Assembly: GCA_945948185.1 (NCBI GenBank)
Contig: CAMFAL010000002.1
Coordinates: 1-64,000 of the forward strand
From: an uncultured Clostridia bacterium
GTDB lineage: Bacteria; Bacillota; Clostridia; Oscillospirales; Oscillospiraceae
Direction of reading: 5' to 3'
Length of the DNA stretch: 64,000 bases
Shown: piece by piece, positions 1 through 64,000 of the stretch
How the letters are laid out: every line of letters starts with the position of its first letter
Numbering within the stretch: the first letter of the stretch is position 1
Notes under the pieces: model-generated
Seen by the model: the letters and a program-made list of their open reading frames with translations, nothing else
What the model was told of the DNA's origin: nothing
Databases searched by the model: none
Position numbers and translations under genes: made by a program

Positions 1-78
1 GTCCTACATAGGGGGCCTTTTGTCTATTGTCCGTTTTTACTGGAGCTGTTCATTTCACGGACGCCGTTTTTCCTTTGC
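1..78 (+). repeat. Partial copy of dispersed palindromic repeat (cut by window start)
   Basis: Bases 3-56 (cctacatagggggcc...ctgttcatttc) match the reverse complement of 39713-39766 exactly over 54 bp; weaker similarity continues to about 78. Confidence 0.85.
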
Positions 79-104
79 AAGAAACAAAACTGGAAATCAG
101 TTTG

Positions 105-383
105 TTATCTGCCCTCGCGCATCTTGGCGAAGCACTCGCTACAGTAGACAGGACGGTCAGACTTGGGCTCGAAGGGAACCTTGGCCTCGCCGCCGCAGGC
201 AGCGCAAACAGCGGTGAAGTACTCACGGGGACCGCGGGCGGCGTTCTTGCGAGCATCACGGCAGGCCTTGCAGCGCTGGGGCTCGTTCTGGAAGCCGCGC
301 TCAGCGTAGAACTCCTGCTCACCGGCGGTGAACACGAACTCCTGGCCGCACTCTTTGCACACTAAAGTCTTGTCTTCGTACAT
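105..383 (-). CDS. Zinc-ribbon domain protein (92 aa)
   Basis: MYEDKTLVCKECGQEF...RCKACRDARK...CAACGG...YCSECFAKM with several CxxC pairs; ORF trimmed to ATG at 383. Confidence 0.8.
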   Translation of the reverse strand: MYEDKTLVCKECGQEFVFTAGEQEFYAERGFQNEPQRCKACRDARKNAARGPREYFTAVCAACGGEAKVPFEPKSDRPVYCSECFAKMREGR

Positions 384-421
384 GATTTTACCCTCTCTTT
401 GAAAAGAAAAATATATTGCGT

Positions 422-1063
422 TCAGCGTCTGCTGAATTCGCCGGAAAGAAGTTGCTGTGCTACCTTGCGCCGAATGCGCTGCACAGCGTTGTCCACGGAC
501 TTTGGGGGCTTGCCTACCGTCTCGGCAATTTCCCTGCATGAAAGACCGTCTAAATAGTACCCCAAAATCTTCGCTTCAAATTCGGACAACTGTTTCCGGA
601 CACCGGTCAAGAGGGCTGCTGTGTGCTCCCGTTCAATCAGGTGGTCTTCGGGATTACGTTGCGCCAGATGGGAGGTGCCAGAGGTGTAAGAATGACTGTC
701 AAATTCAGGAGTATCCAGAGAAACCGACTGATTGAGCGCCTGGTGCTTCTCACGCGCCGCGGCGCGGAGTACGGAATACAGCCGGTTGCGAATGCAAACT
801 TCGGCGAAGGTCCGGAATGTTGTCTCCTTGGATCCATCGTATTCCCGGACGGCCTTGATGAGGCCCACCATCCCCTCCTGGGTCAGGTCCTCACTGTCGC
901 CGCCAGCCAGAAAGAAGGGGCGGGCGCAGGTGCGGACCAGACGGTTGTATCGCGTCACCAAAGTCTCCTCCGCGCCGCGGTTCCCAGAGGCCGCCAGACT
1001 ACAAAGCTCTTCGTCCGTCAGTTCCTCCAGAGGTATTGAGGTGTTCTCATGCCATTTGTACAT
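422..1063 (-). CDS. sigH: Sigma-70 family RNA polymerase sigma factor, SigH-like
   Basis: Region 2 and region 4 HTH: NRLVRTCARPFFLAGGDSEDLTQEGMVGLIKAVREYDGSKETTFRTFAEVCIRNRLYSVLRAA. Confidence 0.75.
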   Translation of the reverse strand: MYKWHENTSIPLEELTDEELCSLAASGNRGAEETLVTRYNRLVRTCARPFFLAGGDSEDLTQEGMVGLIKAVREYDGSKETTFRTFAEVCIRNRLYSVLRAAAREKHQALNQSVSLDTPEFDSHSYTSGTSHLAQRNPEDHLIEREHTAALLTGVRKQLSEFEAKILGYYLDGLSCREIAETVGKPPKSVDNAVQRIRRKVAQQLLSGEFSRR

Positions 1064-1166
1064 ATCTTATTATACCCATCCAACCATGAAAATGTCAAGC
1101 AAATTATCAAATTTTGGTGAAAAGAAATCCGCTAATTTTAGTGAATTTGGAAAATCGCCCAAAATA

Positions 1167-2228
1167 TCACAATGTCAGCTGCTCCATAACCCCCTCCGGC
1201 ATGGCCCCGCCGGGGATGGCCCGGTGGAGATGCTGGTATGCTTTTTGGGTGACGCAGCGGCCTCTCGGTGTCCGGGTCAGGAAGCCCAGCTGCATCAGGT
1301 ACGGCTCATAGACATCCTCCAGGGTGACGGATTCCTCGCCGATGGTAGCCGCCAGGGTCTCCAGCCCCACGGGGCCGCCGTTGTAGTTGTCCATGATGGC
1401 CCCCAGCATCCGCCGGTCTACCGGGTCCAACCCCAAGTGGTCGATCTCCAGGGCACACAGGGCCTGGTCCGCCACGTCCTTGGTGATGACGCCGTCGGCC
1501 TTCACCTGGGCGAAGTCCCGGACACGACGCAGCATCCGGTTGGCAATTCTCGGCGTGCCCCGGCTGCGGCGGGCGATCTCGTAGGCGCCCTCGGGGACGA
1601 TGTCCACGTTCAGGATGCCGGCGGACCGGGTGACGATCTTCGCCAGCTCCTCCGGGGTGTACAGCTCCAGCCGCAGCGTTACGCCGAAGCGGTCCCGCAG
1701 CGGCGCGGACAGCTGGCCCGCCCGGGTTGTGGCGCCGATGAGGGTGAATTTGGGCAGGTCCAGACGGATGGAGTTGGCGCTGGGACCCTTGCCCACGATG
1801 ATGTCCAGGGCGTAGTCCTCCATGGCGGGATAAAGGATCTCCTCCACGGAGCGGTTCAGCCGGTGGATCTCGTCCACGAACAGGATGTCGCCTTCATTCA
1901 GATTGGTCAGCAGGGCCGCAAGGTCGCCGGGCTTCTCGATGGCGGGACCGGAGGTGATGCGGATACCCGCCCCCATCTCCTGGGCGATGATGCCCGCCAG
2001 GGTGGTCTTGCCCAGACCCGGAGGGCCGTGGAGCAGCACGTGGTCCAGGGCCTCCTCCCGCTTGCGGGCGGCCTGGATGAAGATGGCCAGATTGTCCTTG
2101 GCCTTCTCCTGCCCGATGTACTCCGTCAGGGTCTTGGGCCGCAGGGAGCTCTCCTGGGCGTCCTCCGCAAGAAAGGTCTTGGCCACGATGGGCTCCTCGT
2201 AGATGTCGTTTCCAAAGTCGATGCTCAA
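1167..2228 (-). CDS. ruvB: Holliday junction branch migration helicase RuvB
   Basis: [27 protein letters not shown], Walker [12 protein letters not shown], adjacent to ruvA and ruvC. Confidence 0.97.
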
Positions 2229-2270
2229 AAAATCACTTCCCTGTTTAGGGTGTATTCGCCCGAGGCGTTA

Positions 2271-2876
2271 TTATTTCACCATCTTTTTCAAACTCTGGCG
2301 GATGATCTCCTCCAGAGGCAGGTTCTCCACATCCACGCCCTTGAGGGCCATCTGGACCTCCTGGCTGGAGTAGCCCAGCACCGCCAGGGCCTGGGCGGCC
2401 TCCGTGGCCTTGCTGGCGAACAGCGGCACTGCCGGAGCGCCCTTGCCGCCGGAGAAGTCCAGTCCTCCCGCGGTCTCCCGGGCCATTTTGTCCTTCAGCT
2501 CCAGGATGATGCGCTGGGCGATCTTCTTGCCGATACCCGGCGCCGCCGTCAGAGCCTTGGCGTCCTCCGTGACGATGGCCATGGCCAGGGCCTCCGGGGT
2601 GGCGGCGGACAGAATGGCCAGAGCCGCCTTGGGCCCCACGCCGCTGACGCCGATCAGCATCCGGAAACTGTTCAGCTCGTTCTGGGCGGCAAAACCGTAC
2701 AGCTCGAAAATCCCCTCCCCTACATTCAGATGGGTATACAGCTTTCCCCGCTGGCCCTTTTTCAGCGCCGCCAGGGTGTTGTTGGTGGTTTTGCAGGCGT
2801 AGCCCACCCCGCCGCAGTCGATGACTGCCAGGCCAGGTAAAATCTCCGCCACAGTGCCGTCCAGATAGTAAAACAT
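2271..2876 (-). CDS. ruvA: Holliday junction branch migration protein RuvA
   Basis: MFYYLDGTVAEILPGLAVIDCGGVGY and HhH repeats GVSGVGPKAALAIL, APGIGKKIAQRIILELKDK. Confidence 0.96.
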   Translation of the reverse strand: MFYYLDGTVAEILPGLAVIDCGGVGYACKTTNNTLAALKKGQRGKLYTHLNVGEGIFELYGFAAQNELNSFRMLIGVSGVGPKAALAILSAATPEALAMAIVTEDAKALTAAPGIGKKIAQRIILELKDKMARETAGGLDFSGGKGAPAVPLFASKATEAAQALAVLGYSSQEVQMALKGVDVENLPLEEIIRQSLKKMVK

Positions 2877-2886
2877 AGCACGCTCC

Positions 2887-3396
2887 TTATACTGTCTCTT
2901 TCACATTCTCCGTCTGGGGAATCCGTGAAGTAAAACTCCTTGCATGGCACAGGGCCAGAGCCAGTGCGTCCGCTGCGTCGTCCGGTCTGGGAACGCTTTT
3001 CAGCTTCAGCAGCCGCTTCGTCATGTCCATGACCTGACGCTTCTCCGCCTTGCCGTAGCCCGTCACCGCCAGCTTCACCTGGGAGGGGGTGTACTCGTAC
3101 AGCGGGATGCCGCACTTCTCGGCGGCGTACAGAATGACGCCCCGGCCGTGGGCCACGGCGATGCCGGTGGTGATGTTGGTGTTGAAGAACAGCTCCTCGA
3201 CGGAGACCACATCCGGCTTCAGCTGGCCGATCAGTTCCTCCATGTCCGTGCCGATCTGGTACAGCCGCCGGGACAGCGGCAGCCCCGCCGGGGTGGTGAT
3301 GGCCCCGTAGGTCACCATGTGAACTTGTCCCCGGTCCGCCTCCACCAGGCCGAAGCCGATGGTAGCGAAGCCCGGGTCGATGCCCAAGATGCGCAT
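2887..3396 (-). CDS. ruvC: Crossover junction endodeoxyribonuclease RuvC
   Basis: MRILGIDPGFATIGFGLVEAD...; start trimmed to the internal ATG. Confidence 0.95.
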   Translation of the reverse strand: MRILGIDPGFATIGFGLVEADRGQVHMVTYGAITTPAGLPLSRRLYQIGTDMEELIGQLKPDVVSVEELFFNTNITTGIAVAHGRGVILYAAEKCGIPLYEYTPSQVKLAVTGYGKAEKRQVMDMTKRLLKLKSVPRPDDAADALALALCHARSFTSRIPQTENVKETV

Positions 3397-3477
3397 AGGC
3401 CGCCCCTTCCTCTGTTCAATCACAGCCAGTATAGCAGACTTCCCGCCTTTGCGCAACCGAAAAGAACAAATGTGCGA

Positions 3478-3508
3478 GAAAAAGACGCCCGCGCTGGGCG
3501 GGCGTCTC
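3478..3508 (-). terminator. Intrinsic terminator downstream of ilvA
   Basis: GACGCCCGC/GCGGGCGTC stem followed by a T-run on the minus strand. Confidence 0.75.
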
Positions 3509-3519
3509 CAGGCAGCTTA

Positions 3520-4710
3520 TTATTTCAGCAGCTCGTAGCCGTGGGCGGCCAAAGCCGCCTGAATGTCGGCAATGTGCTGGTGGTTCCGGGTCTCCAGCAC
3601 CAGATTGACCATGCAGGCGTTCACGTCGGAGTCCTGGTCCTCCCGGGCGTGGTTGATGGTCATGACGTTGGCGCCGGTCTCGGAGATGATGCTCAGCATC
3701 CGCAGCAGGTGGCCCGGCTGGTCCACCACCTTGGTGGTAATCTCCATGATACGGCCGGACTTGGAGAGGCCCTTGGTGATGACCCGGGACAGGGTGGTCA
3801 CGTCCACGTTGCCGCCAGACACCAGACAGACCGTCTTTTTCTCAGACACGTCCACCTTGTTGAACAAAACCGCCGCGATGGGCGTGGCTCCGGCGCCCTC
3901 CGCCACGATCTTCTGGTCCTCCATCAGAGCCAGGATGCCGGTGGCGATCTCGTCGTCCCGGACGGTGACGATCTCGTCCACATACTTCTGGCAGATCTCA
4001 AAGGTCAGGTCTCCGGGCCGCTTCACAGCGATGCCGTCGGCTATGGTGGAGACGGTGGGCAGCTCCACCGGCTCCCCGGCAGTCCGGGAGGCCGCCATGG
4101 AGGCGGCGCCCTCCGCCTGAACGCCGATGATCCGGCAGCTGGGACGGATGCTCTTCACGGCGCAGGCCACACCGGAGATCAGTCCGCCGCCACCGATGGG
4201 CACGATGATCTGCTCCACCTCCGGCAGCTGCTCCAGAATCTCCAGGCCGATGGTCCCCTGCCCCGCGATCACGGCGGGATCGTTGAAGGGATGGGCGAAA
4301 GTGTAGCCTTTCTCCTTCGCAAGCCGGGCCGCTTCGGCGGCCGCGTCGTCGTAGACGCCGGGCACTAGCACCACCTCAGCACCGTAGTTCCGGGTGGCCT
4401 CGATCTTGCTGATGGGAGCGCCGACGGGCATGCAGATGACGGACTTCATCCCCAGCCTTGTGGCGGACAGGGCGATGCCCTGGGCGTGGTTGCCGGCGGA
4501 ACAGGCGATGACGCCCCGTTCCCGCTCCTGGGGAGACAGGCTCCGCAGCTTATTGTAGGCACCCCGCAGCTTGAAAGCGCCAGTGAGCTGCAAGTTCTCG
4601 CATTTAATGTACACGTTCTTCCCCAGCGCCTTGGCGGGGTTCAGGGGCGTGACCCGGGCGACACCCCGCAGGGCGTTTTGGGCATCCCATATGGTTTCCA
4701 GTGTGACCAT
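3520..4710 (-). CDS. ilvA: Threonine ammonia-lyase with C-terminal ACT domain
   Basis: KCENLQLTGAFKLRGAYNKL PLP motif, IVPIGGGGLISG, C-terminal ACT region. Confidence 0.93.
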   Translation of the reverse strand: MVTLETIWDAQNALRGVARVTPLNPAKALGKNVYIKCENLQLTGAFKLRGAYNKLRSLSPQERERGVIACSAGNHAQGIALSATRLGMKSVICMPVGAPISKIEATRNYGAEVVLVPGVYDDAAAEAARLAKEKGYTFAHPFNDPAVIAGQGTIGLEILEQLPEVEQIIVPIGGGGLISGVACAVKSIRPSCRIIGVQAEGAASMAASRTAGEPVELPTVSTIADGIAVKRPGDLTFEICQKYVDEIVTVRDDEIATGILALMEDQKIVAEGAGATPIAAVLFNKVDVSEKKTVCLVSGGNVDVTTLSRVITKGLSKSGRIMEITTKVVDQPGHLLRMLSIISETGANVMTINHAREDQDSDVNACMVNLVLETRNHQHIADIQAALAAHGYELLK

Positions 4711-4855
4711 TTTCCCATCCTCCTCTGAATTTCATATTTCTATCATAATGGAGATGGAAAAAAATGCAATCTGCAAGTCGCACAATGTTTTTGCAGGAAA
4801 AACGATGTATCTCACAACTGTATTTTTAGCAGGGACAACCGCACTTCCATGGCGC

Positions 4856-4890
4856 AAAAAGGGGCGTCCGCCGGAATGGCGGACGCTCCT
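4856..4890 (-). terminator. Intrinsic terminator
   Basis: GGGGCGTCCGCC-GGAAT-GGCGGACGCTCC with minus-strand T-run. Confidence 0.75.
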
Positions 4891-4896
4891 GAGCGG

Positions 4897-6282
4897 TTAT
4901 TTGATGGGGATGGCGATGGCGGCATCGAATTCCGTGACGGCGTCAAACAGGGGTTCCAAATAAACAACGCCGCCGTGGAAGCCCGTCAGGGGAAAGCTCT
5001 CCGTAAACATGGTCTCCCCATCCGTCCACTCTCCGGTGACAGGGTCCTCCACGCCGTAGGTGCTGCTGACCTGCATGATGTCGGTGCCCTCTCTCCCGTC
5101 TTCTGTGTAGAAGCAGCTCTCAAACAGGCTATACATCCGGTACTCCGCCTCAATAGGCGCCGCGAAGGACACCAGCCAGCCGCCGGAATGCTCCTCCGCC
5201 CCCAGGAAGCGGACGCCCTCCGGCAGGTGCCGGGCGGTGCCTTTCCACAGGTCCAGACGCGTATGCGGCGCCGTCTTGTCCCGCCACTTGGCACGGGTGA
5301 CACAGAGGGTCAGGTGATCACCCTGGCTGAAAAAGGGACTGTCCAGCCAGAAGGTGCCGTAGCCCTCCCCGTCCGCGTCGCCTGTGGCGGAGATGCCGTT
5401 AGTACTGGCGTAGAACCGCTCTCCATACTCATTTTCCAGGTACAGCTCCAAGGCAGTCAACCAGGCAGTGTTGCCTGCGTCGTCCTCCAGATTCACCCGC
5501 AGATGGGTGGGATACAACTCCGCCTCCGTCAGAGTGAAGGTCTGGCCATTCATGGTAAACCGGGTGTCCACGGGTATGATCTGTCCCTGGGCGGTGTAAC
5601 AGGGGTCGAAGGTCAGGGTGAATGTGAGCTCTGCCAGGTAGTCCGGCTCCCGGACTGGATTTTCAAACTCCATGTCGATGTCGTATGCCGCCGGCTCCTC
5701 CGGCTCCCTGTCCCAGACGGACAGGGTCAGGTCCAGGATGTCCGGCACGTCCCGGTCAATAAAATCCACCCGAACGGACCGCAGCTCGCCGTTGGGGACG
5801 CCGTAGGAGCTGCTGCCGCTGGAATAGCCGCCCTCATCCCCCGGCAGAGTGATGCAGCTGTCGGCCTCCAGTTGGCCATACTGCCGTGACTCCAGGGTAT
5901 AGAAAATATTCACCTGCTTCCGGTCCACAATGACGTATTCCACCGTGGCGGTGATGCCGTTTTCCGTCTGGCTCTGGCCCATGGGCTGGACGTACTCGTT
6001 CTCCACGGCGGCGGACAGGCTGGGGGACCAGGCCACAGCTTTCGCCAGCTCCCGCAGCACCGGGATGCTGCCGCAGGCCCGGGCAAAGGGGACCGACAGG
6101 TTCACCAGCAGCACAAAGGCCGCGAAGCAGGCGGCAAGGCTGCCGCAGGAGACACCCCAGGTCCGGCATTTTCTCTGTGAAGCGGTTTTCCTTTTCACGG
6201 CCCTGTCTACCGTAGTATTCAGGCTTTCCGGGACCTGCTCCAGCTCCGACAGCAGGGCCTTGTATTCCTCGTTCCGGCTCAT
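4897..6282 (-). CDS. DUF4179-like membrane protein, probable anti-sigma partner
   Basis: Short cytoplasmic N-terminus, one TM segment (SLAACFAAFVLLVNLSVPFA), large extracytoplasmic part; overlaps the ECF sigma gene. Confidence 0.6.
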   Translation of the reverse strand: MSRNEEYKALLSELEQVPESLNTTVDRAVKRKTASQRKCRTWGVSCGSLAACFAAFVLLVNLSVPFARACGSIPVLRELAKAVAWSPSLSAAVENEYVQPMGQSQTENGITATVEYVIVDRKQVNIFYTLESRQYGQLEADSCITLPGDEGGYSSGSSSYGVPNGELRSVRVDFIDRDVPDILDLTLSVWDREPEEPAAYDIDMEFENPVREPDYLAELTFTLTFDPCYTAQGQIIPVDTRFTMNGQTFTLTEAELYPTHLRVNLEDDAGNTAWLTALELYLENEYGERFYASTNGISATGDADGEGYGTFWLDSPFFSQGDHLTLCVTRAKWRDKTAPHTRLDLWKGTARHLPEGVRFLGAEEHSGGWLVSFAAPIEAEYRMYSLFESCFYTEDGREGTDIMQVSSTYGVEDPVTGEWTDGETMFTESFPLTGFHGGVVYLEPLFDAVTEFDAAIAIPIK

Positions 6283-6758
6283 ATGTCTCCCTCCTCTCCC
6301 AGTTCCAGCCGCAGCAATGCCAGTGCCCTTCTCTGCCGGGTGGCCACGGTGCCCTGGGGCACCTCCAGAGCGGCGGCGGTCTCCGCCTGGGACAATCCGG
6401 CGAAGAACCGCAGGATGATGACCGCCCGCAGGTCCTCCGGCAAACGGCGGACAGCCTCCTTCAGCGGGAGACTGTCGTAAGCGTCCGGGCCCGCCGTCTC
6501 CGGCAGGGCCTCCTCACCGGCGGGGGTAAACCGCTTCCGGCGGCGCAGCTCACGGTGACATTCGTTCAGCAGGATACGGGTGAGCCAGGTGTCGAAAAAC
6601 TCTGGCTGCCGCAGCTGTCTCAAGGCCCGCAGGGCCTGATACACCGCCTCGTCCACCGCCTCCAGGGCGTCCGCCTCACTGCCCAGATACAGGTACGCGG
6701 TGCGGTACAGCCGCCCCCGCAGGGCCTGCACCCGGGCGGCAAAGGTCTCGTGATCCAT
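6279..6758 (-). CDS. ECF-type RNA polymerase sigma factor
   Basis: MDHETFAARVQALRGRLYRTAYLYLGSEADALEAVDEAV...LPEDLRAVIILRFFAGLSQAETAAALEVPQGTVATRQRRALALLR. Confidence 0.9.
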   Translation of the reverse strand: MDHETFAARVQALRGRLYRTAYLYLGSEADALEAVDEAVYQALRALRQLRQPEFFDTWLTRILLNECHRELRRRKRFTPAGEEALPETAGPDAYDSLPLKEAVRRLPEDLRAVIILRFFAGLSQAETAAALEVPQGTVATRQRRALALLRLELGEEGDI

Positions 6759-6838
6759 GGGCGCCCCTCCTTTCCTCTTTCTGACTGTTAGAGTATTTGA
6801 GATGGGAGTTTGTTTTGAGAAAGAAGAAAAACTTTTGC

Positions 6839-6870
6839 AAAAAATCAGCACGGCGGATGCCGTGCTGACC
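6839..6870 (-). terminator. Intrinsic terminator downstream of xerD
   Basis: TCAGCACGGC-ATCC-GCCGTGCTGA followed by TTTTTT on minus strand. Confidence 0.8.
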
Positions 6871-6873
6871 GAT

Positions 6874-7755
6874 TCATGCTCTCGGGTGGGCCTTCTGGTA
6901 CACATCTTTGAGTTGCCGCTTCACCACATGGGTATAGATCTGGGTGGAGGAAATGTCCGCGTGGCCCAGCATCTCCTGGATGGACCGCAGATCCGCGCCG
7001 TTTTCCAGTAGGTGGACGGCAAAGGAGTGGCGCAGGGTGTGGGGGGTGATCTCCTTCTGGATGCCCGCCATCTCCTGGTAGTGCTTGATGATCTTCCAGA
7101 AGCCCTGGCGGCTCATGCGCTCGCCGTTCATGTTGACGAAGAGTGCCTGCTCCCCGCTGTCGGCGATGAGTTGGGGACGGATGTTCTTCACATAGTCCTG
7201 CAGGGCCTTGACGGCGGTGTGGTACAGGGGGATGATGCGCTCCTTGCCACGGTTCTCGCAGCGGATGAAGCCCGCCGCCAGGTTCAGATCATCCAGGTTC
7301 AGAGAGATCAGCTCGCTGACCCGGATGCCGGTGGCGTACAGCAGCTCCAGCATGGCATGGTCCCGGAAGCCTTTGGCGTCCACGCACTGAGGCTGCTCCA
7401 GGAACAGCTCCACTTCCTTGTTGGTCAGGATCTCCGGGTACTTCCGCTCCACCTTGGCGGCGGCCACACCCTTGGCGGGGTTGCTGTCCAGCTCGCCGGT
7501 GGAGATCAGGTAATTGTAAAAGGATTTCACGGAAGCCAGGAACCGGGTCACCGACGCCGCGGACTTTCCCCGGCCCTGCATCCAGCTCATGTAGGCCCGG
7601 ACCATGTCGCTGTCCGCCTCCAGCAGGCCGCAGCCTTCGGTGTTGTCCAGATACTCCGCAAACTGGGTCACGTCCCGCAGGTAAGAGCTGATGGTATTCT
7701 GAGAAGCATGCTTCTCCCCCGCCAGATAGGCGCCATAACGTTCGATCAATTCCAT
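6874..7755 (-). CDS. xerD: Site-specific tyrosine recombinase XerD
   Basis: MELIERYGAYLAGEKHASQNTISSYLRDV...LELLYATGIRVSELISL...HTLRHSFAVHLLENGADLRSIQEMLGHADISSTQIYTHV. Confidence 0.92.
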   Translation of the reverse strand: MELIERYGAYLAGEKHASQNTISSYLRDVTQFAEYLDNTEGCGLLEADSDMVRAYMSWMQGRGKSAASVTRFLASVKSFYNYLISTGELDSNPAKGVAAAKVERKYPEILTNKEVELFLEQPQCVDAKGFRDHAMLELLYATGIRVSELISLNLDDLNLAAGFIRCENRGKERIIPLYHTAVKALQDYVKNIRPQLIADSGEQALFVNMNGERMSRQGFWKIIKHYQEMAGIQKEITPHTLRHSFAVHLLENGADLRSIQEMLGHADISSTQIYTHVVKRQLKDVYQKAHPRA

Positions 7756-7780
7756 GTCAGCTCTCCCACTCTCTTTCGTA

Positions 7781-8404
7781 TCAGGCCAGGACCCGTCCCA
7801 GCACCAGCCGCAGCAGCAGCGGCGAAACAAACAGCTCTACACACACGCCGGCCAGCAGCGCCAGGCAGCACAGGCCCAGACGCCGCCACCAGCTCCGTCC
7901 GTAAGTCACCGGCGCGGCCCGCCGTCCCCTCCCAAAGGACATGGCGGCCAGCGCCGCGGCGGAACCCCAGGCGGGAACCGCCAGCAGAAAAAACACCGGC
8001 AGCGTCACGGCGCACCGCAGTCCAAAGACCGCCAGCGCCAACAGGACTCCGTCGGCTCCGAAGGCCGCTGTGAAGCAGCAGACGGAAAAAGACAGAAAAA
8101 AGCCGAACAGCAGGGCTGTACAGGGCAGCAGCACCACCCCGATGGAGGCGAAGCCCAACAGCGCCGCCAGCAGCGGATACCGCAGGTATAGCACCAGGGC
8201 CGACAGAGCTGCCCCGGCGGTGACGCTCTCCTCCACCGTGACATAATGGTGGAGATACTCCGACAGCTCCCGGCCCGCCTCCCGCGGCACCCGGCCTGCC
8301 AGGACCTGTCCCAAACAAACCCCGGCCAAAAAGAACAGCGCCAGGAACACCATGCGGAGCAGCGGAGACGGCTGTCCCCCTTTGCCTCGTTCCCTCAAGC
8401 TCAA
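7781..8404 (-). CDS. spoIIM: Stage II sporulation protein M-like membrane protein
   Basis: About 207 aa, multiple TM segments, next to xerD as in Firmicutes spoIIM-xerD neighbourhoods. Confidence 0.6.
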   Translation of the reverse strand: MSLRERGKGGQPSPLLRMVFLALFFLAGVCLGQVLAGRVPREAGRELSEYLHHYVTVEESVTAGAALSALVLYLRYPLLAALLGFASIGVVLLPCTALLFGFFLSFSVCCFTAAFGADGVLLALAVFGLRCAVTLPVFFLLAVPAWGSAAALAAMSFGRGRRAAPVTYGRSWWRRLGLCCLALLAGVCVELFVSPLLLRLVLGRVLA

Positions 8405-8785
8405 ACCGCCTCACCTCGCTGCATCCTATGCGGAGGCCGGGCGGTTTATGAGCGGACGCCCACTTGCGGAGCGAAGCGGTTAACGTAAATCCATTACTTC
8501 TATAATATAGTGCAATTTTCCAAATTTATCAAGGAATTTACCGGAAAAACATCTTTTTTGGCAGTTATGTCAAATTCTTATGTAAACTATTTTATGTAAA
8601 CTTTAGAAACGAGTGGGGACGCAAGGCCCTTTCTTCCCCGTTTATGGGCAAGATGTGGGGTTAAACCGTCTGACGGCGCCCCATATCTGCCCTCCCCCGC
8701 CGGCACGCCGCAGGCATTCAAACAGCGCGGCTGGTTCCGTTCGAAACAGAGGCGAACCACAAATTTGTGGATTTTCACAAAGGAC

Positions 8786-9187
8786 TCACTTCCGCTTCCG
8801 GCGCCTGCCCCGCCGTCCGCCCAGCACTCCCGCCGCCAGTCCGCCTCCCAGAGCGCACAGCAACAGAACGACGCCCCTGCCGCCCACGCCGTCCGGCCAG
8901 CAGGCCAGCCCTACCACCAGCAGTACCGCCGCGAACAGAGCCGTGTTCAGCAGGGCCGCCGGCAGCGGACCCCAGGGGGTCCCGCGGGCTGCCACCCCTC
9001 CCCCGCTGAGGGCCCCCAGCAGGCAGAGGACAGCCACCGCCGGGAAGGCCGCCCGCTCCGGCACCACTCCCTTCACCACCAGCAAGGCCAGAAGCAACAC
9101 CCCCGCCAGGTATACGCCCACCGCCGCGGCAGTTCCCTGCAGCAGCACCACGCCTGTCGCCGTCCGCTTCTTCTTTCCCTTGGCCAT
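8786..9187 (-). CDS. TIGR04086-like small membrane protein
   Basis: 133 aa, four hydrophobic segments, basic ends, downstream of yajC. Confidence 0.5.
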   Translation of the reverse strand: MAKGKKKRTATGVVLLQGTAAAVGVYLAGVLLLALLVVKGVVPERAAFPAVAVLCLLGALSGGGVAARGTPWGPLPAALLNTALFAAVLLVVGLACWPDGVGGRGVVLLLCALGGGLAAGVLGGRRGRRRKRK

Positions 9188-9250
9188 AAAAAATCCTCCC
9201 TCGCAACATGCTCGTCACTGGAGCATATTCCAAGGGAGGTATTTTTTATG
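9185..9250 (-). terminator. yajC terminator overlapping the SD/start of the next gene
   Basis: AAAAAATACCTCCCTTGG...GCGAGGGAGGATTTTTT then ATG; the descending arm contains the SD GGGAGG. Confidence 0.7.
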
Positions 9251-9273
9251 ATAGGGTTTGCTGAATCAGCCGC

Positions 9274-9633
9274 TTACTTTTTCTCGGTCTCGGCGGGAAT
9301 CTCGTCCACGGGCTCCTCGGGGACCTCGTCCTTCTTGGACTTCTTCTCGGCCTCAGGCTGCTCGGTGGTCTGCACGCCCACGCTGGACAGCGCCCACTTG
9401 GCAAACTCCATGCGGACCCGGTCCTCGCTGGTCTCAATGACGAAGGTGTCACCGTTGACAGACACGACCTTGCCGATGATGCCGCCGATGGTGGTGATGG
9501 TGTCACCCTTCTTCAGGCCATCACGCATCTCCTGCGCCTTCTTCTTACGCTTGTTCTCGGGACGGATCATCATGAAATACATGATGGCAAACAGCGCCAC
9601 GATCATGATGATGGAAGACATACCCTGGCTCAT
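9274..9633 (-). CDS. yajC: Preprotein translocase subunit YajC
   Basis: IIMIVALFAIMYFMMIRPENKRKKKAQEMRDGLKKGDTITTIGGIIGKVVSV. Confidence 0.93.
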   Translation of the reverse strand: MSQGMSSIIMIVALFAIMYFMMIRPENKRKKKAQEMRDGLKKGDTITTIGGIIGKVVSVNGDTFVIETSEDRVRMEFAKWALSSVGVQTTEQPEAEKKSKKDEVPEEPVDEIPAETEKK

Positions 9634-9716
9634 GTTGAAATACTCCTTTTGTTTCAAAAATTCAGAACACTGCTATTATACCAAAACCCACAGGTTTTGC
9701 AAGAACTTTCTCGTGT

Positions 9717-10850
9717 TTATGCCCGCTGTTCCAGTTTTCCGCTGTACCGGGCCCGGAAGTCCGCGAAATTTCCCTCATCCAACGCCTGACGGATCTTCGC
9801 CATCAGCTCGTTGTAGAAATACAGGTTGTGCAGCACGGCGAACCGCAGGGCCAGCACCTCGTCAGCCTTGAACAAGTGCCGCAGGTAGGCCCTGGAGAAG
9901 CTCCGGCACACCGGGCAATTGCAGCTCTCGCTGATGGCCCGGTCATCGGTCTGGTACTTCTCGTTCAGGATGTTGACGGTGCCCTCCCAGGTGAAGAGCT
10001 TGCCATGGCGGCCGTTGCGGGAGGGCATGACGCAGTCGAAGAAGTCCACGCCCCGGCTGACGGCCTCGATGATGTTGCTCGGAGTGCCCACGCCCATCAG
10101 GTACCGGGGTTTTTCCGGAGGCATGTGGGGCTCCACCACGTCGATCATCTCGTACATGACCTCGGCAGGCTCCCCCACCGCCAGGCCGCCGATGGCGAAG
10201 CCGTCGCAGTCGATCTTGGCGATTTGCTGCATGTGCCAGGCCCGCAGGTCCGCGTAGGTGGCGCCCTGGTTGATGCCGAAGAGCATCTGCCCCGGGTTTA
10301 CGGTGTCCGGCAGGCTGTTCAGCCGGTCGTGCTCGATCTTGCACCGCTCCAGCCAGCGTAATGTCCGCTCGCAGCTGGCCTTGGCGTACTCATAAGAGGC
10401 CGGATTCTCCACGCACTCGTCGAAGGCCATGGCGATGTCGCTGCCCAGGTTGGACTGAATCTGCATGGACTCCTCGGGACCCATGAAGATCTTGTGGCCG
10501 TCAATGTGGGAGGCGAAGGTGACGCCCTCCTCCTTGATCTTCCGCAGGGACGCCAGGGAAAACACCTGGAATCCGCCGGAGTCCGTCAGGATGGGGCCGT
10601 CCCAGTTCATAAACTTATGGAGGCCGCCCATCTGCCGCACAATCTTGTCGCCGGGCCGCAGGTGCAGGTGGTAGGTGTTGCTCAGCTCGATCTGGCAACC
10701 CACCTCCTTCAAGTCATGGGCGGAGACGCCGCCCTTGATGGCGCCCTGGGTACCCACGTTCATAAAAACAGGGGTCTGCACCACGCCGCCGTGGGCGCAG
10801 GAAAACTCGCCGCGCCGGGCACGGCCTTCGGTTTTGATGACTTTGAACAT
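9717..10850 (-). CDS. tgt: tRNA-guanine(34) transglycosylase
   Basis: GRARRGEFSCAHGGVVQTPVFMNVGTQGAIKG...LTDSGGFQVFSL...GGLAVGEP...MGVGTP. Confidence 0.97.
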   Translation of the reverse strand: MFKVIKTEGRARRGEFSCAHGGVVQTPVFMNVGTQGAIKGGVSAHDLKEVGCQIELSNTYHLHLRPGDKIVRQMGGLHKFMNWDGPILTDSGGFQVFSLASLRKIKEEGVTFASHIDGHKIFMGPEESMQIQSNLGSDIAMAFDECVENPASYEYAKASCERTLRWLERCKIEHDRLNSLPDTVNPGQMLFGINQGATYADLRAWHMQQIAKIDCDGFAIGGLAVGEPAEVMYEMIDVVEPHMPPEKPRYLMGVGTPSNIIEAVSRGVDFFDCVMPSRNGRHGKLFTWEGTVNILNEKYQTDDRAISESCNCPVCRSFSRAYLRHLFKADEVLALRFAVLHNLYFYNELMAKIRQALDEGNFADFRARYSGKLEQRA

Positions 10851-10865
10851 ATTCCTTCTCGTTTC

Positions 10866-11018
10866 TTACGTTTTCGCGCGGTCAAAAAAGGCCCGCAGCT
10901 CTTCCGGGGTAGTGATCTCCACCCGGTGCAGGTTGTCCGCCAGGACGGGGCCGATGTTGGGCAGGTCTGTCAGTTCCGCGCCGCGCCTCCATGCCGCTTT
11001 TGATCCATTATAATACAC
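10866..11018 (-). pseudogene. Short helix-hairpin-helix fragment (TfoX-C/Cdd1-like)
   Basis: GTG-initiated 50 codons: VYYNGSKAAWRRGAELTDLPNIGPVLADNLHRVEITTPEELRAFFDRAKT*; shorter than typical members. Confidence 0.45.
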
Positions 11019-11040
11019 CCGCCCCGCTGGCGCAAGACGG

Positions 11041-11073
11041 AAAAAGAGACCGCAGCGTTTGCGGCGGTCTCCG
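11041..11073 (-). terminator. Intrinsic terminator downstream of the CDF transporter
   Basis: GGAGACCGCCGCAAACGCTGCGGTCTC followed by TTTTT on minus. Confidence 0.75.
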
Positions 11074-11074
11074 G

Positions 11075-11959
11075 TCAGGCAGATTCCTCCGCCGGATTCA
11101 CATGTACCATGCAGTGCTTCACCTGGGGGAACTGGGCCTCCAGGGCGTCGTGGACGGCCTGGGCGGTGGCGTGGGTGACTCTCAGAGGCAGGTCGCCGTC
11201 GGCGGCGATCTCCACGTCCACATACACCCGGTCGCCGAACAGGCGGGTGTTCAGTGCGTCCAGCCGCAGCACGCCGGGCTGCGCCAGGATGGACTTGCGC
11301 ATCTCCTCCGCCGTCTCCGGGTCGCAGGCGTGGTCCGTCATCTTCTCCAGGGCGTCGGACATGATGTCCCAGGCGGCCTTCAGAATGAACAGGCAGATCA
11401 CAACGCTGGCGATGGGATCCAGGGCCGGGAAGCCCAGCCGTGCTCCCAGGATGCCCGCGAAGCTGCCCACGGAGGACAGAGCGTCGGAGCGGTGGTGCCA
11501 GGCCTCGGCCTTCAGGGCACTGGAATCAATCTTCTTGGCTGCCAGCCAGGTGTACCAGAACATGGCCTCCTTCACCACAATGGAGACCACGGCGGCCACC
11601 AGGGCCAGCACTCCGGGCACTACCAGCGCCTCGCCGCTGGCGACCTTTTGGATACCGCTCCAGCCGATGCCCAGGCCCGTGGCCCCCAGGATCACGGCCA
11701 GAATCAGGGCCGCCACGCACTCCAGCCTCTCGTGGCCGTAGGGGTGGTCCCGGTCGGCGTCACGCCCGGCCAGCTTCACGCCCAGGATGACGATGAATGT
11801 GGCCAGTACGTCAGATGCGGAGTGGACGGCGTCGGAGACCATAGCGCCGGAGTGGGCCAGGAAGCCCGCCAGGAATTTGAAGCCCGCCAGGGCCAGGTTG
11901 ATGGCGATGGTGACGGCGGACACGCTCACCGCCACTTTCTCATGTTGTCTTGGATCCAT
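11075..11959 (-). CDS. Cation diffusion facilitator family transporter
   Basis: KFLAGFLAHSGAMVSDAVHSASDVLATFIVILGVKLAGRDADRDHPYGHERLE; downstream of a NiCo riboswitch. Confidence 0.95.
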   Translation of the reverse strand: MDPRQHEKVAVSVSAVTIAINLALAGFKFLAGFLAHSGAMVSDAVHSASDVLATFIVILGVKLAGRDADRDHPYGHERLECVAALILAVILGATGLGIGWSGIQKVASGEALVVPGVLALVAAVVSIVVKEAMFWYTWLAAKKIDSSALKAEAWHHRSDALSSVGSFAGILGARLGFPALDPIASVVICLFILKAAWDIMSDALEKMTDHACDPETAEEMRKSILAQPGVLRLDALNTRLFGDRVYVDVEIAADGDLPLRVTHATAQAVHDALEAQFPQVKHCMVHVNPAEESA

Positions 11960-12019
11960 AAGTTACCTCCCGAAATGGATTTGGCAGATAGCTCTATGGC
12001 ACTTCATCGGTGACATCCG

Positions 12020-12183
12020 TACCGAAAATGGGTGCAAAACTTCATGCGCAGGATGGTGCACCGATGAACGTCGGAACGCGCAGTTGTGCATGAAGTTTTT
12101 GTGCATCATTTCCGGTTGCCCCGCAAGGGGCGAGGAAATGGCACATCATCATTTTTTTGCTATGCCCCTGCATAGCAAAAAAA
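12020..12183. repeat. Structured repeat element, copy A
   Basis: Three hairpins (H1 12034-12102, H2 12101-12144, H3 12152-12183) matching 23209-23362 in order and sequence, with compensatory differences. Confidence 0.85.
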
Positions 12184-12222
12184 CACACCTGCGGCACAGG
12201 TCGCACTGTCCCGCAGATGTGT
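12177..12222 (-). terminator. NiCo riboswitch expression-platform terminator
   Basis: CACACATCTGCGG...CCGCAGGTGTG followed by TTTTTTT; overlaps the 3' strand of the aptamer. Confidence 0.9.
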
Positions 12223-12294
12223 GGTGAATCTCATCCGCTGCCGCTGAACGCGGCCCGACGCACGGGCTTCCCGGGCCCGCCGTCTGCTCAGTTT
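12205..12294 (-). ncRNA. NiCo (czcD) riboswitch aptamer
   Basis: Minus strand: AAACTGAGCAG...GGCCGCGTTCAGCGGCAGCGGATGAGATTCACCACACATCTGCGGGACAGT, matching the NiCo pattern (CUGAGCAG ... GCGGCA..GAUGA..ACA.CACAUCUG.GGGACAGU); CDF transporter downstream. Confidence 0.88.
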
Positions 12295-12354
12295 GTACTG
12301 TTGTCCGGCGCTTTTGATTGGAAAAGCGTGATGCAGTGCAAAGAGGATATCCAT

Positions 12355-12383
12355 AAGATATCATACGGATAAGGGGTTGTCAA
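12355..12383 (-). promoter_or_regulatory. Sigma-A-type promoter of the NiCo riboswitch leader
   Basis: TTGACA-17 nt-TATCTT on minus. Confidence 0.6.
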
Positions 12384-12464
12384 GTTGTTTCGCAAACGTT
12401 TGTGTTGACAAACTTTGAACTTTTTTCGACATTTTTGGAAATACACTTCCCTGCGGCGGGAGGC

Positions 12465-13490
<1,026 letters not shown>

Positions 13491-13507
13491 GGTTCGTTTC
13501 CTGTTCT

Positions 13508-15187
13508 TCACCAAATGGTGACGTCGGTATAGTAAAATTCAAGGATCTCTGTATAGTCATAGCCCAGCTCCGCCATGGCCTTGGCACCGTACTGGCTGAG
13601 CCCTACGTTGTGGCCATTGCCGCTGCCGGTGATGGTAAAGGTGCCGTTTTTAGAGGAAGTCGGCTTCGACGCCGTGCCGCCCACCGTCACGTTGGAGACG
13701 CCGGCGGCGGTAATGACGCTGGCGCTGTTCCCCTCCAGCCGGGAGATCTTCCCGCTGCCGGAGATGACGGACAGGCCGTCCAGCCTCGAGAGGGTCTGAT
13801 TGCCGTTGACGGTAATGCCGGAACCTGTGGAAGGTCCGCCGCCGTTGATGTCGAACCGCAGGCTGGGGACGGACTTACCGTAGGTGCTGCTGTAAAAGAT
13901 GGTACGGCAGGTGTCCCCGGTGACGGTCAGACTGCCCTTGGTTCCCTCAAAGGTCACTTTCTTCACATTGCCCATGGGGGTGTATTCCGATACATAAACG
14001 TTCTGCACCGTGCCGATATTTTTACCGCCGGTCATAGAGGGCTTCTGCTCCAGGATCCAGGTCAGCTGGTCGGCGGTATAGGTGACGGACCAGTTGTAAT
14101 TAGGAATGCTGGTCTGTGCCTCGTAGGGGTCCGCCTTCCCTTTCAGGTAGCCCTTGTCTCCGCCCCAGACGTTGGCCGCATCCTCGGTGGCGCCGCCGTT
14201 GGAGGAGTGATAGACGGCGTCCTGCACCAGGTCGCCATGGTAGTACAGCATCTCTCCCGCCGTGTTCTCCACGGCCTGGTCGCTGCGGTCCGTGGGGGCG
14301 GCGCCGCCGCTGCCCCGGCCGTAATACACCTGGCAGTCGGTGGAGGCGCACACATCGAAGCCGTAAGCCGACAGGTGCTTGCTGGCCCGGCAGGCGTAGG
14401 TCCGGGCGCAGACCGCCTGGGCCTCCAGGGCCGCCAGGGGCCAGTCGCCGTCCATCTCATAGGGAATGACGCCCTTCACGTACTCCGCCAGGTCCACCAC
14501 GTTGATGACGCTCAGGTTCCCACCCCGGGGCCTGCGGTAGGCAAAGCCGCCGGGATACTTATAGCCCTTGAACCAGGTGACAGGCTCCTGCCTGCCGTTG
14601 TCGGGCTGGATGCCGAAGGTCTGGCTGTCGTCGTACTCAAAGAGGGTATCCGTGGTGCGGGTGACAGTCACCAGGATGCCAGTGTCCGAGGAGCAGGCGG
14701 CATAGCCCTCTCCCAGGTCGTCGGCGGCCCGTTCCGCGGACCGCTCCGTCTCATATGCACCAACGCGGACCACATACGCCCCGTCGATCCAGGCGGGATA
14801 GCCACCGTAGTCCCGGGCGGCCTCCTGGGCCTCGTCGAAATTGCCGAAGCCGTCGATCTCCACATGCCAGGGTCCCAGATAGCCGGTGATATTGCTGGGC
14901 TCATCTGCGGAATAGTTCCCGCCGGAGCTCATATAGATATCACCGGCAGCAGTCATGGAGATGGCGGTCTCCTCTGTCCAGCCCACGGCCTCGAACTGCC
15001 GGTCCTCATCGAACCAGCCGAACGCATACCCCTCTCCCTCGGCGTTTTCCAGATTGGCGGAAAACAGGGCGGAATCGCCGTACCGCAGGCCCACCAGGAT
15101 GGTGTCGTTCACCACAGCAGAGGCGGAAACAGCGCTTAATGCGAAAAATGTCACAACGAAAAACGTGGTCAGCAGTGTTTTTTTCAT
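13508..15187 (-). CDS. SpoIID/LytB domain secreted protein
   Basis: Signal peptide [57 protein letters not shown]...; C-terminal [32 protein letters not shown]. Confidence 0.9.
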
Positions 15188-15385
15188 GGAACCTCCCAAG
15201 GGCAGCCGTCTTGACGGCATCCCAAAAGCGTGGTACTATACGTACAGCAAACATTTGTCCGCTGAGCAAGTACACATTGATCTCTCATATAGAGACAGTA
15301 TAGTACAAACCGGCGGCACATTCAACCAAAATCGACGGGGACGGACAAATTCCCTCCCCGGAAGCAACAGCAGGAGGAACGTCAC

Positions 15386-16477
15386 ATGAAACAGTACAAA
15401 GTCGGCATCATCGGAGGCACGGGCATGGTGGGTCAGCGGTTCATCACCCTGATGGAGAACCACCCCTGGTTCCAGCTCACCGCCATCGCCGCCAGCGCCC
15501 GCAGCGCCGGAAAGCCCTACGAGGAGGCCGTGGAGGGCCGCTGGGCCCTGGATATCCCCATGCCCGAGGAAGCCAAGAAGATCATGGTCCTGGATGCCCA
15601 GGCCGACGCCGAGAAGCTGGCGTCCATGGTGGATTTCTGCTTCTGCGCCGTGGACATGAAGAAGGACGAGATCCGCGCTCTGGAGGAGAAGTACGCCAAG
15701 CTGGAGTGCCCCATCGTCTCCAATAACTCCGCCCACCGCTGGACCGACGACGTTCCCATGGTGGTGCCCGAGATCAACGCCGAGCATCTGGAGGTCATCG
15801 AAGCCCAGCGCAAGCGCCTGGGCACCAAGCGGGGCTTCATCGCCGTCAAGAGCAACTGCTCTCTCCAGAGCTATGTGCCCGCCCTGCATCCCCTGCTGAA
15901 ATACGGCCTGGAGAGCGCCCTGGTCTGCACCTATCAGGCCATCTCCGGCGCCGGCAAGACCTTCCAGCGCTGGCCTGAGATGGTGGACAACTGCATCCCC
16001 TACATCGGCGGCGAGGAGGAGAAGTCCGAACAGGAGCCCCTGAAGCTGTGGGGCCATGTAGAGAACGGCAAGATCATCAAGGCGGAAGGCCCCGCCATCA
16101 CCGCCCAGTGCTTCCGGGTGGCCTGCCAGGACGGTCACATGGCCGCCGTGTTCATGAAGTTCAAGGACGGCTGCCAGCCCTCCATTGAGCAGATCAAGGC
16201 AGACTGGGCCGCCTTCCGGGGCCCCGCCCAGGAGCTGGAGCTGCCCTCCGCCCCCAAGCAGTTCCTCCACTACTTTGAGGAGGAGAACCGCCCCCAGACC
16301 CGGCTGGACCGGAACCTGGAGCACGGCATGGCCGTCTCCCTGGGCCGCCTGCGGGAGGACTCCCAGTATGATTACAAGTTCGTGGGCCTGAGCCACAACA
16401 CCCTCCGTGGTGCCGCCGGCGGCGCCGTATTGCTTGCCGAGCTGCTGTGCAAGAAGGGCTATATTGAGGCCAAGTAA
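15386..16477 (+). CDS. asd: Aspartate-semialdehyde dehydrogenase
   Basis: MKQYKVGIIGGTGMVGQRFITLMENHPWF...VKSNCSLQSYVPAL...QAISGAGKTF. Confidence 0.93.
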   Translation: MKQYKVGIIGGTGMVGQRFITLMENHPWFQLTAIAASARSAGKPYEEAVEGRWALDIPMPEEAKKIMVLDAQADAEKLASMVDFCFCAVDMKKDEIRALEEKYAKLECPIVSNNSAHRWTDDVPMVVPEINAEHLEVIEAQRKRLGTKRGFIAVKSNCSLQSYVPALHPLLKYGLESALVCTYQAISGAGKTFQRWPEMVDNCIPYIGGEEEKSEQEPLKLWGHVENGKIIKAEGPAITAQCFRVACQDGHMAAVFMKFKDGCQPSIEQIKADWAAFRGPAQELELPSAPKQFLHYFEEENRPQTRLDRNLEHGMAVSLGRLREDSQYDYKFVGLSHNTLRGAAGGAVLLAELLCKKGYIEAK

Positions 16478-16502
16478 GCGTTACATACTCCATCACAAAG
16501 GA

Positions 16503-16536
16503 AAGCGGGTGCCCCAATCGGGCATCCGCTTTTTTC
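16503..16536 (+). terminator. Intrinsic terminator after asd
   Basis: GCGGGTGCCC-caatc-GGGCATCCGC followed by TTTTTT. Confidence 0.85.
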
Positions 16537-16651
16537 ATGAACAGGACATGTTTTGCATGGTTTTCCGCACATTTTCCGATGATATTGCATAAAGTAATCC
16601 TGTACAATGCTATCAAGGTTGAAAAGGCTTTGGACTGTATAGGAGGTACAT

Positions 16652-17542
16652 ATGCGAACACCTATTTTTACGGGCTCTGGCGTGGCCATCGTCACGCCCT
16701 TCCGCAACGAGACCGTGGACCTGCCCGCTCTTGGTCATCTCATCGGCCTCCAGCTGGAAGCGGGCACCGACGCCATCATCGTCTGCGGCACCACCGGCGA
16801 GGCCAGCACCATGACCTACCGGGAGCGGATGCGGACGATTGAATTCTGCGTGGAGCAGGTAAACGGCCGGGTCCCGGTGATCGCCGGCAGCGGCTCCAAC
16901 GCCACAGAGGTGACGGTGGCCCTCAGCCGGGACGCCCAGCACGCCGGGGCCGACGGCCTGCTGATGGTGACGCCCTACTACAACAAGGCCAGCCAGACGG
17001 GGCTCATCCGCCACTACCGGGTGGTGGCCGACGCCGTGGACCGGCCCGTGATCCTCTACAACGTCCCCTCCCGCACCGGGGTCAGCATCGCCCCGGAGAC
17101 CTACGCCAAGCTGGCGAAGCACCCCAATATCGTGGGCGTCAAGGAGGCGTCCGGGAACCTGGGCAATATCCAGCGGACCCGTACCCTCTGCCCGGAGGAT
17201 TTTTATATCTGGTCTGGCAACGACGACGAGACAGTGCCCATCTGTGTCCTGGGCGGCGTGGGGGTCATCTCTGTGGTGGCCAACATCGCCCCGGCCCTCA
17301 TGCACCGCCTGACGCAGCTGTGCCTGACCGGGGACTACCGGGCCGCCGGGGCCTTGCAGGTGGAGCTGAAGGACCTCTGCGACACCATGTTCTGTGAGGT
17401 GAACCCCATTCCCGTCAAAACCGCCATGGGGCTCATGGGCCTCTGCGAGGACACCCTCCGCCTCCCCCTGTGCGAGCCCAGTGCAGCCAACCGGGAGCGG
17501 ATCCGAAGTACGCTGGTCCGGTACGGCCTGATACCCGCATAA
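16652..17542 (+). CDS. dapA: 4-hydroxy-tetrahydrodipicolinate synthase
   Basis: FTGSGVAIVTPFRNETVDL...IIVCGTTGEASTMTYRER...VILYNVPSRTGVSI...IVGVKEASGNL. Confidence 0.96.
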   Translation: MRTPIFTGSGVAIVTPFRNETVDLPALGHLIGLQLEAGTDAIIVCGTTGEASTMTYRERMRTIEFCVEQVNGRVPVIAGSGSNATEVTVALSRDAQHAGADGLLMVTPYYNKASQTGLIRHYRVVADAVDRPVILYNVPSRTGVSIAPETYAKLAKHPNIVGVKEASGNLGNIQRTRTLCPEDFYIWSGNDDETVPICVLGGVGVISVVANIAPALMHRLTQLCLTGDYRAAGALQVELKDLCDTMFCEVNPIPVKTAMGLMGLCEDTLRLPLCEPSAANRERIRSTLVRYGLIPA

Positions 17543-17549
17543 TGCAAAA

Positions 17550-17587
17550 GGAGGAGGTCCCGCCCTCATGGCGCAGGCCTCCTCCAT
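17550..17587. terminator. Hairpin between convergent dapA and the lipoprotein gene
   Basis: GGAGGAGG...CCTCCTCC stem. Confidence 0.5.
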
Positions 17588-17597
17588 CATTATATCC

Positions 17598-18758
17598 TTA
17601 TTCCTCTGCCGGGATGACGCCCTGTTCGATTCCTGAAGCCAGCGCCCAAGCCGCCAGCAGTTCCTCCAGCAATGCCGGATCACCTTCCGCCGTCTGCCAT
17701 TGCTCCAGGAAGCCGTCATCAAAGTTCGCGCCGATGCCGCTGGTGCGGAAGTCACCGTTCTCCGTGCTCATCAGCAGGGTGCTGCTGTCCAGATAGCCAT
17801 GGACCTCGCTCAGGAAGCCCGCCAGGGCCGGGATGTTCAGCTGGTGGCCGTCCATGGCGAAATTGCAGTCCCAGACCACCCTGCTCTCCCGCAGCAGCCG
17901 CTCCGTGCCGGGGTTTGCGCCGTCCAGGGAAAAGAGCTGATAGTGGTACTCCGCCCAGCCCTGCCACATCTCCGGCTGATACCGCAGCAGGTAGTCCTCT
18001 CCGGCGATCTCGCAGGCAAAGATGCTGATCCAGCCCGGGTGGCTCCGGTGAGCGCTCTCCGTCCACAGGCGGGTGCCGTCCTTTTTACTGATCTGCAGCT
18101 CATAGAAGCCTGTGCGGCCCTCGACCTCCGGGTCCAGCAGGGTCACCAGGGCCATGGTTTCCGGGACACCGTCGTGGTCAAAGTCATAACTGCCCGCCAG
18201 CTTTTTGGTGGTCTGCTCCGTGCTGCTGCCCTTCAGATGGCCGCTCTCCATGCTGATGGAGCAGCGGTAGACGTTCTCTTCCGTGCCGCCCCGGACGCCG
18301 CCCAGCGTGACCAGCAGCGTATCGTTCCCGGTCCACCGGCCCCAGTCCTCCTCCGGCAGGAAGGCCCCCTCCGGGATATTGGAGCCGTCCGGCATGGTCA
18401 TGTGCCAGTAGGCGCTCTTCACCGGCTCCAGCACCGTTACCATGACCTCTGTTTCTGTGGTCCGGGCGATGGCCACGTAGCTGCCGTTGGGAGACCACAG
18501 CACCGACTGGCAGTAGTCTCCCTTATCCTCCCAGGTCATCTCCTCCGCCGCCGGGTCCAGCACCGGGATGCTCTCCAGCAGGTACAGTCCTCCGGAGGGC
18601 ACCTCCGGTTCCGGGAGCTCCTCCCAGTTCTCCTCCGGCAGGACCATCGCGGGCTCCTGCGGGGCCTCCGGGACGGTTTCGGCTTCCGGCTGGACGCCGG
18701 TCTGTCCGCAGCCCGCCAACAGCAGGCACAGCGCCAGGGAAACCGCGATCTTTCTCAT
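17598..18758 (-). CDS. Predicted lipoprotein, paralog of 18854-20047
   Basis: Lipobox LLLAGCG; WSPNGSYVAIA; EF-hand-like DFDHDGVPETM; shared motifs with the next gene. Confidence 0.8.
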   Translation of the reverse strand: MRKIAVSLALCLLLAGCGQTGVQPEAETVPEAPQEPAMVLPEENWEELPEPEVPSGGLYLLESIPVLDPAAEEMTWEDKGDYCQSVLWSPNGSYVAIARTTETEVMVTVLEPVKSAYWHMTMPDGSNIPEGAFLPEEDWGRWTGNDTLLVTLGGVRGGTEENVYRCSISMESGHLKGSSTEQTTKKLAGSYDFDHDGVPETMALVTLLDPEVEGRTGFYELQISKKDGTRLWTESAHRSHPGWISIFACEIAGEDYLLRYQPEMWQGWAEYHYQLFSLDGANPGTERLLRESRVVWDCNFAMDGHQLNIPALAGFLSEVHGYLDSSTLLMSTENGDFRTSGIGANFDDGFLEQWQTAEGDPALLEELLAAWALASGIEQGVIPAEE

Positions 18759-18820
18759 AAAAACGCCACCCTTATTCTGTCTTTTTCACCAGTATAAGGG
18801 CGGCGTTCTCATTACGTCAA
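18756..18820 (-). promoter_or_regulatory. Promoter embedded in a terminator-like hairpin at the gene start
   Basis: TTGACG-18-TATACT; hairpin AACGCCGCCCTTAT...ATAAGGGTGGCGTTTTT-ATG. Confidence 0.7.
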
Positions 18821-18853
18821 CCACAATTCGGTTACAATTTGTGACGATTTCCG

Positions 18854-20047
18854 TTACTGAGCGAAAACTGTCTCCAGCATTTTGAGATTCTCTTCCAGGG
18901 ATTTGCTCTCATCATAGGCCTCGGATTCCGTCACGAAACACAGGTCGCCCCGGAAGTCAGCGCCGCTGCCGCCGATGTGGAACTGGCTGCCCTCGGTGGT
19001 CAGCAGCAGGGTGCTGTCGTCCAGATATCCGTGGACCTCCTCCAGAAAAGCGGCGATGGCGGCGGGGTCAAAGGACTGGTGCATATCACTGTCAAACATC
19101 ATATCGAACTCCACTCCATTTGCTTTCAGCATCGCCTCTTTTCCTGTACTGTCCAGGGAAAACAGCTGATACGCATAGGCATAGTAACTCTGACCTACAG
19201 AGGGGGTATACCGCAGCAAATAGTCCTGCCCGTCCAGTTTCAGGGAAAAGACGGACACCCAGCCTGCGTGGTATAACCCCGCCTCCTGGTGCCATAGGGC
19301 AGTTCCGTCCTGCTTTTTGACCCGCAGCTCGTACCTCGCCGGAAAAGCAGGCGCATTTTCCGGTGTCAGCACCGTCACCAGCTCCACGGTTTCCGGCTCC
19401 CCGTCGTGGTCGAAGTCGTAGTTCCCCGGCAAAATCTCTGTAGTTTGCTCCATCGTGCTGCCGGTGGTCGCATTCTCCCCGGCATGCACCACGCAGCGGT
19501 AGGTGTGCTGTTCCTCCCCGTCTCCGCCCCGGCCCACGGTCAGCAGCAGGGTCTCGGCGTTCAGCCACGTTCCCCAGTTCTCCGTCAAAAAGGTGTACTC
19601 TGGGATGGGGCTGCCGTCCGGCAAAGTGAAGTCCCAACTGGTCCAGTAGGCCGTGGAGATGACCTTCACCGCCGTCCAGGTCCGTCCGCCGTAAGCCAAA
19701 GCCACCAGGTTATTTCCCGGAGACCAGGAAACGGACTGCCAGAGATACCCCTGGTCCTCCCATTTGACCTCCCCAGTCTCCCGGTACAGAATCTGTATCG
19801 CTTCCGGCACGACCACGCCGCTGGCATAGAGTTCACTCCTGCCTGCTGTCCGTGCCTCCAGCCTGCCGTTGGGAGAGACTGCCTCCCCCTCCAGCTGCGC
19901 CGTCGGCGTGTCGGCCAGCAGTTCCGCATAGGCCGCTTCCCCAGCCAGTGTGTCCGCCTGTTCTGTCAACCAGGGACGTGCCCCGCAGACCACCGCCGCT
20001 GTGGCTGCCAGCAGAGCAAACAACCCCAATATCTGCCGTTTCTGCAT
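18854..20047 (-). CDS. Secreted or membrane-anchored protein, paralog of 17598-18758
   Basis: N-terminal hydrophobic segment; SWSPGNNLVALAYGG, DFDHDGEPETVELVTVL, QDYLLRYTPSVGQSYYAYAYQLFSLD parallel the neighbouring lipoprotein. Confidence 0.8.
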   Translation of the reverse strand: MQKRQILGLFALLAATAAVVCGARPWLTEQADTLAGEAAYAELLADTPTAQLEGEAVSPNGRLEARTAGRSELYASGVVVPEAIQILYRETGEVKWEDQGYLWQSVSWSPGNNLVALAYGGRTWTAVKVISTAYWTSWDFTLPDGSPIPEYTFLTENWGTWLNAETLLLTVGRGGDGEEQHTYRCVVHAGENATTGSTMEQTTEILPGNYDFDHDGEPETVELVTVLTPENAPAFPARYELRVKKQDGTALWHQEAGLYHAGWVSVFSLKLDGQDYLLRYTPSVGQSYYAYAYQLFSLDSTGKEAMLKANGVEFDMMFDSDMHQSFDPAAIAAFLEEVHGYLDDSTLLLTTEGSQFHIGGSGADFRGDLCFVTESEAYDESKSLEENLKMLETVFAQ

Positions 20048-20107
20048 AAAAATACCACCCCGAGACTGTTATACATACAGTATACGGAGTGGTATTTTTT
20101 ATGTCAA
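20045..20107 (-). promoter_or_regulatory. Promoter embedded in a terminator-like hairpin at the gene start
   Basis: TTGACA-17-TATACT; hairpin AAAAAATACCACTCCG...CGGGGTGGTATTTTT-ATG. Confidence 0.75.
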
Positions 20108-20135
20108 CTACAATTCGGTTACAAAAACCGTGCCG

Positions 20136-21749
20136 TTAACCTGCGTTTTGCGCCCGGCGGAAGGCGATATAGTCCTCGTAGGTGCCCATCTTGTCGATGA
20201 GCTTGCCGTTCTCGAACTCCATGATGCGGTTGGCCACGGTCTGGACGAACTCATGGTCGTGGCTGGAGAACAGGACCACGCCCTTGAAGTCGATCAAGCC
20301 GTTGTTGACGGCGGTGATGGACTCCAGGTCCAGGTGGTTGGTGGGCTGGTCCAGCACCAGCACGTTGGAGCCGAACAGCATCATGCGGGACAGCATGCAC
20401 CGCACCTTCTCGCCGCCGGAGAGGACCTTGACGGGCTTGAACACGTCGTCACCGGAGAACAGCATCCGGCCCAGGAAGGCCCGCTTGAAGGACTCCGTCC
20501 CCTCCTCCGCGTTATCCGCCGTATACTGGGCCAGCCAGTCCAGCAGGTTCAGGTCGCAGTCGTTGAAGAAGGCGGAGTTGTCCAGGGGGAAGTAGCTGGT
20601 GGTGATGGTGGTGCCCCACTTGTAACTGCCCTCGTCCGGCTCCAGCTCGCCCATCAGGATCTTGAACAGGGTGGTCTTGGCAATCTCGTCCTCGCCCACG
20701 AAGGCCACCTTCTCGTCCCGGTTGATGCGGAAGCTGACGTTGTCCAGCACCTTGCGGCCGTCCACGGTCTTGGAGAGGTTCTCCACCGCCAGGATTTCCT
20801 TGCCGCACTCCCGGTCCATCTTGAAGCCCACGAAGGGATACCGCCGGGAGGAGGCGGGCATCTCCTCCACCGACAGCTTGTCCAGCAGCTTGCGGCGGGC
20901 GGTGGCCTGCTTGCTCTTGGACTTGTTGGCGGAGAAGCGCTGGATGAACAGCTGCAGTTCCTTGATCTTTTCCTCGTTCTTCCGGTTCTGGTCCCGGATC
21001 ATCCGCTGGACCATCTGGCTGGACTCGTACCAGAACTCGTAGTTGCCCACGTACATCTTGATCTGGCCGTAGTCCACGTCCACGATGTTGGTGCAGACGG
21101 TGTTCAGGAAGTGACGGTCGTGGCTGACCACCAGAGTGAGCGCCTCGCAGTCCATCAGGAAGTCCTCCAGCCACTCGATGGCCTGAATATCCAGATGGTT
21201 GGTGGGCTCGTCCAGCAGGATGATGTCCGGCTTGCCGAACAAGGCCTGGGCTAACAGGACCTTCACCTTTTCCTTGGCGGTGAGGCTGCTCATCTCGCTG
21301 TACAGGATGTCGTTGCTGAGACCCAGGCCCTGGAGCAGGCGGGAGGCGTCGCTCTCTGCCTCCCAGCCGTCCATCTCGGCGAACTCGGCCTCCAGCTCAG
21401 AGGCGTGGACGCCGTCCTCCTCAGTGAAGTCCTCCTTTTCGTAGAGGGCATCCTTCTCCTTCATGATATCGTAGAGCCGCTGGTTGCCCATGATGACGGT
21501 GTCCAGCACGGTGTAGGCATCGTACTGGAAGTGGTCCTGCTTCAGGATGGACATGCGCTGGTCCTTGGAGATGATGACCTTGCCGCTGGTGGGCTCCAGG
21601 TCTCCGGAGAGGATGCGGAGGAAGGTGGACTTACCGGCGCCGTTGGCGCCGATGATACCGTAGCAGTTGCCGGGGACGAACTTCAGGTCCACATGCTTGA
21701 ACAGGTTCTGGCCGCTGAAGTTCATGCTGACGTCATTGACTGTGATCAT
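20136..21749 (-). CDS. ABC-F family ATP-binding protein
   Basis: Two Walker A-containing ABC domains with LLDEPTNHLD and VLDQPTNHLD; no TM segments. Confidence 0.93.
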   Translation of the reverse strand: MITVNDVSMNFSGQNLFKHVDLKFVPGNCYGIIGANGAGKSTFLRILSGDLEPTSGKVIISKDQRMSILKQDHFQYDAYTVLDTVIMGNQRLYDIMKEKDALYEKEDFTEEDGVHASELEAEFAEMDGWEAESDASRLLQGLGLSNDILYSEMSSLTAKEKVKVLLAQALFGKPDIILLDEPTNHLDIQAIEWLEDFLMDCEALTLVVSHDRHFLNTVCTNIVDVDYGQIKMYVGNYEFWYESSQMVQRMIRDQNRKNEEKIKELQLFIQRFSANKSKSKQATARRKLLDKLSVEEMPASSRRYPFVGFKMDRECGKEILAVENLSKTVDGRKVLDNVSFRINRDEKVAFVGEDEIAKTTLFKILMGELEPDEGSYKWGTTITTSYFPLDNSAFFNDCDLNLLDWLAQYTADNAEEGTESFKRAFLGRMLFSGDDVFKPVKVLSGGEKVRCMLSRMMLFGSNVLVLDQPTNHLDLESITAVNNGLIDFKGVVLFSSHDHEFVQTVANRIMEFENGKLIDKMGTYEDYIAFRRAQNAG

Positions 21750-21951
21750 GGTTTTGGTTCCTTTACATATTTTAGTAAACGCAGAACAGGCGCGGGACTC
21801 GTCGCCGCAAACTACACGATATGCGCCCCGGCTGCTCGCCAGGGCGCACATTGTTCCGTTTCCGTCTCCTCTTCAAACCGCACCCATTTCATTGGGCTGC
21901 GGTTTGATTATTACGAGAGTTTTTGGCCGCGTCTGCATCATGCTGTTTTTA

Positions 21952-23175
21952 TTAGATATAAGCGCGGTGGAATACCTTCTTGCCCTTCTTGATGACCACG
22001 CCGTCGCCCTCGAAATCGCTCTGGTCGAAGGTCACGTCGATGGAGGCCACCTTCTGGTCATTGACGGCCACGCCGCCCTGCTGGATCAGCCGCCGGGCCT
22101 CGCCGTTGGAGGCGCACAGGCCGCAGGCCACCAGCAGATTGATGGCGCCGATCTTGCCGTTCTCGAACTTGTCGGCAGACAGCTGAGAGGAAGGCATGTG
22201 CTCCAGAGAGCCCTTGCCGGAGAACAGGCCCCGGGCGGTCTCTTGGGCCTTGGCAGCCTCCTCCTCGCCGTGGACCAGCTTGGTCAGCTCGTAGGCCAGA
22301 ATCTCCTTGGCGGTGTTCAGCTGGCTGCCCTCCCACTTGTCCATCTCGTCGATCTGCTCCAGAGGCAGGAAGGTCAGCATACGGATGCACTTGAGGACGT
22401 CGGCGTCCTCGATGTTCCGCCAGTACTGATAGAAGTCATAGGGAGAGGTCTTGTTGGGGTCCAGCCACACGGCTCCGGAGGCGGTCTTGCCCATCTTCTT
22501 GCCCTCGCTGGTCAGCAGCAGGGTGATGGTCATGGCGTGAGCGTCCTTGCCCAGCTTGCGGCGGATCAGCTCGGTGCCGCCCAGCATGTTGCTCCACTGG
22601 TCGTTGCCGCCGAACTGCATGTTGCAGCCGTAGTGCTGGAACAGGTAGTAGAAGTCGTAGGACTGCATGGGCATGTAGTTGAACTCCAGGAAGCTCAGAC
22701 CCTTCTCCATGCGCTGCTTGAAGCACTCGGCCCGCAGCATGTTGTTGACGGAGAAGCAGGCGCCGATATCCCGGATGAAGTCCACGTAGTTCAGGTTCAG
22801 TAGCCAGTCGGCGTTGTTGACCATCTGGGCCTTGCCCTCGCCGAAGTCGATGAAGCGGGACATCTGCTTCTTGAAGCAGTCGCAGTTGTGCTGGATGGTC
22901 TCCTTGGTCATCATGGAGCGCATGTCGCTGCGGCCGGAGGGGTCGCCGATCATAGCGGTGCCGCCGCCGATCAGGGCGATGGGCTTGTTGCCGGCCATCT
23001 GCAGCCGCTTCATCAGGCACAGGGCCATGAAGTGGCCCACGTGGAGGGAATCGGCGGTGGGGTCAAAGCCGATATAGAAGGTGGCCTTGCCGTTGTTCAC
23101 CAGCTCCCGGATCTCGTTCTCGTCGGTCACCTGGGCGATCAGACCACGGGCAACCAGTTCTTCGTAAATCTGCAT
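21952..23175 (-). CDS. tyrS: Tyrosyl-tRNA synthetase
   Basis: FYIGFDPTADSLHVGHFMALCLMKRLQMAGNKPIALIGGGTAMIGDPSG, GKKMGKT, C-terminal S4-like domain. Confidence 0.97.
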   Translation of the reverse strand: MQIYEELVARGLIAQVTDENEIRELVNNGKATFYIGFDPTADSLHVGHFMALCLMKRLQMAGNKPIALIGGGTAMIGDPSGRSDMRSMMTKETIQHNCDCFKKQMSRFIDFGEGKAQMVNNADWLLNLNYVDFIRDIGACFSVNNMLRAECFKQRMEKGLSFLEFNYMPMQSYDFYYLFQHYGCNMQFGGNDQWSNMLGGTELIRRKLGKDAHAMTITLLLTSEGKKMGKTASGAVWLDPNKTSPYDFYQYWRNIEDADVLKCIRMLTFLPLEQIDEMDKWEGSQLNTAKEILAYELTKLVHGEEEAAKAQETARGLFSGKGSLEHMPSSQLSADKFENGKIGAINLLVACGLCASNGEARRLIQQGGVAVNDQKVASIDVTFDQSDFEGDGVVIKKGKKVFHRAYI

Positions 23176-23208
23176 GATAGTCTCTCCTGTTCTGCAATAT
23201 TTAAGTAT

Positions 23209-23362
23209 TACCGAAACGGAATCAAAACTTCATGTGCCGGTACGCCGCAATTAAAGAAAGCTCATGTAGGCGCATGAAGTTTTGGTGCATCAATTCCGGT
23301 TGCCCCGAAGAGGCGAGGAATTGGCGCATTTTAATATTTTGCCATGCCCTGCATGGCAAAAT
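23209..23362. repeat. Structured repeat element, copy B
   Basis: Same H1-H2-H3 hairpin order as 12020-12183; shared cores TACCGAAA, CAAAACTTCATG, CATGAAGTTTT, TTCCGGTTGCCCCG, GGCGAGGAA. Confidence 0.85.
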
Positions 23363-23633
23363 TGAAGCCCCCGTCCCGGCAGGGACAGAGGGCGAAATGC
23401 TTTCGCGGTACCACCTCTGGTTCGCCGTTTCCTCGCGAAAACGGCCTCACGCCGTGCCAACACACGGCAGCGCGGTAACGGGCGCTCCCGGAGCACGCCT
23501 ACTGGGTTTCGGAAAAACCGTTGGGGTGCCGGCTCCGCGGTGTATTCGGCGGGCGTCCCTCTCCCCTTTCCACCGTCCAGGGGCTCTCTAGGCAGGGCGA
23601 TCCGCGTACTTCTCCGCATCAATGCCATATACG
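23363..23633 (-). ncRNA. T-box leader, tyrosine specifier
   Basis: Minus-strand AGAGGTGGTACCGCG T-box sequence followed by a terminator; specifier GAATACAC with TAC (Tyr); AGTA and AGAGAG..GGTGGAAAGGGGA stem I features; precedes tyrS. Confidence 0.9.
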
Positions 23634-23639
23634 TGTGGT

Positions 23640-23668
23640 ATTTTATCCGATTTGCGCAGGATTGTCAA
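23640..23668 (-). promoter_or_regulatory. Promoter of tyrS T-box leader
   Basis: TTGACA-17-TAAAAT on minus. Confidence 0.7.
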
Positions 23669-23739
23669 TGGAAAATGGCAAAAATGTTTCGAGACCTGGG
23701 AACAGAGTGTGCAGCCTCCTTTCCCCGGTCCGGGAAAAC

Positions 23740-25422
23740 TCAGATCAACTTCCGGTAGGCCTCAGCCGCGTCCAGCAACTCGCCGGCGCTCTCCAAGAGG
23801 GCCTCCGTCACCTGGCTGCCGCCGGTGATGCGGGCCAACTCCGCCTTGCGGGCCTCCCGGTCCAGCAGGACAACGTGTGTAAAGGTTCTCCCCTTTTCCT
23901 CCCCCTTTTCCACGGAGAAGTGGGTGTCCGCCATGGCCGCCAGCTGAGGAAGGTGCGTGACACACAGCACCTGCTTGCGGCGGCTGACCTGGGCCAGCTT
24001 CTCCGCCACCTTCTGGGCCGCCCGACCGCTGACGCCGGTGTCCACCTCGTCGAACACCAGGGTGCCGATGGACTCCTGCTCCGCCAGCACGTTTTTCAGG
24101 GCCAGCATGATGCGGGCCAGCTCGCCGCCGGAGGCGATCTTGGCGATGGGCCGCAGGTCCTCCCCCACGTTGGCGGACATCAGGAAGCGGATGGTGTCGC
24201 AGCCGTCGGCGGCGGGCTCTTTTTCCGCAAAGTCAATAGCGAACCGGATCTTCTTCATGTCCAGGTCCCGCAGCTCCCGCTGGATACGGTCCTCCAGGGC
24301 CTTGGCGGCCTCTTTTCGGACGCGGGTCAGCTCCGCTCCGGCGGTCCGCACCGCCGTCTCCGCCTTTTTCAGGTTCCGCTCCAGCAGGAGCAGGGTGTCG
24401 TCCGCCGTCTCCATGGCGCCCAGCTCCGCCCGGCACTTGTCCAGGTAGGCCAGCATCTCCTCCACGGTGGCGCCGTACTTCTTTTTCAGCCGGTACAGCT
24501 GGTCGGCACGGCTCTCCACCGCGTCCAGCTCCTCCGGGGAGAATTCGAATTCCGCCCGCTTGTCCCGGATGGTCTCCGCCAGGTCGTAGGCCTCGCTGCG
24601 CAGCTGCCCCAGGCGGGCGTACAGCTCCGCCAGGTCATCTCCCAAGGTGCGGATGGTGCCCATGGCCTCCTCCGCGTCTCGTAGCTGATTCACCGCTCCT
24701 GCGGAGGAATCGTCTCCGAACAGGCAGTACTCCGCCCCGGACAGAGCCGACATGAACTTCTCGCCGTTCCGCAGGATATTTCGGCGCTGCGTCAGCTCCT
24801 CTTCCTCCCCGGGCACCAGCTCCGCACGCTCCAGCTCGTCGATCTGGAACCGCAGGCTGTCCATGCGGCGTGCCTTTTCCGCCTCGTCCATCCGCAGGGC
24901 GCGGATCTGGGCTTTCAGATCCGCCATGGCCTCGTATTCCTTCCGGTAGGCCGCCAGCACGGACTCCGTCCGCCCGAAGCGGTCCAGATAGGCGCCGTGC
25001 TGCTCCTCGTCCAGCAGGGCCGTGCCATCATGCTGGCCGTGGATGTTCAGCAGTTCCGCGCCGATCTGCCGCAGCTGGGCCACGGTGATGGGGCGGCCGT
25101 TGGCCCGGCAGGCGTTTTTGCCGTCGCTGAAAATCTCCCGCTGCAAAAGGAGTGTCCCGTCCTCGTCCGGGGCCACGCCGTTTTCCGACAGCCCCGGCAG
25201 GTCTGCCGGAACGTGGGAAAACTCCGCGCTGACAAAGGCCTTGTCGGCCCCGGTGCGGATCAGTTCCCGGGAAGTCCTGCCGCCCAGCACGGCACCCATG
25301 GCGTCGATGACGATAGACTTGCCGGCGCCGGTCTCGCCGGTGAGGGCGTTGAACCCCGGGCGGAACCGGATGTCCGCCTCCTCGATGACGGCGATATTCT
25401 CAATATGAAGCAGTTCCAGCAT
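23740..25422 (-). CDS. recN: DNA repair protein RecN
   Basis: MLELLHIENIAVIEEADIRFRPGFNALTGETGAGKSIVIDAM...SGGELARIMLALK. Confidence 0.96.
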   Translation of the reverse strand: MLELLHIENIAVIEEADIRFRPGFNALTGETGAGKSIVIDAMGAVLGGRTSRELIRTGADKAFVSAEFSHVPADLPGLSENGVAPDEDGTLLLQREIFSDGKNACRANGRPITVAQLRQIGAELLNIHGQHDGTALLDEEQHGAYLDRFGRTESVLAAYRKEYEAMADLKAQIRALRMDEAEKARRMDSLRFQIDELERAELVPGEEEELTQRRNILRNGEKFMSALSGAEYCLFGDDSSAGAVNQLRDAEEAMGTIRTLGDDLAELYARLGQLRSEAYDLAETIRDKRAEFEFSPEELDAVESRADQLYRLKKKYGATVEEMLAYLDKCRAELGAMETADDTLLLLERNLKKAETAVRTAGAELTRVRKEAAKALEDRIQRELRDLDMKKIRFAIDFAEKEPAADGCDTIRFLMSANVGEDLRPIAKIASGGELARIMLALKNVLAEQESIGTLVFDEVDTGVSGRAAQKVAEKLAQVSRRKQVLCVTHLPQLAAMADTHFSVEKGEEKGRTFTHVVLLDREARKAELARITGGSQVTEALLESAGELLDAAEAYRKLI

Positions 25423-25541
25423 ACTCTGGCCCTCCCCTCCACAACTTGGGAACGTTCCTTTCGTCCCGGCGGAATTCACTTCTGCCGGGATACCTCTGCC
25501 CGCCGCAGCGTCTAAGGGGGACGTCAGTCCCCCTTAGAGGT

Positions 25542-25994
25542 TTACAGCATGGCCCGTATCTCCTCACAGAAGGCCGCCGCGGACTCCGCGTCCTGCATCA
25601 GCAGGAAGGCCGTATCGTCTCCCGCTAGGGAGCCCACCATGTAGGTGATATCCATATTGTCCAGGGCGGAACAGGCCGCGCTGGCCAGGCCCGGCATGGT
25701 CTTGAGCACCACGATGTTCTGGGCGCAGGCGATGCTGGTGATGCTCTCCCGGAAGATGGTCCGCAGCTTCTCCGCGAAGTTCAGCTTGGTCCGGTTGCCG
25801 GAGACGGCATACTTGTAGACGCCATGTCCCACCGGTTCCTTGATGAGGTGCATCTGCTTGATGTCCCGGGAGATAGTGGCCTGGGTGCTGCTGATGCCCC
25901 GCTCCTGAAGCTGGGTCAGCAGCTGCTCCTGGGTCTCGATATTTTCCTGGGAAATAATCTCCAGGATCATGGCTTGACGGTCATTTTTCATCAT
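25542..25994 (-). CDS. argR: Arginine repressor ArgR
   Basis: RQAMILEIISQENIETQEQLLTQLQERGISSTQATISRDIKQM. Confidence 0.94.
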   Translation of the reverse strand: MMKNDRQAMILEIISQENIETQEQLLTQLQERGISSTQATISRDIKQMHLIKEPVGHGVYKYAVSGNRTKLNFAEKLRTIFRESITSIACAQNIVVLKTMPGLASAACSALDNMDITYMVGSLAGDDTAFLLMQDAESAAAFCEEIRAML

Positions 25995-26865
25995 TCAGCC
26001 CTCCCGGCAGCATTTTTTGGGCAAAAATTTCACAGAAGCTCTTCTCCGTCAGACGGACCAGCTTCGTCACGTACTTGCTCCGCCGCACCAGCACCTTGTC
26101 GTCGGACCGCAGGCTGAAGGCCCGGCTCTCGTCCACGAACAGGTACACCGGTTTGCGGCCATTGCGCTCCAGCTCCACCGTCAGCACGTGCTCCGGGGAG
26201 AGGACATAGGAGGAAAAGCGCATGTTATGGGTACAGATGGGACAGACCACCATGGTCTGAGCCACCGGCTCCACCACGGGGCCGCCGGCAGACAGGGAGT
26301 AGGCCGTGGAGCCGGTGGGGGTGGAAACAATGACGCCGTCTCCGGCGATATCCGCCAGGTGGCGGCCGTCGGAGGAAATTTTCAGGTGGATGACGTGGGA
26401 AATGGGTCCCTCCCGGATCACCGCATCGTTGAGGCCCAGGTTGGTGTAGATCTGCTTGCCGTCCCGCATGACGGAGACATCCAGCATCATTCGATGCTCC
26501 ACGTTGAAGTCCCAGTCCTTCAGCTTCCGCAGAACCTCCAGCTCGCCCTTCTCCAGCTCCGCCACGAAGCCCAGGCCGCCCATGTTGATGCCCAGCACGG
26601 GGACCTTGTTCAGTGCCGCCAGCTTAGCCAGGTGCAGGATGGTGCCGTCACCGCCGAAGGTGATCATCAGGTCGGCGTCCTTCATCTCCTGGGGCAGGGG
26701 CTGCACATCATAGTCGGCGAACGCCCCCTCCTTCTGATCCCGGAAGGGGGAGCACACCACGGTCCGGAAGCCCAGCTCATGGAGGAGCTTCTCCGCGGTC
26801 CTGGTGGTCACCATGCCATGGTCCCGGTTGGGATTGGGGCACAGGATGATCTTTTTCGTGCTCAC
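25981..26865 (-). CDS. nadK: NAD kinase
   Basis: LMITFGGDGTILHLAK, VPVLGINMGGLGFVAE, VSTPTGSTAYSLSAGGP. Confidence 0.95.
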   Translation of the reverse strand: MSTKKIILCPNPNRDHGMVTTRTAEKLLHELGFRTVVCSPFRDQKEGAFADYDVQPLPQEMKDADLMITFGGDGTILHLAKLAALNKVPVLGINMGGLGFVAELEKGELEVLRKLKDWDFNVEHRMMLDVSVMRDGKQIYTNLGLNDAVIREGPISHVIHLKISSDGRHLADIAGDGVIVSTPTGSTAYSLSAGGPVVEPVAQTMVVCPICTHNMRFSSYVLSPEHVLTVELERNGRKPVYLFVDESRAFSLRSDDKVLVRRSKYVTKLVRLTEKSFCEIFAQKMLPGGLNDEK

Positions 26866-27686
26866 TGTCCGCTCCCCTCCCCGTGCTCCTTCAAAGTCTG
26901 GTGGGATTCTTCCACCAAAGCCTTCAAATCAAATTCCTTGGGCTGCCATTCGCCCTTTTCCAGATATCCCAGATACTCGATATTTCCCTCGGGTCCCCGG
27001 ATGGGAGAGTACGTCAGGCCAAGAACTGTAAAGCTGGATTCCTTTGCATGATCAAGGAAGTGTTCCAGCACCTCCAGATGCACCGCCGGGTCCCGGACCA
27101 CACCTTTTTTGCCCACCTTTTCCTTACCGGCCTCAAACTGGGGCTTCACCAGGCAGGCCACATGGCCGCCGTCCTTCAGGACGTTGTGGACCGCGGGTAA
27201 AATCAATTTCAGGGAAATAAAGCTCACGTCGATGGAGGCGAAGTCCAGCTCATCGGGGATCTGCGTGTGGTCCAGATACCGGGCATTGGTCCGCTCCATG
27301 CAGACCACCCGTGGGTCCTTCCGCAGCTTCCAGGCCAGCTGGCCGTAGCCCACATCCACGGCGTAGACCTTGGCGGCGCCGTTTTGCAGCATACAGTCCG
27401 TAAAGCCGCCGGTGGAGGCGCCGATGTCGCCGCAGACGGCGCCCTCCAGCTGCACCGGAAAGGTTGCCATGGCTTTTTCCAGCTTCAGGCCGCCCCTGCT
27501 CACATATTTCAGCACATTGCCGCGGACCTCGATCTCCGCGTCGTTGGGGACGGCGGTGCCTGGCTTGTCCACCCGTTGATCCTTCACAAAAACCAGTCCG
27601 CTCATGATGGTGGCCTGGGCCTTCTGCCGGCTCTCCAGGTAACCGCGCTCCACCAGCAACACGTCCAGCCGAGTTTTATTCGCCAT
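26862..27686 (-). CDS. tlyA: TlyA family rRNA methyltransferase
   Basis: S4 domain TRLDVLLVERGYLESRQKAQATIMSGLVFV and GDIGASTGGFTDCMLQNGAAKVYAVDVGYGQL. Confidence 0.93.
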   Translation of the reverse strand: MANKTRLDVLLVERGYLESRQKAQATIMSGLVFVKDQRVDKPGTAVPNDAEIEVRGNVLKYVSRGGLKLEKAMATFPVQLEGAVCGDIGASTGGFTDCMLQNGAAKVYAVDVGYGQLAWKLRKDPRVVCMERTNARYLDHTQIPDELDFASIDVSFISLKLILPAVHNVLKDGGHVACLVKPQFEAGKEKVGKKGVVRDPAVHLEVLEHFLDHAKESSFTVLGLTYSPIRGPEGNIEYLGYLEKGEWQPKEFDLKALVEESHQTLKEHGEGSGQ

Positions 27687-29535
27687 GTTTCACCGCCTCC
27701 TCTGCCGCAGCCGCCACCCCGGCGGCGTCCAAGCCGAAGCGGTGCTCCAGCTCCGAAACGCTGCCCTCAGGGGCGAAGGTCTTTCCAAGATTCTTCAAAA
27801 CGAGTTTTTCCGGGGCCTGGCCGTGCTCCGCCAGAATGGCGGCTACCCGCTGGCCCACGCAGCCGGCGCCGAAGGAATCCTCCAGCACCAGCAGGATCTT
27901 CCGGCCCCCCAGGGCCTCGCAGATGGTCTCATGGTCCAAGGGTGAGATCTGGTTCAGCTTCATGACCTCCGCCTGGATGCCCTTCTCTGCCAACAGGTCT
28001 GCTGCTTCCAGCAAATGATTCACCAGCACGCCGTAGCTCAGCAGCGTCACGCCGCTTCCCTGACGCAGCTGAGCCACCGGCTCCGCCGACCGGTCCTCCC
28101 GGAAGACGTCCTCTCCCCCTCTGGGATACCGGACCGCCACGGGGCCCTCCAGGTCAAAGACGGCCTTTTTCAGCATGGACCGCAGCTCCGCGAAGTTGGA
28201 GGGACACAGCACCGTAAAGCTGGGGATGGTGCACAGGAACAAGGGGTCGAAACAGCCGTGGTGGGTCTCGCCGTCGGGGCCAACCAGGCCCGCCCGGTCC
28301 ACGCCGAATACCACATGAAGCCGTTCCAGGGCCACATCGTGGATCAGCTGGTCGTAGCCCCGCTGCAAAAAGGTGGAGTATACCGCAAACACCGGGATCA
28401 TCCCCTGGCTGGCCAGGCCTGCCGCCATGGAGACCCCGTGGCCCTCGGCGATAGCCACGTCGAAAAACCGCTCCGGGAATTCCTTCGCGAAGCCCGACAG
28501 GCCGGTGCCGTCGGCCATGGCGGCGGTGATGGCGCATACCCGGGGATCCCGGGCGGCACAGTCCGCCAGCGCCTTTCCGAACACGGAGGAAAAACTCTCC
28601 CCTCCGGATTTTTTCACCAGGCCGGTCTCCGGGTCAAAGGGACTGATTCCGTGGAACTTGCCGGGGTCCTTCTCCGCGAAGGGATACCCCTTTCCCTTCA
28701 CCGTGTGAACGTGGACCAGCACGGGACCCTGCTGCTCCTTTGCCCATTGCAGCATATCGCACAGGCGGGGCAGGTCGTGGCCGTCGATGGGCCCCAGATA
28801 GGTAAAGCCCATGTCCTCGAACAGGGTGCTCCCCGGCCAGAGCGTTTTTTTCAGGGCCGTCTTGACCCGGTGGCTGAATCGGTACAGACCGTTCTCCATG
28901 GGCCGCTTGCCGAAGAGGCCCCGGTACCACTTTTTGAAATGGTAGTAGACCGGCTTGCTGCGCAGGCGGCTCAGATGGGATGGCATAGCCCCCACGTTGG
29001 GGTTGATGGACATGCCGTTGTCGTTGAGAATGACGATCAGCGGCTCCCCGGAGGCACCGGCGTTGTTGAGGCCCTCGTAGGCAAGGCCGCCCGTCAAGGC
29101 GCCGTCACCGATCAGAGCCAGCACACTGTAATCCTCATTCTGTAAAGTCCTTGCCCTTGCCATACCAAGTGCCACAGAGACAGAGTTGGAGGCATGGCCC
29201 GCGATAAAGGCGTCATGCTCACTCTCATAGGGCTTGGGGAAGCCGGACATGCCGTCCAGCTGCCGCAGGGTGGAGAACAGCTCCCGCCGCCCCGTCAGGG
29301 CTTTGTGGACGTAGCACTGGTGGCCCACGTCGAACACCAGCCGGTCCGACGCAGTGTCGAACACCCGGTGGATGGCCACGGTCAGCTCCACGGCCCCCAG
29401 GTTGGAGGCCAGATGGCCGCCGGTCCGGGACACGCTTTCGATCAAAAACTCCCGCAGTTCCTGACACAGCCGGGGCAACTGGGACTTGTCCAGCGCCTTG
29501 ATGTCGGCGGGAGAATGGATGGTTTCCAATATCAT
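27676..29535 (-). CDS. dxs: 1-deoxy-D-xylulose-5-phosphate synthase
   Basis: GGHLASNLGAVELTVAIHRVFD..., DRLVFDVGHQCYVHKALTGR, GDGALTGGLAYEGLNNAG. Confidence 0.97.
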   Translation of the reverse strand: MILETIHSPADIKALDKSQLPRLCQELREFLIESVSRTGGHLASNLGAVELTVAIHRVFDTASDRLVFDVGHQCYVHKALTGRRELFSTLRQLDGMSGFPKPYESEHDAFIAGHASNSVSVALGMARARTLQNEDYSVLALIGDGALTGGLAYEGLNNAGASGEPLIVILNDNGMSINPNVGAMPSHLSRLRSKPVYYHFKKWYRGLFGKRPMENGLYRFSHRVKTALKKTLWPGSTLFEDMGFTYLGPIDGHDLPRLCDMLQWAKEQQGPVLVHVHTVKGKGYPFAEKDPGKFHGISPFDPETGLVKKSGGESFSSVFGKALADCAARDPRVCAITAAMADGTGLSGFAKEFPERFFDVAIAEGHGVSMAAGLASQGMIPVFAVYSTFLQRGYDQLIHDVALERLHVVFGVDRAGLVGPDGETHHGCFDPLFLCTIPSFTVLCPSNFAELRSMLKKAVFDLEGPVAVRYPRGGEDVFREDRSAEPVAQLRQGSGVTLLSYGVLVNHLLEAADLLAEKGIQAEVMKLNQISPLDHETICEALGGRKILLVLEDSFGAGCVGQRVAAILAEHGQAPEKLVLKNLGKTFAPEGSVSELEHRFGLDAAGVAAAAEEAVKHGE

Positions 29536-29550
29536 AGCTTTGCCTTTCTT

Positions 29551-30099
29551 TTAGCGGTGGAAAACATGGAGAAAACGTCCGGCGCAGTAGACCACCTTGG
29601 TGCTCTGCTTCATGGCGAAGGTCTTGCCCAGGGCCTTGCCGCCGATGGTCAGGCCGGAGATCAGGGCGGTGACAGCCACGGAGATCAGCACAGAACGCAG
29701 ATCGAGTGCCGCCTGGAGCCGCACCACGATGACGGCAGCGGTGGTACCGGAGACGATGCCGCAGATGTCGCCCACCACGTCGTTGCAAACGCTGGAGACC
29801 TGGCTGGCGTTCCGCAGCAGCATCAGGGCTTCCTTGGCACCCTTTTCCTTGTGGGCGGCCATGGAGTGAAAGGGCCTGGGGTCGGCGGCGGTGACCGCCA
29901 CGCCGATGATGTCAAACAGGATGCCCAGGCTGATAAACAGGGCCAAAATCAAAACAGCGACGGCCACGCCCGCGCCCGCCAGCATCGACTCCGACGCCAG
30001 ACTGAGCACCGCGGACAAGGCGACCGCCATCAAAAAGACCGTAAAGGCCCAACGGTATGGAGAAACTGGGCCACTCTTTTTTTTCTGTGTTTTTTTCAA
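29551..30099 (-). CDS. oapA: Small multi-TM protein, probable OLE-associated protein (OapA-like)
   Basis: About 182 aa with roughly four hydrophobic segments; IIGVAVTAADPRPFHSMAAHKEKGAKEALMLLRNASQVSSVCNDVVGDICGIVSG; lies between the large structured RNA and dxs. TTG start at 30099 after TTGGAGG preferred over TTG at 30111. Confidence 0.7.
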   Translation of the reverse strand: MKKTQKKKSGPVSPYRWAFTVFLMAVALSAVLSLASESMLAGAGVAVAVLILALFISLGILFDIIGVAVTAADPRPFHSMAAHKEKGAKEALMLLRNASQVSSVCNDVVGDICGIVSGTTAAVIVVRLQAALDLRSVLISVAVTALISGLTIGGKALGKTFAMKQSTKVVYCAGRFLHVFHR

Positions 30100-30162
30100 A
30101 GGAACCTCCAACTGGATGTTGTCTCATAAATTTCCCGCTCTGCTTCTCTTTCCCTTGGGGTC

Positions 30163-30197
30163 CCCCGCGCGAGCCCAGCGCAGCGGGTCGCGTGGGG
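30163..30197. other. Strong GC-rich hairpin between the large RNA and oapA-like gene
   Basis: CCCCGCGCGAGCCC / GGGTCGCGTGGGG arms with a short loop. Confidence 0.5.
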
Positions 30198-30277
30198 AAA
30201 AGGAGGAAGGAATGAAGCGAGCGCAGTTTTCGCCGCTCTGCGGCGGAAACGGAGCATAGCGTAATTTCTTCCGACGT

Positions 30278-30935
30278 GCTAAGCTGGCGGCAGCAGAAAA
30301 AGTAAATCTTACGGCTTAGGTACGGGTTGGTTTTCCCCATGGCGCACCTCTCGTTGCCGATGGAGGCGGTTCCCCCTTCGGCGCCATGGCACAGCGTCGC
30401 CAGTCAGCGCTACCCGATTGCCACTTAGTCCGCACTGCAATCCTTTTTCTGCCCCGCAAAGACAGCCTAGGTGATTTCCACAACAGTCTGTCCGTTTCTT
30501 TAGCCTCTTTTGCAGAGACGGTTTCAGAGAGCAGGGGGCCGCCATGCTCCGGCCGGGAGCGAAAACGGCCTGGCCTCTCATTCACCAATCCCCACGCAAG
30601 GCAGGCTACATCTGCACACAGCGTTACGGCCCGGGATGGCCGATGCACCGCATTGCAGGTTCATCATCTGCTTCGTACACAGCTCGGAAATACCGCGATG
30701 GGAGTACGGCTGTGCACAAGAGCAGGTCTCCACGGAAACAGGGTCGGGGTAACCATGCCATTGGAAATCGCCCTGAGTCCGCAAGCACGCGCAGCGTGCT
30801 TCCCCCCAGCACCCACCCAAAACTGGGCGTATCAAGCAGGCACCAGAGGTTTCATCGGTGTGCCCTTCAGAGGATTTTTAGGCCCTCCCTAGGAAACGGC
30901 AGATCTGACTAGAATACTGCGCCGCCGCTTAGCGA
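30278..30935 (-). ncRNA. ole: Large structured non-coding RNA, probable OLE RNA
   Basis: ~658 nt without a credible ORF; ends pair (GCTAAGCGGCGGCGCAG with CTGCTGCCGCCAGCTTAGC); own promoter; synteny ispA-RNA-oapA-dxs-tlyA. Confidence 0.78.
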
Positions 30936-30940
30936 ACATC

Positions 30941-30969
30941 AGTATAGCACGGTTTTTATAAATATACAA
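30941..30969 (-). promoter_or_regulatory. Promoter of the large non-coding RNA
   Basis: TTGTAT-17-TATACT on minus, with -10 about 7 nt upstream of the closing stem. Confidence 0.65.
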
Positions 30970-31026
30970 CATATTCCGTATATACAAATTGTGAATTTTT
31001 CGATGGCGGACATTCTCCCGACCGTC

Positions 31027-31063
31027 AAAAGAATGCCGGACAGGTACCCGCCCGTCCGGCATC
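31027..31063 (-). terminator. Hairpin/terminator downstream of ispA
   Basis: TGCCGGACG...GTCCGGCA stem then TTCTTTT on minus. Confidence 0.65.
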
Positions 31064-31076
31064 AAAGGTCTTCTCT

Positions 31077-31955
31077 TTACTTGTTCCGCTCCGCCAGGCT
31101 GTCCGCCAGCTCCGCCAGGAAGCCCTCCGTGTCCAGCGTGCGGACCGCGGCCTTGGCCTTCTCCGTGCAGTCCAGTACCTTCCGGTCACAGGCCTCCAGG
31201 CCCAGCAGGTCCACGTAGGTCACCTTGCCCTCCTCCTTGTCGGAGCCGATGGGCTTGCCGAACTCCACCGCGTTGCCGATGACATCCAGCATGTCATCCC
31301 GGATCTGGAAGGCCAGACCTAACTGGTAGCCGTACTCCTCCGCGGCAACCAGCAGTGCCGGGTCTCCCCCGGCGGCAGCCACGCCCAGCTTACAGGCCCC
31401 GGCGATCATGGCGCCGGTCTTGAGATGGTGGACCTCCCCCAGCTCTGCCTCTGTCTTGGGGGCGTGAAGGGTGTCGATGACCTGGCCCGCCACCATGCCG
31501 TCGGCCCCGGCGGCCTCCGCTAGGATCAGGGCGCAGTCTGCCCTCTGCTCCGCCGCCAGGCCGGGGGTGGTCAGGATCAGCCGGAAGGCCTCGGGCTGCA
31601 GAGCATCCCCCGCCAGGACGGCCAGGGTCTCGCCGTAGACCTTGTGGTTGGTAGGCTTGCCACGGCGCAGATCGTCGTCGTCCATGCAGGGCAGGTCGTC
31701 ATGGATCAGGGAATAGGTATGCACCAGCTCCAGAGCGCAGGCTATGGAGACGGCGGTGTGCCAATCCAGGCCCGCCAACCGGGCAAACTCCAATGTCAGC
31801 ACAGGCCGGATGCGCTTGCCTCCCGCCAGCAGGCTGTACCGCATAGCCTCGTACAGGTCCGCCCAGTGGGTCTTGTCCGTGAACAGGCCGTTCAGATACG
31901 CTTCCACCGCACTCCGGTATGCGTCGTACCGAGCATCAAAGGCTGCTTTTTCCAT
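31077..31955 (-). CDS. ispA: Polyprenyl synthetase (farnesyl diphosphate synthase type)
   Basis: LLAGGKRIRPVLTLEFARL, SLIHDDLPCMDDDDLRRGKPTNHKVYGE, FQIRDDMLDVIG. Confidence 0.95.
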   Translation of the reverse strand: MEKAAFDARYDAYRSAVEAYLNGLFTDKTHWADLYEAMRYSLLAGGKRIRPVLTLEFARLAGLDWHTAVSIACALELVHTYSLIHDDLPCMDDDDLRRGKPTNHKVYGETLAVLAGDALQPEAFRLILTTPGLAAEQRADCALILAEAAGADGMVAGQVIDTLHAPKTEAELGEVHHLKTGAMIAGACKLGVAAAGGDPALLVAAEEYGYQLGLAFQIRDDMLDVIGNAVEFGKPIGSDKEEGKVTYVDLLGLEACDRKVLDCTEKAKAAVRTLDTEGFLAELADSLAERNK

Positions 31956-31957
31956 GT

Positions 31958-32194
31958 TCAGTCCTCCTCCGTTTCAAAGGGCAGCTCCACAGGCGCGCCG
32001 TCGGCGCCCTTCATCAGCTTCACCACCTGCTGCTCCGCCTGGTCCAGCTGTTTGGAGCAGGCGGCAATCAGTTTGGTTCCCTCCTCAAAGAGGGCCAGGG
32101 AGTCCGCCAAAGGGGCGTCGCCCTTTTCCAGGGCTGCCACGATCTCCTCCAACCGGGCAAGCTGCTGTTCAAATGTCACTTTTTTTCCGCTCAT
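31958..32194 (-). CDS. xseB: Exodeoxyribonuclease VII small subunit
   Basis: VTFEQQLARLEEIVAALEKGDAPLADSLALFEEGTKLIAACSKQLDQAEQQV. Confidence 0.95.
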   Translation of the reverse strand: MSGKKVTFEQQLARLEEIVAALEKGDAPLADSLALFEEGTKLIAACSKQLDQAEQQVVKLMKGADGAPVELPFETEED

Positions 32195-33393
32195 GGATGT
32201 ACCTCCTCCACTCTGGCGGTCAGGCCGCCCTCTCCCAACGTGACGGACACCCGGTCTCCCGGCGCCGCGTCCCGATAGCTTTTCAAGATCTGCCCCGCCT
32301 CATTCTGGGCCATGGCGTAGCCCCGGCCCAGCACCTTCAGGGGACTCATGGCGTCCAGGGACGCCGCCAGGGCGGCAAAGCCCTGCCGCTTCCGGGCCAA
32401 CTGTCCGGCGGCCAAGTCGCCCAGCCGCTGCTGGACGTGGACCAGCTCCATCCGCTTGTCCTGGACGTAGGCCATGTGGTCCGTCATGACCCGCTTTTGG
32501 GACAAAGTCTCCAGCTTCTCCCGCAGGGCCTCCAGGCGGGCGGACTCGCTCTGCTCCATCCGTTCCCCAGCGCCCCGGAGCCACCGCAGCAGCTCCATCT
32601 GGTCCGGCACGGCGATCTCCGCCGCGTTGGAGGGCGTGCTGGCCCGGGCGTCGGCCACGAAGTCGGAGATGGTCACATCCGGCTCATGGCCCACGGCGGA
32701 GATGACCGGCGTCTCGCAGTTGTAGATGGCCCGGGCCACCCGCTCGTCGTTGAAGGCCCACAGGTCCTCCATGGAGCCGCCGCCCCGGCCGGTGATGATC
32801 ACGTCGCCGATCTTCCACTTGTCGGCGTACCGGATGGCCCCGGCGATCTCCGGCGGGGCCTCCACGCCCTGCACCCGGACCGGCAGCAGGATCACTTTTG
32901 CAATGGGATACCGGCGGCGCAGAATGCGGATCATGTCGTGGACCGCCGCACCGGCGGAGGAGGTGACGATGGCGATCTTCTCCGGGTAGGCAGGCAGGGG
33001 CTTTTTGTGGGCGGGGTCGAACAAACCCTCAGCGTACAGCTTGGCCTTCAATTGCTCGAAGGCCACCGCCAGGTCGCCCACGCCCTCCGGGGTCATGGTA
33101 TTGCAGTAGAGCTGGTAGGCACCGTCCCGCGGAAACACCGTCACACGGCCCGTCACCAGCACCTTCATGCCGTTTTCCGGCCGGAACCGGAGCTTCACGG
33201 CGCTGCTCTTGAACATGACGCAGCGGATAGCGCCCTCCGGGTCCTTCAGGGAGAAGTAATGGTGCCCGGAGGGATACATCTTATAATTGGACAGCTCACC
33301 CCGGACGCAGATGTTCTGGAGCATGGGCTCGTTGTCCAGCAGGAGCTTGACCAGATTGTTCACTTCGGTGACGCCGAAGATGTGGTTTTCCAT
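32191..33393 (-). CDS. xseA: Exodeoxyribonuclease VII large subunit
   Basis: MENHIFGVTEVNNLVKLLLDNEPMLQNICVRGELSNYKMYPSGHHYFSLKD; start at ATG 33391-33393, not the 553-aa ORF start. Confidence 0.95.
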   Translation of the reverse strand: MENHIFGVTEVNNLVKLLLDNEPMLQNICVRGELSNYKMYPSGHHYFSLKDPEGAIRCVMFKSSAVKLRFRPENGMKVLVTGRVTVFPRDGAYQLYCNTMTPEGVGDLAVAFEQLKAKLYAEGLFDPAHKKPLPAYPEKIAIVTSSAGAAVHDMIRILRRRYPIAKVILLPVRVQGVEAPPEIAGAIRYADKWKIGDVIITGRGGGSMEDLWAFNDERVARAIYNCETPVISAVGHEPDVTISDFVADARASTPSNAAEIAVPDQMELLRWLRGAGERMEQSESARLEALREKLETLSQKRVMTDHMAYVQDKRMELVHVQQRLGDLAAGQLARKRQGFAALAASLDAMSPLKVLGRGYAMAQNEAGQILKSYRDAAPGDRVSVTLGEGGLTARVEEVHP

Positions 33394-34018
33394 AGAGACC
33401 TCCTTTGAGGGTTTTCCTCCTCCCGGGGGACAGGGGAATACACCCCCATTTTCTTTTTGAGACATCAAAAAGAAAATGCGCCATGCACGGTGGAAAAGAA
33501 AAAATGTTTGATTCCCAGCTTGTGCCACTTCGGGCACAAGTTGGGATGTACGGGGGGCGAGTGAATCGGTGCCCTGTAAGCTGTGGCAGTCTCCTACCGG
33601 GTGCGCTTTGGTTCTGGGGAACAGGGAAATGCTTCCCCGTATTTGGCGCATGGGTGCGGCTTTCGGGGGACGGTAAACGATGCCGCTTCCTCTCTTTCCG
33701 CTGCCGCTGGCCTTGTGCTTCCTGGAAGCGCAGGACAAAACAGGAACTTGTCCATTCATCGTCCACCCCGAAAGCAAGTCGGAACCCTCAGATTGCGACG
33801 GCGGGCTGTCCCAGTTCCGCCTGCGTCGGGCGCATCCGGTACATGCCCACACGTTTGCACCGCACCGGCCACGACAACTTTCGTATTGCGGTCAACTTGA
33901 CACAAAGGTGTCAAGTTGAGCCGCCCAAGCACCTTCCTTTTCCGCCGCATCCCCACCCATACCTGTCAGGTATGGAAAAGCGGGACAGAGTCCCCCCTGC
34001 CCCGCTCTGCCGTTTTTC
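33394..34018. other. Hairpin-rich non-coding interval between xseA and nusB
   Basis: No convincing ORF; perfect inverted repeats at 33447-33478, 33892-33919, 33958-33974, plus CTTGTGCC/GGCACAAG near 33520-33541. Confidence 0.6.
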
Positions 34019-34468
34019 TTATTCTCCGATCTCCTGGCGCACAAAGCTGCCCAGGATGCCGTTGATGAACTTCACCGTCTCGGGCGTCTCATACTTCTTG
34101 GCGATCTCCACGGCCTCGTTGATGGCGGCGCCGTTGGGGATATCCGGCATGTACAGCATCTCATACATGGACACCCGCATGATGGCGGATGCCACCAGAG
34201 GAATGCGGGCAAAGCTCCAGCCCTTGGCGTACTTGGCGATATAGCCGTCCAGCTCGGCGGCATGCTCACGGACGCCCTTCACCAGACGGCGGATATAGAC
34301 CGCCTGCTTGGAGTTGGGCGCTTCCGTATAGATGGGATCCTCCTCTGCCAGGGTGGCGAAGGTGTCCGCCGTCAGACGTTCGTCCAGCAGCGTGTCGATG
34401 GGCTTATCCGTAAAGCTCAGCTCATAGGAAAGATGAATGGCGATTTCCCGCGCGGTGTTCCGTACCAT
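34019..34468 (-). CDS. nusB: Transcription antitermination factor NusB
   Basis: VRNTAREIAIHLSYEL...IPLVASAIMRVSMYEMLYMPDIPNGAAINEAVEIAKKYETPETVKFINGILG. Confidence 0.94.
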   Translation of the reverse strand: MVRNTAREIAIHLSYELSFTDKPIDTLLDERLTADTFATLAEEDPIYTEAPNSKQAVYIRRLVKGVREHAAELDGYIAKYAKGWSFARIPLVASAIMRVSMYEMLYMPDIPNGAAINEAVEIAKKYETPETVKFINGILGSFVRQEIGE

Positions 34469-34495
34469 AAAGCAACTCGTCCTTTTCTCTCTCTT

Positions 34496-34873
34496 TTACG
34501 CCAGGGTCACGCCGCCCACATGGATGTTGACGGCTTCCACGGGACAGCCGGTCATGGCCTCCACGGCGGAGGACACAGCCTTCTGGGCATTCTCCGCCAC
34601 TTCGGGGATAGGCTGGCCGTACTGCACGGTCAAGTACAGGTCCAGCACCAGCGCGGCGCCGGTCATATCGATCTTCACGCCCTTGGCGCCCTTCTGGGCG
34701 TTCTTCTTGTTGGTCACCAGGTCGGTGACGCTGCCGCCCAGGTTGGTCATCATGCCGGAGACGCCCTCCACCTCACGGACAGCGCCCACGGCAATGGCGG
34801 CGATAACCTCCTCAGAGATGTTGATGCTGCCGTTTTCCTCAGGCATGGTCATGTATTCCTTGCTCTCAGCCAT
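34496..34873 (-). CDS. Asp23/Gls24 family envelope stress protein
   Basis: ISEEVIAAIAVGAVREVEGVSGM...GVKIDMTGAALVLDLYLTVQYGQPIPEVAENAQKAV. Confidence 0.93.
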   Translation of the reverse strand: MAESKEYMTMPEENGSINISEEVIAAIAVGAVREVEGVSGMMTNLGGSVTDLVTNKKNAQKGAKGVKIDMTGAALVLDLYLTVQYGQPIPEVAENAQKAVSSAVEAMTGCPVEAVNIHVGGVTLA

Positions 34874-34980
34874 TTAGATTCTCCTTAATTCGTTGTGTAA
34901 ACGATACTGGTTCACATATCTGGTTAGATATTGTACCATGAAGCCGGAGAAAATACAACAGCTAAATCGAATTTGTGCGC

Positions 34981-35544
34981 TCAATCCGCCGCCATGATCT
35001 TGATGCCGCTGGCATCCAGCCCTGTCTCAGCCATGGCGATGTCCGTGATCTTGGCCACGTCCTCCGCCGTCAGCTCTCCGGTGCCGGTGGACACCACCAC
35101 GCTGATGCTCTCATCCCCCATGAAGGCTACGCAGTCCTTGTAGCCCTTGGCGGTCACCAGATTCTCGATCTGAGCCTCCTTCAGGGTGTAGGCCGCAAGC
35201 ACCTGGATGCTCTCGCTGGCCTCGTTGGCGGTGGCGGCATCGGCACCCTCCTGCTCCGCCGCGTCCTGCAACAGGGAGATGGCATTGTCCCTGGCCTGCT
35301 GGCGGGTGAGCCGGGCGGAGGCGAAGTAATCGGAGCCGGTATAGACCGCCTCTTCATCCGCAGTCCCTTCGGTCTCCCCCTCCTGGCCGGAGACCAGAGT
35401 GGCCTCCCCCAGCAGCTTGCTCCCCGTCTCCTGGGCGTCCTTCACCGCGTCTTCTCCGGAGTATTTCCAGTTCAGTGCCACCGCCGCGCACACCAGAATT
35501 GCCATGGTGGCCACTACCGCGTTCCGCTTCCATCTTGCACGCAT
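34981..35544 (-). CDS. spoIIIAH: Stage III sporulation protein AH
   Basis: MRARWKRNAVVATMAILVCAAVALNWKYS; YFASARLTRQQARDNAISLLQ; last gene of the spoIIIA operon. Confidence 0.9.
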   Translation of the reverse strand: MRARWKRNAVVATMAILVCAAVALNWKYSGEDAVKDAQETGSKLLGEATLVSGQEGETEGTADEEAVYTGSDYFASARLTRQQARDNAISLLQDAAEQEGADAATANEASESIQVLAAYTLKEAQIENLVTAKGYKDCVAFMGDESISVVVSTGTGELTAEDVAKITDIAMAETGLDASGIKIMAAD

Positions 35545-35567
35545 CTCGTTCTTCCTCCTCCAAATGA

Positions 35568-36089
35568 TCACTGCCATTTTGCCACGGTGACGCGGTCTGC
35601 GGACAGCCCCGTCAGCGCCGCCACCGCCTCCGTCACCGCCAGCTTCACCTCTGCCCGGTCGCCGCCCTGGCACACCACCAGGGCTCCCCGGTAGGTGGGA
35701 TACACCCTCCGGACCACCACGGTCCCGTCCCCCTCCGCGCCGTCCACCAGCACGGTCTCGGAGCGCCTGGAATAATCCTCCGGCGCCGCCGTGGAGCCGC
35801 TGTACGCCAGCTCCGTGTTCTGGGCCAGCTGCCGCTCCCCGTCGGAATCCACTGTCAGCAGCACCTTCACCTGCCCCACGCCGCTGATGGCGCCCAGAAT
35901 TTCCTCCATGTCCGCCTGCAGATCCTGCTCCGCCCCGGCGGGCTCGGAGGCGGCGGGACTGCTGCCGCTCGTACCGGTCATTTTCTTCCCACTCGGCCAT
36001 AGCAGCAGCCCGACGCCGATCAGCACTGTCAAACCCACGAACTTGTATTTGTCCCATAGCTTTCGCACTCCTTCAGTTTTCCCCTTCAT
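35568..36089 (-). CDS. spoIIIAG: Stage III sporulation protein AG
   Basis: Single N-terminal TM; GVGQVKVLLTVDSDGERQLAQNTE; PTYRGALVVCQGGDRAEVKLAVTEAVAALTGL. Confidence 0.9.
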   Translation of the reverse strand: MKGKTEGVRKLWDKYKFVGLTVLIGVGLLLWPSGKKMTGTSGSSPAASEPAGAEQDLQADMEEILGAISGVGQVKVLLTVDSDGERQLAQNTELAYSGSTAAPEDYSRRSETVLVDGAEGDGTVVVRRVYPTYRGALVVCQGGDRAEVKLAVTEAVAALTGLSADRVTVAKWQ

Positions 36090-36552
36090 GCCATACCTGC
36101 CTCTCCCCCGGGATGCCCAGTTCCTCCTTCATGTAGGCGGCCAGCACCGGGGACCTGGGCCCCCACAGCTCCGCCTGCCAAGGCACCGGAACGCCGTCGG
36201 CGCCGGGCTCCGTGCGGACCCGCACCTTCACCGCCAGTCCCAGCGTGTCTGCTTTGTCCGATATATATGCGGCAGTCCGTTCCTCTATGATTCCCGCCAA
36301 TTCTGTTTCACCAGCCGCCGCCAGTTCCTCCTGGCGTTCGCTGATGGCCCGCTCATAATCCTCCAAATGCAGGTCCAGGCGGCTCAGGTCCGCTCCCAGC
36401 AGGGGCCGCAGCAGCACCACCAGCAGGATCAGCCCCCCGGTGAAGGAGGCGATCTTACGGATGCTCCCCTCCGGGACCAGGGTCTGGGCCACAGACAGCA
36501 GCATGCTCACTGCCACCAGGGATGTGAGCCACTCCCGCAGCGCCCCCATCAC
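36073..36552 (-). CDS. spoIIIAF: Stage III sporulation protein AF
   Basis: LREWLTSLVAVSMLLSVAQTLVPEGSIRKIASFTGGLILLVVLLRPLL. Confidence 0.9.
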   Translation of the reverse strand: MMGALREWLTSLVAVSMLLSVAQTLVPEGSIRKIASFTGGLILLVVLLRPLLGADLSRLDLHLEDYERAISERQEELAAAGETELAGIIEERTAAYISDKADTLGLAVKVRVRTEPGADGVPVPWQAELWGPRSPVLAAYMKEELGIPGERQVWHEGEN

Positions 36553-37625
36553 GGCACCACCGCCGCCACGGAGGACAGCACCGACACCAGTAACAGCAGG
36601 GCGCAGGCACCGGTCATACCCAGTACCAGTCCAAAGGCGCCCCCCAGTCCGTCGATAAGCTTGCAGAGCCCAGGCGCGCCGATGGCCGCCGCCAGGAAGG
36701 CCGTCAGCTTATAGAGGAGATACTGGACCCCCAGCTGCAGAAAGGGGTAGGCGCAGGCCGCCAGAATGGCCAGCATCCCCACCAGGCCGATGGTGTTTTT
36801 CAGCAGCCCGGCCCCCACCAACACTGTCTCCGAAGCCTCGGCGATGATGCCGCCCACCACCGGCACCACCCCGGAGATGGCCGCCTTGGTAACCCGCACC
36901 GCCGCGCCGTCCGCCGCGCCGGAGATGACCCGGGCCACGGAGAGATAAACGGTGAACACCAGCAGCGTGGTGGTCAAGATCCAGGTGAGGATCTTTTTCA
37001 AGCCCTCCGCGATGGCCCCCAGCCGGCTCTCCGGCAGGCAGGCGGCGGCCGCCAGGGCGCCGGTGTAGAGATACACCATGGGTAGCAGCAGCCCGTCCAC
37101 CAGATTCAGCAGCAGGTCCACGAAAAAGACGGTGGTCACCTGCTGCACGGTGGCGGTGGTCACCGCCCCAGAGGCCGCCGTGGCCGCCGCCAGGGTGGGC
37201 AGCAGGGCCTTGGAAAAACGATTCAGCTCTCTGATGGTCTCCGCCCCCAGGCCCATGAGGGAATCCAGGCTTCCCGCCGTCAGCAGCGTAACGGACAGCG
37301 CTCCCGCCATGGGCAGGAACTGGGCACTTTTGCCACCAGCCCCCTGGGAAAACCCCTCCACAGCGGCGCAGAGAACCACCGCCAGCAGCACCGACGCGGC
37401 CCCCCGGGTCCGCTGCCGCAGAACCTCTCCCACCTTGCCCTTTATGTCCTCCAGAATGCGGCCCACACCCCGGGCCAGACCGCTCGCGTCTGCCGGGTCC
37501 GCAAACTCGATCAGGTTCTCCGTTCCTTCCGGCAAAGCCTTCATCAGATCCCGGGGCACCTCCGCCGCGTTGGCCTTTCCCGTCAACAGCAGAAGGGCCA
37601 ACAGCAAAAAGACCCATCGTTTCAT
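36549..37625 (-). CDS. spoIIIAE: Stage III sporulation protein AE
   Basis: MKRWVFLLLALLLLTGKANA...; many TM segments; operon position; start at ATG 37623-37625. Confidence 0.9.
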   Translation of the reverse strand: MKRWVFLLLALLLLTGKANAAEVPRDLMKALPEGTENLIEFADPADASGLARGVGRILEDIKGKVGEVLRQRTRGAASVLLAVVLCAAVEGFSQGAGGKSAQFLPMAGALSVTLLTAGSLDSLMGLGAETIRELNRFSKALLPTLAAATAASGAVTTATVQQVTTVFFVDLLLNLVDGLLLPMVYLYTGALAAAACLPESRLGAIAEGLKKILTWILTTTLLVFTVYLSVARVISGAADGAAVRVTKAAISGVVPVVGGIIAEASETVLVGAGLLKNTIGLVGMLAILAACAYPFLQLGVQYLLYKLTAFLAAAIGAPGLCKLIDGLGGAFGLVLGMTGACALLLLVSVLSSVAAVVP

Positions 37626-38011
37626 TTCATCAGCTCCAGCAGCAATGTCAATACCGCCCGCAGCAGGGGCAGAGCCACCAGCAGGGCGCAGACCGCCCCT
37701 GCCGTTTCCACCACGGCACCCAGGGCGGATTCCCCGGCGTCCCGGCAGAGGGTGCTCCCCACCTTCACCACCAGTGCGATGCCCACGGTCTTGTACAGGG
37801 GGATAAACAGCTCCTGAGAGACGCCGCTGCGCTCCCCCAACTCCGTCAGGAAGGACAGCAGCTCCTCCAGCGCCCCTGCCAGATACAGCAGCACGGCAGC
37901 CACGGCGGCCAGGGTCAGCAGCAGCGCCAGCTCGGAACTGCCCCGCCGCACCACCACCGCCAGCAGCGCCCCCACCACACAGAGGGCTGTGATCTGGAAC
38001 ACCTGCTCCAT
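37622..38011 (-). CDS. spoIIIAD: Stage III sporulation protein AD
   Basis: MEQVFQITALCVVGALLAVVVRRGSSELALLLTLAAVAAVLLYL. Confidence 0.9.
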   Translation of the reverse strand: MEQVFQITALCVVGALLAVVVRRGSSELALLLTLAAVAAVLLYLAGALEELLSFLTELGERSGVSQELFIPLYKTVGIALVVKVGSTLCRDAGESALGAVVETAGAVCALLVALPLLRAVLTLLLELMK

Positions 38012-38013
38012 GG

Positions 38014-38208
38014 CTAAAACCGGAACAGGGTCTTGATGAGGTTGAACAGGTCACTGATCTCCTGCACCAGGATCATCAGCACCACCACCAGACCCGCCAG
38101 GGTGGTCATCATGGCCTGCTCCTCCCGCCCGGACCGCACCAGCAGCTGGTTCAGCACCGCCACCAGAATGCCGATGGCGGCGATCTTGAAAATCAGATCC
38201 ACATCCAT
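38014..38208 (-). CDS. spoIIIAC: Stage III sporulation protein AC
   Basis: MDVDLIFKIAAIGILVAVLNQLLVRSGREEQAMMTTLAGLVVVLMILVQEISDLFNLIKTLF. Confidence 0.95.
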   Translation of the reverse strand: MDVDLIFKIAAIGILVAVLNQLLVRSGREEQAMMTTLAGLVVVLMILVQEISDLFNLIKTLFRF

Positions 38209-38217
38209 ACTTGTCCC

Positions 38218-38712
38218 TCAAATCAGTAAAATCACCAGCAGCGCCGCTCCGGAAAAGCACAGGGCGGCCGTCCGCCGGTCGCGCTCCGGGCGCTGGCGCT
38301 CCAACTCCTCGGCACTCTTTGCCAGCGCGGCAATGACAAGGGATATCCCCTTACACACGCTCTCCTCGTCGCCACGGAGTGTCAGCCCCTCCAAGGCCTC
38401 CCGTTCCCTGGGAGCCAAAGGCAGCAGCCGGACGCCAACCCGCCAGGCCGCCTCCAATCCCTCTCCCTGCCGGGCAGCCTCGGCAGACCGCTGAAACAGG
38501 GCGGCGGTCTCCGGCCCCCGGCAGTCCGCCGCCAGAGCCTCCAGCAGCAGAGGCAGCGGCGTCCGGGCCATACGGATCTCCTCCCGCATCCGCCGCAGAG
38601 CGGCCAGCAGGTCCCCCATGACCATCCGGGTCCGCCGCTGTTCCGCCAGGGCCATGAGCCAGAACATCAGTCCTCCGCCCAGCACGCAGGCACTTCCCAG
38701 CAGCTTTATCAT
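38218..38712 (-). CDS. spoIIIAB: Stage III sporulation protein AB
   Basis: N-terminal TM, basic helical region, operon position between AA and AC. Confidence 0.85.
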   Translation of the reverse strand: MIKLLGSACVLGGGLMFWLMALAEQRRTRMVMGDLLAALRRMREEIRMARTPLPLLLEALAADCRGPETAALFQRSAEAARQGEGLEAAWRVGVRLLPLAPREREALEGLTLRGDEESVCKGISLVIAALAKSAEELERQRPERDRRTAALCFSGAALLVILLI

Positions 38713-39653
38713 GGCAGTTCCTCCACTTCATAGGCCCGTCCCCCGTCCGTCCGAACGATGCGGACCGCCATGCGGAACACCCGGTCCTCCAGCAGCCGGC
38801 GGTACAGGGGCTTTTCCAGCAGCTCCGCCACGTCCGCCGCGTGGATGGTGGCCAGCAGCCGCACGCCGCACCCGGCCGCCAGGGACATGGCCCGCACATC
38901 CTCCGGCACCGTGATCTCGTCCACGGCGATGACCTGGGGATTCATGGCCCGCAGCACCAGGGGGATGCCCAGGGCCTTGGGACAGGCGTCCAGAACATCG
39001 GTCTGAGGCCCCACATCCATCTGGGGCTTGCCCCGGTACATCACCGCCACCTCTCCCCGCTCATCGATGAGGGCCACCCGCCGGGGACCGTAGGGCTCCA
39101 CGCCCTCCGACAGCCGCCGCACCAGGTCCCGCAGCAGGGTGGTCTTTCCCCCTCCCGGCGGAGACAGGATCAGGGTGCTGCAAAGCTCCCCGTCCCGGAA
39201 CAGCTCCGGGGCCAGGCCGTCGGCGATCCCCGGCTGCTGCCGGGCAATGCGCACCGCCGCTGAGGAAAAATTTTTCAGATTCGTGTTCGTGCCTTCCTTC
39301 ATGACCGCCGTGCCGCACAGCCCCACCCGGAAACCGCCCCGCACGGATAGGTATCCCTCCCGCAGGGTCTCCGCCGCCGCGTAGCGGGAAAATTCGGTGG
39401 CGATGTCGCAGAGGGTGTCCAGCTCCTCCGGCTCCACCACCGCGTCAAACACCGCCTCCCCCGACGGAAGCAACACCGTCATGGGCTGTCCGGCCCGCAG
39501 GCGGAATTCCTCCGCCGTTCCCTTCTGGTCCTCCGGCAGTGCCAGAGCCAGTTTCCGCAGCCGCACCGGCAGCACGGACGCCGCCTCCTCATATCGCAGA
39601 ACCCTCTGATCTTTTTTCAAGGGTGTTCCCTCCCTGTTTGTTCGTTGCTCCAT
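38709..39653 (-). CDS. spoIIIAA: Stage III sporulation protein AA (AAA ATPase)
   Basis: LILSPPGGGKTTLLRDLVRRLSEG, VALIDERGEVAVMYRG; start trimmed to MEQRTNREG because the upstream extension lies in the palindromic repeat. Confidence 0.93.
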   Translation of the reverse strand: MEQRTNREGTPLKKDQRVLRYEEAASVLPVRLRKLALALPEDQKGTAEEFRLRAGQPMTVLLPSGEAVFDAVVEPEELDTLCDIATEFSRYAAAETLREGYLSVRGGFRVGLCGTAVMKEGTNTNLKNFSSAAVRIARQQPGIADGLAPELFRDGELCSTLILSPPGGGKTTLLRDLVRRLSEGVEPYGPRRVALIDERGEVAVMYRGKPQMDVGPQTDVLDACPKALGIPLVLRAMNPQVIAVDEITVPEDVRAMSLAAGCGVRLLATIHAADVAELLEKPLYRRLLEDRVFRMAVRIVRTDGGRAYEVEELP

Positions 39654-39691
39654 CCTATGAGGGCTCGTCCCGCTGTATGCCACGGATTTTT

Positions 39692-39840
39692 CCGCGAAAA
39701 AAGCGGCTGTCAGAAATGAACAGCTCCAGTAAAAACGGACAATAGACAAAAGGCCCCCTATGTAGGTATTGTCCTACATGGGTGCCTTTTTGTACTGTCC
39801 GTACAACTTGGGCCGGTTCAAAATGACAGCCGCCTTTCCC
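39692..39840. repeat. Complete imperfect palindromic repeat element
   Basis: Minus strand GCGGCTGTCATTTTGAAC...ATGTAGG-ACAATA-CCTACAT...GTTCATTTCTGACAGCCGC; ~60-nt arms; one arm repeated at window start. Confidence 0.85.
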
Positions 39841-39845
39841 ACTGT

Positions 39846-40832
39846 TCACTTGTTCAGCTCCGTCTCACAGCGCTCCCCATGGGCCATCTCCCAGATTCCC
39901 CGGATGCCGCAGCGCACCATGCTGGTGACGGCAGCGTCGGTGTAGAAGGCCATGTGCTGGGTCATGATGACGTTGCGGAACTGGTGGAGATAGAACCAGT
40001 TCCGGTTGGGGAGGATGTCGGTGCGGTGGTCCTCATGGATGATGCCCTCGTCCCCCTCGCAGGTGTCCATACCCAGGGCGCCGATCTTCTCGCTCTCAAT
40101 GCCCTCCACCAGGGCCTCGATATCCGCCAGCTCTCCCCGGGAGCAGTTCAGGATTACCACGCCGTCCTTCATCTTGGCGATGGCCTCCCGGTCGATGATG
40201 TGGCGGTTGGAGTCCAACAGTGGCATGTGGAGAGAGATCACGTCCGCCTGGGCCAGCAGAGTCTCGAAGTCCACGTAGGTCACCAGCTGCTTTACCGCCG
40301 GGTTTTCGTACTTATCAAAGGCGATAATACGGCACCCAAAGCCGGAGAGGTTCCGGATCACCTGGGTGCCGATTTTCCCGGTGCCGATGATGCCTACCGT
40401 CAGGTCTTTCATTTCCCGGCCCTGAAGCCCCTGCAGGGAGAAGTCGTTGACCTGCCCCCGCCACATGGCCTGTTTATAGTGCCGCAGGCACATGAGCAGC
40501 AGCATCACCGTGAAATCCGCCACGCCGTTGGGGGCGTAGCTGGCGTTGCAGACCCGAATGCCCACCGCTTTGGCGTGGGCCAGGTCGATGTGGTCATAGC
40601 CCACGGTGCGGGTGGAGAGGTATTCCACCCCCATGGCCCGCCAGGCGTCCAGCAGCGCCGCGTCGATGCGGCCCTGTCCCAGGATAGAGATCCCCAGGCA
40701 ACCCTCCGCCAGTCCGGCGTTTTCCAAAGTTGGGACCTCCGACGTTACCGTCAGCTCCACGCCCAGCTCCCGGCTCTGACAGTCCAGCTCCGCCCGTTCA
40801 TCCTGCCGCGCCTCGTACACCACGATCTTCAT
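39846..40832 (-). CDS. D-isomer-specific 2-hydroxyacid dehydrogenase (D-lactate dehydrogenase-like)
   Basis: MKIVVYEARQDE...STRTVGYDHIDL...LTVGIIGTGKIGTQVIRNLSGFG...GVVILNCSRGELAD. Confidence 0.92.
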   Translation of the reverse strand: MKIVVYEARQDERAELDCQSRELGVELTVTSEVPTLENAGLAEGCLGISILGQGRIDAALLDAWRAMGVEYLSTRTVGYDHIDLAHAKAVGIRVCNASYAPNGVADFTVMLLLMCLRHYKQAMWRGQVNDFSLQGLQGREMKDLTVGIIGTGKIGTQVIRNLSGFGCRIIAFDKYENPAVKQLVTYVDFETLLAQADVISLHMPLLDSNRHIIDREAIAKMKDGVVILNCSRGELADIEALVEGIESEKIGALGMDTCEGDEGIIHEDHRTDILPNRNWFYLHQFRNVIMTQHMAFYTDAAVTSMVRCGIRGIWEMAHGERCETELNK

Positions 40833-40949
40833 TGTCAGCCATCTCCTTGTAGAAATCATCATTCGTGATTGTAATACAGAAAAGTTTGGCTTGAAACCGC
40901 CGTTTTTCCATGATATCATAAGATAAAATGATACTTTGGAGGGACATCC

Positions 40950-41840
40950 ATGAACATCAACCAGCTGCGGTACTTCGTGGCGGTGGCGGAGCAGCGCAGC
41001 TTCACCAAGGCCGCCAACCAATATTACCTCTCCCAGACTGCCGTCACCCAGCAGGTGCGGGCTCTGGAGGAGACCCTGGGGGTCCAGCTGCTGGACCGCA
41101 ACAGCCGTCCCGTCTCCCTGACCCCCGCCGGGGCCGTGTTCCTGACGGAGGCCAAGGCCATCCTGGAGCGGATGAACTCCGCTGTCAGCCGGGCTCGGGA
41201 CGCCTCTACCGGACTGGTGGGCTCTGTCCGCATCGGCTACACAAAGGGCTACGAGCGCAGCGACCTGTCCAACAAGCTGCGGGCCTTCCACCGGGACTAT
41301 CCCAACATCCTGCTGACCTGCTTCCGCTGCGACACCGACATGCTGGCAGCAGGCCTGCTGAACGGCGAATACGATATCATCTTCACCTGGGACAGCACCA
41401 ACATCCGTCAGGACAGCCAGGTAGAGCTCCGCCTGGTGGAGCGGGCCCGGCTGGTAGTGGCTCTATATGGCAGCCACCCCTTCGCCCGCCGCACCGCCCT
41501 GCACCGGTCGGAGCTGAAAAACGAGACCATCCTCTTTATGACCCCCTCCAGCACCGGCTCCTCCTTCGGTGATGACCACTTCATGCAGCTCTACCAGCAG
41601 GCGGGCTACCTCCCCAACATTCTGCTGCGCTCCAACGATGTGGAGAGCATCCTGATGATGGTGGCGGCGGAGGAGGGCATCTCCATCCTTCCCGCCTACT
41701 GCACCGACAAGCTGACCAACGCCGACAACCTGATTTTCGTCCCGCTGCTGGGAGATGAGGAGACGGAGGATATCCTGGCCGTCTGGCGGAAGGATGACCC
41801 CAGTCAGGCCCTCCGCCACTTCCTGGAGCGGGTCCTGTAA
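40950..41840 (+). CDS. LysR family transcriptional regulator
   Basis: MNINQLRYFVAVAEQRSFTKAANQYYLSQTAVTQQVRALEETLGVQLLDRNSRPVSLTPAG. Confidence 0.95.
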   Translation: MNINQLRYFVAVAEQRSFTKAANQYYLSQTAVTQQVRALEETLGVQLLDRNSRPVSLTPAGAVFLTEAKAILERMNSAVSRARDASTGLVGSVRIGYTKGYERSDLSNKLRAFHRDYPNILLTCFRCDTDMLAAGLLNGEYDIIFTWDSTNIRQDSQVELRLVERARLVVALYGSHPFARRTALHRSELKNETILFMTPSSTGSSFGDDHFMQLYQQAGYLPNILLRSNDVESILMMVAAEEGISILPAYCTDKLTNADNLIFVPLLGDEETEDILAVWRKDDPSQALRHFLERVL

Positions 41841-41925
41841 CGCTCCGCACCCTTTCCGGGCCATTGCATACACTGGATTGAAAGAAGCCTTTTCTTTCAT
41901 CAGCTACTTATTAGGAGGTATTGCA

Positions 41926-42774
41926 ATGCCCGAGAAAGTTATGCCCGGTCCCGTGGAGGACGCCAGCGGCATCCGTGAGGCGGTTTGCATCCATACCCGA
42001 AAGATCTATGATTCCTGCCGGGACAAAGATTGTATTGAGGATCTGCGGTTTTATCCCAAGCTGCAGTATGTGGATGTCATCAACCGCGCCCTGTCCGTGA
42101 AGGGCGGCTGCGCCCATCTGCTGTACGTATACGTGGACGTGGAGCCCGTCAGCTTCAACCGGGGCTTTTACACCGTGGATATGCGGTTCTTCTACTCCGT
42201 GACCCTCCAGGCCTACCTGAGCAGCCCGGTGCCGGTGACGGTGGAGGGCCTGTGCGTCTTTGACAAGCGGGTGCTCCTCTTCGGCAGTGAGGGGAACGCC
42301 AAGATTTTCTCCTCCGAGCTGCGTACCGGCGAGCCGGATCTGCAGATGATGCGCCGGGCCAACGCCCCTGTGGCCGTTGTCGAGGCAGTGGACCCCATCG
42401 TGCTGGACGCCCGCCTGCTGGAGGGCTGCGGCCGCCGGGACTGCGACTGCGACCTGTGCGAGGTACCCGCCTTCGTCAACAGCTGCTTCGACGGGGAGCT
42501 GTCCAGCGGTGACGATTCCCGCCGCATCTACGTGACCCTGGGCCAGTTCTCCATCGTCCGCCTGGAGCGGGATTCCCAACTGCTGATCCCGGTTTACGAC
42601 TACTGCATGCCCGAAAAGGACTGCACCTGCGGCACCGGCGGCGGCTGCAACGAGGACCCCTGCAGCATTTTCCGCAACATTTCCTTCCCGGTGGGCGAGT
42701 TCTTCCCTCCCAACACCATCCGCAAGACCGACGATTACGAGGGCGCCAAGTTCTGCGGCGCCTGCAGTCAGTAA
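41926..42774 (+). CDS. Conserved-looking Cys-rich protein of unknown function
   Basis: SD aggaggtattgcaATG; CIHTRKIYDSCRDKDCIEDLRF, GCGRRDCDCDLCEV, CMPEKDCTCGTGGGCNEDPC, FCGACSQ. Confidence 0.8.
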   Translation: MPEKVMPGPVEDASGIREAVCIHTRKIYDSCRDKDCIEDLRFYPKLQYVDVINRALSVKGGCAHLLYVYVDVEPVSFNRGFYTVDMRFFYSVTLQAYLSSPVPVTVEGLCVFDKRVLLFGSEGNAKIFSSELRTGEPDLQMMRRANAPVAVVEAVDPIVLDARLLEGCGRRDCDCDLCEVPAFVNSCFDGELSSGDDSRRIYVTLGQFSIVRLERDSQLLIPVYDYCMPEKDCTCGTGGGCNEDPCSIFRNISFPVGEFFPPNTIRKTDDYEGAKFCGACSQ

Positions 42775-42775
42775 G

Positions 42776-42808
42776 AAAAACAGCCGCCCGTTTCGGGCGG
42801 CTGTCTTA
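42776..42808. terminator. Bidirectional terminator
   Basis: CAGCCGCCCG-ttt-CGGGCGGCTG between convergent genes. Confidence 0.8.
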
Positions 42809-42816
42809 TGCTCTGC

Positions 42817-43920
42817 TCAGGAAAGTGTGAAGCTGCTGGTATCCGGGTCCATGACGCACACATAGCTGCTGCCCTGGCCCAGGGTCAGAGGCGTGCCGTC
42901 CGCCAGCGTATAGACCAGCTGGCCGTTGCGGTCAGCCTTGCTCCACCGGATAGAAACGCTCTTGCCGCCGCAGAAGAAGGTCCCCTCTCCGCTGCCGGAG
43001 GTCCGCACCTTCAATCGGCCGTAGGTGTCCCCGGGAATGACGGAGATATCCGTCTCCAGGAACAGCACATTGACGGCGGACACCTGCTCCTTGGTGGCGC
43101 CGTCGGTGTGGGCCTTGCCGTACTGGCTCACCAGGTACTTGCCGCTGGCCTCGTCATAGTCAAAGAGGCCGGTCTTGTAGGAGGTGTATTTCAGCGTCAC
43201 ATGCCGGGCCTCCGTGCCGTTCACCGGGGTTCCGTCCTCCGCGAAGGCCTGGGTGTAGGCATAGCCCTCCTTGTGCTCGGTTCGGAAGTGGTCCGCGTCC
43301 AGGTACTCCTGCACCTTCTCGCCGGAGGTCACCAGGGTATGCTCGTAGTCCATGGTCTTGCGGCGCTCCTTGTCCCGCCAGAAGATCTTGGCGTCAGAGC
43401 CGCCGTTGACGCCGTCCATGTTGTCCACCTTCCATGATTTCAGGTCCTGGTACGCTTCGGGGCTGCCGCCGGCGTGGACGTACAGGGCGTCATGGCCCAA
43501 TGCCAGTTCGATGTAATAGGGCCGGGCGGAGCGGATGCTGCCCAGGGTCCCCACACCCTCCAGGCTCTGGAACACGCCCAGCATCCGGGTGATGCCGCCC
43601 TCTGCGGGAACCTCGTAGATGATATCCGCCTGGGAGATGCCCAACTGGGGCTGGGCCGCTTTCAGGTTGTTGAACATGACGGCCACCGGACGGTTTTTCT
43701 CATATTCCGGTTCCATGGGCAGGCCCGTCAACGGGTTGGTACCGGCAGGACCGGCAGGCTCCGGTTCCGGCTCAGGTTGGGGTTCGGGTTCTGGTTCAGG
43801 CTCCTCAATGGGAGTGGGCTCCACCGCCGGTTCCGCGGGCTCCTCCTCTTTTCCGCCGCACCCGGTCAGTGCCAGAACCATCCAGACCGCCAGGAACATC
43901 GCTGCCGCTCGCTTCTTCAT
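42817..43920 (-). CDS. DUF3048-type (YerB-like) lipoprotein
   Basis: Lipobox LALTGCG; NPLTGLPMEPEYEKNRPVAVMFNNLKAAQPQLGISQADIIYEVPAEGGITRMLGVF. Confidence 0.9.
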   Translation of the reverse strand: MKKRAAAMFLAVWMVLALTGCGGKEEEPAEPAVEPTPIEEPEPEPEPQPEPEPEPAGPAGTNPLTGLPMEPEYEKNRPVAVMFNNLKAAQPQLGISQADIIYEVPAEGGITRMLGVFQSLEGVGTLGSIRSARPYYIELALGHDALYVHAGGSPEAYQDLKSWKVDNMDGVNGGSDAKIFWRDKERRKTMDYEHTLVTSGEKVQEYLDADHFRTEHKEGYAYTQAFAEDGTPVNGTEARHVTLKYTSYKTGLFDYDEASGKYLVSQYGKAHTDGATKEQVSAVNVLFLETDISVIPGDTYGRLKVRTSGSGEGTFFCGGKSVSIRWSKADRNGQLVYTLADGTPLTLGQGSSYVCVMDPDTSSFTLS

Positions 43921-44080
43921 GTGGCCGCCGCCTTTCTTTATTATGGTAACCTATATGATACCAGTCTCTGCCAGAAGCGTCAAGGCAAATTCCACTCTTT
44001 TTCGATTTCGCTCTGTACAAACCGCCACCAGATGCGGTATACTATTGACAAATATCAGACAACATCTGGAGGTGCTGCTT

Positions 44081-44614
44081 ATGGCCGGTCAGGGATTCAT
44101 CCATGACAAGCTGGAACTGAAATTCCTCATTCTCTATATCGCCGCCCGGGTCATCGAGCCCATCCCCTTCGACACCATGCTGGATCTGACCATGTGCGAC
44201 GACGCCGTGGACTATTTCGACTTTACCGAGTGCCTGCGGGACCTGGTGGATACGGAGCATCTGACTCTCTCTCAGGACGGGCTTTACGCCATCACGGAAA
44301 AGGGTCTGCGGAACAGCAAGATCTGCGAAAGCAGCCTAGCCTACTCCGTGCGGCTGCGGTGCGACAAGAATCTGGAGGTCTGGAACCGTAAGCTGCGCCG
44401 CAAGAGCCAGGTGAAGGCCTCCTGGGAGCCCCGGCCCAACGGCACCTACACCGTGCGGCTGTCTCTGGATGACGACGCGGGCAGCCTCATGGACCTGAAG
44501 CTCATGGCCGTCCGGGAGGACATGGCAAAGCTGCTGGCGGGCCGCTTCCGGCAATCCCCGGAAAAGCTCTACGGCCAGATCATGAACCTGCTGCTGGAGA
44601 ATGGTGAAAAGTAA
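44081..44614 (+). CDS. DUF4364 family protein
   Basis: KLELKFLILYIAARVIEPIPFDTMLDLTMCDDAVDYFDFTECLRDLVDTEHL. Confidence 0.85.
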   Translation: MAGQGFIHDKLELKFLILYIAARVIEPIPFDTMLDLTMCDDAVDYFDFTECLRDLVDTEHLTLSQDGLYAITEKGLRNSKICESSLAYSVRLRCDKNLEVWNRKLRRKSQVKASWEPRPNGTYTVRLSLDDDAGSLMDLKLMAVREDMAKLLAGRFRQSPEKLYGQIMNLLLENGEK

Positions 44615-44645
44615 ACGTACCGGCGAATAAAAAAGGAGCGTTCTG

Positions 44646-44939
44646 ATGGACATGGTCCTCTTTCTCGGAAAACTGCAAAGCTGGTTCAACATCTTCTATA
44701 TCTTCATTCTTCCGTTTCTCGGCGGTATCCAGCTGCGCCTTCTCCTGAGGCGGCGCAAATACGCATGGGTCTTGACCGCTGTCTTTGACATCCTCGCGGT
44801 CAGCCTGCTCTGGTGGGTGAAAACAACGCCCCAGCGCGGCTACGAAGGACCCGGTCTCTTTTCCTTGCAGCTTTTGCTTATCACCCTTGGCTCTTTGCTG
44901 ACAGGCTTGGCCTGCCGCTTAAAGTTGAACAAGAAATAA
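44646..44939 (+). CDS. Small membrane protein, unknown function
   Basis: 97 aa, three hydrophobic segments, followed by a strong terminator. Confidence 0.6.
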   Translation: MDMVLFLGKLQSWFNIFYIFILPFLGGIQLRLLLRRRKYAWVLTAVFDILAVSLLWWVKTTPQRGYEGPGLFSLQLLLITLGSLLTGLACRLKLNKK

Positions 44940-44969
44940 AAAAACAGCCGCTTATGCGGCTGTTTTTTT
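44937..44969. terminator. Bidirectional terminator
   Basis: AAAAAAACAGCCGC-ttat-GCGGCTGTTTTTTT. Confidence 0.92.
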
Positions 44970-47900
44970 ATTTTACCACCACGTTCTCCGGTCCCAGGGT
45001 CTCCCTGGCCTCCTCCACCAATGCCCTGTGGAGGAGCACCTGGGTGGCGTAGACCTTGCGGGTGTCCGCCATGACCATTTTCACCGGGGTGGTGCCGGGG
45101 AACATATTGAATACCAGCTTCATGTGCCGCACCACCGGGTCCGTGATGCTGGGAAATTTCAGGAACAGGGTGCTCCCCTCCAGGATCTTCTCCCCCTTGG
45201 GCTTTTCCGCCGCCTGGGGCGGCAGGCCTCCCTCCGCCGCGGACAGCGGATAGGCGGAGTCGCACATGATCTGGGGTGCCTTTTCGTCCCGCACTGACAG
45301 GCGGCCCTTGACAACCACCGCCTGGTTCTCCCGCAGATAGGCCCCGCAGGTGTCCAGCACCCGGGAGAAGCACAGCAGCTCCATGGAAGCCGTGTCGTCC
45401 TCCACCGTCACATAGGCCATCAGGCTGTTGTTCTTGGTGGTCTTGGTCTTGCTGGAGGTCACCACACCGGCGATGGTGATGCGCTGGTCATCCGCGAACC
45501 GGGTTGGACCGCCCTCCTGGGCGAAGTCCTCCAGAATGGAGCCGATGGAGGGGGCGTTCAGCCTGCGGACCGTGTCCCGGTAGGCGTCCATGGGGTGTCC
45601 GGAGAGGTACAGGCCCGTGGTCTCCTTCTCCATGGTCATCAGTTCCTGGGCCGTATACTCCGGGATATCCGGCAAGGGTGTTTCCTTTACAGCGATTGAT
45701 TGAGAAGAATTTCCATCTCCCATGGAGAAGAAATCCAGCTGTCCCTCCAGATTCTGCCGCTGCTGGTCTGCTACGGCGTTCATGACGGTCTCGTAGACCT
45801 GAATAAGCTGGGAGCGGCGGGCGCCGGTGGAGTCAAAGGCACCGGCCCGGATCAGGTTTTCCACCGCCCGCTTGTTCATGTCACTGCCCACCATCCGGCT
45901 GCAGAAGTCGTGGAGGGAGGTAAAGGGACCATTCCCCCGCTCCCGCATGACGGCCTGGATAAACCCCCTGCCGATGTTCTTGATGGCCACCAGTCCAAAG
46001 CGGATGCCCTCCTCTTCCACTGTAAAACGGTCCTCGGAGCGGTTGATGTCCGGCGGCAGCAGGGCGATGCCGCAGTCCTTGCACTCGCTGATATAGCCCG
46101 CCACCTTGTCGGAGTTATCCAGCACGCTTGTCAGCAGCGCCGCCATGTACTCCCGGGGGAAGTGGCACTTGAAGTACGCCGTCTGATAGGCCACCACCGC
46201 ATAGCTGACGGCGTGGGCCTTGTTGAAGGCGTAGTTGGCGAAATCGTAGATTTCCTGGTAAATAGCTTCCGCCGCGGCCTCTGGAATCCCGTTGGCCACA
46301 CAGCCTGTAATGCCTCTCTCCTTGTCACCGTGGATGAAGGCGTCCTTCTCTTTTTGAATCTGTGCCGCCTTCTTTTTGGAGATGGCCCGGCGCACCATGT
46401 CCGCCTGACCCAGAGAATAGCCGCCCAACTGCTGGAAAATCTGGATGACCTGCTCCTGGTAGACGATACAACCGTAGGTGATGGACAGGATGGGCTCCAG
46501 AGAGGGATGCTTGTACTTGATGAGCTTCGGATCCTGCTTGCAGGCGATAAACCGGGGGATGGAGTCCATGGGGCCGGGGCGGTACAGGGCGATGATAGCG
46601 GTGATATCCTCGATATTCTGTGGCTTCAAACCCACGCACACGCCAGTCATGCCGGAGGATTCCATCTGGAACACGCCGCTGGTCTGGCCCCGGGAGATCA
46701 TCTCAAAGGTCTCTTTGTCGTCCTCCGGAATATCCTCCAGACGGAAATCCGGCTGGCGCTCCTGGACCATCTTCACCGCGTCGTCCAGCACCGTCAGGTT
46801 CCTGAGTCCTAAGAAGTCCATTTTCAGCAGACCCAGCTCCTCCAGGGTGGTCATGACATACTGGCAGACCACCGCCTCATCGTTGCGGGCCAGAGGCACG
46901 TACTCGTACACCGGCTTCTTGGTGATGACCACGCCGGCGGCGTGGGTGGAGGCGTGGCGGGGCATGCCCTCCAGAGCCTTGGCGGTATCGATGAGCTTCT
47001 TCACCCGCGGGTCGGTGTCGTACAGGTCAGAGAGGGGCTTGCTGAGCCGCAGGGCGTCATCCAACGTGATGTGGAGGGTGTTGGGCACCTGCTTGGCGAT
47101 CTGGTCCACCTCGGCGTAGGGGATATTCATGACCCGGCCCACGTCCCGGATGACGCCCCGGGCGGCCATGGTGCCGAAGGTAACGATCTGGGCCACATGG
47201 TCGTCGCCGTACTTCCGGCGGACGTAGTCCACCACCTCGCCTCGGCGGGTGTCGCCGAAGTCCATGTCGATATCGGGCATGCTGACCCGCTCCGGGTTCA
47301 AAAACCGCTCGAAGTACAAACTGTACTCCATGGGGTCAATGTCCGTAATATGGAGACAGTAACTGACCATGGACCCCGCGGCAGAGCCGCGGCCCGGGCC
47401 CACAGGGATGCCCACGCTCTTGGCATAGCGGACGAAGTCGGAGACGATCAGGAAGTAGTCCGTGAAGCCCATCTTCTCGATCATGTCCTGCTCATATTTC
47501 AGCTGGCCCCGGTACTGGTCGTCCTCGCCGTACCGCTCCTTGTATCCCTCGTCACAGAGCCTTTTCAGGTAGGAAAAGCTGTCATACCCCGGCGGCAGCT
47601 GGAATTCCGGCAGGTGATACTTGCCGAAGGTAAATTCCAGATTGCACATCTCGGTGATCTTTGCCGTGTTTTCCAAAGCGCCCTCATAGTCCCCGAACAG
47701 GTCCGCCATCTCCGCCTCGCTGCGGAGATAGAAGTTCCGGGGCTCGTAGCGCATCCGGTTCTCGTCGTCCAAGGTCTTGCCTGTCTGGATGCACAGCAAC
47801 ACGTCGTGGGCCTCGGCGTCCTCCTTGCGGAGGTAGTGTGCGTCATTGGTGCACACCATGGGAATACCGGTCTCCTGGTGGAGGCGCAGCAGGTGCCGGT

Positions 47901-48462
47901 TCACGATGGCCTGGTCCCGGATGCCGTGGTCCTGGAGCTCCAGGTAGAAATGGCCCGGGCCGAAGATGTCCTGCATTTGCAGGGCATAGTTTTTGGCGTT
48001 TTCATACTCCCCGTTCCGCAGCATCCGGGGAATCTCTCCGGCCAGGCAGGCGGACAGGGCGATGAGGCCTTTGCTGTGCTCCTTCAGTAGGGCCAGGTCA
48101 ATGCGGGGCTTGATGTAAAAGCCCTCCGTCCAGGCCATGGACACCATGTAGGACAGGTTGCGGTAGCCTTCCTCGTTCTCGCACAGCAGCACCAGATGAC
48201 GGCTCTCAGCGTCAAACTCATGGACCTTCTCAAACCGGGAGCGGCCCCTGGGCGTCACGTAGACCTCGCAGCCGATGATAGGCTTGACGCCCTCCGCCTT
48301 GCAGGCCCGGTAGAAGTCGATGACGCCGTACATGACGCCGTGGTCCGTGATGGCGCAGGCGGTCTGGCCCATGTCCTTCACGACCTTGGGCAGGTCCTTG
48401 ATGCGGCAGGCGCCGTCCAGCAGGCTGTATTCCGTATGCACATGTAAATGGACGAAGGACAT
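44968..48462 (-). CDS. dnaE: DNA polymerase III subunit alpha (DnaE)
   Basis: MSFVHLHVHTEYSLLDGACRIKDLPK; PGRGSAAGSMVSYCLHITDIDPMEYSLYFERFLNPERVSMPDIDMDF. Confidence 0.97.
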   Translation of the reverse strand: MSFVHLHVHTEYSLLDGACRIKDLPKVVKDMGQTACAITDHGVMYGVIDFYRACKAEGVKPIIGCEVYVTPRGRSRFEKVHEFDAESRHLVLLCENEEGYRNLSYMVSMAWTEGFYIKPRIDLALLKEHSKGLIALSACLAGEIPRMLRNGEYENAKNYALQMQDIFGPGHFYLELQDHGIRDQAIVNRHLLRLHQETGIPMVCTNDAHYLRKEDAEAHDVLLCIQTGKTLDDENRMRYEPRNFYLRSEAEMADLFGDYEGALENTAKITEMCNLEFTFGKYHLPEFQLPPGYDSFSYLKRLCDEGYKERYGEDDQYRGQLKYEQDMIEKMGFTDYFLIVSDFVRYAKSVGIPVGPGRGSAAGSMVSYCLHITDIDPMEYSLYFERFLNPERVSMPDIDMDFGDTRRGEVVDYVRRKYGDDHVAQIVTFGTMAARGVIRDVGRVMNIPYAEVDQIAKQVPNTLHITLDDALRLSKPLSDLYDTDPRVKKLIDTAKALEGMPRHASTHAAGVVITKKPVYEYVPLARNDEAVVCQYVMTTLEELGLLKMDFLGLRNLTVLDDAVKMVQERQPDFRLEDIPEDDKETFEMISRGQTSGVFQMESSGMTGVCVGLKPQNIEDITAIIALYRPGPMDSIPRFIACKQDPKLIKYKHPSLEPILSITYGCIVYQEQVIQIFQQLGGYSLGQADMVRRAISKKKAAQIQKEKDAFIHGDKERGITGCVANGIPEAAAEAIYQEIYDFANYAFNKAHAVSYAVVAYQTAYFKCHFPREYMAALLTSVLDNSDKVAGYISECKDCGIALLPPDINRSEDRFTVEEEGIRFGLVAIKNIGRGFIQAVMRERGNGPFTSLHDFCSRMVGSDMNKRAVENLIRAGAFDSTGARRSQLIQVYETVMNAVADQQRQNLEGQLDFFSMGDGNSSQSIAVKETPLPDIPEYTAQELMTMEKETTGLYLSGHPMDAYRDTVRRLNAPSIGSILEDFAQEGGPTRFADDQRITIAGVVTSSKTKTTKNNSLMAYVTVEDDTASMELLCFSRVLDTCGAYLRENQAVVVKGRLSVRDEKAPQIMCDSAYPLSAAEGGLPPQAAEKPKGEKILEGSTLFLKFPSITDPVVRHMKLVFNMFPGTTPVKMVMADTRKVYATQVLLHRALVEEARETLGPENVVVK

Positions 48463-48486
48463 AGGCGCGTTCCTTTCAAAAAACGT

Positions 48487-48756
48487 TTACAGGTTTTCGC
48501 CGCAGTGGGGACAGTAATTTGGCAAACTGCCGGGAATGAGGCCGCCCAGCATGAGAGAACCGCCACAATGGGGGCAGCGAACCCACTTTGTGGCAAGGTA
48601 AATACCCACAAACATGATCCCCAAACAAAGAACAGCGGAAACCATGATCACGGCGAGAGCATGGATAATGGCTCCAATGGCGATTCCAAGAAGCCAAACT
48701 CCCACACCGCTGAAGAATACGATCTTACTGACCCGCAACCCCTTCCGGTAATCCAT
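48487..48756 (-). CDS. Small membrane protein with C-terminal zinc ribbon
   Basis: Two TM segments then CPHCGGSLMLGGLIPGSLPNYCPHCGENL. Confidence 0.65.
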   Translation of the reverse strand: MDYRKGLRVSKIVFFSGVGVWLLGIAIGAIIHALAVIMVSAVLCLGIMFVGIYLATKWVRCPHCGGSLMLGGLIPGSLPNYCPHCGENL

Positions 48757-48793
48757 GAGACCCCTTCTTTCACGCTCTAAGCGGTTTTCTCTC

Positions 48794-49234
48794 TCAGCCC
48801 CGCTCCGCCAGCAGCTCCTCCACGATCTCCACGGCGGTGACCACCATGACGTCACAGTGGCCCGTCAGGCCCAGGCGCCGGGCGGCAGGGGTGGCGTCGC
48901 TGGCGCCGGACTTGTTTCTCAGGAGGTCCTGGCACCGCAGGGCGCCGAATTTCTCGGAAAACCGCTTCTGCAGTTCCCGGGACAGGGCTACCGTCCGCTT
49001 TTTGCTGCCCACAGGGTCGCTCCCATCCACCGGGGTCATCAGGCCCAGGGTCATGATGGCGCCGGAGAGGGCGCCGCACAGCTCTCCTGTGCCCGCGCCG
49101 CCGCCGAAGCCGCCGCCGATATCCATACTGGCCCGCACGCTGAGGCCGGTAATATCCGAAAAGGCCGCCAGCACGCTCTGGCAGCAGTTATAGCCGTTTT
49201 TGTGATATGCATGTGCCAATTCTACCCGTTCCAT
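48794..49234 (-). CDS. C_GCAxxG_C_C family protein
   Basis: YNCCQSVLAAF...GGGFGGGAGTGELCGALSGAIM...CQDLL cysteine pattern. Confidence 0.85.
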   Translation of the reverse strand: MERVELAHAYHKNGYNCCQSVLAAFSDITGLSVRASMDIGGGFGGGAGTGELCGALSGAIMTLGLMTPVDGSDPVGSKKRTVALSRELQKRFSEKFGALRCQDLLRNKSGASDATPAARRLGLTGHCDVMVVTAVEIVEELLAERG

Positions 49235-49271
49235 GATATTCTTCTCCTTTGTTTGGTTGAATTCTATTGTA

Positions 49272-50171
49272 TCAGGGCTTCCCTGCCAGATCCATCAGCT
49301 TCCGCAGCCGGTGGTTCAGGCAGGATTTGGTCACTGGCGGGTCGAATTCCTCCGCCAGCTCACTGAGGGTCAGCTCCGGCCGTGCCATCCGCAATGCCGC
49401 CGTCTGCTGCAATTTGAAGGGCAAGTTTTCCAGGGTGCCTGCTTTTTCCAGGCGGCGGATGGCCTCGATCTGCTCCTGGGCCGCCGACACTGCCTTGTCC
49501 AGGTTGGCGCTGTCGCAATTCAGGCGGCGGTTGACGCTGTTGCGCAGGTCCTTTTCCAGCTTGGCGGACATGATCTTCATGGCCGCCACTGGCGCGCCGA
49601 TGAGAGTGAGAAAATCCTCGATCTGATCGCTCTGCTTGAAATATGTAATGAAGCTGCCGCTGCGGCTCAGACTTTTTGGGGGATAGCCGCACTCCCGCAG
49701 CAGAACTTCCAGCTCCCGGCTGGCCTGCAGATGGGAGGTGGTCAGCTCCAGGTGGTACCGCTTCAAGGGGTCCGTGCTGCTGCCGCCCGCGAAGAAGGCC
49801 CCCCGCAGGAAGGATGCCCGGCAGCACTCCTCCTCCAGCATGCCGAAGTTGATGTGGAGCACCAGGTTCTGCCTGGGATCATAGCCCAGCAGATTGATGA
49901 TGTGGTCCAGCTTTTTGGGGTCCGTGATCTGGAAGATGCGCTTTCCCTCCTGCTGCGGTTCCGGCTGGCGGTCGAACCGCAGGCCGAAGGCCCGCTGGAA
50001 CAGCTTGGGGAGCCGGGCCGCGAGGTTGGGGTTCTCCGTAATGATGCGGACCTCCGTGGAATTGAAGGTATTGCAGTACAGCAGAATGCCGTAGGCCTCC
50101 GCCCGGGCACAGCACAGCTTCTGCACCGGCAGCCTGCACAATTCATTTTTCGTGTCGAAGGAAAAAGACAT
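49272..50171 (-). CDS. whiA: DNA-binding protein WhiA
   Basis: MSFSFDTKNELCRLP...; C-terminal MARPELTLSELAEEFDPPVTKSCLNHRLRKL. Confidence 0.94.
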   Translation of the reverse strand: MSFSFDTKNELCRLPVQKLCCARAEAYGILLYCNTFNSTEVRIITENPNLAARLPKLFQRAFGLRFDRQPEPQQEGKRIFQITDPKKLDHIINLLGYDPRQNLVLHINFGMLEEECCRASFLRGAFFAGGSSTDPLKRYHLELTTSHLQASRELEVLLRECGYPPKSLSRSGSFITYFKQSDQIEDFLTLIGAPVAAMKIMSAKLEKDLRNSVNRRLNCDSANLDKAVSAAQEQIEAIRRLEKAGTLENLPFKLQQTAALRMARPELTLSELAEEFDPPVTKSCLNHRLRKLMDLAGKP

Positions 50172-50182
50172 GAAATCTCCTC

Positions 50183-51238
50183 TCACTCCACCCGGTAGGT
50201 GTCATCCCGGTAATCGAATGTTCTGCCGGCAATGCGGACGCTGCGCTCCGCGTGCAGCAGGATCAGTTCCCGGGCCAAATGGCCGGGATGGTGCCGGACG
50301 TAGCCGTTTTCCACCGTGGCCACAGGGCGGCGCACCAGCTCCACGCCCATGGCGGCGCAGCGGTCCTGGTCACATTGCAGCAGCTCCGCCCCCTCCTCCG
50401 CGTACCGGGCGGCCACGCCCTTGGGAATGGGGGAGGAATTGGCCAGACACAGGGAGAACAAGCCCTCCGCCGAGTGCTGGAAGATGGCCTGGATGTGGTC
50501 GGCGGCGGTGTAGCCCTCCGTCTCCCCCTCCTGGGTCATGACGTTGGCAACATACACTTTCAACGCGTCGGACTGCCGGATGGCCTCCACAATGCCGTCC
50601 ACCAGCAGATTGGGGATGATGCTGGTATAGAGGCTGCCGGGACCCAGCACCAGCATATCCGCCTCCCGGATGGCCGCCAGGGCAGCGGGAAGCGCTCTTG
50701 GATGCTCCGGCACAAGCCGGACACGGGTGATGCGGCAGTCCTCTTTTTTCTTGCAATAGAAGATTTTGGACTCCCCCACCACGGAGGCGCCGTTTTCAAA
50801 CTCCGCCTCCAACTGCACATCCGCCGTGGTAACGGGCAGGACCCGTCCCGTAATGGCCAGGACCTGGCTCATGCGCTCCACGGCGGCGTCGAAGGAGGGC
50901 GAAATGCCGTTGAGGGCCGCCAGAAACAGGTTGCCGAAGCTCTGGCCCGCCAGTGAACCCTCTGTAAAGCGGTAGTGCATCAGCTCCCGCATGAGGGGCT
51001 CTGTGTTGGCCAAAGCCTCCAGGCAGTTTCGGATGTCTCCCGGAGGCGGCATCCCAAGGTCCTGCCGCAGCATGCCGCTGCCGCCGCCGTCATCCGCCAC
51101 CGTCACGATGGCGGAGAGGTTTTCCGTGTAAGATTTCAGTCCCCGCAGCATATTGGAAAGCCCGTGCCCGCCGCCAATGGCGACCACCTTGGGCCCGTGG
51201 GCTCTGGGGACGCGGTAGGATGTACGCTGATTGCTCAT
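50183..51238 (-). CDS. yvcK: YvcK/MgfK family gluconeogenesis factor
   Basis: KVVAIGGGHGLSNMLRGLKSYTENLSAIVTVADDGGGSGMLRQDLGMPPPGDIRNCLEAL. Confidence 0.95.
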   Translation of the reverse strand: MSNQRTSYRVPRAHGPKVVAIGGGHGLSNMLRGLKSYTENLSAIVTVADDGGGSGMLRQDLGMPPPGDIRNCLEALANTEPLMRELMHYRFTEGSLAGQSFGNLFLAALNGISPSFDAAVERMSQVLAITGRVLPVTTADVQLEAEFENGASVVGESKIFYCKKKEDCRITRVRLVPEHPRALPAALAAIREADMLVLGPGSLYTSIIPNLLVDGIVEAIRQSDALKVYVANVMTQEGETEGYTAADHIQAIFQHSAEGLFSLCLANSSPIPKGVAARYAEEGAELLQCDQDRCAAMGVELVRRPVATVENGYVRHHPGHLARELILLHAERSVRIAGRTFDYRDDTYRVE

Positions 51239-51254
51239 GGGTCCCCTCCCCCGC

Positions 51255-52115
51255 TCAGCCGCGGCTCATGTCCCGGTGGGACTCCGATACCTGATAGCCC
51301 TGCCTGCGGATGAACTCCGCCAGGGCGTGGGCCACCGCCACGGAGCGGTGGTGGCCGCCGGTGCAGCCCACGGCGATGACCAGGCCGGTCTTGCCCTCCT
51401 CCGCGTACAGCGGCAGGGAAAAGGCCAGCAGGTCCTCCAGCCGTTTCAGATAGTCCGTGGTCTGGCGGAAGCCCATGACGTAATCGGCCACCGGCTTGTC
51501 AAGGCCGGTCTGGGGCCGCAGTTCCTCGATGTAAAAGGGATTGGGCATGAAGCGCACGTCGAACACCAGGTCCGCGTCCAGGGGCAGGCCGTACTTGAAG
51601 CCGAAGGAGGTCACGCTGACCGCCATGCTCCCCTGCTCTGTCTCCGTGCCGAAATGGTGCAGCAGCTGGGCCCGCAGCTGGGCCGTGCTGGTGCGGGAGG
51701 TATCCACGATGAAATCCGCCCGCTGGCGCACCGGCTCCATCAGTTCCCGCTCCTGCCGCACGGCGTTCTCCAGAGAGTCCGTCCGGTCCGCCAGGGGATG
51801 ACGCCGCCGGGTCTCCTTGTACCGCTTGATGATGGTCTCCGGAGAGGCTTCCAGGAACAGCATCCGGCAGACGCCGTCCATAGCCTTTAGTTTATCCAGC
51901 ACGTCGAACAGCTCATCGAAAGAACTGGCAGTGCGGACATCGTAGACCAGGGCCACCCGGTCATACCGGCTGCTGCCGCCCGCGCAGAACTCCGCGAATT
52001 TCAGGATCATGGCCGCCGGCATGTTATCCACGATATAAAAGCCCATGTCCTCCAGGAAGGACGCGGCCTTGCTCTTGCCGGCCCCGGAAAGGCCGGAAAT
52101 AATGAGGATCTCCAT
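51255..52115 (-). CDS. rapZ: RNase adapter RapZ
   Basis: MEILIISGLSGAGKSKAASFLEDMGFYIVDNMP...VIAVGCTGGHHRSVAVAHALAEFI. Confidence 0.95.
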   Translation of the reverse strand: MEILIISGLSGAGKSKAASFLEDMGFYIVDNMPAAMILKFAEFCAGGSSRYDRVALVYDVRTASSFDELFDVLDKLKAMDGVCRMLFLEASPETIIKRYKETRRRHPLADRTDSLENAVRQERELMEPVRQRADFIVDTSRTSTAQLRAQLLHHFGTETEQGSMAVSVTSFGFKYGLPLDADLVFDVRFMPNPFYIEELRPQTGLDKPVADYVMGFRQTTDYLKRLEDLLAFSLPLYAEEGKTGLVIAVGCTGGHHRSVAVAHALAEFIRRQGYQVSESHRDMSRG

Positions 52116-52131
52116 ACTGCTTCCCGCTTTC

Positions 52132-53052
52132 TCAGGATTCGATGATCTTGACCTCCGGCTCCAGCCGGACGCCCTTTTCCGCAAATACCCGGTCCTGCAC
52201 CTGACGGATCAGCTCCGTCACGTCGGCGCAGGTGGCGCCGCCCAGGTTGATGACGAAGCCCGCGTGCTTTTCGCTGACCTGGGCGCCGCCCACGGTCAGG
52301 CCCTTCAGCCCGCACTGGTCGATGAGGGTTCCGGCGAAATAACCGGTGGGCCGCTTGAAGGTGCTGCCGGCGCTGGGATATTCCAGGGGCTGGCTGGCCT
52401 TGCGGCGGGCCATGAGGGAGCGCATCTTCTCCCGGATCTCATCCTCGTTTCCTTCTGCCAGCCGCAGCACAGCGGACAGCACCACCCCGTCCGGGCGGTC
52501 CGACAGCAGGCTGTGACGGTAGCCGAAGTCCATCTCCTCACAGGAAAGGGTCCGAACCCCCTCCTCCGGGAACAGCAGGGTCACGCTCTGGACCACCTGC
52601 TTCATCTCCCCGTCGTAGGCCCCGGCGTTCATGCACACGGCCCCTCCCAGAGTACCGGGGATACCGTGGGCGAATTCCAGGCCCGTCAGGCCCTGCTTGC
52701 AGGCAAAATCCGCCAGCCGGGTCAGGGACACGCCGGCCTCCGCCCGGATGGTACAGGACTCGGAACCCGGCTCCAGCCGGGACATGGCGGAGGTGTTGAC
52801 CACCAGCCGGTCCAAACCCTCATCGGGCACCAGCAGATTGGTGCCGTTGCCGATGACCAGAGGCCGGGCGCCGCACTCCTCGGCAAAGCCCAGCAGCAGC
52901 ACCAGCTGCTCCCCCCGCTCCGGGAAGGCCATGCGCCGGGCCGGCCCGCCGATGCGGAAGGAGGAGTGGCGGCTCATGGGTTCGTCACACTCCACCCGCA
53001 GGTCCGGCAGATAATCGGTGATCTGTTTGTCAAGCTGTGTATACCAGTCCAT
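52132..53052 (-). CDS. murB: UDP-N-acetylenolpyruvoylglucosamine reductase
   Basis: MSRHSSFRIGGPARRM; VIGNGTNLLVPDEGL; GIPGTLGGAVCMNAGAYDGEM. Confidence 0.96.
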   Translation of the reverse strand: MDWYTQLDKQITDYLPDLRVECDEPMSRHSSFRIGGPARRMAFPERGEQLVLLLGFAEECGARPLVIGNGTNLLVPDEGLDRLVVNTSAMSRLEPGSESCTIRAEAGVSLTRLADFACKQGLTGLEFAHGIPGTLGGAVCMNAGAYDGEMKQVVQSVTLLFPEEGVRTLSCEEMDFGYRHSLLSDRPDGVVLSAVLRLAEGNEDEIREKMRSLMARRKASQPLEYPSAGSTFKRPTGYFAGTLIDQCGLKGLTVGGAQVSEKHAGFVINLGGATCADVTELIRQVQDRVFAEKGVRLEPEVKIIES

Positions 53053-53073
53053 AAAAGGACCTCCTTGCTTTGC

Positions 53074-54012
53074 TCAGATGGCCCGGCCCAGCATGGCCGC
53101 GCCGATGATGCCGGCGTCGTTGCCCAGCTCCGCCCGCAGGATGCGGGGCACCTGGTCCACATGGCGGGCATAGCACTCCCGTGCCACGATCTCCCGCACC
53201 GGGTCCAGCAGCAGATGCTCCGGTGCGGCGGCCACGCCGCCGCCCAAGGCCACAGCCTCCGGGTGCAGGATGTTCACCAGGTTGGTCAGGCCGGACGCCA
53301 GGTATTCCGCATAGGCCTGGCAGACAGCCAGGGCCGTCTCGTCTCCCTGTTTCGCCGCCTGGAAGGCCGTACGGCCCTCCACGCCGCCATTGGCGGCGGC
53401 AATGGCGTGCAGAGCGCTCTCGGGATGCTGCTCCATGGCCTCTTTCGTCTCCCGGATCAGGCCGGTGGCGGAGGCGTAGGCCTCCCAACAGCCCCGGCGG
53501 CCACAATTGCAGAGGACGCCGTCCTGCTTGATGACGATGTGGCCCACCTCGCCGCCGGCACCCATACCGGCGTACAGCTTGCCGTTCAGGATCAGGCCGC
53601 CGCCCACGCCGGTACCCAGAGTGATGACTGCAAAATGCTTCGTTCCCCGGCCCACACCGCAGCTCCATTCACCTACGGCGGCGCAGTCCGCGTCGTTGCC
53701 CAGCAGCACCGGCAGGTCCAGATGCTTCCGGAACAGCGCCTCCAGGGGCACGTTCTTCATGGGGATATTTGCAGTATACAGAATGTCCCCGCCCTTGATG
53801 GCGCCGGGGATGCCCATACCAACATAGTCCACGTCCTTCGCTTCCACGCCGCCCCGCTCCATCACGGCGGCGGCCAAATGTGCCAGGGTCTCCGCGAAGG
53901 GCTCCGCTCCCTGGAAGTCCAGAGGCGTCCGCTCCACGGCCACGATGGTTCCTTCTTCATTCACAAGGCCGGCCTTCAGATTGGTGCCGCCCACGTCAAT
54001 ACCGATGTACAT
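53074..54012 (-). CDS. ROK family glucokinase
   Basis: YIGIDVGGTNLKAGLVNEEG; LGTGVGGGLILNGKLYAG; CNCGRRGCWEAYAS. Confidence 0.93.
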   Translation of the reverse strand: MYIGIDVGGTNLKAGLVNEEGTIVAVERTPLDFQGAEPFAETLAHLAAAVMERGGVEAKDVDYVGMGIPGAIKGGDILYTANIPMKNVPLEALFRKHLDLPVLLGNDADCAAVGEWSCGVGRGTKHFAVITLGTGVGGGLILNGKLYAGMGAGGEVGHIVIKQDGVLCNCGRRGCWEAYASATGLIRETKEAMEQHPESALHAIAAANGGVEGRTAFQAAKQGDETALAVCQAYAEYLASGLTNLVNILHPEAVALGGGVAAAPEHLLLDPVREIVARECYARHVDQVPRILRAELGNDAGIIGAAMLGRAI

Positions 54013-54045
54013 GTTGTTCCCTCCCAGTCTTCTCTCTATCCGCGT

Positions 54046-54987
54046 TTATCCGTTTTTGCCGCTGCCCATGTCGGCCCGCAGGTCCACCCGCCGGGCCAGC
54101 TCCTGGGCGGCGTTATAGCCGAATTTCCGATGCCGGTTGTTCATGGCTGCCACCTCCACGATGCTGGCCAGGTTCCGGCCAGGCCGCACGGGGATGGTGA
54201 CAATGGGCACCTGAACGTCCAGAATGTTGGTGAAGTGGTCCTCAATGCCCAGGCGGTCATAGAACTTGGTCTGGTCCCAGGGCTCGAAGTGGACCACCAG
54301 ATCCAGCTGCGACTCCACTTTGATGGCCCGCATGCCGAACAGCTGCCGCACGTCGATGACGCCGATGCCACGCAGCTCGATATAGTGGCGGATGACCTCC
54401 GGCGCCGTGCCAATCAGCTGGTTGGAGATGCGCCGCAGCTCCACCGCGTCGTCCGCCACCAGGCGGTGGCCCCGCATGATCAGTTCAATGGCGGCCTCGC
54501 TCTTGCCCACGCCGGAGTCGCCGGTGATCATGACGCCCTCGCCGTAGATATCCAGCAGGACGCCGTGACGGGTGACGCAGGGTGCCAGCGCCCTGTTGAG
54601 ATACTCAATGGTGTGGCTGGTGAAATCCACGGTGGTCTCCGTGCTGCGCAGCAAGGTCTTTTCATGCTCCTTGGCACTCTCCAGACACTCGGGGAAGCAC
54701 TCCAGCTCCCGGCTGATGACCAGGGCCGGGATGTCATAGAGAAACAGGTCGTCGAAGCACTTGCGGCGGCTCTCCGATGGAAGGCCCTTCAGATACATAT
54801 ATTCCGCCTTGCCGATCACCTGAATGCGGCGGGGGTCAAAATAATCATAAAAGTCATGGAACTGCAGGCCGGGGCGGTTGACATCCGTGATGGTCAGCAG
54901 GGCCGACTCGAAATCGCTGCCCTGGTTCAGGACCTCCAGGCCGAATTCCTTGATAAACGCGGTGATTTTCACTCCGTTTTCATGCAT
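54046..54987 (-). CDS. hprK: HPr kinase/phosphorylase
   Basis: GEGVMITGDSGVGKSEAAIELIMRGHRLVADDAVELRRI. Confidence 0.96.
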   Translation of the reverse strand: MHENGVKITAFIKEFGLEVLNQGSDFESALLTITDVNRPGLQFHDFYDYFDPRRIQVIGKAEYMYLKGLPSESRRKCFDDLFLYDIPALVISRELECFPECLESAKEHEKTLLRSTETTVDFTSHTIEYLNRALAPCVTRHGVLLDIYGEGVMITGDSGVGKSEAAIELIMRGHRLVADDAVELRRISNQLIGTAPEVIRHYIELRGIGVIDVRQLFGMRAIKVESQLDLVVHFEPWDQTKFYDRLGIEDHFTNILDVQVPIVTIPVRPGRNLASIVEVAAMNNRHRKFGYNAAQELARRVDLRADMGSGKNG

Positions 54988-55287
54988 ACTGTCTTCCTCG
55001 TCTTTCCGCCCGTAATCGGAGCCGGGCCATTCCTGCCAGCCGTGCGAACACCCGGCTGAGCGGTCAAAATATCCGCAGGCGCAGATCTGGTTTCATTATA
55101 TATGAATTTCTCTGTTTCCGCAACACCTTCCCCCCTCTCCGGCCCGGAAAAATAGGAGCGGCCTCCCACAAAAAAACTTCAATTTTTTTGAAAATTTTGC
55201 TTGCATTTTCGAAATAATTCTGTTATTATATCAGACGTGCCTATGAAAGTCGGCATGGAAGTACGCAACAGCAAGGAGGTGCAACGG

Positions 55288-55476
55288 ATGGCAAAGTGCG
55301 AGTTCTGCGACAAGGGCGTTACCTTCGGCATTCAGGTTTCCCACTCTCACCGGCGTTCCAATCGTCCCTGGAAGCCCAATGTGAAGCGTGTGAAGGCGAT
55401 CGTCAACGGTTCCCCCCGCCATGTGTATGTTTGTACCCGGTGTATGCGTTCCGGTAAGGTCACCAGAGCGATCTAA
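55288..55476 (+). CDS. rpmB: 50S ribosomal protein L28
   Basis: MAKCEFCDKGVTFGIQVSHSHRRSNRPWKPNVKRVKAIVNGSPRHVYVCTRCMRSGKVTRAI. Confidence 0.97.
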   Translation: MAKCEFCDKGVTFGIQVSHSHRRSNRPWKPNVKRVKAIVNGSPRHVYVCTRCMRSGKVTRAI

Positions 55477-55492
55477 CAGTTGGACAAACAAA

Positions 55493-55523
55493 GATCCCGG
55501 ACTTCGGTCCGGGATTTCTTTTT
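55493..55523 (+). terminator. Intrinsic terminator after rpmB
   Basis: ATCCCGGACttcgGTCCGGGATTTCTTTTT. Confidence 0.92.
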
Positions 55524-55561
55524 GCAGAAATCCCCGGAAGCAGCTGCTTCCGGGGCTCTTT

Positions 55562-56440
55562 TTATACGCTCAGGGGCCGCTTCTCTGCCAGGGATTCCAG
55601 AAAGCGGACCGCACCGCCGTTGGCGGGCTCCACCTCTGTCCGCAGGTTGCTGCCCGGCAGGTGAAATTCCGCTGCCAGGGTCCCGGCGTAGTCTCCGCTC
55701 CGGGTCAGGGTCACACCCTTCAAAGATGTCCAGGGAATGGCGGTGAACTCGGCGCTGTACTTCTGCTCCCCTTTTTTCTCCGGCTTGCCGCTGCGCAGCA
55801 GCAGAAGCTCCCGGTCATTGTGGAGATACAGCGTCCCGGCGAGCTCCTCCGGCTTGGTCCAGGGGAACCGCCGTCCCGCCCGAAAATCGCTCCAACAGGG
55901 CTGGTAGGCATCCAGCTCAAATGCCACGCCCCGGTCCCGCAGGTCCCGCAGTTGGTTGAAAAGCCAGATATCTACCTTCTCCTCCGTCAGTGCCAAGTCC
56001 GGGACCAGACCCTTCGGGCAGGTGCTCTCCGACGGCCAGGACTGGCGTACCAGGTCCAGCAGCTTCCAGATGGTGTCCGCGGAAACCGTGTTATAAGGCA
56101 GCGTCACCGCCCCTTCCCGGCCGTACAGGGTACAGACGCCCTTCAGCAGCCGCTGGTACAGCCGCACGCCGCCGGTCTCCACGAAGGAGATGCTGGTGGT
56201 ATCCACCGCCTTCTCCCGGCGGCTCCAGATGCGAATGCCGGTCTCGTCCGCACCCACCACATAATCGTACAGGTCCATGTCCGGCGTGGCTTTCCGCCTC
56301 TCAATATCCCTGGGCAGCTTGAACAGCATCCGGTACGTCTCCGGATGCTCCACATAAGGCACAAAGAGAGGCGGCAGCGGATGGTCCTCGTCGATCTCAT
56401 AGATCCAGGGGCCAAAGGCATCGTATTCTGAAACCCGCAC
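55562..56440 (-). CDS. Protein of unknown function (292 aa)
   Basis: Intact ORF with SD; no signal peptide or recognised domain. Confidence 0.7.
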   Translation of the reverse strand: MRVSEYDAFGPWIYEIDEDHPLPPLFVPYVEHPETYRMLFKLPRDIERRKATPDMDLYDYVVGADETGIRIWSRREKAVDTTSISFVETGGVRLYQRLLKGVCTLYGREGAVTLPYNTVSADTIWKLLDLVRQSWPSESTCPKGLVPDLALTEEKVDIWLFNQLRDLRDRGVAFELDAYQPCWSDFRAGRRFPWTKPEELAGTLYLHNDRELLLLRSGKPEKKGEQKYSAEFTAIPWTSLKGVTLTRSGDYAGTLAAEFHLPGSNLRTEVEPANGGAVRFLESLAEKRPLSV

Positions 56441-56456
56441 AATTAACCCTTCTTTC

Positions 56457-57461
56457 TCACATCCAGGTGGTCTCCAGCAGTTCGTCCTTCTTGGCGCGGG
56501 TCATCAGCTCCGCCACCACCTCCCGGACTTGCCTGCCGTGGTACAGCACCTCGTAAGCGCAGCGGCAGATAGGCATTTCAACGCCCTCCCGCTCCGCCAG
56601 CTGGTGGATGCTCTCGGCGGCGTAGTAGCCTTCCACCACGGCGCCGACCTCCTCCATGGCCTGCTGGACGGTCTTGCCCTGGCCGATCAGGATGCCCGCC
56701 CGGTTGTTCCGGGAGTGCATGGAGGTACAGGTGACGATCAGGTCGCCCATGCCCGCCAGGCCGCCAAAGGTACGGCGGGTACCGCCCAGCTGTTCGCCCA
56801 GCCGGGTCAGCTCCGCCATGGCCCGGGTCATCAGCAGAGCCTTGGTGTTGTCCTGGAATCCCAGGCCGGTGCAGATGCCGCAGCTCAGAGCCACCACATT
56901 TTTCAGCGCCGCCGCCAGCTCCACACCAATGATGTCATAGCTGGTGTAGATGCGGAAATAGTCGTTCATGAAGGCGTCCTGGACAAATCTGGCCGCCGTC
57001 CGGTCCGGGCAGGCGGACACGCAGCCGGTGGGCATCCGAATGCCTACTTCCTCTGCATGAGAGGGGCCGGAAAGTGCAACCACTTTACAGATATTTCCCG
57101 TCACTTCCTGCAGGACCTGGCTCATGCGCAGGTTGGTGTCCCGCTCGATGCCCTTGGAGACCGTCACCAGGATGGTCTCCGGCCGCAGGTAGGGCGCCAT
57201 TTTTTTGCCAGTCTCCCGGACGGCGAAGGAGGGCGGCGCGGACACCACCATATCCGCCCCCTCCAGGCAGGATAGGTCGCTGGTGATATGCAGGCTGTCC
57301 GGCAGGCCCACACCCTTCAACAGGGGATTCTGCCGGGTTTCCGCCATCTCAGCCGCCTTGGCGGGGTTATGGGACCACAGCCAGGTCTCATGGCCGTTGT
57401 CGCAGAGGACCAGGCTCAGGGCCGTGCCCCAGCCGCCGCTGCCAAGCACAACTGCTTTCAT
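56457..57461 (-). CDS. gpsA: Glycerol-3-phosphate dehydrogenase [NAD(P)+]
   Basis: KAVVLGSGGWGTALSLVLCDNGHETWLWSHN; LSGPSHAEEVG; GFQDNTKALLMTRAMAELTRLGEQLGG. Confidence 0.96.
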   Translation of the reverse strand: MKAVVLGSGGWGTALSLVLCDNGHETWLWSHNPAKAAEMAETRQNPLLKGVGLPDSLHITSDLSCLEGADMVVSAPPSFAVRETGKKMAPYLRPETILVTVSKGIERDTNLRMSQVLQEVTGNICKVVALSGPSHAEEVGIRMPTGCVSACPDRTAARFVQDAFMNDYFRIYTSYDIIGVELAAALKNVVALSCGICTGLGFQDNTKALLMTRAMAELTRLGEQLGGTRRTFGGLAGMGDLIVTCTSMHSRNNRAGILIGQGKTVQQAMEEVGAVVEGYYAAESIHQLAEREGVEMPICRCAYEVLYHGRQVREVVAELMTRAKKDELLETTWM

Positions 57462-57476
57462 AGGGTCTCCTCCCTT

Positions 57477-58148
57477 TTATGATTTGCGGTGGAGGCTGAA
57501 CTTGTTCTCCGTACCGCTCAGAAGCCGCTTGATATTAGCCCGGTGCTGCCACACCACCAGTCCGCCGCAGGCAAAGCCCAGGACCACGATGACGGGGTCG
57601 GGATAGCAGTACCAGGTGATGAAAGGAAAACTGGCCCCGGCCCACAGGGAGCCCAGGGACACATACCGGGTCAGGATGGTCAGGATCAGGAACCCGCCCC
57701 AGACCACCAGGGCAATACGCCAGTCGATCATGATGGCGATGGTGCCGCCGGAGAGGATACCCTTGCCGCCCTTGAAGTGGAACATGCAGGGGAACATATG
57801 GCCCAGCAGGCAGAAGAGACCGGCCCAGTATTTCCCCAGTACATACCAGCCGCCGAACAGCCATTGGCCCAGTAAAACCGCAAGGACCGCCTTCAAAACA
57901 TCCGTCAGGATGACAACCGCAGTCAGAGGACCGCCGAAGGTCCGGTAGAAATTGGTCAGACCCGCGTTGCCGCTGCCGTGGTTCCGCACATCATCCCGCA
58001 AAATATACTTGGAGACAATGACCGCGCCGTTGAAGCAACCCAGGAAATAGGATGCCAGGGCGGTGATGACAGCCACCAGTACCAACTGGGCGCCGGTAGG
58101 GACCGCCACCAATTCCACGGTGGACCAACTACTCAGAAACGTTGGCAT
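57477..58148 (-). CDS. plsY: Glycerol-3-phosphate acyltransferase PlsY
   Basis: GSGNAGLTNFYRTFGGPLTAVVILTDVLKAVLAVLLG; FHFKGGKGILSGGTIAIMID. Confidence 0.94.
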   Translation of the reverse strand: MPTFLSSWSTVELVAVPTGAQLVLVAVITALASYFLGCFNGAVIVSKYILRDDVRNHGSGNAGLTNFYRTFGGPLTAVVILTDVLKAVLAVLLGQWLFGGWYVLGKYWAGLFCLLGHMFPCMFHFKGGKGILSGGTIAIMIDWRIALVVWGGFLILTILTRYVSLGSLWAGASFPFITWYCYPDPVIVVLGFACGGLVVWQHRANIKRLLSGTENKFSLHRKS

Positions 58149-58151
58149 AGC

Positions 58152-59477
58152 TCAGTCCTCCTTGTCGCCCTTCTGGCGGATGGACAGCACAATGGGCGTG
58201 CCTTCCAGGCCGAAGGTATTGCGGATGCAGTTCTCGATATACCGCTGATAGGAGAAGTGGAACAGCCGGGCGTCGTTGCAGAAGATGACGAAATGGGGCG
58301 GACGGATGCCCACCTGGGTCATATAGTAGATCTTCAGGCGGCGGCCCTTGTCCGTGGGAGGCTGGACCCGGGTCTGGGCGTCGGCCAGCACGTTGTTCAG
58401 CATGCCAGTGGTGATGCGGACACTGGCCTGGTTGGACACGTAGTCGATCAGCTCAAAGAGCTTATCCACCCGCTGGCCGGTCTTGGCGGAGATAAAGAGG
58501 ATGGGGGCGTAGGGCATATAGGCCAGGCCCTGGCGGACCTCCTCCCGCATGCGGTCCATGGTCTTGCCGTCCTTTTCGATCAGGTCCCACTTGTTCACCA
58601 CGATGATGCAGGCCTTGCCGGCCTCGTGGGCCAGGCCCGCCACCTTGGTGTCCTGCTCGGTGACGCCCTCGGTGGCGTCGATCATGATGAGGCACACGTC
58701 GCTGCGCTCGATGGCCATGGTGGCCCGCAGAACGCTGTATTTCTCGATGTCCTCTTCCACCTTGGACTTCTTTCGGATGCCGGCGGTGTCAATGAACACG
58801 AAGCTGCCCTTGTCGTTGGTGAAACGGGAGTCGATGGCGTCCCGGGTGGTGCCCGCCACGTTGGAGACGATCACCCGCTCTTCCCCCAGAATCTTGTTGA
58901 CCAGGGAGGATTTACCGGCGTTGGGCTTGCCGATGACGGCCACTTTGATGGCGTCGTCCTCTTCCTGCTCTTCCTCCTCCGGCGGGAAATACTGGACGCA
59001 GGCGTCCAACAGGTCGCCGGTGCCATGGCCGTGGACGGCGGAGACAGCGATGGGGTCCCCCAGACCCAGGTTGTAGAACTCATAGAAGTCCGGGTCCACA
59101 GTGCCGGTGGAGTCCACCTTGTTCACCGCCAGCACGATGGGCTTGCCGCTGCGCAGCAGCATATTGGCCACCTCCTGGTCAGAGGCGGTGAGGCCCGTCT
59201 TGATGTCCGTCAGAAACACGATGACATTTGCGTTGTCGATGGCGATCTGAGCCTGGTCCCGCATGAATTCCAGAATCATATTGTCGGTGCGGGGCTCAAT
59301 GCCGCCGGTGTCGATGAGGGTGAACTTCCGGCCATTCCACTCCGTTTCTCCGTAGATGCGGTCCCGGGTTACGCCTGGGGTATCCTCCACGATGGAAAGC
59401 CGTCTGCCGATCAGCTTGTTGAACAGCATGGATTTACCGACATTGGGCCGTCCAACGATGGCAACGATGGGTTTCAT
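58152..59477 (-). CDS. der: Ribosome biogenesis GTPase Der
   Basis: Two GTPase domains: VGRPNVGKSMLFNKL and IGKPNAGKSSLVNKIL. Confidence 0.97.
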   Translation of the reverse strand: MKPIVAIVGRPNVGKSMLFNKLIGRRLSIVEDTPGVTRDRIYGETEWNGRKFTLIDTGGIEPRTDNMILEFMRDQAQIAIDNANVIVFLTDIKTGLTASDQEVANMLLRSGKPIVLAVNKVDSTGTVDPDFYEFYNLGLGDPIAVSAVHGHGTGDLLDACVQYFPPEEEEQEEDDAIKVAVIGKPNAGKSSLVNKILGEERVIVSNVAGTTRDAIDSRFTNDKGSFVFIDTAGIRKKSKVEEDIEKYSVLRATMAIERSDVCLIMIDATEGVTEQDTKVAGLAHEAGKACIIVVNKWDLIEKDGKTMDRMREEVRQGLAYMPYAPILFISAKTGQRVDKLFELIDYVSNQASVRITTGMLNNVLADAQTRVQPPTDKGRRLKIYYMTQVGIRPPHFVIFCNDARLFHFSYQRYIENCIRNTFGLEGTPIVLSIRQKGDKED

Positions 59478-59552
59478 CGGCTCTCACTTCCTTTCTGTTG
59501 TTTCATAAATGTCCAGTATATATTATACCCGCCAAAGGGCGGGATAGCAAGA

Positions 59553-59588
59553 CAAAAAGCAAGGAGGGAAGAATCCTTCTTCCCTCCT
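59553..59588 (-). terminator. Hairpin/terminator downstream of rpmF
   Basis: GGAGGGAAG-aat-CCTTCTTCCCTCC with T-rich minus-strand flank. Confidence 0.6.
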
Positions 59589-59607
59589 AAAGCAAGCATG
59601 CAAATCC

Positions 59608-59802
59608 TTATTTCGCGACGACGGACTTGACAACCTTGACCTCGCGGCCGTTGTAGTTACCGCACTCCTGGCACATTCTGTGAGGCAGGTGCAGCGCACC
59701 GCATTTCGGGCATGCGACGAGACCGGGAGCCTCCAGCTTCCAAACGGAGCTGCGGCGCTTGTCGCGTCTTGCTTTGGATACTTTTCCCTTAGGTACTGCC
59801 AT
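59608..59802 (-). CDS. rpmF: 50S ribosomal protein L32
   Basis: MAVPKGKVSKARRDKRRSSVWKLEAPGLVACPKCGALHLPHRMCQECGNYNGREV. Confidence 0.97.
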   Translation of the reverse strand: MAVPKGKVSKARRDKRRSSVWKLEAPGLVACPKCGALHLPHRMCQECGNYNGREVKVVKSVVAK

Positions 59803-59859
59803 TGTGACACCTCCTTGATCTTTCAAAGGCGCGGGAGTGTGGCCCGTCCTTATTGTACT

Positions 59860-60357
59860 TTATTTGTTCTCCAAAAGCTTTGCCAGGGCTGCGAGCCGGG
59901 GGTCCACTTCCTTCTTGCAGGAGCATGGCCCCAGATTCAGGTCGGCACCGCACCGGGGACACAGTCCCTTGCAATCTTCCGAACACAATGTTTTTGTGTC
60001 CATCTCCAGGATGAACGCCGTGCGGGCCAGGTCACCCGCATCCACCTTTCCCTCCTCCAGCAGGACGATCTCGTCGTTGTCCTCATTCTGGAGTTCCTCC
60101 GCCAGCATGCAGCGGAAGGGGACTTCCTTTTCCTGCGAAAACTCTTTTCCGCAGCGGTCACAGACCGCGTCCAGAACAGAACTGGCGGTCAGCTCCAACC
60201 ACAGAACGTCTGCGGTGTTCCGGATCTCTCCCTTCACCGCCACAGGGCGGCTGATGGGATACCGGCCGGCAAACTCCACATCGGACAGGTCCAGCTCAAA
60301 CTGTAAATCCAGGGTCTTGCCCGGGGTTCGCAGGATGGGTCTTACATCGATCAGCAT
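59860..60357 (-). CDS. YceD/DUF177 family protein
   Basis: AVCDRCGKEFSQEKEVPF...CSEDCKGLCPRCGADLNLGPCSC upstream of rpmF. Confidence 0.88.
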   Translation of the reverse strand: MLIDVRPILRTPGKTLDLQFELDLSDVEFAGRYPISRPVAVKGEIRNTADVLWLELTASSVLDAVCDRCGKEFSQEKEVPFRCMLAEELQNEDNDEIVLLEEGKVDAGDLARTAFILEMDTKTLCSEDCKGLCPRCGADLNLGPCSCKKEVDPRLAALAKLLENK

Positions 60358-60442
60358 AACATACCTCGCAATGACACGGTTAGTATTATAAAGGCTGGCG
60401 GTCCCGTTGTCAAACATTTTTTTCAAATTTCCGCCAGTTTTT

Positions 60443-60913
60443 TCACTGGTCCCTCTCCCGGTCCAGATGCTTACCCTCCAGGTCGATGCCCAGGATGCTG
60501 TTGCGGAAGCCCTTCTGCAAAACTTCCGCCGTGGTGATCTGGTAGCTGTCCTTGGGCCAGCGCTCTGCCCAGCCCTGGCGGAGCATCCCCGCCAGCCGTC
60601 CGCACAGGAGGTCCGGCTGGTCCAGCAGCATAGGCGAGAGGAAGCTGACGATGACCTGCTTCTCCTCCACCCGGACAGCGCCGCGGTTCCAGAAAGCCCG
60701 GCGCTTCCAGGCCGCCTCCAGGGCGTCCAGAATGTCGTTTGCCAGAGCCTCCAGGGCTGTCAGGTCCCCCTCTGTCTCCGCCACCGCCCGGGCGTAAAGC
60801 GGACCGAAGCGCTCCTCATACTCCCGCAGGGCCTTGGCGTATTCGTTCCGCCGGAACCGGGGCAGCCAGTCCTTGGCCTCCCAGACGGCGGCGCACAGGT
60901 CATCAATCCTCAT
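60443..60913 (-). CDS. Hypothetical protein (156 aa)
   Basis: MRIDDLCAAVWEAKDWLPRFRRNEYAKALREYEERFGPLY...; ATG at 60911-60913, overlaps the upstream gene end. Confidence 0.65.
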   Translation of the reverse strand: MRIDDLCAAVWEAKDWLPRFRRNEYAKALREYEERFGPLYARAVAETEGDLTALEALANDILDALEAAWKRRAFWNRGAVRVEEKQVIVSFLSPMLLDQPDLLCGRLAGMLRQGWAERWPKDSYQITTAEVLQKGFRNSILGIDLEGKHLDRERDQ

Positions 60914-61187
60914 GGCTCTCCTCTCCAACCTCCGCATCCGGCTCCTCGTCGGACCAGGTGCTGGGGTCATCCTTGTGTTTCGCACCGTATTGATAGGCAC
61001 TCCACTCCCGCCACAGCAGCCATCCGCCGATGACGGCGAATACCACGCCGCCTCCGATGCCGACGGCCGGAGAGTCCGAGGTCCCCCGGATCACGTTGAA
61101 AAACAACTGGGCCGCCAGGTACAGCAGGTAGCCTCCCGCCAGCACCCAGACGTAATTGACCTTGCCGGTCTTCTTGTTGCTGCCCAT
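60903..61187 (-). CDS. Small two-TM membrane protein
   Basis: 94 aa: VNYVWVLAGGYLLYLAAQLFFNVI and GGGVVFAVIGGWLLW; acidic C-terminus. Confidence 0.65.
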   Translation of the reverse strand: MGSNKKTGKVNYVWVLAGGYLLYLAAQLFFNVIRGTSDSPAVGIGGGVVFAVIGGWLLWREWSAYQYGAKHKDDPSTWSDEEPDAEVGEESHED

Positions 61188-61292
61188 AAAAAGCGTCTCC
61201 TTACCAACTCAAAATATTCCCCCGCCCTTTACAAGTGGGCGGCAAACGGGTATGATAATGCCAAACTCGGAACTTGTCACAGGAGGGTCATC

Positions 61293-62264
61293 ATGCGAGA
61301 ATTCACCATCGGGAAAAACGACGCCGGGCAGCGGCTGGACCGCTTTGTGTCCAAGAACCTGCCCCTGCTCCCTCCCGCCCTGCTGCAGAAATACATCCGC
61401 CTCAAGCGTATCAAGGTCAACGGAAAGGGCTCCAAGCGGGATGCCCGCCTCAATGCCGGCGATATTTTACAATTATATATCAACGACGAGTTCTTTGACA
61501 AGCCCAATGAGGAAAATCTCTTTCTCACCGTGTTCAAGCCCCAGTTGACTATCGTCTACGAGGACGAAAACCTGCTTTTGGTGGACAAGCGCCCCGGCCT
61601 GGTGGTCCACGCCGACGAGACGGAGAAGGTCAACACCCTCATCAACCATATCCAGGCCTATCTCTATCAAAAGAAGGAATGGAACCCCAAGTGGGAGAAT
61701 GCTTTCACCCCGGCTCTGTGCAACCGCATTGACCGGAACACCGGAGGCATCGTCATTGCCGCCAAGAACGCCGAGACTCTGCGGATCATCAACGAGAAGA
61801 TTCGGGACCACGAGCTGGAAAAGAGCTACCTCTGCGTCACCGTGGGCCATCCCCGGCCCGCGGAGGGAAAGATCGAGGGCTTTTTGCTGAAGGACGAGGC
61901 CAAAAAGCTGGTGTCCTTCTATCACCGTCCCGTCCCTGGCGGCAAGACCGCCGTTACCCTCTATAAATCCCTGGAAAACCGGGGAGAATTATCTCTGGTG
62001 GAATGCCGCCTGCTGACCGGCCGGACCCATCAGATCCGTGTCTCCATGGCGGAAATCGGCTGTCCCCTGCTGGGGGACGGCAAGTACGGCCGGGGCGACG
62101 TGAACAAGCGGTATCACGAGACCCGCCAGGCCCTCTATTCCTACAAGCTGCACTTCGATTTTTCCACCGACGCGGGGATGCTGAACTACCTGCGGGGCAA
62201 GACTTTCACCGTGGAGGACGTTCCCTTCCGGGAGAAATATTTTTCCCATGAGAAAAAAGGGTAA
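61293..62264 (+). CDS. RluA family pseudouridine synthase
   Basis: S4-like N-terminus; NRIDRNTGGIVIAAKNAE; LLTGRTHQIRVSMAEIGCPLLGDGKYG; ATG 61293 with aggagg SD. Confidence 0.94.
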   Translation: MREFTIGKNDAGQRLDRFVSKNLPLLPPALLQKYIRLKRIKVNGKGSKRDARLNAGDILQLYINDEFFDKPNEENLFLTVFKPQLTIVYEDENLLLVDKRPGLVVHADETEKVNTLINHIQAYLYQKKEWNPKWENAFTPALCNRIDRNTGGIVIAAKNAETLRIINEKIRDHELEKSYLCVTVGHPRPAEGKIEGFLLKDEAKKLVSFYHRPVPGGKTAVTLYKSLENRGELSLVECRLLTGRTHQIRVSMAEIGCPLLGDGKYGRGDVNKRYHETRQALYSYKLHFDFSTDAGMLNYLRGKTFTVEDVPFREKYFSHEKKG

Positions 62265-62269
62265 TTCCC

Positions 62270-62298
62270 TTGACATTTGGGGGTACTTCCTATATAGT
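62270..62298 (+). promoter_or_regulatory. Promoter upstream of potA
   Basis: TTGACA-17-TATAGT. Confidence 0.7.
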
Positions 62299-62394
62299 TC
62301 AAATTGCTGAATTTCGACGAAAAAGGTCCCCCCTTGACAGAGAAAAGAGGCGCATCGTTTTTACAGAAAATACACAGGAAATGGGGGAGGATAC

Positions 62395-63579
62395 ATGTCC
62401 AAAGAGTTGATTCGCCTGCGGGATGTCTGCATGGCCTTCGACGACGAGCTGGTTCTCGATCACTTAAATCTGTATTTTAATGACAAAGAATTCCTCACAC
62501 TGCTAGGGCCCAGTGGGTGCGGCAAGACCACCACACTGCGGATTATCGGCGGCTTCGTGACACCTACGTCCGGAGACGTCCTCTTTGACGGTGTGAGGAT
62601 TAATGACGTTCCGCCCTATCAGCGGCAGATCAATACCGTTTTTCAGAAATACGCCCTGTTTCCGCACCTGAACGTCTATGAAAATATTGCGTTCGGCCTG
62701 CGGATGCAGCGGCGGCCGGACCCCAATGACCCCACCGGAAAGCGGAAGGTAAAAATTCCCGAGGAGGAGATCGACCAGCGGGTCATGGAAATGCTGGAGG
62801 TCATCAGCCTCAAGGGCTTTGAGCACCGCAAGCCCGACGCCCTCTCCGGCGGCCAGCAGCAGCGTGTGGCCATTGCCCGCGCTCTGGTCAACAAGCCCAA
62901 GGTCCTGCTGCTGGACGAGCCTCTGGCGGCCCTGGACCTGAAGCTGCGGAAGGATATGCAGATCGAGCTGAAGCGCATCCAGCAGCAGGTGGGCATCACC
63001 TTTATCTACGTGACCCACGATCAGGAAGAGGCGCTCACCATGTCCGACACCATCGTGGTCATGGACAAGGGCACCATCCAGCAGATCGGCACCCCCGAGG
63101 ACATCTACAACGAGCCCAAGAACGCCTTCGTGGCGGACTTCATCGGCGAGTCCAACATCATCGACGGCGTCATGCTCCAGGACAATCTGGTGCAGATGTA
63201 CGGCAAGAAGTTCCCCTGCCTGGACGGCGGCTTTGCCGAAAACGAGCCGGTGGATGTGGTTATCCGGCCTGAGGACATCGACATTGTCCCCGTGGAGCAG
63301 GGCCAGCTGACCGGTGTCGTCACCAGCGTCACCTTCAAGGGAATGCAGTATGACATCATCGTGGACTTCAAGGGCTTCAAATGGCTCATTCAGACCACAG
63401 ACCATTGCCCCGAGGGCTCCCGCATCGGCATCAAGATCGACCCCGACGGCATCCATGTCATGAAAAAGAGTCAGTACTCCGGAATGTTCGGCGACTACTC
63501 CTCCTTCTCCGAGGAATATGACGAACTGGACGACGCCAGCCTGGAGCTGGACGAGGAGGAGAGCGGGGATGAGGAATAA
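62395..63579 (+). CDS. potA: Spermidine/putrescine ABC transporter ATP-binding protein
   Basis: [68 protein letters not shown]-terminal TOBE-like region. Confidence 0.93.
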
Positions 63580-64000
63580 GCTGCCCTTGCTGTCCATCCC
63601 CTATGTGGTCTGGATGGCGCTGTTCGTGGTGGCCCCCATCATCATGGTGGTCATTTACGCCTTCTCCTCCGCCGCCGGCGGCTTCACCCTGGCCAACTTC
63701 GCCCGCATGGGCACCTACACCGTGGTGTTCACCCGGTCCTTCAAGCTGGCCCTGATCGCCACGGCCATCTGCCTGCTGGTCGGCTATCCCGTGTCCTACA
63801 TGATGAGCAAGGAGGGTCCCCGGTTCCAGCGCATCGCTATGGTGCTCATCATGCTGCCCATGTGGATGAACTTCCTGCTGCGGACCTACTCCTGGATGGC
63901 CATTCTGGAGAACAACGGCCTGCTGAACCAGCTGTTCCAGAAGATCGGCCTCATCTCCCTTTACAACAACATCTTCGGCACGGACCTCACCTTTTTTCGC
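63569..64000 (+). CDS. potB: Spermidine/putrescine ABC transporter permease (truncated by window end)
   Basis: ATG at 63569 overlapping potA end: [34 protein letters not shown]...[26 protein letters not shown]; no stop in window. Confidence 0.9.

Follow-up and report, generated by a model that had tools for sequence, protein, structure and literature searches.

Two copies of a small three-hairpin element lie in the window, that is, the whole 64,000-nucleotide stretch of an uncultured Oscillospiraceae genome analysed here, and both are probably members of a large Oscillospirales family of non-autonomous mobile DNA elements of about 140 bp, with the structure X-H2-Y, whose targets would be picked by base pairing in the manner of IS608. 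The first-pass annotation had read the element on the plus strand, and had left it as either an RNA element acting after an attenuator or a small mobile element with terminator U-tracts as its insertion sites. The riboswitch, the terminator and the gene are all encoded on the minus strand, which is therefore the sense strand, and the sense order is U-tract, X (H3 of the earlier reading), H2, Y (its H1) and gene. The hairpin order, the bulges and the core sequence given in that annotation for both copies were confirmed on re-reading the sequence.

Copy A (minus strand) is located in the leader of a gene for a CDF-type metal transporter (11075..11959, minus strand; the name is read from sequence), on the 3' side of a NiCo riboswitch aptamer (RF02683 in Rfam, 12204..12301, minus strand) and its terminator stem-loop (12187..12201, minus strand), the U-tract of which is the insertion target. 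Hairpin X (12152..12183), with arms TTTTTTTGCTATGC/GCATAGCAAAAAAA, comes first, and its outer T-run doubles as the U-tract of the NiCo terminator. It is followed by the core hairpin H2 (12101..12144; matched by R2, the covariance model of H2, at 12098-12147 with 74.5 bits), laid out as GYGC, a 7-bp variable stem, a UC/AACC internal loop, GCCCC/GGGGC and an AU bulge, and then by hairpin Y (12036..12100), with arms AAAACTTCATG/CATGAAGTTTT and a conserved apical part. The direct repeat TTTTGC (minus strand) flanks the copy on the left (12175..12180) and, 141 bp away, on the right (12034..12039).

Copy B, likewise on the minus strand, is found between the tyrS T-box leader (RF00230 in Rfam, 23385..23631, minus strand) and tyrS itself (21952..23175, minus strand), and comprises hairpin X (23336..23362, ATTTTGCCATGC/GCATGGCAAAAT), H2 (23285..23327; R2 match at 23282-23330, 65.1 bits) and hairpin Y (23224..23283), with the direct repeat TTTTG on the left (23357..23361) and, 134 bp from it, on the right (23223..23227). 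The distances to the start codon, 75 nt for the transporter gene and 48 nt for tyrS, are those reported earlier. Both copies come directly after a regulatory terminator: H3 of copy A overlaps the NiCo U-tract, and that of copy B follows the T-box. The apical sequences of H1 had been called unrelated, but the apical parts are recognisably homologous among most copies, copy B being a divergent one. The same window also carries an OLE RNA (RF01071, 386 bits) at 30271-30941 on the minus strand.

The direct repeat TTTTG(C), together with empty sites in orthologous leaders, which had been proposed as a check and were found for both copies, identifies the window copies as insertions. The site of copy A is empty in two genomes, G029 (locus L019) and G008 (L097); in G029 the empty leader reads GTGTGTTTTTTGCACCC, with a single TTTTTTGCACCC, and the window has GTGTGTTTTTTTGC...GAAGTTTTGCACCC in its place. 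Within the genus, no fewer than 16 tyrS leaders are empty where copy B sits, for example those of G007 and G012. The net insertion amounts to 141 bp (A) and 134 bp (B), and the filled sites are flanked by a direct repeat of 4-6 nt that lies in a T-run, which makes its length uncertain, and that may be the element's own end rather than a target-site duplication. The NiCo insertion is shared by G007 and G028, and that in tyrS also occurs in G021; sharing by two or three species, with pairing largely retained, is seen for the NiCo, tyrS, M-box and purine leader insertions. Beyond the window, the copies at spoIVA have an empty site in Pusillibacter faecalis (L389), locus L241 has an empty counterpart in L316, and G346 contains near-identical copies of about 110 bp at unrelated sites. 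From such comparisons we infer that the element is mobile.

A covariance model built from ten copies of the window-type element (R1; the E-values of such home-made models are rough) matched in 41 of the 86 genomes of the genus. Pairs that change together had been noted between the two window copies, and in the ten copies compensatory changes affect 10 of 44 pairs (shuffled mean 2.7), well outside what chance would give. Copies at unrelated loci have in common X (TTTTGCTATGC/GCATAGCAAAA), H2 and Y (AAAACTTCATGCGC/GCGCATGAAGTTTT), the apical part of Y being homologous as well. In this branch X always lies beside a T-run, and the element takes a single orientation relative to the terminator; a GC-rich hairpin directly precedes the T-run in 16 of the 30 strict terminator-class copies, compared with 67 of 403 control TTTT sites. 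Empty orthologous sites, the short direct repeat, unrelated flanks, the constant orientation and the occurrence in 41 genomes all favour the second of the two options offered earlier, a small mobile element inserting into terminator U-tracts.

Comparison of 40 loci with Rfam showed, besides the NiCo and tyrS leaders, insertions in leaders of the M-box (two events), purine, TPP and fluoride classes. Several T-box leaders are among the sites, including that of tyrS and those at L022 and L053, where a T-box motif precedes the element. The suggested clustering behind riboswitch and T-box terminators applies to some 9 of about 40 insertion events, which looks like an enrichment; the remainder are mostly at gene-end terminators, often between convergent genes. 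Given these leader insertions, a secondary regulatory effect is possible. The same X and Y ends were also seen around another core hairpin, H2b (L115, L117, L120 and L062 of G081, as well as L057, L028 and L116). G081 has many H2b elements and no H2, so the core seems to be exchangeable.

The hairpin H2, by itself a strongly covarying motif, is the part common to all contexts, with the pattern G[CG]C, 7-bp stem, UC, GCC..GGC, AACC, 7-bp stem, AU, G[CG]C. It is an imperfect palindrome in which the UC/AACC loop and the AU bulge are conserved and enclose a 7-bp stem of variable sequence and fixed length. In 30 copies, chosen partly by pairing, changes occur on both sides in 12 of 16 pairs, and in this partly pairing-chosen alignment 95.6% of cells pair, compared with 73.1% when shuffled and 38-50% in slid versions. 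Because these sequences had come through a partial pairing filter, a pattern blind to the arms was scanned against 85,488 species genomes. Among the matches listed, at least 6 of the 7 arm pairs were formed in 119 of 125, and 33 of 38 distinct arm pairs were paired, as against about 25% after shuffling; several unpaired matches fall in unrelated taxa and look like chance.

Nearly all of the arm-blind matches listed are Oscillospirales MAGs. The R2 model matched in 54 of the 86 genomes of the genus and in 34 of 298 genomes of the order, and among 399 genomes of the phylum only family members were matched; the named records with partial H2 matches are Vescimonas fastidiosa and Pusillibacter faecalis, both Oscillospiraceae. 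H2 is scattered across the Oscillospirales and essentially absent elsewhere. A match to a known Rfam family had been named as an observation that would speak against the element, and at the gathering threshold no family covers it; the lax threshold returned weak chance matches only, such as that of CRISPR-DR57 on copy A (E 0.2). BLASTN of named phage records gave no match to either the window element or a promoter-class unit, and literature searches of open-access papers turned up no description of this element family. Integron attC sites were also considered, and were set aside on inspection for want of R/L boxes and ORF cassettes.

Around this core, different X and Y hairpins are found at other kinds of site, where gene names were read off translated starts or ends. 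Some copies lie 3' of promoter -10 boxes (G346, G194, G183, G134 and others); others separate the Shine-Dalgarno sequence from the start codon or occupy gene junctions (spoIVA, pyrD-like, rbgA-like and maf-like genes, and operons of G156). H2 is also found within tRNA genes, where the 5' half of tRNA-Lys is repeated. Three or more unrelated genomes have it at the beginning of rnhA, and several species, often as tandem copies, at the end of the CTP synthase gene (pyrG). In some branches the direct repeats measure at least 30 nt (about 30-75 nt) and the shared core is bounded by different ends. Arrays of H2 units of about 110-175 bp were encountered at L119, L202, L214, L217 and L031, and some of these repeat a gene end two or three times.

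Where it is visible, the element's right end reproduces the target motif in working form, and the site therefore stays functional. In the promoter branch a -35-like box (at least 4 of 6 matches) accompanies 14 of 35 left, host-side copies (about 10% expected at random) and none of 26 right copies, 23 of which have an extended -10. In the Shine-Dalgarno branch the ribosome-binding site of the next gene sits in the right arm of Y; at spoIVA and L241 the element is inserted just before the start codon and brings its own Shine-Dalgarno sequence inside Y. At L049, L055, L056 and L113 of the latter branch the anti-Shine-Dalgarno strand of Y can also pair with a nearer decoy, for instance AACCTCC...GAGGTT, and a Y hairpin of this kind might alternate between hiding and exposing the ribosome-binding site. 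The idea that H2 is an aptamer controlling the Shine-Dalgarno sequence could apply to this branch only; it leaves the promoter and tRNA branches unexplained. At three G156 loci (L207, L208, L178) the left arm of X is made up of the final codons of the upstream gene, whose stop codon falls in the loop, and the right arm is the reverse complement of the left. Given this match to host gene ends, some of the inverted repeats may derive from host DNA that was copied at insertion.

Downstream of H2, 59 of 100 copies have an inverted repeat of at least 9 nt, compared with 10 of 482 control windows; on the upstream side the figures are 65 of 100 and 20 of 482. The stretch right after H2, here called T', is often complementary to the target motif and pairs both with the right-hand target copy, as hairpin Y, and with the host-side left copy. 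Complementarity of at least 8 nt between T' and the left host flank was found in 36 of 205 non-redundant copies, whereas 200 permutations gave 7.2 on average and at most 13; this test ignores relatedness and tandem arrays (where the left flank is the previous unit). In the tRNA-Lys, rnhA and pyrG branches the complementary stretch spans the insertion point, and in the window copies T' is just AAAA, pairing with TTTT. Nothing convincingly complementary to T' was found at long range, up to 5 kb away, among the matches listed.

These observations can be accommodated by a scheme in which a recombinase or transposase supplied in trans would recognise H2 and act on single-stranded DNA (or RNA). T' would serve as the guide, its base pairing with the target selecting the site as the guide sequences of IS608 do, and a changed T' with a matching right end would give rise to branches with different targets. 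An insertion in a leader places three more hairpins in the 5'-UTR downstream of the attenuator, and any regulatory effect would be secondary. A more specific version, which we put forward tentatively and would not call probable, is that of a naturally retargeted guide-directed class, with H2 as the handle for a shared enzyme, the guide picking the motif and the far end restoring it. If true, a single family could in this way colonise sites as different as promoters and terminators, tRNAs, ribosome-binding sites and certain genes, and leave them unbroken.

The search for such an enzyme covered gene presence and gene neighbourhoods. In the genus, the Y1 transposase (PF01797) is uncorrelated with H2 (17 of 54 genomes with H2, 12 of 32 without; p=0.64) and is missing from 11 of 16 H2-rich genomes, several of them 97-100% complete; reverse transcriptase (phrog_1423) is uncorrelated too (16 of 54 and 9 of 32, p=1). 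Among about 400 ORFs at 121 loci, no gene recurs beside the copies and none lies between the ends of an element, as it would in an autonomous version. Viral contigs of IMG/VR contain H2 as well (L391, L392, L393, L395, L394), and of three viral contexts two are within genuine DGR loci, in which the TR/VR pair was verified and its differences are adenine-specific. The hairpin there follows the VR gene in one phage type and sits between avd and TR in another. A link with DGRs was considered, and the presence profile of reverse transcriptase against H2 gives it no support.

A classical element derived from IS200/IS605 or of the REP/RAYT type, with a REP-like H2 moved by a Y1 HUH transposase (TnpA or TnpAREP) in a new host group, would share several traits with the family: a hairpin with conserved mismatches, tandem units, and a target motif that remains in the host flank and recurs at the element's right end, with the choice made by base pairing (the logic of IS608; PMC5934647). 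Even the position of T' is that just 3' of the left hairpin at which bases were added to retarget IS608 (PMC5934647). We nonetheless regard this origin as rather unlikely, as neither GTAG nor CGTC precedes H2, Y1 genes do not track the hairpin and most H2-rich genomes lack them, the guide is 3' and not 5' of the hairpin, and the repeats of some branches reach 30 nt or more. The other option of the first-pass annotation, hairpins that act in the 5'-UTR after read-through (on stability, anti-termination or translation control) and are kept for that function, draws on the riboswitch and T-box insertions, on the sharing of four leader insertions between species with pairing largely retained, and on the Shine-Dalgarno sequence within Y. 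As the primary identity of the element it is improbable, given that most terminator copies are at gene ends, that the same core resides in promoters, start sites, tRNAs and gene ends, and that relatives have the same leader without it.

The preference for terminators and the variable long repeats would also be accounted for by a retroelement, in which a reverse transcriptase of group IIC-like or DGR type would bind the H2 RNA and insert the element by target-primed synthesis. Group IIC introns insert next to intrinsic terminators, and the DGR loci with H2 point the same way. Reverse transcriptases do not follow H2 among genomes, however, a second DGR in the same phage is without the hairpin, the H2 of L395 has the ordinary position after a gene end, and no intron features were seen, all of which makes this explanation very improbable. 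As for an ordinary MITE of a DDE transposase with a short target-site duplication in T-rich DNA, it would fit a non-coding unit of about 140 bp with a 4-6-nt direct repeat and is contradicted by ends (TTTTGCTATGC and AAAACTTCATGCGC) that are not inverted repeats of one another, by the constant orientation relative to the terminator, and by the branches in which the shared core has other ends and repeats of about 30-75 nt; we give it hardly any credence.

If the guide reading is true, the family would be a natural counterpart of the engineered retargeting of IS608 by longer pairing, one in which evolution has already produced many target classes. Its enzyme would then be a candidate tool for programmable insertion of DNA. 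Whatever the mechanism, insertions in the leaders, promoters and start sites of a major gut order will confuse the annotation of riboswitches, promoters and terminators, and the filled and empty leaders provide ready natural pairs for measuring the effect of insertion on expression.

With regard to known systems, the element differs from group IIC introns in its size of about 140 nt, in having no ribozyme domains or reverse transcriptase, and in the non-terminator targets of its other branches; a group II or IIC intron identity was dismissed, there being no Rfam intron match, no ribozyme parts and no linked ORF family. Bacterial MITEs and small repeats such as BOX, RUP and ERIC/RU are likewise short, non-coding, dispersed hairpin insertions that alter leaders (PMC10969869, PMC3049150, PMC2759123), whereas the present element has no terminal inverted repeat joining its ends and combines a conserved core with target-specific ends. 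It resembles REPs, BIMEs and REPINs, mobilised by TnpAREP (RAYT), as a small palindrome with a conserved mismatch that is intergenic, non-autonomous and both interspersed and in tandem (PMC8266576, PMC3116915). Unlike these it shows no correlation with RAYT and no GTAG tag (in 30-38 aligned copies H2 has RAT-nGC/GCC before it and AT-GSC after it, and GTAG/CGTC is absent), and it has X and Y hairpins matched to the target motif and defined target classes.

The IS200/IS605 family relies on the Y1 transposase TnpA, the cleavage sites CL and CR and the guides GL and GR, and in IS608 the left guide pairs with the target, specificity being raised by complementary bases 3' of the left hairpin (PMC5934647). 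As in that family, the target motif stays in the left flank, a like motif ends the element and hairpins are subterminal; as in IS608, base pairing beside a hairpin would choose the target, and a change of guide alters the target of IS608 (PMC5934647). In contrast to IS608, the element has no transposase gene in or near it and does not co-occur with Y1 genes, it has one central H2 in place of two end hairpins, with the guide 3' of the hairpin, and its pairing extends up to 12-18 nt over many natural target classes.
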